Positions 1 through 52,059 of a stretch of 52,059 nt of DNA are shown one piece after another (positions within the stretch are counted from its first letter, which is position 1; every line of letters begins with the position of its first letter). Both the position numbers and the translations under genes were made by a program. The stretch comes from Acidobacteriaceae bacterium (GTDB taxonomy: Bacteria; Acidobacteriota; Terriglobia; Terriglobales; Acidobacteriaceae), in assembly GCA_003162935.1 (NCBI GenBank), contig PLUW01000007.1:1-52059 (forward strand). The letters run 5' to 3'. Below the pieces are notes generated by a model, which was not told where the DNA came from, did not search any database, and saw nothing but the letters and a program-made list of their open reading frames with translations.

Positions 1-126
1 TTTGAAAACCTGGAGGCCGGTTCGAGCATCGAGGAGATCATCGAGCAATTTCATGTAACGCGGGAGCAGATTGTCGCCGTGCTCGACTTTGCCGCGCGCA
101 GTCTTGATGCTACTCCGGTCCCATAA
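1..126 (+). CDS. C-terminal end of a DUF433-like (VapB-type antitoxin) protein, truncated by the window start
   Basis: Frame 1 reads FENLEAGSSIEEIIEQFHVTREQIVAVLDFAARSLDATPVP*, typical of the DUF433 C-terminal HTH region. Confidence 0.65.
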   Translation, partial: FENLEAGSSIEEIIEQFHVTREQIVAVLDFAARSLDATPVP

Positions 127-185
127 ATGGTCTTGGGAAGGGCACGGCTTCAGCCGTGCCGCTAACGACCGCCAGAAATGCGGGC
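127..185. repeat. Intergenic hairpin repeat: GCACGGCTTCAGCCGTGC plus GGGCTTTAGCCC
   Basis: Two adjacent palindromes read directly in the sequence; resembles dispersed intergenic repeats of Acidobacteriota (from memory). Confidence 0.5.
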
Positions 186-373
186 TTTAGCCCCTGAGGC
201 ACTGCTCATGAGTCTGCGCGAACGATGAAAATGGCTAGCGTTGCGCCCAGTAAATCCGCGACACAAGATTAATTTGTCATCCTGAGCGAAGAGAAGGACC
301 CATGTATTCTGTCGGCGCTGGCGAAATGCACAAGCATAGCGTGGTACGGCGTGCCTGCTAAGAGAGGCCGCGC

Positions 374-1396
374 ATGAAAACGAAGAACATCCTGCTGCTC
401 TCGGTGTTGTCGGCTCTCATTATCTGCGCAGCGTTCTGGGGCTTCAAAAGGCATCGCGACCGCCCTGAGAGGGACCTGCTCAGGAGAGCGCAAGCTGGTG
501 ATGCCAAGTCCCAATTCGAACTGGCGAAGGCGTACCAGAATGGCTGGAGGCATTTCCCCAAAGACGGGAAAGCCGCGTTCGACTGGTACTCACGAGCAGC
601 CGGGCAAGGCTATGCAAAGGCACAGACCAATCTGGGCTATATGTATGCAAAGGGTGATGGCGTCAAGAAGGACGACGCTGCCGCCTTTCAGTGGTTTCAA
701 AAAGCCGCCTTGCAAGGAGATCTGTATGCCGAGCGGAACGTGGGAGCGAGGTACGCAAAGGGGATTGGCGTTCCGCAGGACTATTTGGAAGCGGCCCTCT
801 GGCTTCGGAAGGCAGCGGAGCAGGGGGATGCTGGGTCACAGATGGCCCTCGCTTCAATGTACGCAGCAGGAATAGGCGTCCAGCGCGATCGGGCGATGGC
901 CCTAGCCTGGTACCTCGTTGCACGGGCAGGGGGGAAAGTAGACGACAAAGACAAGGGGCACGCGGACGAAATTCAGAAACATCTAACGCCCGCGCAGGTG
1001 TTGGAAGCCCAGCAACTGGCCTCGTCGTGGTGGACATCCCATTCGAACGGTACGAAGATGCCCGAGTATTCCAAGAGCGCCCGGCAGACGCAAGAGTCCG
1101 ACCAGGTCCCTGTTCGCCACCGCCGCACTGCCGCCCAGGCCGATATCGACCGCGACATTGCTGTGCCGAGTGTCCCCCGACCGAGGCGCGGCGACTGCGA
1201 GACAGGGCACTGGGTGCAATCAGTCTCCGATGACGGAAGTATTGTTGCCCTAGAGGATGGCTCAGTATGGCGTGTGTCAGATACGGACACGGTTGACACA
1301 TTCACCTGGTTGCCGACCGAAGATGTAATTGTTTGCGACGGCAAACTAGTTAACACTGATAGCAGCGAAACGGTTGAGGCAAGTCGGCTGAAATAG
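374..1396 (+). CDS. Membrane-anchored Sel1-repeat (tetratricopeptide-like) protein
   Basis: N-terminal TM segment, then repeated A-x-G-x(3)-A-x(2)-L-G-x-M-Y-x-x-G motifs (AKAQTNLGYMYAKGDGV, AGSQMALASMYAAGIGV). Confidence 0.85.
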   Translation: MKTKNILLLSVLSALIICAAFWGFKRHRDRPERDLLRRAQAGDAKSQFELAKAYQNGWRHFPKDGKAAFDWYSRAAGQGYAKAQTNLGYMYAKGDGVKKDDAAAFQWFQKAALQGDLYAERNVGARYAKGIGVPQDYLEAALWLRKAAEQGDAGSQMALASMYAAGIGVQRDRAMALAWYLVARAGGKVDDKDKGHADEIQKHLTPAQVLEAQQLASSWWTSHSNGTKMPEYSKSARQTQESDQVPVRHRRTAAQADIDRDIAVPSVPRPRRGDCETGHWVQSVSDDGSIVALEDGSVWRVSDTDTVDTFTWLPTEDVIVCDGKLVNTDSSETVEASRLK

Positions 1397-1785
1397 GCTA
1401 GCGCAACGAGAGAAATGCAGAATGTCGCAAAAATCATGCGGGAGTTACTTGCGTGCAAGAAGATTGCAAGAGCTAAGGATGATTTACAAGGTGAAATTTA
1501 AGCATATATTGTTAGCCGCTACATATTCGTTTGGGTCTTCCTGCTAGTTTCAGCCCCTTCTACTTTTAAGGCGTTCCAATATTTCCCCAGCCTTCACAAA
1601 ATTAGACCTTGTAAACTCCTCAGCCGCTATACAGTTGTGCCTAGACTCGTGTCTAGATTCTGAGGCGTTTCGACTATCTTCCCATCCGTTGCTGCCGACA
1701 CCAGCCATCCGATTGATTCAACAGGAGATTTACTTCTTGACGATTAAACTATCTTATATTATTATAGATAATAGTAATTTATCTA

Positions 1786-2073
1786 ATGTATGTTTGGACG
1801 GTGCATATGTCGGACGGCAACCGGAGCGGAATCAGACTGTTTCGAATCCGTATGGAAGCTCTTAGAGACCCTTGTGACTCAGACGAGCTATCGATAGCGA
1901 TAGAGCCCGCTATAGATTGCGATGGCTCTGAATGCGGTGTGGCCTTCCCCGACAGCGAGGGGGAGTTGGAAGACCTCCAACCGCACTTCCACCTGAAAAT
2001 TTCAGGGAGACAACCGGATGCAGGGCCGGAGATCTACGCCGTGGACGGTGTGCTACCAAAGGTGATCGATTGA
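1786..2073 (+). CDS. Hypothetical acidic protein (start uncertain)
   Basis: ORF in AT-rich context; no recognised domain. Confidence 0.35.
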   Translation: MYVWTVHMSDGNRSGIRLFRIRMEALRDPCDSDELSIAIEPAIDCDGSECGVAFPDSEGELEDLQPHFHLKISGRQPDAGPEIYAVDGVLPKVID

Positions 2074-2092
2074 TGCCAAGTCGGGAGTCGAA

Positions 2093-2290
2093 ATGAAGTA
2101 TCGAGTCAGTTGGACAATAGAAGTTGAAGCAAACTCAACAGTAGATGCCGCCTTTGACGCTCATAGAATCATGGGAGATCCGGACCGTTTCTCAACCGCG
2201 AGTCTAACCGTATTCGATCCCCAGGGCCAGATGGAGATCTTCGAATTCGAGAAAGAAATCACCACGACACAAACGCCTGGACACGCATGA
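2093..2290 (+). CDS. Hypothetical small protein
   Basis: 65-aa ORF MKYRVSWTIEVEANSTVDAAFDA..., purine-rich stretch upstream. Confidence 0.5.
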   Translation: MKYRVSWTIEVEANSTVDAAFDAHRIMGDPDRFSTASLTVFDPQGQMEIFEFEKEITTTQTPGHA

Positions 2291-2303
2291 CCGGTAAGCG
2301 TCT

Positions 2304-2564
2304 TCAGTCTAGCCGCGCTCGTCCACGCTGCGTCACCTCGCGGGCAAGTTCCCGCATGGATTCCTGCGTGATCGCGCGTCCTTCGCCACGGGCCAGCGAT
2401 GCTTCCGCCTCATCGACGGCGGCTAGGATTTCCGCGCGGCCACGTTCCCGCTCCTCCCACAAAGAAAGAGCTTCCTTCACCGCGTCTTCCTCGCGCAGAA
2501 GCCGTCCGCTGTCAATCGCTTGACGGACAAAGGCCCTTTGGTCGGGGGTAAGTTGCACTTCCAT
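2304..2564 (-). CDS. ParD-like ribbon-helix-helix antitoxin (type II TA)
   Basis: MEVQLTPDQRAFVRQAIDSGRLLREEDAVKEALSLWEERE...; start trimmed to the ATG at 2564. Confidence 0.7.
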   Translation of the reverse strand: MEVQLTPDQRAFVRQAIDSGRLLREEDAVKEALSLWEERERGRAEILAAVDEAEASLARGEGRAITQESMRELAREVTQRGRARLD

Positions 2565-2881
2565 AAGCGTTAGCGTAGGAGCCGGAGGCGCAGGTGTCAA
2601 GCCACTTCTGACTTCTGATTTTTCATCACAAACCACCAGCGCGTCCTGTCACAGGCACGCCCCTCCAGCGCGACAATAGCCACCGATTGGGGCGGCCGTG
2701 TGCCGCACGCACCGCGCCCTTTGCGACAAGTGGGCTTCGTCGCGACCATGCACACGGGCGCCCCGTGATCCGACCCCTTGACACCCTCTCTTATAATAAA
2801 AGTATCAACACAATGAATTTCAACCGCGCGGCTCTCCGGCCACTAAGTCGAGGTCCGCAACCAGAATTGTGGGGAACGCAC

Positions 2882-3159
2882 TAACTCATTAGGAATCAAG
2901 ATTTTACCTATAACTCCTTTCCGCTCAAGATTTTGGCGGGAATTTCCCGCTAAAATCTTGATTCCAATAGATCGAGGGGGGGAGGGGGGTGGGGGGTACC
3001 CGAAAGCTGGCAGAAAGCAGGAAAACCCCCGGAATACTAGGAGCGCTCATAACTCATTAAGAAATAAAGACTTTACGAGTAACCCGTTTAAACTCAAAGA
3101 CCTGGCGTGATTCACCTCCAAGTCTTTGATTCCAAAAGACCGGTGGAGGGGGTACCACC
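2882..3159 (+). repeat. Tandem pair of homologous structured elements (copy A about 2882-3001, copy B about 3050-3159)
   Basis: Both begin TAACTCATTA, share layout arm1-arm2-arm3, TTGATTCCAA.AGA.CG and GGGGGTACC tails; inverted repeats verified by eye. Confidence 0.75.
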
Positions 3160-3245
3160 CTACCTAAGTGGTTATTGCACCCTTAGTAAATAGTCGACCC
3201 GAAGAAAGGCCAAGTGCTCTAGCGGTACACTTCTGCAAGACTCCG

Positions 3246-4502
3246 ATGAGCATTTCGCCGCGCACCATCTTCCACGTCGACATGGACGCCTTCTTCGTGT
3301 CGGTCGAAGAACTTTTCGACCCGAGCCTGAAAGGCAAGCCAGTCGTCGTCGGCGGACAGCGCGACGAGCGCGGAGTAGTCTCCGCCGCATCCTACGCCGC
3401 CCGAAAATTCGGCGTGCACTCGGCTATGCCCCTGCGCACCGCCGCGAAGCTTTGTCCGAAGGCAATTTTTGTCAACGGACATCCCGAACGCTATCGCGAG
3501 TATTCCGCCAAAGTTCACGAGGTGCTTGGGCACTTCTCTCCCTTGGTAGAGATGGCTTCGGTCGATGAGGCGTATCTCGACATGACGGGAACCGAGCGCT
3601 TGCACGGCAGACCATTGCAAGCCGCGCAGCGTCTGCATGACTCGATGAAGTCGAATACGCATTTGAACTGCTCGATCGGAATCGGCACCTCGCGCCTGAT
3701 TGCGAAAGTATCCTCAGCGAAAGCCAAGCCCAACGGAGTGTTCTGGGTGTTACCGGGAAGAGAAGCCAAATTCCTCGCGCCGCTCGCGGTTGGCGACATT
3801 CCCGGTGTAGGCAAAGTGATGGAAGAGAAGTTGCACGCGATCGGCATCCAGAAAATTGGCGACCTGGCTAAACTCGACGACCGCGATCTGGAAAATCGCT
3901 TTGGGAAATGGGGCCTGGCGCTGGCCGGAAAGTCACGCGGTGAAGACGCAGGAGGCTGGTTCGACAACGAAGTCGGAGAAAACGTCGACCCGAAATCAAT
4001 CAGCCACGAGCACACGTTCGACGAGGACACAGGCGATGCCGAGCGCCTGCAATCCACGTTGATGCGCCTCAGCGAGATGGTGGGAAGGCGCCTGCGCGAA
4101 GGCGGATATTTCGCGCGCACGTTGCAGCTGAAATTGCGCTACAAAGATTTCACAACAATCACGCGAGCGCATTCCCTCGACCAGCCGACGCAGATGGATC
4201 ACCACATCTTCGAGCAAACGCGACGTCTGTTTTTCGCCAACTGGAAGCCGGGCGCTCCGGTGCGCTTGCTCGGCGTGCAAGCGTCAAATTTCGAATCCGG
4301 TCCCGGCCAACTCGACCTGCTGGAGCCAAAGCGCGACGAGCGCTGGAAAAACGCTCTCGCCGCCGCGGACCATCTGCGCGACAAATTTGGCGAAGCGGCA
4401 ATCGGTCTCGCCCGAGGCATGAAAGGCGGATTCCGCGAGCGCATCCACGAAAATCCGGCAGCGCTGCCGGGGAAGGGAAAGAAGAAAAGGCCTGAAGCTT
4501 GA
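3246..4502 (+). CDS. dinB: DNA polymerase IV (Y-family)
   Basis: FHVDMDAFFVSVEE, KPVVVGG, SVDEAYLDMTG, CSIGIGTSRLIAKVSSAKAKPNG; start at the ATG preceding SISPRTIFHVDMDAFF. Confidence 0.95.
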   Translation: MSISPRTIFHVDMDAFFVSVEELFDPSLKGKPVVVGGQRDERGVVSAASYAARKFGVHSAMPLRTAAKLCPKAIFVNGHPERYREYSAKVHEVLGHFSPLVEMASVDEAYLDMTGTERLHGRPLQAAQRLHDSMKSNTHLNCSIGIGTSRLIAKVSSAKAKPNGVFWVLPGREAKFLAPLAVGDIPGVGKVMEEKLHAIGIQKIGDLAKLDDRDLENRFGKWGLALAGKSRGEDAGGWFDNEVGENVDPKSISHEHTFDEDTGDAERLQSTLMRLSEMVGRRLREGGYFARTLQLKLRYKDFTTITRAHSLDQPTQMDHHIFEQTRRLFFANWKPGAPVRLLGVQASNFESGPGQLDLLEPKRDERWKNALAAADHLRDKFGEAAIGLARGMKGGFRERIHENPAALPGKGKKKRPEA

Positions 4503-4567
4503 TTGAGCGCTTACAACGCCTCTGACGCAGACAACCTCTGCAATCGAACCTCTGACCTCTGCAATCG

Positions 4568-5413
4568 CTACGAGATATATTCCCGAATATACTCGTCGCG
4601 CGAAGCAGCCAGCTCGTGAGCGTCGCCATCGAAGATGACCTTGGCGTCCTTCAGTATCAGAAAGCTCATCGCGACTTCGCCGCGTTGGCCTTTCGGCAGA
4701 GCCACCATCTGATTGGTGGCTTGATCGAATTCGTGAGTCGCCATGGTGAAGGCGTCCTGCAGGCGGTGCGTCACCATCAGGGCGCTGGTCTTGGCAACGT
4801 CACGCTGTTTCATGATGAGTTCCACGATGGTGTTCGAAGTCACCGGATCGAGTCCGCCGGTCGGCGAGTCGTAGAGCAGCACTTCAGGTTCGGTGATGAT
4901 GGCGCGGGCGATGGCCACGCGCCGTCTCATGCCGCCCGACAGTTCGGAGGGACGCATATCGTAAGTTCGTTCCAACTCCACGAAGCGCAGCACCTCGCGC
5001 ACTCGCCGCTCGATTTCCTCGGGGGAGAGTTTCTCTTCCATCAGACGGAAAGCGACGTTCTCATAAACCTTGAGTGAGTCGAAGAGGGCGCTTTCCTGGA
5101 ACACGATCCCCACGCGACGCCGCAGTTCGAACAGTTCCTGCTCAGACATTCGCGTGACTTCTTCGCCCAGTACGAAGATGCGTCCGCTATCGGGCCTCAA
5201 CAGTCCGATGGCGAGTTTGAGCAGAGTGCTCTTGCCAGAACCAGCGACGCCGAACACCGCCTTGGTTTCGCCATGCGCCAACCGAAACGAAATGCTGTCG
5301 AGCACCACATTGTCATCGAACGCAATGGAAACATTCTCGAACTCAATGGCGTAATCGGAGGGACTCACCACCGCGGCCGCCGTGTTCGCGCTGGGCAGAG
5401 TGGGAGCGGGCAT
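4568..5413 (-). CDS. ABC transporter ATP-binding protein, MlaF-type
   Basis: Walker A GVAGSGKST, signature LSGGMRRRVAIARAI, adjacent to an MlaE-type permease. Confidence 0.9.
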   Translation of the reverse strand: MPAPTLPSANTAAAVVSPSDYAIEFENVSIAFDDNVVLDSISFRLAHGETKAVFGVAGSGKSTLLKLAIGLLRPDSGRIFVLGEEVTRMSEQELFELRRRVGIVFQESALFDSLKVYENVAFRLMEEKLSPEEIERRVREVLRFVELERTYDMRPSELSGGMRRRVAIARAIITEPEVLLYDSPTGGLDPVTSNTIVELIMKQRDVAKTSALMVTHRLQDAFTMATHEFDQATNQMVALPKGQRGEVAMSFLILKDAKVIFDGDAHELAASRDEYIREYIS

Positions 5414-5416
5414 GAC

Positions 5417-6211
5417 TTACCTGTACCCAAAGATCGCGAAGATCAACTTGGTCACGAAGAAATCCACCACTAGAATCAGCACCGAGGAAGCGACCACGGC
5501 CTGGGTCGTGGATCGTCCGACTCCCTGGGTCCCGCCGCGCGTCGACATGCCGTAATAACAACCGACGGTCGAAATGATGAACCCGAACAGCACCGGCTTG
5601 ATGAGGCCGGTGAACACATCGCGGAACACAAGCGTCTGCCACACCGAGGTCCAATACTGCTGCGTGTCGAGCCCGAACAGCAGATGCGCCACCCCATAGC
5701 CGCCGATCAGCCCGAGCAGGTCCGCGATAATGGTCAGAAAAAAGAGCATGAAGGCGGTGGCCCCGATGCGCGGCGTAATCAGCTTCTTGGTGGGGTCGGT
5801 GCCCAGGGCGCGCATGGCATCGATCTGCTCGGTCACGATCATGGAGCCCAATTCGCTCGCCATGCCGGAAGCGTTGCGCCCCGCCACCATCAGCCCAGTG
5901 ATCAGCGGCCCCAGTTCGGTGACCATGCCGAGCGACACGAGCTGGCCGATCAGCGTGACCCCGCCAAATCGTTGCAACGTGCTGGCGGAGTTCAGCGCCA
6001 ACAGCGCGCCGACGGAGAGTCCCGTGAGAATGACGATGGGGAGGGAACCGACGCCGATCAGGTCCGCCTGCTGCAGCATATCTCCCATGTAAAGCGGACG
6101 GCGAAAGAAATTCGCGAGGGACTGCGCTGAGAGCAGCGTGTATTCCTGAACCGCCAGCGCAAATTCTTTGGCGACTTCAAAGGGCGAGATCAGTTCGAGT
6201 TCGAGCGCCAT
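5417..6211 (-). CDS. MlaE/YrbE-family ABC transporter permease
   Basis: TELGPLITGLMVAGRNASGMASELGSMIVTEQIDAMRALGTDP motif of the MlaE family. Confidence 0.93.
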   Translation of the reverse strand: MALELELISPFEVAKEFALAVQEYTLLSAQSLANFFRRPLYMGDMLQQADLIGVGSLPIVILTGLSVGALLALNSASTLQRFGGVTLIGQLVSLGMVTELGPLITGLMVAGRNASGMASELGSMIVTEQIDAMRALGTDPTKKLITPRIGATAFMLFFLTIIADLLGLIGGYGVAHLLFGLDTQQYWTSVWQTLVFRDVFTGLIKPVLFGFIISTVGCYYGMSTRGGTQGVGRSTTQAVVASSVLILVVDFFVTKLIFAIFGYR

Positions 6212-6347
6212 GTCGGATGGGGGAACTGCTGCTCAAGAAACTATAGCAGAGAGGGAAAGCATCGGGTCATCTCACCATCGGGTCATCGGGCGATCGAAAA
6301 CCCGAGGGGCCTAGCCGTTTTCAGGTGACCCGATGGCCCGATCTCAC

Positions 6348-7805
6348 TCACTCCCGGCTCTTCTTCTTGATCTCGATGGCCAGCCGTTTGATCTTCTGAT
6401 TCAGCGTCGAGAGTGGAACATGGAAACGCTCGGCCGCTTCGGTCTGGTTCCAGCCGGACTGCTCCAGCATGTCGACGATGATCCGCCGTTCGCAGTCTTC
6501 CATGATGCCGAACAGCGATGTCCCGGCGCTGGCATCGATGGTTGCAATCGTGTTTCCCCGGCCCACGACGTGGTCGGGCAGCAAATCGACGCCAATGTCG
6601 CTATCGGAAGACAGCACGACGGCGCGTTCGATTGTGTTCTCCAGTTCGCGAACATTGCCCGGCCAGGAGTAACTCATCAGCGGCCGCAGCGCCTCGGTGG
6701 CGATGCGGCGAATCGGACGCTCGTTCTCTTCGGAGTATTTCTGGAGAAAATGCTGCACTAGCAGCGGAATATCCTCGCGGCGCTGCCGCAGCGGCGGCAA
6801 GTCGATGCTGATTACGTTCAGGCGATAGAACAAATCTTCGCGGAACTTGCCTTCCTTCACCATCTGCCGAAGATCCACGTTGGTGGCGGCGATGATGCGC
6901 ACGTCCGCTTGAATTTCCTGCACGCCGCCCAAGTGCATGAACTTGCGATCCTGCAACACGCGCAGGATCTTCGCCTGCGTGTCCATGCTCATAGTGCCGA
7001 TCTCATCGAGAAAGAGCGTGCCCCGGTCGGCCACCTCGAACAGCCCCTTCTTCGACACAACTGCGCTGGTAAAAGCGCCTTTGACGTGTCCAAACAGCGT
7101 GGATTCCAGCAGGTCGGGCGGCGTCGATCCGGAGTTGACAGGAACGAAGGGCCGGTCGCGCCGCGTGGAATTCAGGTGAATCGCCTTGGCGATCAACTCC
7201 TTGCCCGTCCCGCTTTCGCCTTGCAGCAACACCGTCGAGCGGCTGGGTGCAACCTGCGCGACCAGGTCGAAAATCTTGAGCATGGGTTCGCTCTTGCCCA
7301 CGATGTGCTCAAAGTTGTAACGCTGTTTGAGCGCGCGCTTGAGCTGAACGTTTTCTTCTTCCGCTTTCTGGCGAGCGACGGCCGCACGCACGTCGGCCAA
7401 CAGTTTTTCGTTGTCCCACGGCTTCTGGATGAAGTTTGTGGCTCCGGATTGCATGGCGCGCACCGCGTTCTCCACCGTGCCATAGGCCGTGATCATGATG
7501 ACGGCCTGCTGCGGGTGCAGCACTCGAATCTCCGCCAGCACGTCCATCCCGTTCTTATCGGGGAGCGCCAAGTCGAGCAGGACCACGTCAAAGGTACGTT
7601 CTCCAACATGCGCCATCCCTTCACGTCCGTTCCCTGCCACCGCGACTGTGTAGCCCTCGAGTTGCAGGAGCGTTTCGAGCGATTCCCGAATTTCCGCTTC
7701 GTCGTCGATGATGAGGATTCTGCCCGCGCTTTCCGGTTGCGTGCGTTCCGGCGTACTCCGCCGCGGGATTGTCGTGACTTCAGATACTGCTGCCAATTCA
7801 GACAT
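6348..7805 (-). CDS. Sigma-54-dependent NtrC-family response regulator
   Basis: REC domain (ILIIDDEAEIRESL), GESGTGKELIAKAIH, GAFTSA, C-terminal Fis-type HTH. Confidence 0.95.
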   Translation of the reverse strand: MSELAAVSEVTTIPRRSTPERTQPESAGRILIIDDEAEIRESLETLLQLEGYTVAVAGNGREGMAHVGERTFDVVLLDLALPDKNGMDVLAEIRVLHPQQAVIMITAYGTVENAVRAMQSGATNFIQKPWDNEKLLADVRAAVARQKAEEENVQLKRALKQRYNFEHIVGKSEPMLKIFDLVAQVAPSRSTVLLQGESGTGKELIAKAIHLNSTRRDRPFVPVNSGSTPPDLLESTLFGHVKGAFTSAVVSKKGLFEVADRGTLFLDEIGTMSMDTQAKILRVLQDRKFMHLGGVQEIQADVRIIAATNVDLRQMVKEGKFREDLFYRLNVISIDLPPLRQRREDIPLLVQHFLQKYSEENERPIRRIATEALRPLMSYSWPGNVRELENTIERAVVLSSDSDIGVDLLPDHVVGRGNTIATIDASAGTSLFGIMEDCERRIIVDMLEQSGWNQTEAAERFHVPLSTLNQKIKRLAIEIKKKSRE

Positions 7806-10695
7806 GGACGGCCTTCCTCGTCGATATCAATGGAAAATCCAAGGTGAAGGTAGTGCCTTCGCCCGGACGGCTCTCCACGCGAATGTTGCCCGCGTGTTCC
7901 TGGATGATGCCGTAGGTGACCGATAGCCCAAGGCCTGTGCCGCGGTTTTGGCCTTCCGCGGGCGACGTCTTGGTGGTAAAAAATGGATCGTAGATGCGGT
8001 GAATGTTTTCCTGGGCAATCCCCGAGCCGGTGTCGGAAACGCGTACGCTGACGAATTCGCCATTCAGCGTTGCTACGTTCAGGACTCCCCCTCCGGCCAT
8101 CGCATCCTTGGCATTGAGAAACAAATTCAAGAACACTTGTTGCAGGCGCCCGGAGTTGCCCTGAATCAGAGGCAGTTTTTCGTTCAACTCGGATTGCACC
8201 TGGATGTGCGCCACTTTGAACTGGTGCTCAAGCAGAGCAAGGGTATCTGCGATTACTTTATTCAGGCTGATTTCCGTCAATTCCGTGCCCGAGGTGCGCG
8301 AGAAGTTCAGCAGGTTGTTGACGATCTCCGAGGCGCGGAACGTCTGCTTGGTGATCTTGTCGAGCACGCTTGCTTTCTGCGGATCGGACTGTAGTTGCTT
8401 GGCCAGCATCTGCGTATAGGAAGAGATCACGGCCAGCGGCGTGTTCACTTCGTGCGCCACGCCCGCGGCCATGAGCCCAATGGAAGAAAGTTTGTCGGCC
8501 TGCGTGAGTTGGACTTCAAGCTCGATGCGCTCGGTGATGTCGTCCATGATGACCAGACGTCCCACCACATTGAACTTGCGGGTCACCAGCGGCGCCATTG
8601 CCACGTTGACGACGCGCGATTCACCCGTGGGCGTCGCCAGCCGGAACTTGTAAAGATTGTGAATTCCCGGATTTTGCCGGACGCGATAAAACTCCTCGAC
8701 GAATGCCGCTGGAAAAACCTCGCTCAACGATCGCCCCACCACCTGCCAACGCGGCTGCGCATACATCACTTCCATCTGCGAGTTCCAGGACTCGATGCGA
8801 TCCTGCAAATCCACAGCCATGACGCCGACGTTGATCGATTCCACGATATTCTCGTTGAAATCCTTGAGCCGCTCGTACTCGCTCACCTTCTGTTCAAGGG
8901 ACGCGTACAGCCGCCCGTTTTGGATCGCGATGCCAATGTAACCCGCCAGCGCCTGGAGCAACTCCACATCTTCGCTAGAAAGGAAATCTCCTTGCATCGT
9001 CTTGCCCAGCCCGAGGAAGGCGATGGTTTTTTGCCGCGCGTGGCACGGTATGTAGTAGTTCAAGTCCAGGCGTCCGATCGCCTCTTGCGCCATCGCATTC
9101 TCGCGCGGCAACTGGTGCGTGTTCTCGAAGAAGATATGTCCGACGGCGTCCTCGATGCGCGGCTTTGCCAGAAACGACAGATCGAGACCGGTGACGTGGG
9201 CGATGCCAAACGACTTCGACAGTTCAAAGCGCGAAGAGTCGCTGTTGGCGAGGAAGATGGCAATTCGATCTACCAGCAGCGTGCGCGCCAGCCGGTCCAC
9301 CAGCGACGACAACATCTTGTCGAGATCGGTCTCCGAACTCAACTCGCGTCCGAATTCAATCAGTGTGCGCCTGTAGTCGTAGCCCGTCCGGAAGAAATAC
9401 TGGTCCAGCTTCTCCTGGATCCATTTTCGCACCGGATCGAACAACAGCGCGGTAACTACCACCGCGATCATCAACCCGTACGGTCCGGAACTGGGCACGC
9501 GCGTGTGCACCAACTCCGCGATCGAAGCGACGCCGGCGAAGTAAAGGCCGACGATGGCCGCCGCGGCCAGCGTATACGCCATGCCGCGCTTGAAGATCAG
9601 ATCCACGTCCATCAGCCGGTAACGGAAAATGGCGTAGCCAAACGTCAGCGGCAGCAATCCCAGCGACAGTACCGACACCTTCATCGTGAGCGAAGGCATC
9701 ACTCCGAACAGATACGGCAGAACATAGAACAACGTAAACGGTGTTATGGCAAGAATAGTGCCGCGCGTAATCCACTTGAGCTGCTGCCGCAGAATGGGGG
9801 TGGTGGCCGCGCGCGAGTTGTCCCAAAGGACGGCCGCTGCCGAGACAAAGAAAATCGTCAGATACGCCCAGTGCACCCGATTCAAATTAAACAGCAGCGA
9901 GTTGCTGGCTTTCAGGTATTCCAGCGCCAGGAACTGGATTACGAACAAAACCACTCCCGGAACGTAGAGCGCCGGAATCGACCAGCGATGCCTGCCGACG
10001 AACGCCCGCCGCTCCGGAAAGGTCAATACGAAATGCAGGAACAGCGCCGGTTGCAGCAGCCACGCCACTTCATTGGCCCATAGCACGGACCAGTCAAAGA
10101 CGTTGAACTTGCCGGTGTAGTGCAGCGAGTAGAAAACGAACGAGACCAGACAGAAAATGTAAAAATGCGTCGAACCCACCGCCGTCCAGCGCCGCAGAAG
10201 AACATAAAGCCCGATGCCCAGGTAGATGAGCGCGATCAGGCGCAGCCAATCGTTCATGGAGCGTTCGGCCGGAACCAGCACCACTTCCACATCCAGCGGC
10301 ACCGAGCCGCGGATCAGCGAATAGGTCGCCTTGGAATAGACCCCGGAGTAGTAGAGTTGCCGCGTCACCGTGGCCGCGGTATCCACCGAACGGCCGTTGA
10401 TGCTGACGACCTTGTCGCCCCGGCGAATGCCAGCCCGTTCAGCCGGGCCGCCCTGCTCCAGGCGATCGGCGACCAGTTGGCCGTTCCGCTCCATCCACCA
10501 CGCACCGTCGTCGGGAACCGTGGTTTGGTGTTCGATTCTGTAGTTGAAACCGGCGAACAGGATCGCCGCTACTGTGAGAAGCGTCAGCAGGATGGCGGTA
10601 AACCGAGCCTCAAATTCACGGTTCATGGGCTGGGACGCTGGTGCGGCGTGGCCAGATACTCGACGCCGTTGAGGCATCAGCAACTTCACTGCCAC
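7798..10695 (-). CDS. Membrane sensor histidine kinase with periplasmic PDZ, multi-TM, GAF, PAS, HisKA/HATPase domains (start may be the downstream MNREFEARF)
   Basis: PDZ-like LEQGGPAERAGIRRGDKVVSINGRSV; H-box GVAHEVNTPLAVI; NRGTGLGLSVTYGI; overlaps the regulator start by 8 bp. Confidence 0.92.
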   Translation of the reverse strand: MAVKLLMPQRRRVSGHAAPASQPMNREFEARFTAILLTLLTVAAILFAGFNYRIEHQTTVPDDGAWWMERNGQLVADRLEQGGPAERAGIRRGDKVVSINGRSVDTAATVTRQLYYSGVYSKATYSLIRGSVPLDVEVVLVPAERSMNDWLRLIALIYLGIGLYVLLRRWTAVGSTHFYIFCLVSFVFYSLHYTGKFNVFDWSVLWANEVAWLLQPALFLHFVLTFPERRAFVGRHRWSIPALYVPGVVLFVIQFLALEYLKASNSLLFNLNRVHWAYLTIFFVSAAAVLWDNSRAATTPILRQQLKWITRGTILAITPFTLFYVLPYLFGVMPSLTMKVSVLSLGLLPLTFGYAIFRYRLMDVDLIFKRGMAYTLAAAAIVGLYFAGVASIAELVHTRVPSSGPYGLMIAVVVTALLFDPVRKWIQEKLDQYFFRTGYDYRRTLIEFGRELSSETDLDKMLSSLVDRLARTLLVDRIAIFLANSDSSRFELSKSFGIAHVTGLDLSFLAKPRIEDAVGHIFFENTHQLPRENAMAQEAIGRLDLNYYIPCHARQKTIAFLGLGKTMQGDFLSSEDVELLQALAGYIGIAIQNGRLYASLEQKVSEYERLKDFNENIVESINVGVMAVDLQDRIESWNSQMEVMYAQPRWQVVGRSLSEVFPAAFVEEFYRVRQNPGIHNLYKFRLATPTGESRVVNVAMAPLVTRKFNVVGRLVIMDDITERIELEVQLTQADKLSSIGLMAAGVAHEVNTPLAVISSYTQMLAKQLQSDPQKASVLDKITKQTFRASEIVNNLLNFSRTSGTELTEISLNKVIADTLALLEHQFKVAHIQVQSELNEKLPLIQGNSGRLQQVFLNLFLNAKDAMAGGGVLNVATLNGEFVSVRVSDTGSGIAQENIHRIYDPFFTTKTSPAEGQNRGTGLGLSVTYGIIQEHAGNIRVESRPGEGTTFTLDFPLISTRKAVHV

Positions 10696-10894
10696 CCTCC
10701 AATCTCGCCCGGAACTGGTAAGTCGCTGCTATAGAGCGAGTTTCACGATTATAAAGAGAATTTGGATTAGCGGCTATGGAAAATGGAATGTGGTTTCTGG
10801 TTTTCGGGATTCCCCGGTCACCACGGCCTCAGTCTGCGGCTTCTGTGGTTCGCGCCGATATCCGCCCAGCGCTGCGACGTTCTACAATGAACCC

Positions 10895-12133
10895 ATGTCC
10901 CGCCTCCATCATATTGCCGACATGGAAAAGCGCTTTCTTCTCCCCACCTACAATCGTTATCCCGTGGCCTTCGAGCGCGGCAAAGGTGTTTTCCTCTACG
11001 ACTTCGAAGGCAAAAAGTATCTCGACTTCGTAGCCGGACTGGGCGTGAACGCGCTCGGCCATGCTCATCCGCGCATCGTGAAGACGATCCGCGAGCAGGC
11101 CGCTCGCGTCATTCACCTTTCGAATCTCTACTACAACGAATATCAGGGACAGCTTGCCGAGCGCCTATGCCAGCTTTCGGGGTTCGACCGCGTCTTCTTC
11201 TCCAACAGCGGCACCGAGGCCATGGAAGGCGCCATCAAACTGGCGCGTCTCGCCGGACACAAAGCGGGCGGCGCGGCCAAGTCGCAACTCGTGGCGCTCG
11301 AAGGCTCGTATCACGGCCGTACCTTTGGCTCCTTGTCCCTGACCGGGCAGGACAAGTACCGCAAGGGTTTTGAGCCGCTGCTCGAGAACGTGACCTTTGT
11401 GGCGCAAAACAACGTCGAAGCGCTGCACGCCGCCGTCAATGCCAACACCTGCGCCATCGTGCTCGAGCCCATCTTTGGCGAAGGCGGAATTCTCGAATGT
11501 TCCGAAGACTTCCTCCGCGCCTGCCGCACCCTGGCCGATCAGCATCATGCGGCGCTCATCTTCGACGAGATCCAGTGCGGCCTCGGGCGCACCGGCCACT
11601 ACTTCGCTTTCCAGACTTTCGACGTTGTGCCCGACATCGTCGCCATCGCCAAGCCCATTGCCGCCGGAGTGCCGTTAGGCGCGTTCCTGTCGAAAGAACA
11701 TTTCGCCTCCGCGATTTCACCCGGCCAGCACGGCACCACCTTTGGAGGAGGTCCGCTGGCCTGTCGCGTCGGCCTCGAATATCTGGCAATCGTCGAGGAG
11801 GAACGCCTGCTCGAAAACGTCGCGAAAGTCGGCGGCTATCTGCATCAGCAGCTCCAGGGACTGGTCGACAAGTACGCCGCTACCCGCGAAGTACGAGGCC
11901 GAGGATTCATTCAGGGCCTCGTGCTCGACATTCCCGCGCGCCCTCTGGTCGAACAGGGTCTGGCGGAGGGTGTACTTTTCAACGTAACTCAGGACACCGT
12001 CCTGCGCTTCCTGCCTCCCTTCCTTCTGGAAGAAAAGCACGTGGATAAAGGCATCCGAGTATTAAAGAAACTGTTAGGCAAGAAACGGAAGAAAGCGCGG
12101 AGCGCACTGTCAGAAGTTGCGACGGCGTCATAA
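10895..12133 (+). CDS. argD: Class III aminotransferase, acetylornithine aminotransferase-like
   Basis: YLDFVAGLGVNALGHAHP, FSNSGTEAMEGAIKLAR, LIFDEIQCGLGRTG; internal ATG chosen. Confidence 0.85.
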   Translation: MSRLHHIADMEKRFLLPTYNRYPVAFERGKGVFLYDFEGKKYLDFVAGLGVNALGHAHPRIVKTIREQAARVIHLSNLYYNEYQGQLAERLCQLSGFDRVFFSNSGTEAMEGAIKLARLAGHKAGGAAKSQLVALEGSYHGRTFGSLSLTGQDKYRKGFEPLLENVTFVAQNNVEALHAAVNANTCAIVLEPIFGEGGILECSEDFLRACRTLADQHHAALIFDEIQCGLGRTGHYFAFQTFDVVPDIVAIAKPIAAGVPLGAFLSKEHFASAISPGQHGTTFGGGPLACRVGLEYLAIVEEERLLENVAKVGGYLHQQLQGLVDKYAATREVRGRGFIQGLVLDIPARPLVEQGLAEGVLFNVTQDTVLRFLPPFLLEEKHVDKGIRVLKKLLGKKRKKARSALSEVATAS

Positions 12134-12144
12134 CAGCAAAAAAA

Positions 12145-12167
12145 GGGGAGCCAGAATTTAGCTCCCC
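12145..12167 (-). terminator. Rho-independent terminator-like hairpin oriented to the minus strand
   Basis: GGGGAGC-N9-GCTCCCC, flanked on the plus strand by an upstream A-run, i.e. a U-run on the minus-strand transcript. Confidence 0.5.
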
Positions 12168-12219
12168 GGAGTCGATAGAGGCGATATCAATTAGTAAGAA
12201 CCTGTCCGCGAGGATTTCG

Positions 12220-13212
12220 TTGCCCATCGAAACGCAAAATCCCGAAGAAAAGTTCGTCCCCGTCGGCAAGCCCAACTCCAGCCCCGGACCCGCGCCGACG
12301 GCAGCCGTGATCGAAGAGCATTGGCTCGATCTCCCCGACGGACGCATGCGCTACCTCAAGGCTGGCTCCGGCCCGACGCTCATCCTGATTCATGGCCTGA
12401 TGGGCTACTCCTTTTCCTGGAGATTCACCATCCCCGCTCTCGCGCCCCATGCCACCGTTTACGCCATCGACAATCTGGGCGCTGGATTCTCGACGGCCAA
12501 CGACGGCATGGACTGCACTATGCGTGCCACCGCCCGGCGCGTCCTCCAGTTCGCCGACGCTCTCGGCATCGAAAACTTCGACTTGCTGGGAACCTCGCAC
12601 GGCGGAGGCGTCGCCATCATGGTCGCAGCCATTTGCACTGAACGAAACCTTGGTGGACAAAACGACGCGCGCCTGCAGCGCCTGATCCTGGTGGCGTCCG
12701 TAAACCCCTGGTCGAAGCATGGCAAGCGGCTCGCACCGTTTCTAGGCAGCGCTCTTGGGTCGCTGCTGTTCCGCGGCACAATCGAACAGTGGCGCTCCCT
12801 GGACCACCTGTGGCTGCGACGCCTGTTCAGCGACGGAGCCAAAATTCCGCCCGATTCTCTCGATGGCTACCGCATGCCGGTATTCAAGAATCACGCCTTC
12901 CGCCACGCTCAGCGCATTGTAAGAAACTGGACGGCAGACCTTGCGGAACTGGAAACCACGCTCCCGAAAATTCGTGATTACCCCACACTCATCGTCTGGG
13001 GAACGAAAGACCGCGCCGTCGATTTTCCATCCGCCGAGCCGCTGCGCCGGAATTTTCGCGATTGCCGTCTGGTGGCGTTCGAGGGCGTAGGCCACCTGCC
13101 CTACGAAGAAGCGCCCGAGGACTTCAACCGCGCGCTCGTCGATTTCCTCACGAGTTCGCAGTTCCCAGTTCTCAGAAAAAGCGGGGTTACTGAAACTGAC
13201 ACTGAAAACTGA
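12220..13212 (+). CDS. Alpha/beta hydrolase
   Basis: LIHGLMGYSFSW, nucleophile elbow GTSHGGGVA, GVGHLPYEEAPEDF. Confidence 0.88.
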   Translation: MPIETQNPEEKFVPVGKPNSSPGPAPTAAVIEEHWLDLPDGRMRYLKAGSGPTLILIHGLMGYSFSWRFTIPALAPHATVYAIDNLGAGFSTANDGMDCTMRATARRVLQFADALGIENFDLLGTSHGGGVAIMVAAICTERNLGGQNDARLQRLILVASVNPWSKHGKRLAPFLGSALGSLLFRGTIEQWRSLDHLWLRRLFSDGAKIPPDSLDGYRMPVFKNHAFRHAQRIVRNWTADLAELETTLPKIRDYPTLIVWGTKDRAVDFPSAEPLRRNFRDCRLVAFEGVGHLPYEEAPEDFNRALVDFLTSSQFPVLRKSGVTETDTEN

Positions 13213-13230
13213 CAACTGAGAACTGAGAAC
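13153..13230. repeat. Heptad-periodic inverted element
   Basis: Left AGTTCGC/AGTTCCC/AGTTCTC; right ACTGACA/ACTGAGA/ACTGAGA. Confidence 0.7.
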
Positions 13231-13239
13231 CAGCTCTTC

Positions 13240-13848
13240 ATGCACCACGCCATCATTCAATCTCTGCGCGCCTTCATCGCCGACTACGGTTACTGGGCCG
13301 TGGCTGTGGCCTTGCTGTCGGAAAGCGCCGGCATCCCCGTCCCCGGTGAGATCACTCTCCTGCTGGCGAGTTTTCTGGCGTATCACGAACATCGGCTTCA
13401 ACTCGGATGGATCATCGTGATCGCCACCGCCGCCACCACGCTCGGCGGCGATCTGGGCTACGCCGTCGGCTACCATGGCGGACGCCACCTGCTCGATCGG
13501 TATCAGCGCGCCTTCCGGATTTCTCCCGCCACAATCAAACGCGGCGAGCAGATGTTCGCCCGCCACGGAGCAGCCGCCATTTTCTTCGCCCGCTTCATTT
13601 TCGGGCTGCGCGTTTTCGCCGGGCCGCTGGCCGGCGTTCTCCGCATGCGCTGGCGGGCTTTTGCGATCTTCAACTTCCTCGGCGCGGCCGTCTGGGTCGC
13701 CGTGATCGCCAGCGCCGGATACCTCTTCGGCCAACATTGGCACACGTTGCTGCGAACCATGCAGCGCTTCAATATTGCAGTGTTAATCGTCGCCGGGGTC
13801 GTGATCCTGTGGTGGAGATATCGTCGCCAAACCTTGCCGGAAAATTAA
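13240..13848 (+). CDS. DedA/SNARE-associated family membrane protein
   Basis: SESAGIPVPGEITLLLASFLA, ARFIFGLRVFAGPLAGVLRM. Confidence 0.9.
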   Translation: MHHAIIQSLRAFIADYGYWAVAVALLSESAGIPVPGEITLLLASFLAYHEHRLQLGWIIVIATAATTLGGDLGYAVGYHGGRHLLDRYQRAFRISPATIKRGEQMFARHGAAAIFFARFIFGLRVFAGPLAGVLRMRWRAFAIFNFLGAAVWVAVIASAGYLFGQHWHTLLRTMQRFNIAVLIVAGVVILWWRYRRQTLPEN

Positions 13849-13939
13849 GAGCGTGCCCAACTTGGCTGCTCCGACAAGTTGAGCGTTAGAACCCCGCCCC
13901 AGTTGCCTGACCCAACCGCTGCCCGTTATCCTTCTGGCC

Positions 13940-15415
13940 ATGCCCAGCACTCTTGTCGAATGCGTTCCTAATTTTTCCGAAGGCCGCGATGCGGCCAAAG
14001 TCGATGCCATTATCGAAGCCATGAAAATTCCCGGCGTCTATCTCCTCGACCGCGAGATGGATTCCGATCACAACCGCTGCGTCATTACCCTGGTCGGCGA
14101 ACGCGACGCCATTCAGGAAGCCGCCATTCGCGGCGTCGGGAAGGCCGCCGAGTTGATCGACCTCACCAAGCATAAGGGCGCGCACCCGCGCATGGGCGCA
14201 GCCGATGTCATTCCCTTTATTCCGATCGACGGCGTCACCATCGAAGACTGCGTCGCCATGGCACGCCACGTGGGAGCCGAGATTGCGAAGCGCTTCCAGA
14301 TTCCGGTCTATCTCTATGAAGCCGCCGCGGCCACGCCCGAACGCCAGAACCTGGAAAACATTCGCCGCGGTCAGTTCGAAGGCATCCGCGCCGACATCGC
14401 GACCAATCCCGCGCGCAAGCCCGATTTCGGCGAGCCTCGCGTGCATCCTACGGCGGGTGCTACGGTGGTTGGAGCCCGCAAGGCTCTGGTGGCTTACAAC
14501 GTCTTTCTGAATACGCCCGATGTCGATATCGCCAAGAAGATTGCCAAAGCTGTGCGCTTTTCCAGCGGCGGGCTGCGCTTCGTTAAGGGCGCGGGGTTTC
14601 TGGTGCGCGGCCTGGCTCAGGTGTCGATGAACCTGACCGATTTCGAGCAGACTCCCGTACACCGCGTCTTCGAATACGTGAAGCGCGAGGCGGCGCGCTA
14701 TGGTGTCATTCCAGTTTCGAGCGAGATCGTTGGGCTGATTCCGAAGAAGGCGTTGGAACAGGCGGCGGAATGGTTTCTGCAAGTTGAAAATTTCGATTCC
14801 TCGCTGATTCTCGAAAATCGCCTGACTGCCGTAATGGGGGGCAAGATGGCCGTCGGCGGTTTACGCGCGGGAGTGGAGCCCTTCATCGAGCAACTGGCCG
14901 CTCCCACCGCGACTCCCGGAGGTGGGAGCGCTGCTGCTGCGAGCGGTGCGATGGCGGCGGGGCTGGCAGGCATGGTCGCGTCCATGTCGCGCGGCAAGAA
15001 AGCTTACGTGCAGTACGAAAGCCAGCTCAGCGAAGCCATCACTCGACTCAGTCAGCTTCGCGAAGAACTCAAGGCTGCGATTGACGCCGATGCCGAGTCT
15101 TACAATCTGGTGATGAAGGCGTACAAAGCGGCGAAGGAATCTTCGGGTGGGGATACGGCGATTAACGCGGCGCTCAAACAGGCGACCAGCGTGCCTTTGG
15201 GCGTGGCTGAAAAAGTAGTTGAGGTGGCGAAGATCGCTACGAAATTGGCGCCGATCACTAACCCGAATATGAAGTCCGATCTGACGACCGCGATTGCGCT
15301 GGCAAAGGCGGCGCTTGAAGGCGCGCTGGCGAATGTGGAGGTCAACCTGGATTCGATGAAGGACGAGGCGTTTGTCAACGAGACGCGGAAACGGGCGGCG
15401 GCGCTGAAAGGGTAG
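13940..15415 (+). CDS. ftcD: Bifunctional glutamate formimidoyltransferase / formimidoyl-THF cyclodeaminase
   Basis: LVECVPNFSEGRD start, HPRMGAADVIPF, C-terminal cyclodeaminase TPGGGSAAAASGAMAAGLAGMVA. Confidence 0.93.
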   Translation: MPSTLVECVPNFSEGRDAAKVDAIIEAMKIPGVYLLDREMDSDHNRCVITLVGERDAIQEAAIRGVGKAAELIDLTKHKGAHPRMGAADVIPFIPIDGVTIEDCVAMARHVGAEIAKRFQIPVYLYEAAAATPERQNLENIRRGQFEGIRADIATNPARKPDFGEPRVHPTAGATVVGARKALVAYNVFLNTPDVDIAKKIAKAVRFSSGGLRFVKGAGFLVRGLAQVSMNLTDFEQTPVHRVFEYVKREAARYGVIPVSSEIVGLIPKKALEQAAEWFLQVENFDSSLILENRLTAVMGGKMAVGGLRAGVEPFIEQLAAPTATPGGGSAAAASGAMAAGLAGMVASMSRGKKAYVQYESQLSEAITRLSQLREELKAAIDADAESYNLVMKAYKAAKESSGGDTAINAALKQATSVPLGVAEKVVEVAKIATKLAPITNPNMKSDLTTAIALAKAALEGALANVEVNLDSMKDEAFVNETRKRAAALKG

Positions 15416-15444
15416 ATCGGCGAAGACTGGAAACGAGTTCACCC

Positions 15445-15798
15445 ATGAGTGACGATACAGTCGCAAGCCTGCCACCTCGCTCCCCGCGGATGCGGACATT
15501 CTGGAAAACTCTAGCAACTGTCCTGGCTGTGACAGTGTTTGCGTCAGTCTTAGTTAACCTCTCTATGCCTGCGTGGCCGGACATGACGCGCTCACCGCGG
15601 CCCTCTGAGGGCAGGGTCTATCGGGGGATCCTCAACGGTTCGGACACTTACATGAATAGGCGAGAATACTTGCTCCACTGGGTGCTAGAGGATGTGAACT
15701 TTGCGGGCGTAGCTGCATTTGCGGCAATTTATTTCTTTGTGGACCCATTCGACTACAAGCGTCGCTTGCGCCCGCTCCGTCCGCCCCGGCCGTATTGA
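15445..15798 (+). CDS. Hypothetical membrane protein
   Basis: Two predicted hydrophobic segments; no recognised domain. Confidence 0.55.
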   Translation: MSDDTVASLPPRSPRMRTFWKTLATVLAVTVFASVLVNLSMPAWPDMTRSPRPSEGRVYRGILNGSDTYMNRREYLLHWVLEDVNFAGVAAFAAIYFFVDPFDYKRRLRPLRPPRPY

Positions 15799-16078
15799 CC
15801 TGCCTGTTTTCCACGCAAACTCAGCCACCTGAAGCGTTCTAACACCAGTCCGAGGCGGAAACACTTTAGTTACCGTCCTGTCGTGCGAATTCGGGACTAA
15901 AATGGCATCAGAACCGGGAGAACGAGGAAAGACCGTCAAGATCGCCAACGCACAGATTGCGGTTTGCATCTAATCTTTGCAGGACTTGGCAGAACGTGCA
16001 GTCCCGTTCTTTGGAAGTCGACTCGGACGTTGTTCTGGCTTTACGCTGCATTTCGAGAAAATGGTTTCGAGGAACTCT

Positions 16079-17011
16079 ATGAAGAAAATGTGTTTTGCGG
16101 TACTGCTTCTCTGCGCGACGGCTGGTTTCGCCATGCCCATCGCATCGTCGGCGCGCGCCATGGTGCCTTCGGAACTTCAGCAACTGATTGGCGTCGACTA
16201 TCGCGCGCTCAAGGATTCGCCCACGGCGCAGGCGCTGAAAGACAAAGTCATGCCGCAAAACCTCAAGGATCTTGAGACCGCGCTGAAGGGCATCGGCATC
16301 AGCTCCGACCGCGATCTCGACCAACTCGATTTCGCTTCCTTCCGCACGGAGAAGAAGGGCATTCAAACCATCGGCGTGGCGCAGGGGTCGTTCTCCGCCA
16401 AGGCCGTCCTCAAGAAGATGAAGCTCAAGAAGATCTCAGGCGTCAAATACGGCACGGCCACCATTTATCCGATGGATAGCGGTCTGGTCATGACATTCCT
16501 CGACGACAACACTCTCGCCTTCGGTGAAGAGGCGTCGCTGAAGAGCGCGCTCGATACCCGCGACGGCAAGCGTCCCTCGCTCGATTCCAATCCGGTCATG
16601 TCGGAACAGATGGCGGCGGTCGATAGCGGCCCGCTGTGGAGCGTCCTCGATCAGCAGGGAACCCAGGCCATCATGATGTCGGCGATGGGCGATGCCGCCG
16701 GGAAAGTCGGCGACTACGACAGCCTTAAGAAGCGCATTCAGGCGTCCCGCTACACCATGAGCTTTCAGACCGGAGTGAACTTCGATCTGACGGTTCAGAC
16801 TGCGGACTCGATGACCGCAGCCACGTTGTCGACGGTGCTCAAGGGCGTCATCCTTTATAAGAAGATGGGCGCCAGCAAGGACGAGAAGACTGCCTATGAT
16901 TCCGCCACCGTCGACTCCGACGGCTCGAACTTGCAACTCCACTTCAAGAGCGACGACCAGAAATTCCAAGCGCTGATGAGCACGCCGCTATTCGCGGCCG
17001 TTTCGCACTAA
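16079..17011 (+). CDS. Hypothetical exported protein
   Basis: Signal peptide MKKMCFAVLLLCATAGFAMP; internal ATG chosen. Confidence 0.7.
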   Translation: MKKMCFAVLLLCATAGFAMPIASSARAMVPSELQQLIGVDYRALKDSPTAQALKDKVMPQNLKDLETALKGIGISSDRDLDQLDFASFRTEKKGIQTIGVAQGSFSAKAVLKKMKLKKISGVKYGTATIYPMDSGLVMTFLDDNTLAFGEEASLKSALDTRDGKRPSLDSNPVMSEQMAAVDSGPLWSVLDQQGTQAIMMSAMGDAAGKVGDYDSLKKRIQASRYTMSFQTGVNFDLTVQTADSMTAATLSTVLKGVILYKKMGASKDEKTAYDSATVDSDGSNLQLHFKSDDQKFQALMSTPLFAAVSH

Positions 17012-17027
17012 GCAGTATCGAACCGTC

Positions 17028-17105
17028 AACCACCAAGGGCACGAAGAGGCACGAAGGAACGGCCGCAGTTAGACACCTTCGTGATACTTCGTGTCCTTTG
17101 TGGTT
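17028..17105. repeat. 30-nt imperfect inverted repeat (AACCACCAAGGGCACGAAGAGGCACGAAGG / CCTTCGTGATACTTCGTGTCCTTTGTGGTT)
   Basis: 25 of 30 positions complementary by hand count. Confidence 0.8.
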
Positions 17106-17250
17106 AAGGACTGTGGAGCCGGCCAACTCCCTCACCAAAACTGAACATATTGACCGTACACCCGTCACATTCTGACGCGGCGCGCTTTGCTATAAGAATG
17201 GACAGGGTCTCAGGAATCCCCTCCGATTCCGAAGTCTCGGACACGAGGGG

Positions 17251-20200
17251 ATGGGTATGTGCGGCCGCTGTCAACCATTTCTGTTCACGATTCGCAATTT
17301 CTTCCGTGTAGTTATTTTCCGCGTAGTTCTCTTTCAACTCATTTTTATTCTTGTCGCTTCCATCACCTGGGGGCAGGACGCGTCCACGGGCGCGTTGCGC
17401 GGGGTCGTGTTGGATGCCTCGGGCGCCGCGGTCACGAATGCGGACATCGTGGCGATTCGGGTGGAGACGGGAATCCGCTATCACTCGGCCACGGATTCGG
17501 CGGGGCGATTCGTGGTCGACATGCTGCCTCCGGGAACGTACTCGGCGCGGGCGGAGGCGGAAGGAATGTCGCCGCAGATTTCTCCGGCGATTCGAGTGGA
17601 GCTGGGAGCGGCGACGCAGCTGACGTTCAAGTTGAGAGTGGCCGGCCCGAGGGAATCGATCACCGTGTCGGACGATCCGCGGGTGGAGACGAATCCAAGT
17701 TCGATCTCGGCGCTGGTGGATGATAAGGCGATCGCGGATCTGCCACTGAACGGGCGACGGTTCACCGATCTGCTGCTGCTGGCGCCGGGAGTAACGCAGG
17801 ATCCGCGAGATTTGACGGGAGGTTCGAACGGCGATCTCTCCTATGGCGGCATTCGCGGATACAACAACAGCTTCCTGGTGGATGGTGGCGACAACAACAA
17901 CGGTTTCTATGGGCAAGCGATGGGGCGATACCGCTCGCCCTACCAGTTTTCAAACGAATCGGTGCAGGAGTTTCGCGTGCAGTCGAGCGGCTATGGGTCC
18001 GAGTCGGGACGGGCTGGCGGCGCGGTCGTGAACGTGGTCACCAAGTCGGGCACGAACACGTGGCACGGCAGCACCTTTTATTATTTGCGCGACAGTTCCT
18101 TAGGGGGAGCTGCGCCTCCATTTGTGGGCGTCGATCCCCACAATGAGCAGCACCAGTTTGGAGCGACGGTTGGAGGGCCGATCCAGCGCAGCAAGACGTT
18201 CCTGTTTGCGGGTTACGATCAGCACATCTTCAATGTTCCGGCGGTGGTGGAATTCCTCAACGGTTCAATGACGGTCGCGCCGCAGCAGGGCACTTACCCG
18301 AGTATTTTGGATTACGAAGTCTGCAATCCGGCGATTGGAGGTTCGGCGTGCGATCAGGCCATTGTGCCGGGATGCCCGCCTGCCAGCGAAGGTGGGCCGC
18401 CCTGTGCTGCTCCGAACGCGTTGGCGGCGGCGGTGCAACTTTCACAGAATGGAGGGACGAAACGCGCGCAATTGTTGGGAGAGACGGGATCGGTAAAGCT
18501 CGACCGAGTACTCTCGGCGCATCAGTATCTTTCGCTGCGGGTGAGCACGGCGCGGTCTTACGGGACGAACAACGTCACGTTCGATTCGGGGAGTCCAATT
18601 ACGAATGATGCTCTGAGCGCGAATGGGGAAGAGAACGTAGAGACTGAAACCGCATCGCTCAGTTTGTCGAGCGGCATTACGCCGCGGCTGACGAGCCATC
18701 TACGGGCGCAGTTTTCGCAGGATCGGGAACAGCTGTTTCCGAATACGACCGGAACACAAGGCGACATCTACGACTGGATGGAGGATTTTGGCCAATCCTC
18801 GACTTTGCCGCGGCAGACGCGGGAGCACCGGCTGCATCTGGCGGAGACCTTGAGTTGGAGCCGAGGGCGCAACGAGTGGAAGTTCGGCGCCGACGGGATG
18901 CGAACCTGGGACTATAACTTCTTTCCCTCGATGTTCGCCGGAAAATATATCTTCGACGACATTTATGTGGATCCGTTCACATTTGTGCCGGAGCCCGCGA
19001 ACGGGGGCAACCTGAAGCTGACTCCACTGCGGGCGTATGCGCACACCATCATGCCGAGTTGGGATTGGGATGCCGGCAGTTGGACTGGACCTTCCGCGAA
19101 CCTGGCGCGATATTACGAGCAAAGTTTTGGCAATCCGGTATCGCATCCTGACAGCAACGACTACGCGGCGTTTGTGCAGGACACGGCGCGCCTCACGCCG
19201 CATCTCAGCTTGAGCCTGGGAGCGCGCTACGATTTGCAGACATTTTCAAAGCAAGGAATGCAGGTGAATCCGCTCTGGCCGCAAGTGGGGAAGATGCCGC
19301 TGAATGGGACAAACTTTGCGCCGCGGGTGGGACTGGGCTATGCATTCGGCACCGACCGTCCGGTGATGGTGCGGGCGGGATTTGGAATTTTCTATACGCG
19401 GCTTCCGGGAATTTATCAGTCGTCGGTGATCAACAACAATGGGCTGAGCGACAATTTTCTTTCCCTGGACAACGCGGATTACTACCAGAACCAGGTGTTT
19501 CCTTCCTATCCGAATGCGGCGGTGAACTGTCCGCGGGGTCCGGTGGCATGCACAATGCCGACTTGGCTGCAGCCGTATGCGACCGCTGAGGTCTCTGCGT
19601 TTGCGCCGGATTTCAAGACGCCTCGGGTGCAGCAGGCAAGTCTGAGCATGGAGCGCGAGGTGAGCCGCGGTTTGACCGGCACCGTGTCGTATTTGTATGT
19701 GCATGGCGTGGATATGATCCGAGCGGAGGACGTGAATCTTCCGCCGCCGACCTATTACAGTTATCCGATTTACGATCCGACTGGCTCTACCTTTCAAAAT
19801 GCTTTTTATAACGTGGAGTCGTTTGCGACGTGGCAGACGAGTGCCAGCATCAGTTGTCCGTATCCGCCGTGCATCAATCCACTGGCGCGGCCGATCCCGC
19901 AACTGGGAGCCGTCGACCAGTTTCAGAGCGCGGGCGCGAGCTTTTATAACGGCATGACGGTGTCGCTGCGCAAGCGAATGTCGAAGGGCATGGATTTCCG
20001 GTTGGCGTATACCTGGGCGCACGCGATCGACAACGGACAGGATGCTCCCACGACAGCAACGTCAACAGTGCAGAACCCGTTCGCCCCGAAACTCGAGAAA
20101 GCGTCGAGCGTGACGGATCAGCGGCAGCGGCTTTCGATTTCCGGAATCGAGGAGCCAAATCCGTTTGCGGGGGGACAGAAAGTCTTGGCGGCGCTGTTCG

Positions 20201-20631
20201 ACCACTGGAAAATCTCGGGGATCATGACGTTTGGCAGCGGCCGGCCGGCAAACGCCACGGTGGAGGGCGACCCCAATCAGGACGGGAACTTGGGCAATGA
20301 CCGGTTAGCGGGCTACGGGCGCAATGCGTTTACCGGTCCGGACTACGCGACCATGGATCTGAGGTTGGGAAGAACGTTAAATCTGGGCGAGCATCTTCAT
20401 CTACAGTTGAATGCCGAGTCGTTCAATCTGTTCAATCGCGACAATCAGACCTACCAGGTGAGCGACAACGGCTACTACAATCTGGCGGGACAGTTCATCA
20501 AATACACGCAATACCCGGTGTCAGGAGGAGCGCCTTATCCCGCGTATTATCAGCAACCTGCGAGCTTAATGAAACCCATGGGCGCGTTTGCTCCGCGACA
20601 AATGCAGATGTCGATGCGGCTGAATTTCTGA
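17251..20631 (+). CDS. Oar-like TonB-dependent receptor with N-terminal carboxypeptidase-regulatory-like domain
   Basis: GALRGVVLDASGAAVTNADIVAI; plug LPLNGRRFTDLLLLAPGV; large C-terminal barrel ending in aromatic-rich MSMRLNF. Confidence 0.9.
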   Translation: MGMCGRCQPFLFTIRNFFRVVIFRVVLFQLIFILVASITWGQDASTGALRGVVLDASGAAVTNADIVAIRVETGIRYHSATDSAGRFVVDMLPPGTYSARAEAEGMSPQISPAIRVELGAATQLTFKLRVAGPRESITVSDDPRVETNPSSISALVDDKAIADLPLNGRRFTDLLLLAPGVTQDPRDLTGGSNGDLSYGGIRGYNNSFLVDGGDNNNGFYGQAMGRYRSPYQFSNESVQEFRVQSSGYGSESGRAGGAVVNVVTKSGTNTWHGSTFYYLRDSSLGGAAPPFVGVDPHNEQHQFGATVGGPIQRSKTFLFAGYDQHIFNVPAVVEFLNGSMTVAPQQGTYPSILDYEVCNPAIGGSACDQAIVPGCPPASEGGPPCAAPNALAAAVQLSQNGGTKRAQLLGETGSVKLDRVLSAHQYLSLRVSTARSYGTNNVTFDSGSPITNDALSANGEENVETETASLSLSSGITPRLTSHLRAQFSQDREQLFPNTTGTQGDIYDWMEDFGQSSTLPRQTREHRLHLAETLSWSRGRNEWKFGADGMRTWDYNFFPSMFAGKYIFDDIYVDPFTFVPEPANGGNLKLTPLRAYAHTIMPSWDWDAGSWTGPSANLARYYEQSFGNPVSHPDSNDYAAFVQDTARLTPHLSLSLGARYDLQTFSKQGMQVNPLWPQVGKMPLNGTNFAPRVGLGYAFGTDRPVMVRAGFGIFYTRLPGIYQSSVINNNGLSDNFLSLDNADYYQNQVFPSYPNAAVNCPRGPVACTMPTWLQPYATAEVSAFAPDFKTPRVQQASLSMEREVSRGLTGTVSYLYVHGVDMIRAEDVNLPPPTYYSYPIYDPTGSTFQNAFYNVESFATWQTSASISCPYPPCINPLARPIPQLGAVDQFQSAGASFYNGMTVSLRKRMSKGMDFRLAYTWAHAIDNGQDAPTTATSTVQNPFAPKLEKASSVTDQRQRLSISGIEEPNPFAGGQKVLAALFDHWKISGIMTFGSGRPANATVEGDPNQDGNLGNDRLAGYGRNAFTGPDYATMDLRLGRTLNLGEHLHLQLNAESFNLFNRDNQTYQVSDNGYYNLAGQFIKYTQYPVSGGAPYPAYYQQPASLMKPMGAFAPRQMQMSMRLNF

Positions 20632-20729
20632 AAGGAAGTGAAGATTTCTGCACATTCGACTTGACTTAGGGGTAGATTGCTTGCCATAACTAGTGAGTCC
20701 CGTTGGACGAGCAGGGGGGTGTAGTCCCG

Positions 20730-20927
20730 TTGGCGGAAATTCGACTGCAAGAGGGAGAGTCCCTCGAAAACGCATTACGGCGGTTTAAGCGGAAGGTACA
20801 AACTGAGGACATTATTAAGGAAGTAAAGCGTCACTCGTTTTACCTGAAGCCCGGCGAGAGAAAGCGCGTAAAGGAAGCGCTAGCTCGCAAGCGTAGCCGC
20901 AAGAAGGCACGTAAAGAGCAGGACTAA
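20730..20927 (+). CDS. rpsU: 30S ribosomal protein bS21
   Basis: (L/M)AEIRLQEGESLENALRRFKRKVQ...; TTG start preceded by a G-rich SD (GCAGGGGGG). Confidence 0.88.
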   Translation: MAEIRLQEGESLENALRRFKRKVQTEDIIKEVKRHSFYLKPGERKRVKEALARKRSRKKARKEQD

Positions 20928-20933
20928 GCAATT

Positions 20934-20963
20934 ACGGGCCGTTCGCGCAGGCGGACGGCCCGT
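20934..20963 (+). terminator. Stem-loop after rpsU (no clear U-tract)
   Basis: ACGGGCCGT ... ACGGCCCGT, perfect 9-bp stem. Confidence 0.5.
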
Positions 20964-21260
20964 GCCCTGTTAGGTTTAGGCGGTATCGAAGTTCTTGTTC
21001 GGAAAATGTAACAAGATGGATTTGTTGCTTCGTAGATTTGTAATACGCAGTAAGCTTCAAAGCTTTGAGAGTTGGAGATGCCGCAAGTAGCGTCTCTGAG
21101 AAGCAAAAAAAGCAAGAACCGCGCGGGTGCACACCGCACGGCGGGCCGAGTCCAGGGGTAAGTACGAGGGGATATAAGTCTCCTGCCCACGTTGTGAACC
21201 GGATCCTTCCCTATTCGGGTCTCCCGTGCAGAGCAGGGATGCGCTGGGAGCGCCTCTCCA

Positions 21261-21581
21261 ATGGAATACCGGGATAAGGTTTTAAAGTGCATCGACTGTG
21301 GCACGGATTTCGTGTTCACCGCCGGCGAACAGCTGTTCTTCCACGACAAGAAGTTCACGAACGAACCCAAACGCTGCAAAAACTGCAAGGGCAAACGAGT
21401 CTCCGTGCTCGGATCGGCGTCGCACGGTTCGCCGCGCGGACACTCGTACGTGAAGACCGAAACCCGCACGAACTGTTCGCAGTGCGGTAAGGATACGACG
21501 GTGCCGTTCCGTCCGACGCAAGGACGCCCGGTGCTATGCCGCGACTGCTTTCAGCAGGGGCGGCGGGTCGCCAGCGCCTGA
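21261..21581 (+). CDS. Zinc-ribbon / CxxC-x(n)-CxxC protein
   Basis: CIDCGTDFVFTAGEQLFFHDKKFTNEPKRCKNCK and CSQCGKDTTVPFRPTQGRPVLCRDC. Confidence 0.85.
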   Translation: MEYRDKVLKCIDCGTDFVFTAGEQLFFHDKKFTNEPKRCKNCKGKRVSVLGSASHGSPRGHSYVKTETRTNCSQCGKDTTVPFRPTQGRPVLCRDCFQQGRRVASA

Positions 21582-21742
21582 TTGTTCACTGACGTCTGTC
21601 GAAGTGGGGCCAGTGGGACTTCTCATCCCGCTACGCGGTCTGCTTGTTGTGCCTTGGAAGTCCCGACAAATACCTCACGACGCTTTCTGTGCACCCACGG
21701 CGGCTTCGGCCACAGCCACCATTCGTTTAGTAGTATAGGAGC

Positions 21743-23302
21743 GTGGCTCGCTTCTACATAGAAAATTTCGGCTGCCGCGCTACGCAAGCCGACGGTGCGG
21801 CGCTAGAACGGCAATTTCTGGAGCGCGGACTGGAACGCGCTCGCGCGGCGCGCGATGCTGAGATTGTCGTCCTGAATACCTGCACCGTGACCGAGGGTGC
21901 CGATAAGGACGCTCGCGCGTCGATACGGCGGTTACAGCGCGTCAATCCGGATTGCCGCATTCTGGTAACCGGCTGCTATGCACAGCGTGCGCCGCAGGAA
22001 CTGGCGGCGCTGCCGGGCGTGACGTGGGTGGTGGGTAATTCGCACAAGCATCAGGCAGCGGAGATTGCGACTTCTTCCTTTGTTTCTTCCGACGACCAGC
22101 CTTCCTCTTCGGCGGATTCGCCCGCAACATCCGGCTTCGTGCCGCTCGCGCAAATTTCCGGGAGTCAAACTGGTCAGGTGACGGTGGGCGATATTTTTGC
22201 GCACACGGAACTGATGGCGGCTCCGGTATTTGAAGCGGCCAACGAGCGCACGCGTCCGAACCTGAAAGTGCAGGATGGATGCGACAATCGCTGCTCGTTC
22301 TGCGTGATTCCTTACGTTCGCGGCCAAAGCCGTTCGTTGCCCAAGGAGCGAGTCATCGCCGAGGTGCGGACGCTGGTCGACTCCGGTTATCGCGAAGTGG
22401 TGATTTCGGGAATCAATTTGGGACGGTGGGGAAGGGACTTGGAGGTCGTTGGTCGTCAGTCGTCAGTCGTTGGCGAACAACCGCCTTTCAGTTCGGTGAT
22501 TCCCTCAGCGGGGCAGCCTGAGTGGAACCGTGAGCGACCAACGACTAACGACCAACGACTTGTCGATCTGGTTCACGCCATCCTTGATCGCACTTCTTTG
22601 GAGAAACTCCGAATCAGTTCCGTCGAACCCATGGACTGGAGCGACGTTCTGATTAATCTCGTCGCCTCCTCACCGCGGATCGCGAAACATGCGCATGTGC
22701 CGATGCAATCGGGGAGCGACGCCGTGTTGCGACGGATGCACCGCAAATACAGGCCGTGGCATTACCGGGAGAAAATCCTGAAGATTCGAGCGGCCATGCC
22801 CACCGCAGCCATCGGCGCCGACGTGATGGTCGGATTTCCCGGCGAGACGGATGCGGAGTTTGACGAAACGCGGCGCCTGATCGAAGAACTGCCGTTTACT
22901 TACCTGCACGTTTTCACCTATTCGGCACGTCCCGGAACGCCTGCGGCGGAGCAGCCAGCGCAGGTTCCTGTAACAGTGGCGCGGGAGAGAAACCGCGTGT
23001 TACGGGAGATCGCATGGGCGAAGAAGACGGCATTTATGCTGTCGTTGGTGGGGACAACAGTCGAAGCGATTACGCTGCAGACGGGCGGATCGGAATTCAC
23101 CGAGGCGCTGACGGAAAATTATCTAAAAGTAAAGGTTTGCGGACGACACGAAGCAAACCTCTGGATGGATTTGAACATCGAAGGAGTGGATGGCGAAATG
23201 CTCGAAGGCCGGCCCGCCACGAACGGTGCAAGCTTGTCGTTAGAAGCGTTGGGTGCCGCATTGAGTAACTCAGGAGTGCACCGCACCGAACAAACGAATT
23301 GA
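21743..23302 (+). CDS. mtaB: tRNA t6A37 methylthiotransferase (MtaB-type radical SAM)
   Basis: ENFGCRATQADG, NTCTVTEGADKDAR, CDNRCSFCVIPYVRGQSRS, MVGFPGETDAEF. Confidence 0.9.
   Translation: MARFYIENFGCRATQADGAALERQFLERGLERARAARDAEIVVLNTCTVTEGADKDARASIRRLQRVNPDCRILVTGCYAQRAPQELAALPGVTWVVGNSHKHQAAEIATSSFVSSDDQPSSSADSPATSGFVPLAQISGSQTGQVTVGDIFAHTELMAAPVFEAANERTRPNLKVQDGCDNRCSFCVIPYVRGQSRSLPKERVIAEVRTLVDSGYREVVISGINLGRWGRDLEVVGRQSSVVGEQPPFSSVIPSAGQPEWNRERPTTNDQRLVDLVHAILDRTSLEKLRISSVEPMDWSDVLINLVASSPRIAKHAHVPMQSGSDAVLRRMHRKYRPWHYREKILKIRAAMPTAAIGADVMVGFPGETDAEFDETRRLIEELPFTYLHVFTYSARPGTPAAEQPAQVPVTVARERNRVLREIAWAKKTAFMLSLVGTTVEAITLQTGGSEFTEALTENYLKVKVCGRHEANLWMDLNIEGVDGEMLEGRPATNGASLSLEALGAALSNSGVHRTEQTN
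22445..22560. repeat. Heptad-periodic palindromic element in frame inside mtaB
   Basis: Left GTCGTTG GTCGTCA GTCGTCA GTCGTTG; right GACCAAC GACTAAC GACCAAC GACT. Confidence 0.85.
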
Positions 23303-23343
23303 CCTGTAACCGTTTAGCGGCTTACTATACCCGTAGTTCTTAA

Positions 23344-24045
23344 ATGCAGGAGAGCTTCGAACTCATGTCGCAGTCAGCGTTTCGGTCTGCTCTGTGCTGT
23401 TTGTTGATGGCCGCGTTTCCGGCGCAAATGATGCTGGCCGGCGAGACGCCATCGGCCATGTTGTACACGAATGGCGCGGCTTGGTTGAACGGGAGCGACG
23501 TGCCGAAATCGGCAGCTGTTTTCTCTGGAGACCTGTTGCAGACGCGGGCCGACTCGACGGCTAGTATTCAATCCAATGGATCGAGCGTGATGGTCCTGGC
23601 GGATTCGCTGGTGAAATTTGAAGGGCCGGTGGTGGAACTGGAGCATGGTGCGGTGCGCGTGACGACGTCGCGCGGAATGGCGGCGCGCGCCGGCGATGTG
23701 ACGGTGAAACCCGCAGCCAATGCGTGGACTGAGTTTCAGGTGACCGATGTCGACGGACGCGTGCAGATCGCCGCCAACAAAGGCGACCTCACGGTGCAAG
23801 ACGACAAGGGAACGACCACCGTGGCGCAGGGGACGCAGACCACGCGCGACGACACGACCGACACCGCGAAAAAGAAGAAAAAAGTCCGGCACGAGAGCGG
23901 AGCCGCGACGGCCGCGAAGGGTGGGATTATGAGTTCGACGCCGGTGGTCTACGGCGGACTGGCAGCCATAGGCGGGGCAACCGTATGGGTGTTGACACGG
24001 TCGGGAGCTCCGGTGAGTCCGAGTTGCCCGTCAAGCTGTCCGTGA
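23344..24045 (+). CDS. FecR-like domain exported protein with C-terminal TM
   Basis: NGSDVPKSAAVFSGDLLQTRADSTASIQSNGSSVMVLADSLVKF... Confidence 0.7.
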   Translation: MQESFELMSQSAFRSALCCLLMAAFPAQMMLAGETPSAMLYTNGAAWLNGSDVPKSAAVFSGDLLQTRADSTASIQSNGSSVMVLADSLVKFEGPVVELEHGAVRVTTSRGMAARAGDVTVKPAANAWTEFQVTDVDGRVQIAANKGDLTVQDDKGTTTVAQGTQTTRDDTTDTAKKKKKVRHESGAATAAKGGIMSSTPVVYGGLAAIGGATVWVLTRSGAPVSPSCPSSCP

Positions 24046-24151
24046 TTGCTTGCCAGTGAATGTTTTGCCCGTGAATGTGTTCCCGCAATTTCTTGGTGTG
24101 AGTTTTCCCTCTGAGCCCCGTCCCATTTTCTCCGGGGTGGGCGACTGATCC

Positions 24152-25240
24152 ATGTCCCGCTACGTATCCTACCGAGACTTCGATTGGATCCTGTTGGGCT
24201 TCGTTCTTGTGATCTGCGCGCTGGGCGTGGTGCAGATTCACAGCGCGACCGAACACACCAAGTTCTCCGGTGCTCACATCAAACAAATCTATTGGGTTCT
24301 GGCGGGCGTGGGCGCGATGTTTCTGGTCAGCCTGCTCAATTATCAGGCCGTGCTGGAGCAAGTTCACTGGATGTACATCGCCGCGCTGGCATCGCTCATC
24401 GCGGTGCTTCTGTTCGGCCAGAAGTATCTCGGGGCCAAGCGCTGGATCAAGATGCCAGGAGGCGGACATTTTCAGCCCTCGGAGTGGGTCAAGCTGATCC
24501 TGATTCTGGCGGTGGCGAAGTATTTTGCGGATTTGCATGAGCGCGAACTCTCGTGGCCGGATTTTCTCAAGGCGGGCGCGATCGTCGGTTTTCCAATGTT
24601 GATGGTACTGCGGCAACCGGACCTGGGGACGGCGCTCACCTATCTGCCTGTAGCCGTCATGGCTCTGTTTCTGGGCGGACTGCGCTGGAAGCAGGCGCTG
24701 ATTGTGCTGGCGATCGCCGGACTCATCGTCCCGGTGGCCTGGCACAAAGTGCTGAAGCCGTATCAGAAGGAAAGGCTGACGAGTTTCATGCATCCGGAAG
24801 CGGACAGCCAGGGCTCCGGGTATCAAGTCGATCAATCGAAGATTGCCGTCGGTTCCGGAGGAATCTTCGGCAGCAGCCAGGGTTCACAGACGCATCTGGC
24901 GTTTCTCCCCGTGCCGCAGACCGACTTTATTTTTGCCGCGTTCGCCGAGGAACATGGGTTTGTAGGAGCTCTGGGGGTTCTGCTGTTATACTTTATAGTG
25001 CTGATGCGGTTGACTCAGAATGCCCAAACGGCGCCCGACCGCGCCGGAGCATTTCTGGTCATGGGTGTGGTGGCTGTGCTTAGCTTTCACATTCTGGTCA
25101 ACGTCGGCATGGTGGTGGGCTTTATGCCCGTCACTGGAATACCTCTGCCGCTCATGAGTTACGGTGGATCTTCCGTTCTTTTCATGTTTTTGGCGCTGGG
25201 AATCGTAATGAACGTCCGCATGCGCCGGTTCGTGAACTGA
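24152..25240 (+). CDS. rodA: Rod-shape-determining protein RodA (SEDS glycosyltransferase)
   Basis: SEDS family; DFIFAAFAEEHGFVGALGVLLLY; MPVTGIPLPLMSYGGSS. Confidence 0.93.
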   Translation: MSRYVSYRDFDWILLGFVLVICALGVVQIHSATEHTKFSGAHIKQIYWVLAGVGAMFLVSLLNYQAVLEQVHWMYIAALASLIAVLLFGQKYLGAKRWIKMPGGGHFQPSEWVKLILILAVAKYFADLHERELSWPDFLKAGAIVGFPMLMVLRQPDLGTALTYLPVAVMALFLGGLRWKQALIVLAIAGLIVPVAWHKVLKPYQKERLTSFMHPEADSQGSGYQVDQSKIAVGSGGIFGSSQGSQTHLAFLPVPQTDFIFAAFAEEHGFVGALGVLLLYFIVLMRLTQNAQTAPDRAGAFLVMGVVAVLSFHILVNVGMVVGFMPVTGIPLPLMSYGGSSVLFMFLALGIVMNVRMRRFVN

Positions 25241-25639
25241 GACGGTCGGCAGAAGTTGGGGTGCCATTTTTCACAACGAAAACGGCGCCGTGAAATAAGA
25301 TTAAGCTGGAATTACAAAAATCAAGCTTCAGGAACGAAACGAAAGATAACGAAGGCCCTCGCGAAAAAGGAGGGCAGAATGCCGGCAGAAGTCAAAAGCC
25401 GGACAGGATTGAAGCCGGTCAGGCGGGGAACGGCCCCCTCAGCGTGAACGCGAGGAGTGGCCACAGACCTGACGGAAGGCTTAACGCGATCAGTGCAGAC
25501 GAGGAATCACAATTCACTGCAGTGTGTGTCCCGGGGAGAACTCCAGGACCGCGCCCGCTCCCACCCGGAGCGGCGCTGAACGCTATCGATCTCTTGGTCC
25601 GCCTTGCGCTTCTGTTCCGGTAAAGAAACCGGAGTAGAA

Positions 25640-28531
25640 ATGAACAAGGAATTGTACGTATCGACCACGCCCCACGAAACCAAAGTGGGGATCACGGAAG
25701 ACGATCAACTCGCAGAAATTTACCTCGAGCGGGAAAACGAATACACCTTAGCCGGCTCGATTTATAAAGGCCGGGTCACGCGCGTGCTGCCAGGCATGCA
25801 GTCGGCCTTTGTGGACATTGGATTGGAACGCGACGCCTTTCTGTACGTCTCCGATTTCATGGATCTGGAACAGCAGGATGAAGACCTGGATGAAGCGATC
25901 CCGGCCAATCGTCCGGTGACCGAGGCGCGTCCGCGCAACGGCGCGGAGGCGGGTGGCTCGGCAATAAATAATGATGAAGCGCAGCCGGGTGAATTTGGCG
26001 CCGCAGCCGGTGAAGAACTGGAAGCCTCGTCGGCGGCAGCGCCGGGCAACAGCGCCGGCGCTTCCAGCGACTTTCGCGGACGCCGGCGTCGCCGTGGACG
26101 TGGCGGAGAACGCGGTGGGCGCGGCGAGCGCCCGGCGCGCAGCGAGGTTAGAAGCGAAGTCGGCAACGACGTTCGCACCGAATCCAGCGCTGATTTTTCC
26201 AGCGAACCAGTGACTGAACCGCGCCCTGAGCCCCGCACCGACTCACGCAACGAACGCTCCAGCCGCGGCGACCGCGCAGGTCGTGACTCGCGATTCCAGC
26301 GCCCGACGCCGGCCGCGCGCACGGGCCGCGATTACGATTACGGGCCGCCTCCGGGATATCAGCCGATTGTGCTCCCCGGCGAGTCGATTTCAAAATACCA
26401 ACGCCAGGGGCTGGGCCAGAGTCAGACTCAAGGCGCGGCTGCGACGGCGGAAATTTCACCCACTGGGACGCTCCCGGTTTCCTCCTCCATCCCAGCGAAT
26501 TTCCCGGAGGATGAGCCGATCTTTGCCAGCGACGGGTCTGCCGCCGCTTCCGCCGTGGCTGCCGAGCCGCTTCACGAACATGAGCACGCGCTGCAAGCGG
26601 AAGTTCATCATCGCGACGAAGCGCATCTGAGCGCTCCGAGCCAAGCACCCGAAGTCGGGCACGAAGCGCACGAAGCAATCGAAGCGCGCAACCAGACTCG
26701 ACCGCAGGTCGAGGATTACCCGGCTCTGCGGACGCCCGAACACGATTCGTCGCACGGAACTGGCTTTGCGGCCGCTCCGAAAGTTGCCCAGGACTTTACC
26801 CAACATCCCGCTGAGCTTTCGCATGAAGTTATGCACGCGGCCGGCCACGGCGCGGTGGAAGAGCAGGAGATCGAGGAGGAAGAGGTCGACCTTGCGTCCT
26901 ATGGAGAAGAGCCGGGTGACGACGACGGTTTCGAGGAGACGGAAGAAGAGACGCACGCGCCCGGCGGAGAGCGATCGGGATCGGATGTGATGCAGCCCGC
27001 TCCTGGGGAGGTAGCCCTTGAACCGGCAGCGAATGGCGAAGCGCTTCCCGAGGCTGCTCTTGAAGCCCAAGTCGAAGCCGAAGAGCGAGAAGCCGAGGAA
27101 TTGGAACTCGAAGAGGCGCAAGCGGAGGCCGAAGCGTTGTTGGAGGCGGAAGCGATTGGCGACGGTACGGTGGATGCGAGCGCTGTAGTGCGCGGTCCAG
27201 CGCCGGAAGCCATGCTCGTGCAGCGCACCCAGCGCCGTGCACCGGAGCGTGGGCCCGATCGCGGAACCGATCGAGGCCGCGGACGCCGCGGCGGTGGACG
27301 CCGCTTCCGCAGTCGCGAGAACACGGTCGTGCCGCAGATCAGCGAACTGCTCAAGGAAGGGCAGGAAGTGCTGATCCAAATCGCGAAAGAACCGATCGCG
27401 AAAAAGGGTGCGCGCATCACCAGTCATATCGCGCTTCCCGGACGCTTTCTGGTCTTCATGCCGACCGTGAATCACACGGGCGTGTCGCGCAAGATCGCAT
27501 CGGAAGAAGAGCGGCAGCGTCTGAAGCGGATCATTCAGAGCGAGCGCGAAAATGGCGGCGGCGGTTTTATTGTGCGCACCGCGGCGGCCGGCGCATCCGA
27601 TGAGGAACTGCGTGCCGATATTCGCTTTCTCAAAAACCTGTGGACCGAGATCAAGTCTCGCTCCGACAGCAGCAAGGCTCCAGCCCTCATCTATCACGAC
27701 CTGAACGTGGTCGAGCGGGTGCTGCGCGATCAGGTGAGTTCGGATTTCTCCGCCATCTGGGTCGACACCGAGCAGGAATACGAACGCATTCTGCGCTTTG
27801 CGAATCGTTTCCAGCCCGGCCTGGTCAGGCGCGTCAAACTCTATACGAAGGAGACGCCCCTCTACGATCAGTTCGGTTTGAACGAGGAAATCAACAAGGC
27901 GCTGAAGTCGAAAGTCTGGCTGAAGAGCGGTGGCTACATCGTCATCAATCAGACTGAAGCGCTCGTCGCCATCGACGTCAACACCGGCAAGTACGTCGGC
28001 AAGACGGCGCGCCTCGAAGACACCATCGTGAAAACAAACGTGGATGCGATCAAGGAGATCGTCCGCCAGGTGCGGCTCCGCGATCTGGGCGGCATCATCA
28101 TCATCGACTTCATCGACATGGACGAGCGCCGAAACCGGCAGAAGGTGATGCAAGCGCTGGAAGAGGCGCTACGCCTGGATCGGGCGCCGTCCAAGGTGCT
28201 GCAGTTCAACGATTTCGGGCTAGTGGCGATCACGCGCAAACGCGTGAAGCAGTCGCTCGAACGCACGATTGGATCGCCGTGTCCATATTGCCAGGCCACG
28301 GGCTTCGTGAAAGCGGTCAACACAATCTGCAACGAGATCTATGTCGAGATGCGCAAGATCTCGAGTCATCTGGAACACACCGACGTGATGCTGCGCGTGA
28401 ATCCGGAGGTTGCGAAAGCGCTGAAGGCGGACAACGCGCGTCTGCTGAATGAAATGGAAGAACTTACAAAGAAAACGATCATCGTGAAATCGGATCCGGC
28501 CCTGCATCAGGAGCAATTTGATATTCACTAG
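25640..28531 (+). CDS. rng: Ribonuclease E/G with a long low-complexity insertion in the N-terminal S1 region
   Basis: NKELYVSTTPHETKVGITEDDQLAEIYLERE; catalytic core GGYIVINQTEALVAIDVNTGK, IIIIDFIDMDERRNRQKV, CPYCQATG. Confidence 0.93.
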   Translation: MNKELYVSTTPHETKVGITEDDQLAEIYLERENEYTLAGSIYKGRVTRVLPGMQSAFVDIGLERDAFLYVSDFMDLEQQDEDLDEAIPANRPVTEARPRNGAEAGGSAINNDEAQPGEFGAAAGEELEASSAAAPGNSAGASSDFRGRRRRRGRGGERGGRGERPARSEVRSEVGNDVRTESSADFSSEPVTEPRPEPRTDSRNERSSRGDRAGRDSRFQRPTPAARTGRDYDYGPPPGYQPIVLPGESISKYQRQGLGQSQTQGAAATAEISPTGTLPVSSSIPANFPEDEPIFASDGSAAASAVAAEPLHEHEHALQAEVHHRDEAHLSAPSQAPEVGHEAHEAIEARNQTRPQVEDYPALRTPEHDSSHGTGFAAAPKVAQDFTQHPAELSHEVMHAAGHGAVEEQEIEEEEVDLASYGEEPGDDDGFEETEEETHAPGGERSGSDVMQPAPGEVALEPAANGEALPEAALEAQVEAEEREAEELELEEAQAEAEALLEAEAIGDGTVDASAVVRGPAPEAMLVQRTQRRAPERGPDRGTDRGRGRRGGGRRFRSRENTVVPQISELLKEGQEVLIQIAKEPIAKKGARITSHIALPGRFLVFMPTVNHTGVSRKIASEEERQRLKRIIQSERENGGGGFIVRTAAAGASDEELRADIRFLKNLWTEIKSRSDSSKAPALIYHDLNVVERVLRDQVSSDFSAIWVDTEQEYERILRFANRFQPGLVRRVKLYTKETPLYDQFGLNEEINKALKSKVWLKSGGYIVINQTEALVAIDVNTGKYVGKTARLEDTIVKTNVDAIKEIVRQVRLRDLGGIIIIDFIDMDERRNRQKVMQALEEALRLDRAPSKVLQFNDFGLVAITRKRVKQSLERTIGSPCPYCQATGFVKAVNTICNEIYVEMRKISSHLEHTDVMLRVNPEVAKALKADNARLLNEMEELTKKTIIVKSDPALHQEQFDIH

Positions 28532-28573
28532 AAGCTAGCGTTGGCTGCAGTTCAGAATACTGGGTGCGATCGA

Positions 28574-28606
28574 AAGGGACAGGCGTGCCGCCTGTCCCTT
28601 ATTTTT
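28574..28606 (+). terminator. Rho-independent terminator downstream of RNase E/G gene
   Basis: AAGGGACAGGC-GTGCC-GCCTGTCCCTT, 11-bp perfect stem, then ATTTTT. Confidence 0.9.
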
Positions 28607-28760
28607 AGCGGAGGCTGTCGAGACCGTCCAGTCTTCGCCAAGGTGTACAAAAATGACCATTCTGCAAGGCTGAAATCCGCCATACTCCTAGGGAAACACC
28701 AAACCATGTGCAAGACCGGCCGGGCGCCGGATTTCAGATCGCTTCCAAGGAGGCAACAAG

Positions 28761-28943
28761 ATGAGGCCAAGTACTCAGGATCAGGTTGCAGGCAAGATTC
28801 ACGAAGTGAAGGGCGCAATCAAGCAGAAAGTTGGTCACGTGACAAACAACCCCGACATGGAAGGCGAGGGTACCGGCGAAAAGCTAGCAGGGAAGGTGCA
28901 AAAGAAAATCGGCCAGGTGGAAAAAGTCTTCGAAAAGCCGTGA
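28761..28943 (+). CDS. CsbD-family stress protein
   Basis: KIHEVKGAIKQKVGHVTNNPDMEGEGTGEKLAGKVQKKIGQVEKV. Confidence 0.88.
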   Translation: MRPSTQDQVAGKIHEVKGAIKQKVGHVTNNPDMEGEGTGEKLAGKVQKKIGQVEKVFEKP

Positions 28944-28992
28944 AACCCGTTGTTGTTCCGCATCGGGAACAGGCGTAACGATAGGTTGCTTC

Positions 28993-30474
28993 TTATGCCA
29001 CCGCGATAAGAGTTGCCGCCTCGGCGATGCGCTCACGCAGCTTTTCGACCGAGGCACAGAGCGGGGCACTGTTCGATTTCGTTCTCTGTGACACGCCCGC
29101 GTCCGAACCGATCCGGTCTCGTAGTTCCGCGAGATGTTTGCCCAGGTCAACGAGAACTACCAGAGAATCTGCATGCACCTTCCAGGCAGATACGGAAGTC
29201 CTCGCGCGTTTCAGTTCCTCAATCTCTGTCATGATGCGCGCGGTGACGGCGGCGGCCCGCATCAACATGCGGGTGTCGTCTGCCGACGTTCCCGTGGGTT
29301 CCAGATCAGTTGCAGCGTAGGCTTCCACCTCGGCGGGACTGAGCATCAGATTGAAACAGCGCATGGGCACGATCTGACGGAACTTGGGATCGGCGACGCG
29401 CACGAAAACGCGGATCGATTCCTCCACGCGGCGCAGCTTCGCTTCTTCGGCCGCGACCGCCTTCGGAGTAGGGATGGCGGGAGCATACTTGATAGCGAGT
29501 GCCGGAGCCGCTGCCGCGCCGCCCGCCCCGACCGTGCGAGCGGCAGCTGGGGAGGCCGAGGTAGTGCGCCGAATCGGCGGCCTGCGGTCCAGTTCCACTT
29601 TCAGCCGCGCGACGCGACGGAATTTTTCCAGAGCCAACGCATAGTCGAGTTTCAGCAGCGCATCCTGGTTCAGTGCGGCGACATGCTCCACGGTGACTTC
29701 CACCCCGTCCACGATCCCGAGGATGCTGCCGCCCAGTTGCCCAAGGCGATCGGCAAAATCCCGGATCTCTTGCGTAGCGGCCGCGAACAGTGTGTGGAAA
29801 CGATGGCCGAAGGCGACGTTGTAAGTCGCGAGCGTGGCGAGTACGCCCGGGTGATACATCGATTCGCCGAGTCCGGCTTTCAACTCCCGAATCCGCGGGA
29901 TGATGCCGGAATCCATCAGCGCATGGAAGTCCCGAAAACGATTCGCCTGTTCGAGCAAGGGGCCGAATTCACGCAGCCGCTGCCAATCGGCCTCCGAAAG
30001 CGCCGGGACGTCGGATTCCGACAGTATTTCCAACAGCGCAATTTCAAACGGCGAAGCAGGGACCGTTCCGTCAAGGCCGAAGCCGCGCTGCTCCCACTGT
30101 CCAGCGACTCGCGGATGGCGAAATAGAAAAGTGGCGACCAGGTCGGCCTTGTCGCGATTGCAGGCGGAATCGTCGCGACGACGAGCGAAGTAGCGCAGCA
30201 ACGCCTCGGCAACCTCCGGATCAAGATCGGACTGCACTCCAAGTCGCAGCATGGCTGGAGTGATCGCCATGTCCAGCACGTGGATCCAAAGATGCATTTG
30301 ACGCAGGGTCGAGCGCACGTCGGAGGTGTTGCTGAGGACTTCAGGAGCGAGTTCCGCAGGCGCCGGCAGTTGGCCGCCAAGCTGGTCGCTCAGCAGTCGC
30401 TGATAAAAACTCTGCACCGTTGCCAGCAGCGCCAGTTCCCACCGGGGATCCTCAACCAATGCCCACTCCCTCAA
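28993..30474 (-). CDS. Hypothetical protein (about 490 aa)
   Basis: Long ORF, alpha-helical; no recognised family. Confidence 0.7.
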   Translation of the reverse strand: MREWALVEDPRWELALLATVQSFYQRLLSDQLGGQLPAPAELAPEVLSNTSDVRSTLRQMHLWIHVLDMAITPAMLRLGVQSDLDPEVAEALLRYFARRRDDSACNRDKADLVATFLFRHPRVAGQWEQRGFGLDGTVPASPFEIALLEILSESDVPALSEADWQRLREFGPLLEQANRFRDFHALMDSGIIPRIRELKAGLGESMYHPGVLATLATYNVAFGHRFHTLFAAATQEIRDFADRLGQLGGSILGIVDGVEVTVEHVAALNQDALLKLDYALALEKFRRVARLKVELDRRPPIRRTTSASPAAARTVGAGGAAAAPALAIKYAPAIPTPKAVAAEEAKLRRVEESIRVFVRVADPKFRQIVPMRCFNLMLSPAEVEAYAATDLEPTGTSADDTRMLMRAAAVTARIMTEIEELKRARTSVSAWKVHADSLVVLVDLGKHLAELRDRIGSDAGVSQRTKSNSAPLCASVEKLRERIAEAATLIAVA

Positions 30475-30583
30475 GATCGCCCGTTTCCGAAACGGGACTT
30501 GTGACCCAGTAGAGCCGAAACAGAACCGCGGCGCAATTGCCTACCTGGTTACGGAGATGCAGGACTCAGTTTCCCAGTGCGGG

Positions 30584-31441
30584 CTATTGAAAGACGACGG
30601 TCTTATTGCCGTATAGAAGGATGCGGTTTTCCACGTGCCAGCGCACGGCCCGCGACAGCACGACCTTCTCGATATCGCGGCCCTTCTGTACGAGATCGTC
30701 GATCGTGTCGCGGTGGTAGATGCGGACAACGTCCTGTTCGATGATGGGGCCATCGTCGAGCACTTGTGTGACGTAGTGTGCGGTCGCGCCAATCAGCTTG
30801 ACGCCGCGCTGAAACGCCTTGTGGTAGGGCTTCGACCCAACGAACGCGGGCAAAAAAGAGTGATGGATATTGATCAGGTTCTCCGAACCCACGGTCGTAA
30901 TGAACTCGTTCGAAAGCACTTGCATGTAGCGGGCAAGTACGACGAGACTGCATTGGTGTTCGCGGACCAGCGCGAGTTGCTTCTGTTCCGCTTCGGCCTT
31001 GTTCTCTTTCGTGACCGGTACGACGAAGTAGGGGATGCGATAGAAGTCCGCGATCCGTTGATTGTCAGGATGGTTGGAAATAATCAGCGGAATTTCGCAA
31101 TGCAGTTCGCCGCTCTGGTGCCGGTAGAGCAGGTCCTGCAGGCAGTGGTCGTACTTCGAAACGAAAATGGCGATGCGCGGCCGGTCGGACGAGTGGGCGA
31201 GCCGCCAGTCCATGTGAAATTCTCGGGCGACGGGAGCAAAGCGTTCGGAGAATTCCGCTAAGTCAAAATCAAAGCCCGCAGGATCAAATTCGACCCGTGT
31301 AAGAAAGAGGTTCGATTCCTCGTCGCCGTGCTCATCGTTGAACAGGATGTTCCCGTTGTGGCGAAAGATGAAATCCGCAATCGAAGCGACAATGCCTCTG
31401 CGGTCGGGGCATGAAACAAGAAGAATGGCGGACGTGGGCAT
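30584..31441 (-). CDS. purU: Formyltetrahydrofolate deformylase
   Basis: ACT domain ILLVSCPDRRGIVASIADFIFRHNGNI; formyltransferase NIHHSFLPAFVGSKPYHKAFQRGVKLIGATAHYVT. Confidence 0.93.
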   Translation of the reverse strand: MPTSAILLVSCPDRRGIVASIADFIFRHNGNILFNDEHGDEESNLFLTRVEFDPAGFDFDLAEFSERFAPVAREFHMDWRLAHSSDRPRIAIFVSKYDHCLQDLLYRHQSGELHCEIPLIISNHPDNQRIADFYRIPYFVVPVTKENKAEAEQKQLALVREHQCSLVVLARYMQVLSNEFITTVGSENLINIHHSFLPAFVGSKPYHKAFQRGVKLIGATAHYVTQVLDDGPIIEQDVVRIYHRDTIDDLVQKGRDIEKVVLSRAVRWHVENRILLYGNKTVVFQ

Positions 31442-31507
31442 AGAAAAGTTCCGATTCAGCCGGTTAGCGTTGTGCACCCTTTATTCTCTGGTGGTATCGA
31501 ATCGAGG

Positions 31508-31924
31508 TCACATCACGTCGACTGCTGGATAGTCTTCGATATATTCCTCGCCGTTGCAGCCGTAGTAGGCGACCTTGCGGGCCATAACACCCACATCGTA
31601 GCGCACAACACCGGCTCGCCATGAAGCCTCCAGAAATTCGGGAAACGTACTTTTTCCAGCCTGGTCGATCCGCAACGCCGCGATGAGAGCCTCGCGGTTG
31701 AATGGAGGTACATCGACGGTGCCGGACGACAGTGGCGTGCCCAAAATCACAACCGGACCATCCTCGGTCAGATAAAGACTCTGGCATGCGGGCAGGTACC
31801 ACAGATTGCGTGTAACGCCCGCCCGCCGCAGAGTTTCTGCCAGGTACGGGAAGCCGCCGATTTGTGGCCGGCCTGCCATGGCTTGCTTAAGCGCCGCTTG
31901 CAGGTTTTCAATTGCTTTGCTCAT
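31508..31924 (-). CDS. DUF1398-like protein
   Basis: GGFPYLAETLRRAGVTRNLWYLPACQSLYLT ... FPEFLEASWRAGVVRYDV. Confidence 0.7.
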   Translation of the reverse strand: MSKAIENLQAALKQAMAGRPQIGGFPYLAETLRRAGVTRNLWYLPACQSLYLTEDGPVVILGTPLSSGTVDVPPFNREALIAALRIDQAGKSTFPEFLEASWRAGVVRYDVGVMARKVAYYGCNGEEYIEDYPAVDVM

Positions 31925-31986
31925 AGAGAATCTCCTGCCACGGTTTTTCTAACCATAGTGGCGAGGGGTGTACACGGGAACGGGAA

Positions 31987-33576
31987 TCATTTCTTCAGCG
32001 CCTTCGCAATCTCCCGCGCCGCGTTGGCGCCGGATCCACCGGTGAGTCCAGTGCCGGGGTGCGTTCCACTCCCGCACAAATACAGGCGTTCGATCGGCGT
32101 CCGATAGCGTGCCCAGTCAAGCAGCGGCCGCATGGTGAAGAACTGATCGAGGGCAAGTTCGCCGTGGAAGATGTGTCCGCCCGTGAGGCCGTAGGTTTCC
32201 TCGAGATCCTTGGGCGTGATGATCTGGTGGCGCAGGATGGTTTGCGGCAGATTCGGCGCGTACTGCGCGATCGTCTTTACCACGGTTTCACCGAGCGCTT
32301 TCCGCTGACTTTCCCAGTCGCTGTCTTTCAATTTGTATGGCGCGTATTGCATGTAGATCGACATCACGTGCTGCCCAGCCGGAGCGAACGCAGGATCCGA
32401 AAGCGACGGGAACGTAATTTCAATATACGGATTGCGCGAGAAGTTGCCGTACTTCGACTCGTCAAAAGCGCGTTCGAGATAATCGATCTCCGGGCTGATC
32501 AGGATGCGTCCGCGCAGCAAGTCGGTGCCGCCCCTGGTCTTGAGCGCCGTGAATTCCGGCAGCGCGGAAAGCGCAAGATTGATTTTCGCCACCGTTCCCA
32601 TCGACCGGTAATTCTTGATCTTCTGCAAGAAATCCGGTGTGAGATGCGCGGGATCGACCAGTCGCATCAGCGTGCGTTTGGGGTCGGCATTCGATACCAC
32701 GGCGCGCGCGGAAATTTCCTCGCCCGACGCGAGCACCACTCCAGTGGCAACTCCGTCCTTCACGCGAATCTCGGCAATGTCAGCGCCGGTGCGAATCTCC
32801 ACACCCGCCTGCTTTACCGCCGCAGCCATAGCCAGAGTGATGGCGCCTGCGCCGCCGGCAGGGAACTGAACGCTTCCGGCGGGTGTCGCATCGGCAGCCG
32901 CGCGCAACATCAGCACCAGCGCGGTGCCCGCCGACCACGGGCCCAGGAATGTTCCAAAGATGCCGCGGGCGGCGATGGTGGCGCGCAGCGGTTCGGTGTC
33001 GAAGAACTCGGCCACCAAATCGGCGACGGCCATCGGACCCCAGCGCAGCACGCGATACAGATCTTTCTTGCCCAGATTGCGAATCGACCGGCCCGTTTTC
33101 AGCATTCCCCAAAGATCGCCGCTGCTGGGGCTGTCAATGTTCGGAGGCGTGAGGGCAAGCGCTTCGCCGATCACTTTGCCGATCTTGCCGAGCGCCAGAC
33201 CAAAGTCCGCGTACGCGGTCGCATCTTTCTGCGACCACTGAGCGATCTCTTGCGCAGCCTTCTTGGCGTCAGAGTAGAGCACGAGCGCCCGGCCGTCCGG
33301 CAGCAGAGAAACGGTACCCACATCGGGAGTTGTCAGCTTCAGTCCGTGCCGCTCCAGTTGCATGTCGCGCACAATATCGGCGCGCAGCGGGCCCGTATTG
33401 TGCGCGAGCGTCGAGCAGCGGAAACCGGGATGTAATTCTTCCGTGATGGCCGCTCCGCCCACTTGGGCGCGCCGTTCGAGCACCAGCGGTTTGAATCCGG
33501 CTTTCGCAAGATAGAAGGCGGCGACCAGACCGTTGTGTCCGCCACCGACGATGATCACATCGCGCGTTTCGGCCAT
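31987..33576 (-). CDS. FAD-dependent oxidoreductase, phytoene-desaturase/PYROXD2-like (COG1233)
   Basis: VIIVGGGHNGLVAAFYLAKAGFKPLVLERR; C-terminal LYLCGSGTHPGTGLTGGSGANAA. Confidence 0.9.
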   Translation of the reverse strand: MAETRDVIIVGGGHNGLVAAFYLAKAGFKPLVLERRAQVGGAAITEELHPGFRCSTLAHNTGPLRADIVRDMQLERHGLKLTTPDVGTVSLLPDGRALVLYSDAKKAAQEIAQWSQKDATAYADFGLALGKIGKVIGEALALTPPNIDSPSSGDLWGMLKTGRSIRNLGKKDLYRVLRWGPMAVADLVAEFFDTEPLRATIAARGIFGTFLGPWSAGTALVLMLRAAADATPAGSVQFPAGGAGAITLAMAAAVKQAGVEIRTGADIAEIRVKDGVATGVVLASGEEISARAVVSNADPKRTLMRLVDPAHLTPDFLQKIKNYRSMGTVAKINLALSALPEFTALKTRGGTDLLRGRILISPEIDYLERAFDESKYGNFSRNPYIEITFPSLSDPAFAPAGQHVMSIYMQYAPYKLKDSDWESQRKALGETVVKTIAQYAPNLPQTILRHQIITPKDLEETYGLTGGHIFHGELALDQFFTMRPLLDWARYRTPIERLYLCGSGTHPGTGLTGGSGANAAREIAKALKK

Positions 33577-33580
33577 GTGC

Positions 33581-35182
33581 TTATGCGCCCCCGTCTTTCA
33601 GAATTTCGAGCGCCGCCAGCCGTCCCGGCGCGCCCATGATGCCCCCGCCCGGATGCGTCGCCGATCCGCACATATACAAATTCTTGATCGGCGACCGGAA
33701 TTGCGCCCATCCAGCCACCGGCCGCAGGAAAAATAACTGTTCGAGTGAAAGCTCGCCCTGGAAGATGTTGCCTTCGGTCAATCCCCAAGTACGCTCCATA
33801 TCGAGAGGCGTGACGACTTGGCGATGCAAAATGATGTCCTTGATATTCGGCGCGTATTCGGCGATGGTGTTGACCACATTGTCGCCAAACTTCTCTTTTT
33901 CCGTGTCCCAATCCAGCCCCGGCGCGAGCTTATAAGGCGCGTACTGTACGAAGCACGAGAGAATGTGTTTGCCCGGAGGCGCAAGCGACGTATCGGTGAG
34001 CGTTGGAATCACCATGTCGATGTACGGATGCGAGGACCAGTGCCCATACTTCGCCTCGTCGTATGCTTTCTCCATGTACTCGACGCTGGGCGAAATCGAC
34101 ATCGCGCCGCGAAGATGCGCGCCCACTCCCGGCATGCACTTGAAATTCGGCAGCCCGTCCAGCGCCATGTTCACCTTGCCGGAAGAGCCGCGGAACTTGT
34201 AGCGGTTCACGCCTTCCATGAATTCATCGGGCAGATGCCCGGGCTCGATCATCTTGGTAAATGTCAGCCGCGGATCCACGCTGGAAGAAATCACGTCGGC
34301 GTAAATCTCGTCGCCGTTCGCGAGCGCAACGCCAATGGCGCGTCCGTTCTTGACCATGATCTGGGCAATCGCTGCTTCGGTGCGGATCTCCGCTCCCGCC
34401 TCGCGAGCCGCGTCGCCAATCGCGTTCGAGATGGCGCCGGTGCCGCCGCGCGCGAATCCCCACGCGCGAAACGCGCCGTCGATTTCTCCCATATAGTGAT
34501 GCAGCAGAACGTAGGCGGTGCCCGGCGAGCGCACGCCGAGAAAAGTCCCGATAATGCCCGACGCCGACATCGTCGCCTTGAGCACGTCCGTCTCGAACCA
34601 CTGATCCAGAAAGTCGATCGCGCTCATGGTCATGAGTTGGACCTGGTTGTACTTGTCCTCGCCCGACATGCCCTGGAAGCGGCGTCCGATGAAGAGCAGC
34701 TTCATCAATTCTTTCGGATTCAGCGTCGCCGGGTCGGGCGGAATCATGCTGAGGATCGGCTTCACGAAGCGGCACATCGCCTGCATCGCCTTGCCGAATT
34801 CGTCGTAAGCTTCGGCGTCAACCCGCGAGTGGCGGGCGATCTCGCGATGCGTCAGGCCGTGATCGTTCACGCGCCACAAGTGATCGCCGTTGGGCATGGG
34901 AGTGAAAGTGCCATCCAGCGGCAGAATCTCCAGTCCGTGGCGGGGAAGATCGAGATCGCGAATGATCTCGGGCCGCAGCAGCGAGACCACATACGAGCAA
35001 ACCGAAAACTTGAAGCCGGGAAAAACTTCTTCCGTGCAGGCCGCTCCGCCGAGAATGTGGCGGCGCTCCAGCACCAGAACCTTCTTCCCCGCTTTCGCCA
35101 GATAGGCGGCGTTGGTGAGGCCGTTGTGGCCTCCGCCAATCACGATCACATCGTATTTCTTACCGCTCGAACCAGCAGGCAT
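33581..35182 (-). CDS. FAD-dependent oxidoreductase, PYROXD2-like paralog
   Basis: VIVIGGGHNGLTNAAYLAKAGKKVLVLERR; LYMCGSATHPGGGIMGAPGRLAA. Confidence 0.9.
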   Translation of the reverse strand: MPAGSSGKKYDVIVIGGGHNGLTNAAYLAKAGKKVLVLERRHILGGAACTEEVFPGFKFSVCSYVVSLLRPEIIRDLDLPRHGLEILPLDGTFTPMPNGDHLWRVNDHGLTHREIARHSRVDAEAYDEFGKAMQAMCRFVKPILSMIPPDPATLNPKELMKLLFIGRRFQGMSGEDKYNQVQLMTMSAIDFLDQWFETDVLKATMSASGIIGTFLGVRSPGTAYVLLHHYMGEIDGAFRAWGFARGGTGAISNAIGDAAREAGAEIRTEAAIAQIMVKNGRAIGVALANGDEIYADVISSSVDPRLTFTKMIEPGHLPDEFMEGVNRYKFRGSSGKVNMALDGLPNFKCMPGVGAHLRGAMSISPSVEYMEKAYDEAKYGHWSSHPYIDMVIPTLTDTSLAPPGKHILSCFVQYAPYKLAPGLDWDTEKEKFGDNVVNTIAEYAPNIKDIILHRQVVTPLDMERTWGLTEGNIFQGELSLEQLFFLRPVAGWAQFRSPIKNLYMCGSATHPGGGIMGAPGRLAALEILKDGGA

Positions 35183-35375
35183 AATTGGACCCAGATAAAA
35201 TTCAAACCCAGATTGACCAGGAACTCCAGCAGAAAGTGACTCGCCATTCTATCGAGAAACTATCCTTTTGTCTCTACTTACAAGTGATTGCTGACTGCGG
35301 GTCAATCTATTTCTGCGCTTGCCGGGGGAGTGGGTGGGTGCATATAATCCGGCGTCAGGGTTTCTACTAGATTCC

Positions 35376-35435
35376 CTCTGTGTTCCCCCGTGTCCTCTGT
35401 GGTCGAGAAGCTCGTCACCACGAGGACAAAGGGTT
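35376..35435. repeat. Imperfect inverted, short-period repeat element
   Basis: CCTCTGTGTTCCCCCGTGTCCTCTGTGGT ... ACCACGAGGACAAAGGGTTCCACTGGGG. Confidence 0.55.
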
Positions 35436-35462
35436 CCACTGGGGAAATCACGCGAGGTCGCT

Positions 35463-36659
35463 TTGCCCATTGGAACTGCATTTCACGAGAGAACTTTCGC
35501 CCTCTGCAACAGTCTGAATTACCGCGAGTGGTCGGGATACTACACGGTCAGCGTCTACGAAGTGCACCACGAGCACGAATACAACGCGATCCGCAACGCC
35601 TGCGCTCTGATCGATATTTCGCCGCTCTACAAGTATCTGATCACCGGCAAGGACGCGACCAAACTGGTCAATCGCGTGATCACGCGCGACGTCAACAAAG
35701 TCGCCGTGGGGCAGGTCATCTACGCCTGCTGGTGCGATGAAGACGGCAAGGTCATCGACGATGGCACGATCACGCGCCTCGAAGAAAACAAATATCGCTG
35801 GACCGCAGCCGATCCTAGCCTGCGCTGGTTTCGGCAGAACGGCCTGAACATGGACGTTCAGGTCGAAGACATCTCCGAGCAGACCGCCGCTTTGGCGCTG
35901 CAAGGCCCGGCTTCGGCAAAGCTCTTGAAGACGGTCGCGGAAGCCGATATCGCCAACCTGAAATATTTCCGCAAGACCAGTGGCAAGATTGCCGGCGTGC
36001 CCGTGGATATCTCGCGCACCGGATACACCGGCGACTTAGGCTACGAAATCTGGATCCCATGGAACGAGGCCGTCAAAGTCTGGGACGCGCTGATGGACAA
36101 GGGCAGGCAGTTCGATATCCACGCCGCCGGAATGCTAGCGCTCGATGTATCGCGCGTAGAGGCGGGACTGCTTCTGATCGAGGTCGATTACACCAGTTCC
36201 AAGAAGGCGCTGATTCCGTCGCAGAAATATTCGCCCTACGAGTTGGGCTTCGGCAAGATGGTGCATCTCGACAAGGAAAACTTCATCGGCAAGCGCGCGC
36301 TGGCCAAAGACAACAAAGATGGCGTCACGCGGCAGTTGGTCGGCCTCGAAGTGGATTGGGTGGAAGTGGAAGAGCAGTTCGACAAGTTCGGACTCTCCCC
36401 GGCAGCGCCCAGCCAGGCTTCGCGCGTTGCGGTGCCCATTTATGCGGGAGAGAAGCACGTAGGCAAGGCGACGACGACGGCGTTCTCTCCACTGCTGAAA
36501 AAGTTAATTGCGCTGGCCAGCGTGGGCACAGAGTTTTCCAAGCCCGGCACCAAGCTGCAAATGGAATTAACGATCGAAGCGCAACGCATGAAGACGACTG
36601 CGACGGTAGTGCCGTTGCCGTTCTTCAATCCGAAGCGGAAGACGGCGACGCCGGTGTAA
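35463..36659 (+). CDS. Aminomethyltransferase (GcvT-fold) family protein; probable TTG start
   Basis: LPIGTAFHERTFALCNSLNYREWSGYYTVSVYEVHHEHEYNAIRNACALIDISPLYKYLITGKDA; ISRTGYTGDLGYEIW. Confidence 0.87.
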   Translation: MPIGTAFHERTFALCNSLNYREWSGYYTVSVYEVHHEHEYNAIRNACALIDISPLYKYLITGKDATKLVNRVITRDVNKVAVGQVIYACWCDEDGKVIDDGTITRLEENKYRWTAADPSLRWFRQNGLNMDVQVEDISEQTAALALQGPASAKLLKTVAEADIANLKYFRKTSGKIAGVPVDISRTGYTGDLGYEIWIPWNEAVKVWDALMDKGRQFDIHAAGMLALDVSRVEAGLLLIEVDYTSSKKALIPSQKYSPYELGFGKMVHLDKENFIGKRALAKDNKDGVTRQLVGLEVDWVEVEEQFDKFGLSPAAPSQASRVAVPIYAGEKHVGKATTTAFSPLLKKLIALASVGTEFSKPGTKLQMELTIEAQRMKTTATVVPLPFFNPKRKTATPV

Positions 36660-38157
36660 GTGCTGCGTTCGCGCGCCGTTTTCCTGCCCAGTACAGCCAT
36701 ACCCCGATCAGCACAAGCGCCCCGCAGCCGCCGACGATTTTGAAGACCGCCAGCGGCTTGTTTGGTTCGTCCGGCGGCGGCAGAACCGACAGGGCGATGG
36801 TGAACAGCGTTGTCGCGAATCCCAGAATGGACAGCGCATGCGCCGCTGGCTTTCCGCCCGGCACGCGAATCACTTCTTCTCCCGCCGGTTCCCCTTGCAG
36901 TTTGAACATCGATGCAAACAAATATAAGTACGGAATGAAATACGTGATCACGCCCATGCTCACCAGCACGTCGTAAGCCCCCTTGACGGACGTTCCCGCC
37001 TGCCCAAGAAAAATGAAAATCGCGCCGATGACCGCCTGGACCAACAGCGCGACCCAAGGCGTCCCCCAGCGGCGATGCAGCTTTCCGAATGCAGGCGGCA
37101 GATAGTTATCAATGCCAGCCACAAAAGGTAAACGTGCGACGGCGGCCAGATACGCTCCCGATGCGCCAATGTTGCTGAGCGCAATCAAGAACGCCGCGAC
37201 CGGAAGAAAATAGGGAAGTCCGACGCGATCGCCCGTCTTGGCGATGGCTTGCACCAGTCCTTGCAGCGGGCTCACTTCTGACGACGGCAGCGCCAGCAGC
37301 ACGCAGACTGTTCCGACGATGTAACAGAACGCAACCGTCAGTCCTCCAAAGAACAAAGCCAGCGGAATTGTGCGGCGAGCGTTCTTGATTTCTTCCGCCA
37401 TGAACGACGCCGTTTCGCATCCGCCAAATGCAAACGTCAGCACCGACCAGAAGATGATGTCGTCGAGGCGCACGCTGGGCTTCATCGTGTGCAGAGAAAA
37501 CGTCGTCGCAGATCCGAAGCGATGCCAGGCCAGCAAACCCATGCCGATGACGATGAGTACGGGAATCCACATGGCGAGCGCGCCGACGTTGTGCAGCCAT
37601 TTGCCGACGTCGAGTCCGACCACATTCAGCAGCGTGGCCGCTGCCAGCGTCACCAGCGCAAACACAATGTAGAAAGTCGGGTTCGCGGAAAGATGCGACC
37701 ACTGCGCCTGCCGCATGAAGAGAATATTGCTGGCCGCGAAGTACAGCACGGCAGGGAAGTAGGGCAGGTTCGAGGTCCAGTAAGTCCAAGCCGCCATGAA
37801 GCCGGAAAAGTCGCCAAAAGCGCGCTTCGACCAAACGTAGAGGCCGCCTTCATTCGGATAGCGCGAAGAAAGCTCAACCACCGAGAGCGCAAGCGGCGTG
37901 TAAAAGGCAAGCCATGCGCCGATCCAGATGACGATCGAGCTGGGTCCGGCCGCGGCCGCGGTGGCAATCCAGCGCAAGCTGATGCCGGTGACTACATAGA
38001 AGAGCACCAGGTCGCGAAATCCCATGACTCGCTTCGGGCGGTTGGGATCTTCGGCTTCGGCGATGGAGATGCCGGAGCCAGCGAGTGGCCTGTGGTCTTT
38101 TCGAATTTCGGGTTGTCCTTCCGGCCGTGGGTTGCTCACGCGCGAGTGTCGGTTCAC
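36625..38157 (-). CDS. APC-family amino acid permease
   Basis: Multiple TM segments, SRYPNEGGLYVWSKRAFGDFSGFMAAWTYW. Confidence 0.88.
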   Translation of the reverse strand: MNRHSRVSNPRPEGQPEIRKDHRPLAGSGISIAEAEDPNRPKRVMGFRDLVLFYVVTGISLRWIATAAAAGPSSIVIWIGAWLAFYTPLALSVVELSSRYPNEGGLYVWSKRAFGDFSGFMAAWTYWTSNLPYFPAVLYFAASNILFMRQAQWSHLSANPTFYIVFALVTLAAATLLNVVGLDVGKWLHNVGALAMWIPVLIVIGMGLLAWHRFGSATTFSLHTMKPSVRLDDIIFWSVLTFAFGGCETASFMAEEIKNARRTIPLALFFGGLTVAFCYIVGTVCVLLALPSSEVSPLQGLVQAIAKTGDRVGLPYFLPVAAFLIALSNIGASGAYLAAVARLPFVAGIDNYLPPAFGKLHRRWGTPWVALLVQAVIGAIFIFLGQAGTSVKGAYDVLVSMGVITYFIPYLYLFASMFKLQGEPAGEEVIRVPGGKPAAHALSILGFATTLFTIALSVLPPPDEPNKPLAVFKIVGGCGALVLIGVWLYWAGKRRANAALTPASPSSASD

Positions 38158-38214
38158 CGGGCAAAAGGTGAGCGCCTAGAATTACAGAGAAGCGCAGGAT
38201 GGGCAAGATGAATT

Positions 38215-39639
38215 TCAGCCGGCAATTTCCGCCCGGCCCTTTCGCTTCCAATACAGATATCCCGGCACCCCAATCAGCACAATCGCCGCGCCCCAGAATG
38301 CCTCCGTCGGCCGCTGAATAATCGTGTTGAGCGTCCACGCCACTCCGACCAAGACATAAATTCCCGGCAGCCAGGGATAACCCGTGCAGCGGTACGGGCG
38401 CGGAACATCGGGTCGTTTCCAGCGCAAGATAAACAGGCCGATCACGGTCAGTGTGTACGAGAGCACCATGCCGAAGATGACATAGGTATAAAGCTGGTCG
38501 TAGCGTCCGCTCATGGTGAGCACCGCCGCCCAGAGCCCTTGTCCGATCAGGCTGAAGGCGGGCGTGCGCCACTTGGGATGGATGGCGGCCATGCTGCGGA
38601 AGAAGACTCCGTCTTGTGCCATGGCGAGATACACGCGAGACCCCGCCAGCGTGCATGCCGCCGCCGCGCTGAAACACGAAACCGCGATCATCGCCGACAG
38701 CCACCCCGCAGCGCCCGACGAAAACAGCATGGTCGCGGCGTCGTGAACAATGGTTTCGTGTTTGGCGATTTCACTCAACGGCAGCGCATAAACATAGGTC
38801 ATGTTCATCGCCAGGTAAATCGCGCCCACCACCAGCACTCCCAACACCATCGCCAGCGGCACATTGCGCCGCGGATCTTTGACTTCGCCCGCGACCCATG
38901 TGATGTACACCCAGCCGTCGTAAGCCCAGAAGACTGCGATCAAGCCGACGCCGAGCGCGGAAATCAGCTGCCCAGCACTCAATCCCATGCTTAACCCGCC
39001 CGGCGCCCGCGCGCTGAAATTCGACCAATGTCCCTTGCCAATGGCGAATCCGAGCACCACGAATGCCGACATGGCGATGAATTTTGTCCAGGTGGAGACG
39101 TTCTGGATGAGCGCGCCCCAGCGCAACCCGACCACGTTGACGTAAGTGAGGATCACAATCAGCGCCAGCCCGACCGCATGCGCGCGTGTGAACGGCATGC
39201 CTGCCAGTGAGAAGATCACATGGTCCTGCGAGATCGCAGGAATGATATTCCCCATGTAAGCCGCGGACGCAACCGAGAGCGCCGCGATCGTGCCGCCATT
39301 GGCGACGGCAAACAGCATCCAGCCATAAAGAAACGCCACCAGATCGCCGTAAGCTTCGCGAAGATAAATATATTGTCCGCCGGAGTCGGGGAACATCGAG
39401 CCCAGTTCGGCGAAGGCGACGCAGGCACACAGCGAAATCACTCCGCCGAGCACCCAAACTAGAAAAAACAGAATTGGATTCGGCAGAGGCCCGGCAATAT
39501 CTTTAGCGGTCAGAAAAATCGAAGAGCCAATGATGCCGCTGACCAGCAGCAACACCGAGTCCAGCAGACTTAGCCCGCGGACGAGGCCCGGCTTTTGACC
39601 GGGCGTGACGCTTTCGGTGGCCGGGGAAGCAGCGTTCAT
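38215..39639 (-). CDS. APC-family amino acid permease (second copy)
   Basis: FAELGSMFPDSGGQYIYLREAYGDLVAFLYGW. Confidence 0.9.
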   Translation of the reverse strand: MNAASPATESVTPGQKPGLVRGLSLLDSVLLLVSGIIGSSIFLTAKDIAGPLPNPILFFLVWVLGGVISLCACVAFAELGSMFPDSGGQYIYLREAYGDLVAFLYGWMLFAVANGGTIAALSVASAAYMGNIIPAISQDHVIFSLAGMPFTRAHAVGLALIVILTYVNVVGLRWGALIQNVSTWTKFIAMSAFVVLGFAIGKGHWSNFSARAPGGLSMGLSAGQLISALGVGLIAVFWAYDGWVYITWVAGEVKDPRRNVPLAMVLGVLVVGAIYLAMNMTYVYALPLSEIAKHETIVHDAATMLFSSGAAGWLSAMIAVSCFSAAAACTLAGSRVYLAMAQDGVFFRSMAAIHPKWRTPAFSLIGQGLWAAVLTMSGRYDQLYTYVIFGMVLSYTLTVIGLFILRWKRPDVPRPYRCTGYPWLPGIYVLVGVAWTLNTIIQRPTEAFWGAAIVLIGVPGYLYWKRKGRAEIAG

Positions 39640-39672
39640 GGAGTAGTCGTTCAGCCTGTTACCAGCACACCA

Positions 39673-39755
39673 CGTCGTTCGCTATTCGCCGTAACCTGCC
39701 AAAGCCAGGTGTCCCTTGGTGTTGCGAACCGCGAACGACGAACAGCGAATGACGG
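39673..39755. repeat. Heptad-periodic inverted element
   Basis: CGTCGTTCGCTATTCGCCGT vs reverse complement of ACGACGAACAGCGAATGACG (17/20). Confidence 0.7.
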
Positions 39756-39757
39756 CA

Positions 39758-39931
39758 TCATCCCATGCCCAGTTCATCGGAAGACTCTAACGGCGATCCA
39801 CAGCGGCGGCAGATTACAGCCGAGCAATCGCCGCAGGTCAGCGGGTCGCCCACTTCCGCAGCGCACACCGGGCAGTAGAACAGCACTGCGGACTTCTTGG
39901 GTGCGGGCGTTGCTTGCGAAGAGATCTCCAT
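39758..39931 (-). CDS. Small zinc-ribbon protein (57 aa)
   Basis: FYCPVCAAEVGDPLTCGDCSAVICRRCGSPLE; start trimmed to MEISSQ. Confidence 0.65.
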   Translation of the reverse strand: MEISSQATPAPKKSAVLFYCPVCAAEVGDPLTCGDCSAVICRRCGSPLESSDELGMG

Positions 39932-39987
39932 TGAAGAGAACGACGAGCACAAAACTGTAACACAATTTCCCCTATGCGCCCCTGCAC

Positions 39988-40737
39988 TTACTCGGGCGGC
40001 TTGCGCAGGATCAAGTCGCCTTCCGTCGGCGGCAGCGAAAACGGAAATTGCCAGATCTGATCCTTCATCCCGACGCTGAGAATAAAGTCCTCGCGCTCCT
40101 TCCATGGCCCGATCCACTTGTTGCTGGTCTTGAACAGGACCCAGCCATGGGTTTCAGGATTGCCCGGATTCAGTATGACCGCGTCGGATGGCAGGGTCTG
40201 CGTGCTCAGAAATTCGATAAACTCAGCCGCTTCCTTTTGGTACTGGCGCAGCAGCGCCGTTTTTTCTTCGGCGATCTTGGGATTCTTCTTGATCTGGCGC
40301 TCAGTCTCGAAGACCTTAGTATCCACGTCATTCTGCAATTTGTTGGCGAGTTGTCCCGGATCCTCGTAGCCCTCAACCACATCGTGATGACGAACGAAGT
40401 CGATCCGTGCGCCCGCAGGAAACTCAAACTTGTCCTGCCCCATATAGGTCACGCTGATATAAGCGCCGAACAGGCGATAGAAGCGGTGGCCGCTCTTGGC
40501 CAGTTCCTGCGAATCCATGAGGAGTGTAACCGTACGGTCACGCTCCGTCATCGTCCACGCATATTTCCCATCGTCGCGGCGCTCGAATGTGCAACCTAGA
40601 GCGCCTGCGGTCCAGCGCACCGAGGGCGGATCTTTCTTCGGCGCCGCATGGCCAAGTGTTGGCGACAGGATCGCATAAAAAAGAATCGTGCCAAGCCCAA
40701 ACGCAAGTCTTGCCCAAAGTGAATCCAAACGAACCAT
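39988..40737 (-). CDS. Hypothetical exported protein
   Basis: N-terminal hydrophobic signal MVRLDSLWARLAFGLGTILFYAILSPTLGHA; start trimmed to avoid the tRNA fragment. Confidence 0.7.
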   Translation of the reverse strand: MVRLDSLWARLAFGLGTILFYAILSPTLGHAAPKKDPPSVRWTAGALGCTFERRDDGKYAWTMTERDRTVTLLMDSQELAKSGHRFYRLFGAYISVTYMGQDKFEFPAGARIDFVRHHDVVEGYEDPGQLANKLQNDVDTKVFETERQIKKNPKIAEEKTALLRQYQKEAAEFIEFLSTQTLPSDAVILNPGNPETHGWVLFKTSNKWIGPWKEREDFILSVGMKDQIWQFPFSLPPTEGDLILRKPPE

Positions 40738-40830
40738 AAATGCCGAGTGTATAGCTTTTGCTCGCGAAACGTCACGGGCCGCCTCATCCGGACGAGTACG
40801 CGCGGAAAATATGTTAGATTGAAATTGGTG

Positions 40831-40868
40831 GGGCGCGTAGCTCAGTTGGTAGAGCAACGCCCTTTTAA
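40831..40868 (+). pseudogene. 5' half of tRNA-Lys(UUU), ending in the anticodon loop
   Basis: GGGCGCG-TA-GCTC-AGTTGGTA-GAGC-A-ACGCC-CTTTTAA; no anticodon 3' strand, T-arm or acceptor 3' strand follows. Confidence 0.85.
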
Positions 40869-41071
40869 AGTGCCGCTAGCAAGGCGCGTCACGCATTTTC
40901 AATAGCATAGAACGATGCAGAGGGCCGCTGGTAGCGGTCCTTTGCTGTTGGTAGCCGCTAGTCTGCAATGGAGTCTGCAAAATTTTTTGTCGCCGCTCGA
41001 AGATTCTCCCCTACGAAAAAACCATCCCGCAAAATTTGCTCCGCGCACTCTCTGACTGCTACGTTGCGAGC

Positions 41072-42829
41072 ATGGGCGCTGATCCGATCGCGCAACCGAA
41101 AAAAGCAACGCTCTTAGGCGGGCTCCTGGCCGAGCGCAGACGGCAGAAGGCGCGCAACTCATTCCTGGCGTACTGCGAGTACGTTTACCCGCCTTACAAG
41201 CCGAGCCGTCACCATAAGTTCATGGTCGCGAAGTTAGAGCGCATCGAACGCAGTGAGCAACCGCGGACGATGATCAGCCTTCCGCCACAGCACGGCAAGT
41301 CACTAACGGCAAGCATCCTGTTCGCTTGCTGGTATCTCGGTCGCAATTCGCGGCGCCGCGTGGTCGACGCGACCTATGGCGACGATCGAGCAATGGACCT
41401 TGGCCGCGCTGTGCTGCGGACGCTGCGAGATGCACGTCACCGCGAAATCTTCCCCGAGTGCGAAGTAGACGACAGCGCAGCGAGCAGCAACCGCGTTGAT
41501 CTTGTCGCCGGCGGCGGTTTCCTCGCAGTCTCGCGCAATGGCGCACTCACCGGGCGCTCTGCCGATCTGATCATCATTGACGACGTTTTCAAAGACGACA
41601 AAGAAGCGCGCAGCGCGGCGATCCGTCGCGAGGTCATTGACTGGTATTGTCGCGTCGCGCTCACGCGCCTTGCTCCTGATGGCTCGGTAATTCTAGTGGG
41701 CACACGATGGGGATGCGGCGATCTGTTCGATTACCTGCTCACCGAACGCCAGGAGGAAAGCTGGGACGTTACAAACCTGGCCGCACTCGCAGAAGCAAAC
41801 GACCCGCTAGGGCGCAGCGAAGGCGAGCCCTTATGGCCCGAGCGCTACGGTTTGGAAGTTCTGACGCAGAAGCGCTTTGAGGTGGGCTCTGCCGCGTGGA
41901 CGTGCCTCTATATGGGGCAGCCGGCCGCGGCCGAAGGCGTGGTCTGGCATCGCGAGTGGTGGCAGTACTACACCGTCGCGCCTGAAAAGTTTGTCCGCAA
42001 GATCGTCTCGCTGGATCCGGCATTCAAAACTGGCCAGCAGAACGATTTCTCGGTCATGCAAGCTTGGGGGAAGACGGAAACGAGTTTCTATCTGCTCGCG
42101 TGCTGGCGCGGGCGCGTGGAATATCCCAAGCTGAAAACCATGCTAATCGCGTTTGCCGAGCAATGGCGCCCGGATGCGGTTTTGATCGAAGACACGGCAA
42201 GCGGTCAGAGTTTGATTCAAGAGTTGCGCGCTACCACGTCGCTACCTTTGCGGCCGATCAATCCAGATCGCGACAAAGTAGCGCGGGCGCAGGCGTGCAC
42301 TCCGCAACTGGAGTGCGGGAGCGTCTATCTGCCACAGGCGGCGCCGTGGCTCAATGAGTTTTTGGACGAAGTGAGCGCTTTCCCGCGCGCGCCGCACGAT
42401 GATCAGCTCGATTGCGCCAGTCAAGCGCTGAATTACTTCCGCGAGGATGGCGGGCTCTACGTGTGGGCTTCGGCGATGGCTGCAGCGCACGCGGCCGGGG
42501 ATGCGGCGACTGAGCAGCAAAAGGCGCAACTGGAGAAGTTCGCGAGTCATGGATTGCCGTCGGTTCCTTATCACGGTCCGCTGGGCCCGGCAAGGACGCG
42601 GGAAGAGGCAGAGGAACAGTTCACAACCTTGGCAGAGGCGCAGAAGGCAGCATTGAGCGGTGAAGCGCGCGGCCAATTCACTGCGGCGCGCAACTTAGCC
42701 AAGGCGAAGGCGGCCGGGAAGAGTCTGCAGCGGTGTCCCGCGTGCAAAGCATCTTGCGCCGGTACGAGCGAGTTTTCGCACTGCAATCTGTGCGGATGGG
42801 ATTCTAGGACTAGGGCGGTCGCACAATGA
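41072..42829 (+). CDS. Phage terminase large subunit with C-terminal zinc-ribbon extension
   Basis: SLPPQHGKSLTASILFACWYLG (Walker A), DLIIIDDVFKD (Walker B), SLDPAFKTGQQNDFSV nuclease motif, C-terminal CPACKASCAGTSEFSHCNLCGW. Confidence 0.9.
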   Translation: MGADPIAQPKKATLLGGLLAERRRQKARNSFLAYCEYVYPPYKPSRHHKFMVAKLERIERSEQPRTMISLPPQHGKSLTASILFACWYLGRNSRRRVVDATYGDDRAMDLGRAVLRTLRDARHREIFPECEVDDSAASSNRVDLVAGGGFLAVSRNGALTGRSADLIIIDDVFKDDKEARSAAIRREVIDWYCRVALTRLAPDGSVILVGTRWGCGDLFDYLLTERQEESWDVTNLAALAEANDPLGRSEGEPLWPERYGLEVLTQKRFEVGSAAWTCLYMGQPAAAEGVVWHREWWQYYTVAPEKFVRKIVSLDPAFKTGQQNDFSVMQAWGKTETSFYLLACWRGRVEYPKLKTMLIAFAEQWRPDAVLIEDTASGQSLIQELRATTSLPLRPINPDRDKVARAQACTPQLECGSVYLPQAAPWLNEFLDEVSAFPRAPHDDQLDCASQALNYFREDGGLYVWASAMAAAHAAGDAATEQQKAQLEKFASHGLPSVPYHGPLGPARTREEAEEQFTTLAEAQKAALSGEARGQFTAARNLAKAKAAGKSLQRCPACKASCAGTSEFSHCNLCGWDSRTRAVAQ

Positions 42830-43107
42830 AAGCACCGGTGCGAGACAAGACGTTCGCGGCGTTCGCGGCTGCAGTGCGGGCATCGTGCGAGGAGCACGCG
42901 CAGCGCAAAAACTATACAAACTCCAATGTTGACGGCGAATCCCTGTTGACGGTGATCATGCAGCAGATTGGGATTCACCGCCAGCACTGCATCGCGGAGA
43001 TCGTCACAAAGGCAATCGAGTACTTAAAAACTCCGCGGCGCGTGCTGCTCGAAAAGATCGCGGGATGGGCGTTTATTTTGTGGCGAGAAACTGAGGATGC
43101 GCAATGA
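42826..43107 (+). CDS. Hypothetical mobile-element protein
   Basis: ATGA overlap with the terminase stop; 93 aa. Confidence 0.6.
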   Translation: MKAPVRDKTFAAFAAAVRASCEEHAQRKNYTNSNVDGESLLTVIMQQIGIHRQHCIAEIVTKAIEYLKTPRRVLLEKIAGWAFILWRETEDAQ

Positions 43108-43397
43108 ACGCGCCAGAGACAGCTTGGTATGAACGTCTGCTCTTTGGCGCAGCGTTCGCGAAACTGCTGGCCAGGGCGCAAGGTCTGCCCGCACCTTGGA
43201 CCATTGACCTGGTGGACGGAGAATTACGACCGCTGGAGCATATTGTCTTCGAGCATGGGATAGACGCCGATCACGTCACGCCGATCACGTCTTTTTGCAA
43301 TTGGCCGGCAGACTGGCGATTGCCTCTAAGTCTGATTCTCACGAGCGGTGACGAAGATATCGTGGTAGTGGAAACGGAGGAGTACTGTGCGCAGTGA
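43104..43397 (+). CDS. Hypothetical mobile-element protein
   Basis: ATGA overlap with the preceding ORF; 97 aa. Confidence 0.6.
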   Translation: MNAPETAWYERLLFGAAFAKLLARAQGLPAPWTIDLVDGELRPLEHIVFEHGIDADHVTPITSFCNWPADWRLPLSLILTSGDEDIVVVETEEYCAQ

Positions 43398-43731
43398 TGA
43401 ACTTTTCGGCGGGACAACCGGGAGCGGCTATGACAAACCTTTCGGAGTTGAGCGCGGGAGCGGTTACGAACCTAAGGCGATCGCGACGCAGAGCCCGCTC
43501 GTGTGCCCGCGCTGCGGGAAACCGTGCGCCGGCACAGCCGAGCGCAAAACGTGCGCCAGTTGCGGCTTTTCGACGGTAGCGCAGCAAGCGGAGAAGGCGA
43601 CGGCAAACCAGTGTCCGAAATGTTCGCAGCCGTTGAGCGTTATCGGAGATAGCAAGCGCTGCAATGCGTGCGGATGGACCTTGCAGTCGGAACCGGCATC
43701 CGTTCAGCGGAGAACATTGCCAGTAAGTTGA
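43387..43731 (+). CDS. Double zinc-ribbon protein
   Basis: CPRCGKPCAGTAERKTCASCGF and CPKCSQPLSVIGDSKRCNACGW. Confidence 0.7.
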   Translation: MRSDELFGGTTGSGYDKPFGVERGSGYEPKAIATQSPLVCPRCGKPCAGTAERKTCASCGFSTVAQQAEKATANQCPKCSQPLSVIGDSKRCNACGWTLQSEPASVQRRTLPVS

Positions 43732-43925
43732 GCGACGCGCGCGAGTAGGCGTTGTTCGATTTCCTCGCGGCGTTCTTTCATGGCGCGCAAGTCTTCGCGT
43801 TCCCGCTCCTGGCGTTGCTGGCATAAGCGGCTAATCTTCTCTCGACCGGTGCGCGCGCCTTCGATCTGTGCCGCTGTTCGTTGTCTCGCAGTCTGCATTT
43901 TTTCCCCCGACAATTTCGCGACCAT
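43704..43925 (-). CDS. Small charged coiled-coil protein on the opposite strand
   Basis: 73-aa ORF rich in R/E/Q; overlaps the end of the upstream plus-strand ORF. Confidence 0.35.
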   Translation of the reverse strand: MVAKLSGEKMQTARQRTAAQIEGARTGREKISRLCQQRQEREREDLRAMKERREEIEQRLLARVAQLTGNVLR

Positions 43926-44028
43926 CGTAGTCGGAGAATCGTCGCCGCGTCAAAGACGGCCAAAAAAATAAAGTGGTTGCGCTCGCTCGCGCGTCGGCTA
44001 CGATGCGAAAAAGGGAGAACAGAAAACG

Positions 44029-44187
44029 ATGGACGCAGACGAGATCCAACAGCTTGTAACTAGCATGGCGATACCGCGACCGCCAGCAAGTGCAGCGGAC
44101 GCGATCAAGTTGCAATGGCTCACCCTTCAACTCTTGCAGTCGATCGCGATCTCGCTGGCGACGCAGGCAGCGACTAACAGCAAGTAA
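44029..44187 (+). CDS. Small hypothetical protein (52 aa, not in the supplied ORF track)
   Basis: MDADEIQQLVTSMAIPRPPASAADAIKLQWLTLQLLQSIAISLATQAATNSK* with AGGGAG upstream. Confidence 0.45.
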   Translation: MDADEIQQLVTSMAIPRPPASAADAIKLQWLTLQLLQSIAISLATQAATNSK

Positions 44188-44230
44188 TAACCCTTCCCGC
44201 TTGGGGAGTTACTCAGGAGAGCAAACGACG

Positions 44231-44785
44231 ATGGCAACGGCAACCGCAGCACCTGAAGAGTTAACGGCGACAATCGATCAGCGCATCATCGCGGCGACTG
44301 CGAAGGTCCGAAATATCGAGCAACGCATCGCAGAGGCCGCGGAAGAGTTGGCCGGACTGCGGACGGAATATTCGGGAGCGTGCACGAGGCTTGCAGGCGG
44401 TGCGAATGGCGCTGGCGATGATGTCGAACGCTATCGCGCGAAGATGCTGAAAGTCGAGGCGAAGATTTCAGGATTGAGACAGTTGCTTGCGATTCCGAAG
44501 GGCGAGCTCGATCGGTTCACTCGGGAGCGCGCAGAGTTGGCCGCGCGCGAGGAAGAGGCGCGCCAAGCGGAAGCGATCGCGGAGGAGACGGAGTTCATCG
44601 CCAACAAGATCGAGGCGGGATTAAAGGCGATCGCAGAGCGCGACAAACAGCAAGCGATCATTGACGCGATCGTGGGGCATCTGAGAACGCGCCAGTATCT
44701 ACATGCGCGGAACCAGTCTGACGGGCGAAATGCGGCTTCGCGGATCGAGCGCCTAGCGGTCGGAATCCATACGTCCGCGGCCTAG
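44231..44785 (+). CDS. Coiled-coil hypothetical protein
   Basis: MATATAAPEELTATIDQRIIAATAKVRNIEQRIAEAAEELAGL...; heptad-rich; start trimmed. Confidence 0.6.
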   Translation: MATATAAPEELTATIDQRIIAATAKVRNIEQRIAEAAEELAGLRTEYSGACTRLAGGANGAGDDVERYRAKMLKVEAKISGLRQLLAIPKGELDRFTRERAELAAREEEARQAEAIAEETEFIANKIEAGLKAIAERDKQQAIIDAIVGHLRTRQYLHARNQSDGRNAASRIERLAVGIHTSAA

Positions 44786-44824
44786 AACCGCAAGAAAAAT
44801 TCAGCGACAAAGGAGAGACAGGTT

Positions 44825-45457
44825 ATGCAGAGTAGAGCGGCAATTTTGGACGCGATCAATAAGACGATTACACGTTCGGAGAGCTTGACGGAGCAGGCGA
44901 AGGCCACGCACCGCGGAAGTGTTGAAGCGGCATTTTCTGGCGCGGGTTTTCCCGCGGAGACCAAGGCGAAACTGGCCATGATCAGAAAGATTCAGCCAAA
45001 CAGCGGTTTTGCGAAGGGCAGCGTTGCCGACACGTTTGGTTCGACGGGCCATCCGTCCGATGAACTGTTTCCGCAGGGCACGGGCGAGATTCACGAGTTC
45101 TCTGCAGAGGATCTCGTAAGCGTGGGACCGAAGCCGGACGCGCCCGAATACTACGCGCGATTTCGCGAAATAATGGCTTCGCAATATCCGACGATTCAGG
45201 CGATGCAGAACGTCACACCGCCGACGCCTGGCGGCACGTTTGAACAGCGTTACAGCCAAAGCACGGCGCCGCGATACGAGCCCACGTCCGGCCCGCCAAT
45301 TGTCGAATCGCCGGACAAGGCGCGCACCTCGACGCTGCAGAAATCTACAGCACAAACGCGACTGGCGAAGCTGGCACGATTGGAAGAGCTTGTCACTTTG
45401 TTGGCGCTTTACGCTGGCGGAAACGATGAGGCAGGCGCCGCGCTCGGGATTCGGTAA
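44825..45457 (+). CDS. Hypothetical mobile-element protein
   Basis: 210-aa ORF preceded by GGAGAGACAG. Confidence 0.6.
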   Translation: MQSRAAILDAINKTITRSESLTEQAKATHRGSVEAAFSGAGFPAETKAKLAMIRKIQPNSGFAKGSVADTFGSTGHPSDELFPQGTGEIHEFSAEDLVSVGPKPDAPEYYARFREIMASQYPTIQAMQNVTPPTPGGTFEQRYSQSTAPRYEPTSGPPIVESPDKARTSTLQKSTAQTRLAKLARLEELVTLLALYAGGNDEAGAALGIR

Positions 45458-45528
45458 AGAGAAATTCGCCGCGGGGTGGATGGCCTCCATGGCCGTGGCG
45501 GGTTGCGCTGTTTGACGAGTCGCAGCGC

Positions 45529-45562
45529 AAAAGCGGGAGCGGGCGGCACCGCTCCTGCTTTT
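45529..45562 (+). terminator. Strong stem-loop terminator
   Basis: AAAAGCGGGAGCGG-GCGGCA-CCGCTCCTGCTTTT (13/14 paired) followed by AGTTTA. Confidence 0.8.
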
Positions 45563-45770
45563 AGTTTACGTTCGCCAAGGTGCTCCGTTTCTCACTTGGC
45601 GCGGCCTGCCGGCGGCGTCCATCCGCTGTGAGTGGGCAACAGGTGGCGGGAGTTTTTGGTGATTCATAGCCACCAATCCTCCTCCCGTCACCTGGAAAAA
45701 GTTGGTGCTGGGCGTGCTTTCTCCTTGTGCGCCGCGGCGCTAGGGGCGGTCTAAACGGGCCGCCTTTTTT
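45563..45770 (+). ncRNA. Candidate structured RNA / regulatory or packaging region
   Basis: CGCCAAG-N15-CTTGGCG; CAGGTGGCGGGAG...CTCCCGTCACCTG nested with TTGGTG...CACCAA; GCGCCGCGGCGC; final GGCGG-N10-CCGCC-TTTTTT. Confidence 0.4.
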
Positions 45771-45782
45771 AAAGGCCCATGA

Positions 45783-45977
45783 ATGGCACAGCAGAACTTC
45801 GCAAAATACTTACCAACTCCGCACGGCGGGAAACCACTGGCGACACTCAGTCAGCGCGCGGTCTATGCACTGTGGCGTGCGGACCTGATCCGGCACCTGG
45901 AAACCATCGCGAAGATCACGAGCGCGGCGCGCGACTGGCAGTTGGCGATTCAGATTCGCAAGTTGCTCCCTCGCTGA
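45783..45977 (+). CDS. Small hypothetical protein (64 aa)
   Basis: MAQQNFAKYLPTPHGGKPLATLSQRAVYALWRADLIRHLETIAKI... Confidence 0.5.
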   Translation: MAQQNFAKYLPTPHGGKPLATLSQRAVYALWRADLIRHLETIAKITSAARDWQLAIQIRKLLPR

Positions 45978-46014
45978 AAGTTTTCCACAGGGAACTCCAC
46001 AGTGGGAACTCAAA

Positions 46015-46683
46015 ATGAGACGCGCCTGTGTTTTCAATGAGTTGAAAAACGAAAAGTTGGAGTTTTCCCACAAGCCCGCTTTCTTCTCCCGTCGCCGCTT
46101 TTCTGACGCCCCAAGGATCAAGCTAAGAGCTATCATCCCAGACTGGGACCAGATGCAGACCTACCAGCTTGAAACTTTCCTGTCCGAATCGTTCCCCACA
46201 CCGCCAGACTATTTCTGCTGTACCACGATACACGGAATTGTGGACCCGGACGCGGGACCACTGCTCTACATCTTTTCTCGAAAGACCGCGCTATCGGTTC
46301 AGAAGGACGAACACTTCAAAACAGCGGTGCAGCCGCTTCAACAAGTAGGTCAGCTAAAAATCGTGCTAGCGGACGAGCCTCTGTCTTTTGAGGAGTGGGA
46401 TGCATTTTGTTGGCAAGAGGTCCGCGCGTCTGCGGTCATCACCGACCTGCTGGCGGTGAAAAAGCTAGATCATCGATTGATGTTACTCAATCCGACCCAA
46501 GTATTAACCAACGACCCCAAAAGCATCGTCCGCCGTTCGTCCCAAACCGGCCGCAACCGTCCCGAAGGAACGGTTTCCGAGATCTGCGATCACTGTCTTG
46601 ACGTGCTCACTCGTCACCCTGACGGAGATCGCGCTGCGATCAGATATGACATGCTAATGGGCCCGCACTCTGGTTACAGGTGA
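46015..46683 (+). CDS. Hypothetical protein
   Basis: 222-aa ORF without recognised domain. Confidence 0.55.
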   Translation: MRRACVFNELKNEKLEFSHKPAFFSRRRFSDAPRIKLRAIIPDWDQMQTYQLETFLSESFPTPPDYFCCTTIHGIVDPDAGPLLYIFSRKTALSVQKDEHFKTAVQPLQQVGQLKIVLADEPLSFEEWDAFCWQEVRASAVITDLLAVKKLDHRLMLLNPTQVLTNDPKSIVRRSSQTGRNRPEGTVSEICDHCLDVLTRHPDGDRAAIRYDMLMGPHSGYR

Positions 46684-46715
46684 GCGTTTTGACTGGCGCG
46701 CGACAACCCGAAACG

Positions 46716-47229
46716 CTACTTGTTGATGATCGCTTTAATCTGTGCAACGGTCAGTTCGTGCCGATGCTGATAATCACCGGCTGCACGCCACTTAGAGAGC
46801 ATCTCGACGTAGCGGCCGGTAGTCTGCGAATGCGTATTTAATTCGCAGTCCTTCAATATCTTCGTCCAACGTTGTCCCTCGTCCCTTAAAAACCGGATGA
46901 AAACGTAGTGAGCAGTCTCGTTGTTCCCGTCGAAGCCATGGAAGGTCACGTCTTCAAGAGCCAACCCTTCCTTGTCGGCCAAGTGCTCGAAGCTCTGGCG
47001 CAGCGATGTGTGCATATCGAGTACGTCATAGACGTACCGGCAATCATCGAGGCTCATTTCCTCAACGATCTCCTGGGAAAACTTGCTCATACAACAGCGT
47101 GTACCCGTCTTCGAGAATCTTGCGGTTCTTCGCGAAGTGCTCACCGTTAGGGTGATAGAGCTTTTCGAGGATCGCAAACTGATTGGCTAGTTGTAGACGT
47201 TCCACTGGTGTGAGAGTTTCAACTTTCAT
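46716..47229 (-). pseudogene. YfbU-family protein split by an apparent +1 frameshift near 47075-47085
   Basis: N-part MKVETLTPVERLQLANQFAILEKLYHPNGEHFAKNRKILEDGYTLLYEQ and C-part FSQEIVEEMSLDDCRYVYDVLDMHTSLRQSFEHLADKEGLALEDVTFHGFDGNNETAHYVFIRF lie in adjacent frames. Confidence 0.75.
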
Positions 47230-47550
47230 TTTTCCATCCTTCCCTTCGCGTCGCTGACGCCGATCCTTTACAGAACCATCTAGTGTAAACGCGGGCAACG
47301 TCTACAGCCTACGCCCGACGCGCACAGCCTAGCCAGGGCAGCGCTCCAGCGCCCGAGCGACCGATTACACCCCCAAAACCGTCCTAGACCCTCTACAGCG
47401 CTTCTTACTCCCCAAAACTACGACTCCCTGCTCACTTACAACGCCCGGAACCCCGTTGCGCAACACATCACGCGATTACGCAACAGATTCGCAACAATCT
47501 ATAATCCGGATCAGAACCGTAGTTACTCGCAACACGCGGAGAATCACGCT

Positions 47551-48081
47551 ATGCCTCCAAGTTGCACTATCTGCCGTCATCCTGAGAAGTTGGCCATCGA
47601 GGATTTGCTCTTGCGCAACAGGCTGAGTTTGCGCGTTGTAGCGGAAAGAACCGGCGTGAGCGCGTGGGCCCTGCATCGACACAAGCGGCACCTGTCGCAA
47701 GCGGTGATTGACGCGGCACAGGTTGCGGGCGCCAGTTCTCTCCTGGCGCGAATTGAGGCGGTGCTAGCGGAAGTGCAGGACATTGCGACAAAGGCGAAGC
47801 GCTCGAAGGACTGGCCCGCGGCGCTGCAAGCGCTGAAAGAGTTGCGCGCCTGCTTACAACTGATCGGTCGCGTGAGCGGTGAGTTACAGCAGCAGCCAAC
47901 CGCGGGCGAACTGCATCTGCATCGCCACCAGCATGTGCACCTGGCACCGACACAGAGCCCGCATGAGCTCGATCTGCAGATCGCAGAGCACGTGCGCGAG
48001 GCGACGGATAACTTCAATCCTCGCGAGATAGAGCGACTCAAGCAACTTGTGGAAAGCGCTCTGCCGGCGTTGCCGGCGTAG
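47551..48081 (+). CDS. HTH protein with N-terminal CxxC; small-terminase-like candidate
   Basis: CTICRHPEKLAIEDLLLRNRLSLRVVAERTGVSAWALHRHKRHL plus helical C-terminus. Confidence 0.5.
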   Translation: MPPSCTICRHPEKLAIEDLLLRNRLSLRVVAERTGVSAWALHRHKRHLSQAVIDAAQVAGASSLLARIEAVLAEVQDIATKAKRSKDWPAALQALKELRACLQLIGRVSGELQQQPTAGELHLHRHQHVHLAPTQSPHELDLQIAEHVREATDNFNPREIERLKQLVESALPALPA

Positions 48082-48205
48082 GTTACTCACGCCTAGCGCA
48101 GGCGTTGTTCTACGCAATCGCGTGATTCCATGCGGCTAAAACTGGCCGTTGCAAACTCTTTGCAGACTCACTCCCGTTCCGAAGGTTTTTCCGCGTCGAG
48201 GGTCA

Positions 48206-49060
48206 TCAGTTTCCGAGTAGTAAGACTTTATCCGTCTGCCATTGGCCGCGAATCAGAAAGCCGATCGTGACTTTATCCCCCGCCGAACGGTTCACTAGTG
48301 CCGCTGCTAGCTCCATTGGAGTCCTTACGGGCTTGCCGTCCACCGCGTTAATTACATCGCCTACATGGATGCCAGCGAGCGCCGCTACGCTGTTCGGCGC
48401 TTCGTCCGTAATCTCCGCCCCTGGATTCGCTCCCACCGTGACCATGATTCCGAGTGAGGATATTTTCATTCCTGCGCTTGGAGCCGTTGGAGCCGACTGA
48501 CGCGGCGATGCAGGCGCGTGCTCTGTGCGGCCAAAGCTGTACACGATTCCGACTGAGGCTCGGACGTTGTTCTGTGTTACCGATGGACCGCCTGTGATGT
48601 TGTGCCGCGTGAAAACGTAGTCAGCCGATGCCCGAACAGAAAGTGGGCCAGACACTTTCCATTGCACTCCACCGCCGAACGCTCCCGCTAGGCTGTCTTG
48701 AGACAGGGACATTCCTGACGCGCTCCCGGTGAGATGATCGCCGCCGATCAGCGCATGAACAAAGAACGGTTTGAAATTGATGCGCGGGCCGGCGCCATAG
48801 GAATAGTCCGTCACAGACACACCGCTGAGATTCTTGTAATAGCCCGCTACGTCGGCCTCTGCCGCGAACCACTTGTTAAAGTTGCCAGAGATTGATGTTT
48901 CCCAACCATTGATGCTCTGACGGGACTTTGTGAGTCCGTTTGTATCGATACTTCCATAGGAGTATCCGCCAAATAGATCAGCGCGTGAGTCTTGGGCGAC
49001 GGCGAAACCGGAAACGACAAGGCACACTAGGAAGGCACAGATGCAGCGCACGGTAATCAC
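48206..49060 (-). CDS. Outer-membrane beta-barrel protein with C-terminal PDZ domain
   Basis: Signal peptide; DLFGGYSYGSIDTNG...VRASVGIVYSFGRTEH barrel; PDZ EAPNSVAALAGIHVGDVINAVDGKPVRTPMELAAAL. Confidence 0.8.
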   Translation of the reverse strand: MITVRCICAFLVCLVVSGFAVAQDSRADLFGGYSYGSIDTNGLTKSRQSINGWETSISGNFNKWFAAEADVAGYYKNLSGVSVTDYSYGAGPRINFKPFFVHALIGGDHLTGSASGMSLSQDSLAGAFGGGVQWKVSGPLSVRASADYVFTRHNITGGPSVTQNNVRASVGIVYSFGRTEHAPASPRQSAPTAPSAGMKISSLGIMVTVGANPGAEITDEAPNSVAALAGIHVGDVINAVDGKPVRTPMELAAALVNRSAGDKVTIGFLIRGQWQTDKVLLLGN

Positions 49061-49119
49061 CTCTTTCAGGGAACCTACCTATGGCACATCAACGCGTTTG
49101 TTCTGTCTATGGGGCGGGT

Positions 49120-49133
49120 CACATCTTGATGTG
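49120..49133. promoter_or_regulatory. Operator-like palindrome CACATC-TT-GATGTG in a divergent intergenic region
   Basis: Perfect 6-bp arms; extra half-site GCACATCAA at 49084-49092 pairs with TTGATGTGC at 49126-49134. Confidence 0.4.
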
Positions 49134-49233
49134 CGGCAATCACGCACAGCCGGAACACGAGCCAGACTGCCTTCCATTCGGACCGATTCGTGACAGAAAA
49201 AACGCTGGCGATCGCGTCCAATTCGGCTAGTAT

Positions 49234-50133
49234 GTGGATATAAGAACCCGAAGCGCGCTTGTAACTGCAGCACCAGCGGGACGCCCTACCGTTTCGCTGG
49301 CTTCGGGACTCACTGTAGGGAGTGAGCAGATGCCGCGCAGATCATCACCGCTTCGCAACGTGCCACAGATCGTTTCTCAGATCCCCCGGTTTGCCTACCG
49401 ATCGCCGGAAGTGCTGAATCCCGAAGTTGAAAAGCGTTTTTTGCTGGTGCTCTTGGGACAACTCACTCCCGATGAGCACGCTGAGCTTGAGAGACTGTTG
49501 ACGTGCTCCGAGACGGAGCGCAAAGCGGCTGCGGGCTCGGCAATCGTGCGCTCGATTCACGCAAAAGTGGATGAGTTACTGATCAATCAAGTGGTCACAT
49601 TCGGCTGGACTCTTACACAAACCGCGATCGCGAGCGACCGCTTCAAGGCATGGGATAACGATCTGGACGGGCCAGACAAAATCATGCGATTCGCGCGAGC
49701 ATGGAAGCGCTCGGTACTTATCTCGCAGGGCAAACAGAACGCACCGGACGATGATCCGACGCTGTATGTCTTCAAGCAAGAGACAGTCCCACAACTGCGC
49801 CAAGTGCTCAGGCAGTTACATCATTGGTTCGCCGTTCAACGCATGAGCGTCTCCAACGATGCGCTCATTAAGCAGTTTGAAACGATCGTGCGGAGCGATG
49901 CTGGCGTGTTCCACTTGGCCGGCAGCAACCTGGATTTATGGCTCGCCTTTCTGCGCTCTGATCCGCGATATCTTCTGACCGCGATCAGCGCCAGTCGTCA
50001 CAAGCCGGGCTCTATGTTCGATGATTGGTGGACGTGGTTGCGGCGTCGGAATGATGCGAAAAAGACGCGTGACAACATCTCGAAACTAGCCCCGATTGCC
50101 TCTGCTGTTTTTGTTCCCCGCCTGAATCCCTAA
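49234..50133 (+). CDS. Hypothetical protein (start uncertain; MPRRSS is an alternative)
   Basis: About 270-299 aa ORF, helical. Confidence 0.55.
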   Translation: MDIRTRSALVTAAPAGRPTVSLASGLTVGSEQMPRRSSPLRNVPQIVSQIPRFAYRSPEVLNPEVEKRFLLVLLGQLTPDEHAELERLLTCSETERKAAAGSAIVRSIHAKVDELLINQVVTFGWTLTQTAIASDRFKAWDNDLDGPDKIMRFARAWKRSVLISQGKQNAPDDDPTLYVFKQETVPQLRQVLRQLHHWFAVQRMSVSNDALIKQFETIVRSDAGVFHLAGSNLDLWLAFLRSDPRYLLTAISASRHKPGSMFDDWWTWLRRRNDAKKTRDNISKLAPIASAVFVPRLNP

Positions 50134-50217
50134 GCAGCACTTTTCCACAAAGCTTCCCCCTTTTTGACTCTTACGAGGGGGTAGATTGCCGTGCTGCGCC
50201 CGATCTAACATCCGCCC

Positions 50218-50451
50218 ATGATTGCGACTGAGACTCCCGAATATCTGCGGCGCGTGCGCGGTTTTCTTGGCCTGACGCTGCGAGGCGTGGAATTGGCAAC
50301 CGGGATTCCCGCCTATCGGTTGTCCGAAGCGGAATCAGGCCGACGCGCGCTCACTCAGGGGCAGTCCATCACTCTCGCCAATTTCTACCGGCAGCGAATT
50401 TCACATGTGCGGATGCAGGCGAGGGAAGGCTGCTTGGAGGGATTCGTTTAA
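50218..50451 (+). CDS. Small XRE-type HTH regulator
   Basis: YLRRVRGFLGLTLRGVELATGIPAYRLSEAESGRRALTQGQSITLANFY. Confidence 0.7.
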   Translation: MIATETPEYLRRVRGFLGLTLRGVELATGIPAYRLSEAESGRRALTQGQSITLANFYRQRISHVRMQAREGCLEGFV

Positions 50452-50507
50452 AGGAAAGCGCGGCGCCCACGGTCCGGTCAGGTTGCGGGCGCCACAAAGG
50501 AGAAACG

Positions 50508-50894
50508 ATGGAACGGCTTGAACGTAACACGACAGCGGTTGAGGAGCAAGTTTCGCGACTGCGTAGTCATCTCCTCGGTGCCGCGGCCGTCCTGCGCGAC
50601 CGCTCCCGTAATTTGCTATCGGGAAATCATGCGAAGAGATTGCGACGGCTGGCAGCGCTGATCGAGGCGGCAACTCCTGGCCTGGCCATCCTTGTCGGGT
50701 TACCAGATCATCCGTCGGACCGGCGCGACCTGGACGCGATCGAGGCGTCACGGAATGCGCTGTGCATGGCCTGCAGGCTCCCGAGGGAACGTCACACGAC
50801 GCGCGGGCGATGCATGACGGGCAAAGGGCGGTGGAGTCCGGTCTCCGCGCAACTCTTGCTTCTTGAGAATCCGAAAGTGGAGGTGCGCGCGTGA
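50508..50894 (+). CDS. Hypothetical protein
   Basis: 128-aa ORF after AAAGGAGAAACG; 4-bp overlap with the next gene. Confidence 0.55.
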   Translation: MERLERNTTAVEEQVSRLRSHLLGAAAVLRDRSRNLLSGNHAKRLRRLAALIEAATPGLAILVGLPDHPSDRRDLDAIEASRNALCMACRLPRERHTTRGRCMTGKGRWSPVSAQLLLLENPKVEVRA

Positions 50895-51214
50895 CTGGCA
50901 TTATCCCCGATGAGACGCAAGAGGGCCGCATCCTTCAACTACTGAAGCAGAGCGGGACGTGGGTATCTGCGCGTGATTTATCCGAAATCAGCCTTCAATA
51001 CTGCGCGAGGATCAATGGGCTTCGCAAGCGCGGCTTCGCGATCGAAAACAAGTTGGAAGTTTCCGACAGCGGGCGCCGTCGCGGGTTTTATAGGCTGAAA
51101 CCGCTCCCAGCGATGCCGCGGAGCGCTCCGAAACCAATACGCGAGACAGAGCCACAGGAGCGTCTTTTCAGTGAAGCGGTGCGTTATCGCGATCCGGAAG
51201 AGGTCGAACGGTGA
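50891..51214 (+). CDS. Winged-helix protein
   Basis: ILQLLKQSGTWVSARDLSEISLQYCARINGLRKRGFAIENKLE. Confidence 0.65.
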   Translation: MTGIIPDETQEGRILQLLKQSGTWVSARDLSEISLQYCARINGLRKRGFAIENKLEVSDSGRRRGFYRLKPLPAMPRSAPKPIRETEPQERLFSEAVRYRDPEEVER

Positions 51215-52059
51215 GCGGAGAAATTCCCGACATGGCCTTCATACGACACCGGATTCCGATTGCAGAAGTAGCGAGCGCGCTGGGGATTCGCATCGCGGGG
51301 CGCAATGTCGCGCACTGCTGGCGCGTTGGAGCACACCAAAACGGGGACCGCACCGCGAGTTTATCTTTCTACCGCAACCGCGCGAAGTGTCACGGCTGCG
51401 ATGCGGATTCGATGTCTGTGATTGATCTGGTGATCAAGCATGAGGAGTTCGAGCCGAGCCGTGCGCTGCGAGAGGCGACGGCATGGATCTGCGCGCGCTG
51501 GCCAGTTCCAACGATTGCGAAGAACGCGAAACTGTCACGGCCGGAACGCTGGGCAACGTCCCCGGTAGGGCTTTCGTCTTTTCCGCTGGAGATGTTTGTG
51601 CGCAGCGGCGTTTGGGCGGCGCTTGACGATGCGGGGCGCGCGATTCTACCAGTCCTATTCTGCTTTGCCGAGAACGGCGAAGTTTCGATCTCGTATCGCG
51701 GGCTCGCCCGCTATTCCGGCAAGGCGTCTGACACGACGATCGCGAAAGTCTTGCAGCGCTTCGCGCAGATCGGGTTGCTGCAGGTGTTACCGAAGGCGCG
51801 CGAGAATTTCCGCGACGTTAACCACTACCGTTTCACTCCTGACAGTCCGAAATTTCAGACCATGCTTTCGAGTGTGCATGAGCGCCTAAGAACGGAGCGC
51901 GACAAAGAGCGCACTCTCCGGTCTGAGTTGAGGGTGACTGCCAGTTCTAACCGTTCAACCAACCCCAAGGGCAACCCCCAAGGCGGCCCAACCCATACCC
52001 AGGTAAACCCTCTCTCCACCGTAGTGGAGTGTGAGCAAAGTGCACGCTCCACCGTGCTG
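51211..52059 (+). CDS. CHC2 zinc-finger (primase-type) protein with C-terminal winged-helix region; truncated by window end; absent from the supplied ORF track
   Basis: GTG start overlapping the previous TGA; VSGEIPDMAFIRHRIPIAEVASALGI...HCWRVGAHQNGDRTASLSFYRNRAKCHGCDADSMSVIDLVIKHE...SISYRGLARYSGKASDTTIAKVLQRFAQIGLLQV; 283 codons with no stop. Confidence 0.85.
   Translation, partial: MSGEIPDMAFIRHRIPIAEVASALGIRIAGRNVAHCWRVGAHQNGDRTASLSFYRNRAKCHGCDADSMSVIDLVIKHEEFEPSRALREATAWICARWPVPTIAKNAKLSRPERWATSPVGLSSFPLEMFVRSGVWAALDDAGRAILPVLFCFAENGEVSISYRGLARYSGKASDTTIAKVLQRFAQIGLLQVLPKARENFRDVNHYRFTPDSPKFQTMLSSVHERLRTERDKERTLRSELRVTASSNRSTNPKGNPQGGPTHTQVNPLSTVVECEQSARSTVL

Follow-up and report, generated by a model that had tools for sequence, protein, structure and literature searches.

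What are the two structured elements that stand in tandem upstream of dinB in the 52,059-nucleotide stretch of an Acidobacteriaceae genome analysed here (contig PLUW01000007.1; hereafter 'the window')? An earlier note, made from the letters of the DNA, had described two copies 168 bp apart, each with three arms able to form mutually exclusive hairpins, and had offered control of the dinB leader, a dispersed hairpin element or some other function as possible explanations. The description itself proved accurate: all arms lie where they had been placed, the spacing is as described, and an independent search recovered the pairing of copy A as inverted repeats of 15 bp and 18 bp (94%). The explanation, in our analysis, is to be sought in a repeated family rather than in dinB.

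Nucleotide and covariance-model searches identified copies A and B as two members of one dispersed intergenic family, in keeping with one of the options listed in the earlier note. The genome that carries the window returned 52 blastn matches, and a covariance model built on 56 copies indicated at least about 50 copies in the same draft assembly, a count that covers the best candidates only and is, as for every covariance-model count given here, a lower bound. Twelve genomes of the same genus held at least 323 matches at E<1e-6, ranging from 2 to 73 per genome. Among 119 further genomes of the order, 18 carried diverged copies (one carrier being a single-contig genome), and the named records with a match include the Acidobacteriaceae MAGs palsa_286 and bog_209. 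A sister family within the order gave no match across 12 genomes, and a phylum-wide sample searched under stricter filters added none. One same-genus genome (G015), 100% complete, has no detectable elements and so offers a natural control for comparisons. Plasmids and phages yielded no match to the unit; viral contigs yielded none to the core and 15 to the promoter pattern described below.

The mean column identity among cores is 70%, so that individual copies vary considerably. Rfam gave no match in the window at the gathering score, and a permissive Rfam scan of eight loci gave no hit over any element. A literature search with limited coverage of subscription papers found no description of the family, which leaves its novelty unproven; this is apparently an intergenic family of soil Acidobacteriota, present in tens of copies per genome and so far undescribed. 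Elements often lie less than 1 kb from contig ends (in the window's genome on C5, C16, C31, C67, C84, C111, C118 and others), and some are cut at the G-tract by the contig end itself (C5, and C235 of genome G012); the placement may reflect assemblies broken at such tracts.

Within the window, we propose that copies A and B belong to one composite unit, at 2766-3156, that has been placed upstream of dinB (Table 1). Two relatives of this unit occur at unrelated sites of the same genome (on C15 and C45), with similarity confined to the interval from the promoter block to the end of copy B; because the similarity spans only that interval, such units have been copied as wholes, by whatever route. 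The promoter block is an exact match to an element-specific motif, and the stretch from TTGACA to AAAGTATC has a single differing position among the three composite copies. The leader that follows the block contains no recognisable boxA in the copy A/B unit. Further upstream lies a remnant of a second type of leader, degraded to the point of lacking both the CTGCCCC return arm and boxA. A small open reading frame on the - strand (2304-2579), upstream of the unit, resembles a ParD-type antitoxin by eye.

Table 1. Coordinates of the composite unit, its parts and its neighbours in the window
Feature	Position	Strand	Sequence and remarks
Class II leader remnant	2619..2699	+	TTTTTCATCACA, TGTCACAGG half site, GCGACAATAG (-10-like), GATTGGGGCGG; aligned with 46 class II leaders
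Class I promoter-like block	2766..2804	+	TGTGATCC-like start, TTGACA (2778-2783), N8, TATAAT (2792-2797), AAAAGTA
Leader, promoter block to core A	2805..2881	+	Common to the C15 and C45 composites
Core of copy A	2882..2974	+	F1 TAACTCATT (2882-2890); R1 TCAAGATTTTA (2896-2906); F2 TAACTCCTTT (2911-2920); R2 CTCAAGATTTTGGCGGGA (2924-2941); F3 TTCCCGCTAAAATCTTGATTCC (2944-2965); then AATAGATCG
G-tract of copy A	2976..3001	+	G7-A-G6-T-G6, then TACCC
A-B linker	3002..3049	+	3' part (AGGAGCGCTCA) common to the C15 composite, similar in C45
Core of copy B, B-type	3050..3141	+	AAAGACTT ... CAAAGACCTGGCG ... CCAAGTCTTTGATTCC
Weak G-tract end of copy B	3142..3156	+	GGTGGAGGGGGTACC
Putative dinB promoter region	3222..3239	+	dinB-proximal sequence GCGGTACACTTCTGCAAG; from orthologue comparison
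dinB (DNA polymerase IV), neighbour only	3246..4502	+	Name from the earlier note; same-genus orthologues, 83-92% protein identity

The position of the unit invites the view that it attenuates or switches dinB in cis, as part of the leader of that gene, which was the first suggestion of the earlier note; copy A indeed precedes dinB, shares its direction and contains two competing hairpins of near-equal stability. Among the 12 same-genus genomes with dinB, however, an element precedes the gene in only four (G000, which is the genome of the window, G007, G008 and G011), and in those four it differs in type and in position or distance; no element was seen in the remaining upstream regions examined, that of G004 being short, with a partial match. 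In most of the orthologues, whether they have an element or lack one, a GCGGTACACTTCTGCAAG-like sequence stands beside the dinB start codon. Over the family as a whole, orientation relative to the downstream gene is random (99 same, 102 opposite, among 212 copies), the copies keep no constant place or direction with respect to the gene that follows, and no conserved core RNA structure with compensatory changes was found. Since the competing hairpins are not family-wide either (see below), the comparative data largely refute this reading, to which we attach hardly any credence.

Only two of the 212 copies lie inside predicted reading frames; the upstream gene is co-directional more often than not (105 vs 62), and the median gap to the neighbouring gene is 356 bp on the 5' side against 117 bp on the 3' side, all by the calls of a simple codon-score gene caller rather than a curated annotation. 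The long 5' gap drew attention to the leader.

Read on the strand of the window, the core consists of F1 (TAASTCnTT), R1 ((T)CAAGAYTTTA), F2 (TAASTCCTTT), R2 (either CTCAAGATTTTGGCGGGA, 'A-type', or CAAAGACCTGGCG, 'B-type') and a CTAARTCTTTGATTCC-like F3, followed by AAtAGACCG, the G-tract and TACCCC. The F motifs resemble the reverse complements of the R motifs without matching them perfectly, and many pairings are therefore possible in each copy. Copy A folds far more stably than its dinucleotide shuffles (z = -4.8, 0/200) and copy B moderately so (z = -2.3, 5/200); the antisense strands fold equally well (z = -4.3 for A and -3.7 for B), which indicates that the signal reflects inverted-repeat content and not a strand-specific RNA structure. 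In copy A, the minimum-energy structure uses the arm2/arm3 hairpin, and the centroid pairs outer arm3 with arm1. The mutually exclusive hairpins are therefore real in that copy, where they are of near-equal stability, but they are not conserved across the family: runs of at least 10 bp for both arm1/arm3 and arm2/arm3 occur in only 8 of 201 copies, with copy A (15 and 17 bp) and its sister on C15 at the extreme of the distribution.

A similar division applies to the matching of arm changes, which the earlier note had taken as a sign of selection on structure. The changes in arm1 and arm2 are indeed largely matched in arm3 when A is compared with B, but across the family the effect is mostly one of subfamilies. 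Duplexes of R2 with F3 within a copy outperform whole-set swaps (z = -9.6), and raw column covariation likewise looked strong; control for relatedness removed most of this signal, in that swaps of arms between nearest relatives cost little (p = 0.08 for arm2/arm3; p = 0.045 for arm1/arm3, uncorrected and one of ten tests). RNAalifold found no consensus pairs in the core among 56 copies. The earlier note had itself staked selection on RNA structure upon covarying pairs among homologues, and in the core such pairs are largely absent. The missing consensus fold, the swaps between relatives and the count of 8 in 201 together led us to reject a conserved competing-hairpin switch; the competing-hairpin picture fits copy A and does not fit the family.

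Upstream of the core lie promoter-like, hairpin and boxA sequences that the earlier note had missed. Similarity between copies upstream of the core resolves into two classes of leader. Class I reads TTGAC[AT]-N8-TANAAT and then ARAAGTA; in many cases a TGN precedes the -10. When the exact consensus TTGAC[AT]-Nx-TANAAT was sought in 202 upstream regions, x was 8 in 35 of them, 7 in three and 17 in one, other spacings giving no match, and the same pattern was absent downstream of the cores. With up to three mismatches allowed, the full class I motif occurs 13 times genome-wide, 11 of these before an element in the same orientation; a reversed control pattern gave no match in the genome. Two class I-like matches have no called element nearby (C68:25392-25418 and C5:2791-2817 of the window's genome) and are possible solo promoters or decayed units. 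To our knowledge, no promoter with TTGACA 8 nt before its -10 has been described.

Class II leaders comprise TTTTTCATCACA, a CRP-like site (TGTGA-N6-TCACA), sigma70-type -35 and -10 sequences with a spacing of 17-18 bp (27 + 7 hits, and none downstream) and a hairpin, for which RNAalifold returned a consensus fold of -21 kcal/mol with changes on both sides at some pairs. A further motif often follows in both classes, lying about 79 nt beyond the -35/-10 in class II, and was found in 94 of 195 upstream regions, as compared with 8 on the reverse strand, 1 of 206 downstream regions and 1 of 236 window tiles. We name it boxA because its sequence (GGTCTTTGACAA) matches the boxA of the genus rRNA leader; in genome G011 of this genus, the rRNA leader has the same sequence some 130 nt ahead of 16S. 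Such a sense-strand upstream match to the host rRNA boxA is present in about half of the copies, the A/B unit of the window not being one of them, and related genera have boxA in 9 of 33 copies vs 0 for the reversed motif. By this likeness to the rRNA leader, Nus factors would be expected to bind at the element boxA. Leader signals are absent altogether from 65 of the 195 copies (about one third), many of which may be decayed or may use other leaders.

At the opposite end of the unit, two runs of at least four G were found in 131 of 209 copies (9 of 206 in an upstream control), with a single A as the linker in 94 and G6-A-G6 as the commonest form. The base after the tract is T in 79%, with TACC-like bases next in most copies. 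The G-tract is specific to the elements to the extent that all except three GGGGGWGGGGG sites in the window's genome are element ends, and 28 of 33 copies in related genera also have it. The earlier note had both copies ending alike; the G-tract and TACC are present, but the tract of copy B is weak (GGTGGAGGGGGTACC). In some copies a trailer extends beyond the tract (GGTTAATAC...GAGTAAACAG, or a TTGGCAA/TTGCCAA hairpin), and many G-tracts (for example at L055, L232 and L038) are followed by a conserved trailer like GTACTAACTGGTTAATACACTCGGAGTAAACAGG or by a TTGGCAATCTTTGCCAA hairpin.

Tracts of this form have a precedent in human mitochondrial CSB II, where a quadruplex of nascent RNA and non-template DNA ends transcription and termination has been reported for G5AG7 to G6AG8 (PMC5027508, PMC4357710); CSB II with 8-11 guanines gives almost no termination, and the polymerases studied were mitochondrial and T7-type rather than bacterial (PMC5027508). 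Judged by sequence, 89 of 212 copies have a strict CSB II-like form, with two runs of at least five G on the RNA-like strand, a single A or T between the runs and a putative promoter upstream. The tract of copy B is probably too short for termination of the CSB II kind.

Retention of the elements was assessed by comparing orthologous copies, judged as such by their matching flanks. For several pairs, the conservation of the core exceeds that of the adjacent noncoding flank (0.85 vs 0.54, 0.87 vs 0.21 and 0.67 vs 0.40); exceptions are L011/L035, with a core at 0.66 against a downstream flank at 0.75, and L036/L037, in which leader, core and flank are alike. Part of the downstream flank in these comparisons is coding. 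As candidate movers, reverse transcriptase (RVT_1) and Y1 transposase were considered and rejected, their counts being unrelated to copy number: RVT_1 is absent from G000 and G002, both rich in copies, and Y1 (PF01797) from the window's own genome (83% complete).

Fixed-orientation boxA motifs, promoter spacings, G-tracts and core retention lead us to favour, if by a small measure, the view that the family consists of boxA-led noncoding transcription units, and that each copy is, or derives from, one such self-contained unit. In the course of events that we infer from these motifs, RNA polymerase would start at a class I promoter (TTGACA-N8-(TGN)TAWAATARAAGTA) or at a class II promoter with its CRP-like site; a Nus complex would load at the rRNA-type boxA, often right after the leader hairpin; the polymerase would then cross an untranslated core of alternating TAASTCnTT and AAGAYTTTA motifs and stop at the G6-A-G6 tract through a CSB II-like quadruplex, unlike a terminator made of a hairpin and U-run; and the resulting short RNA would act in trans and not on the next gene. 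That the whole amounts to a bacterial noncoding RNA gene family, with a non-canonical promoter (an extended -10 and, 8 nt from it, TTGACA), an rRNA-type boxA leader, a U-tract-independent quadruplex terminator and action in trans, is a more demanding proposal that we put forward tentatively. The transcription-unit reading is weakened by the copies that have no leader signals, by the missing boxA of the window unit, by the unfamiliar N8 geometry, by the lack of a consensus core fold, by the short G-tract of copy B and by the uneven retention of cores.

The same material can be read at the level of DNA, as a mobile palindromic repeat of the REP/BIME or MITE kind, whose F and R motifs would be DNA recognition sites for a transposase or some binding protein, any transcription being a by-product. 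The alternating inverted motifs, the equal folding of both strands, the intergenic location, the coming and going of copies at dinB and the presence of a unit of about 400 bp at three unrelated sites of one genome, bounded by promoter block and G-tract, all agree with such a repeat; a promoter and an rRNA-type boxA in fixed orientation would be needless to it, however, and cores are retained at some orthologous sites. Neither candidate enzyme was found in the genome of the window (83% complete), among the Y1 loci inspected together with 1.5-kb flanks only L076 is accompanied by an element, and neither terminal inverted repeats nor a target-site duplication were seen by eye at the three composite copies. 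We regard this alternative as unlikely, if still deserving of serious consideration.

Two further roles were weighed. A nucleoid-organising system comparable to naRNA4/REP325 of E. coli, in which repeat RNAs pair with or bridge cruciform-capable DNA copies, would accommodate inverted-repeat DNA that is dispersed, placed without regard to orientation and apparently also transcribed (to judge from its motifs), and naRNA4 offers a precedent (PMC6907758); a sequence relation to REP325 is not known, however, and the cores vary strongly between copies, which makes this a distinctly improbable account. A transcription terminator or insulator behind genes, whose core and G-tract would keep transcription of the preceding gene from running on, would fit the excess of co-directional upstream genes and the potential of a G-tract to block polymerase, but promoters and boxA antitermination sites within the units are the opposite of insulation, and the upstream gap is the longer one; there is very little to recommend it.

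If the elements are transcribed, as the noncoding transcription-unit reading predicts, many dispersed noncoding RNA genes would make use of the ribosomal antitermination system, the G-tract end might represent a bacterial terminator that needs no hairpin, and the promoter spacing would fall outside the textbooks. For annotators, the family would be a warning that these widespread repeats of Acidobacteriota are neither dinB leaders nor random repeats.

Several known systems share part of this anatomy. REP/BIME sequences with their RAYT (Y1) enzymes are likewise intergenic, multi-copy and built of alternating inverted palindromic motifs, whereas the present elements are longer, possess a promoter and boxA leader and a G-tract end, display no evident GTAG/CGTC tag at the palindrome foot on inspection of the core alignments, and come from a genome (83% complete) in which no RAYT was found; a SINE-like arrangement would call for a partner reverse transcriptase, which G000 and G002 lack. 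CRISPR arrays have been cited as carrying a boxA ahead of a noncoding, repeat-containing transcript (PMC7862264), as the elements do; the elements, however, are scattered short units rather than one array, with three dissimilar motif pairs per core in place of regular identical repeats and unique spacers. CRISPR-like and attC-like readings were dropped on this anatomy (no spacers, no cassettes). The naRNA4 of E. coli is a noncoding RNA from the extragenic palindromic repeat REP325, a likeness that for our elements is predicted only, and boxA and G-tract are not mentioned for naRNA4 in the accessible portion of its description (PMC6907758).

Acido-1 (RF01686) and Acido-Lenti-1 (RF01687) are also noncoding RNA candidates of Acidobacteria; neither matches the window, and Acido-Lenti-1 matches one locus, away from the elements. 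The matches there (L085:2341-2386, 1772-1817 and 2581-2626) number three within one kilobase and apparently correspond to a GCCCCACTCATTCGCG...GCGAATGAGTGGGGC palindrome that is also seen near other loci of the genus. Mitochondrial CSB II shares with the elements a near-identical tract (G6AG7, G6AG8 or G5AG7 in human; mostly G6AG6, G6AG7 or G5AG6 here) downstream of a promoter and on the RNA-like strand, but is read by another polymerase, so that the likeness is one of sequence form and serves as an analogy. The rRNA antitermination leader (boxB/boxA, NusB-S10) differs in that our elements are dispersed in tens of copies, form units of about 0.2-0.4 kb, include the class I geometry and contain no rRNA; the two have in common a hairpin and then a boxA, matching that of the genus rRNA, ahead of an RNA that is not (or, for the elements, would not be) translated.
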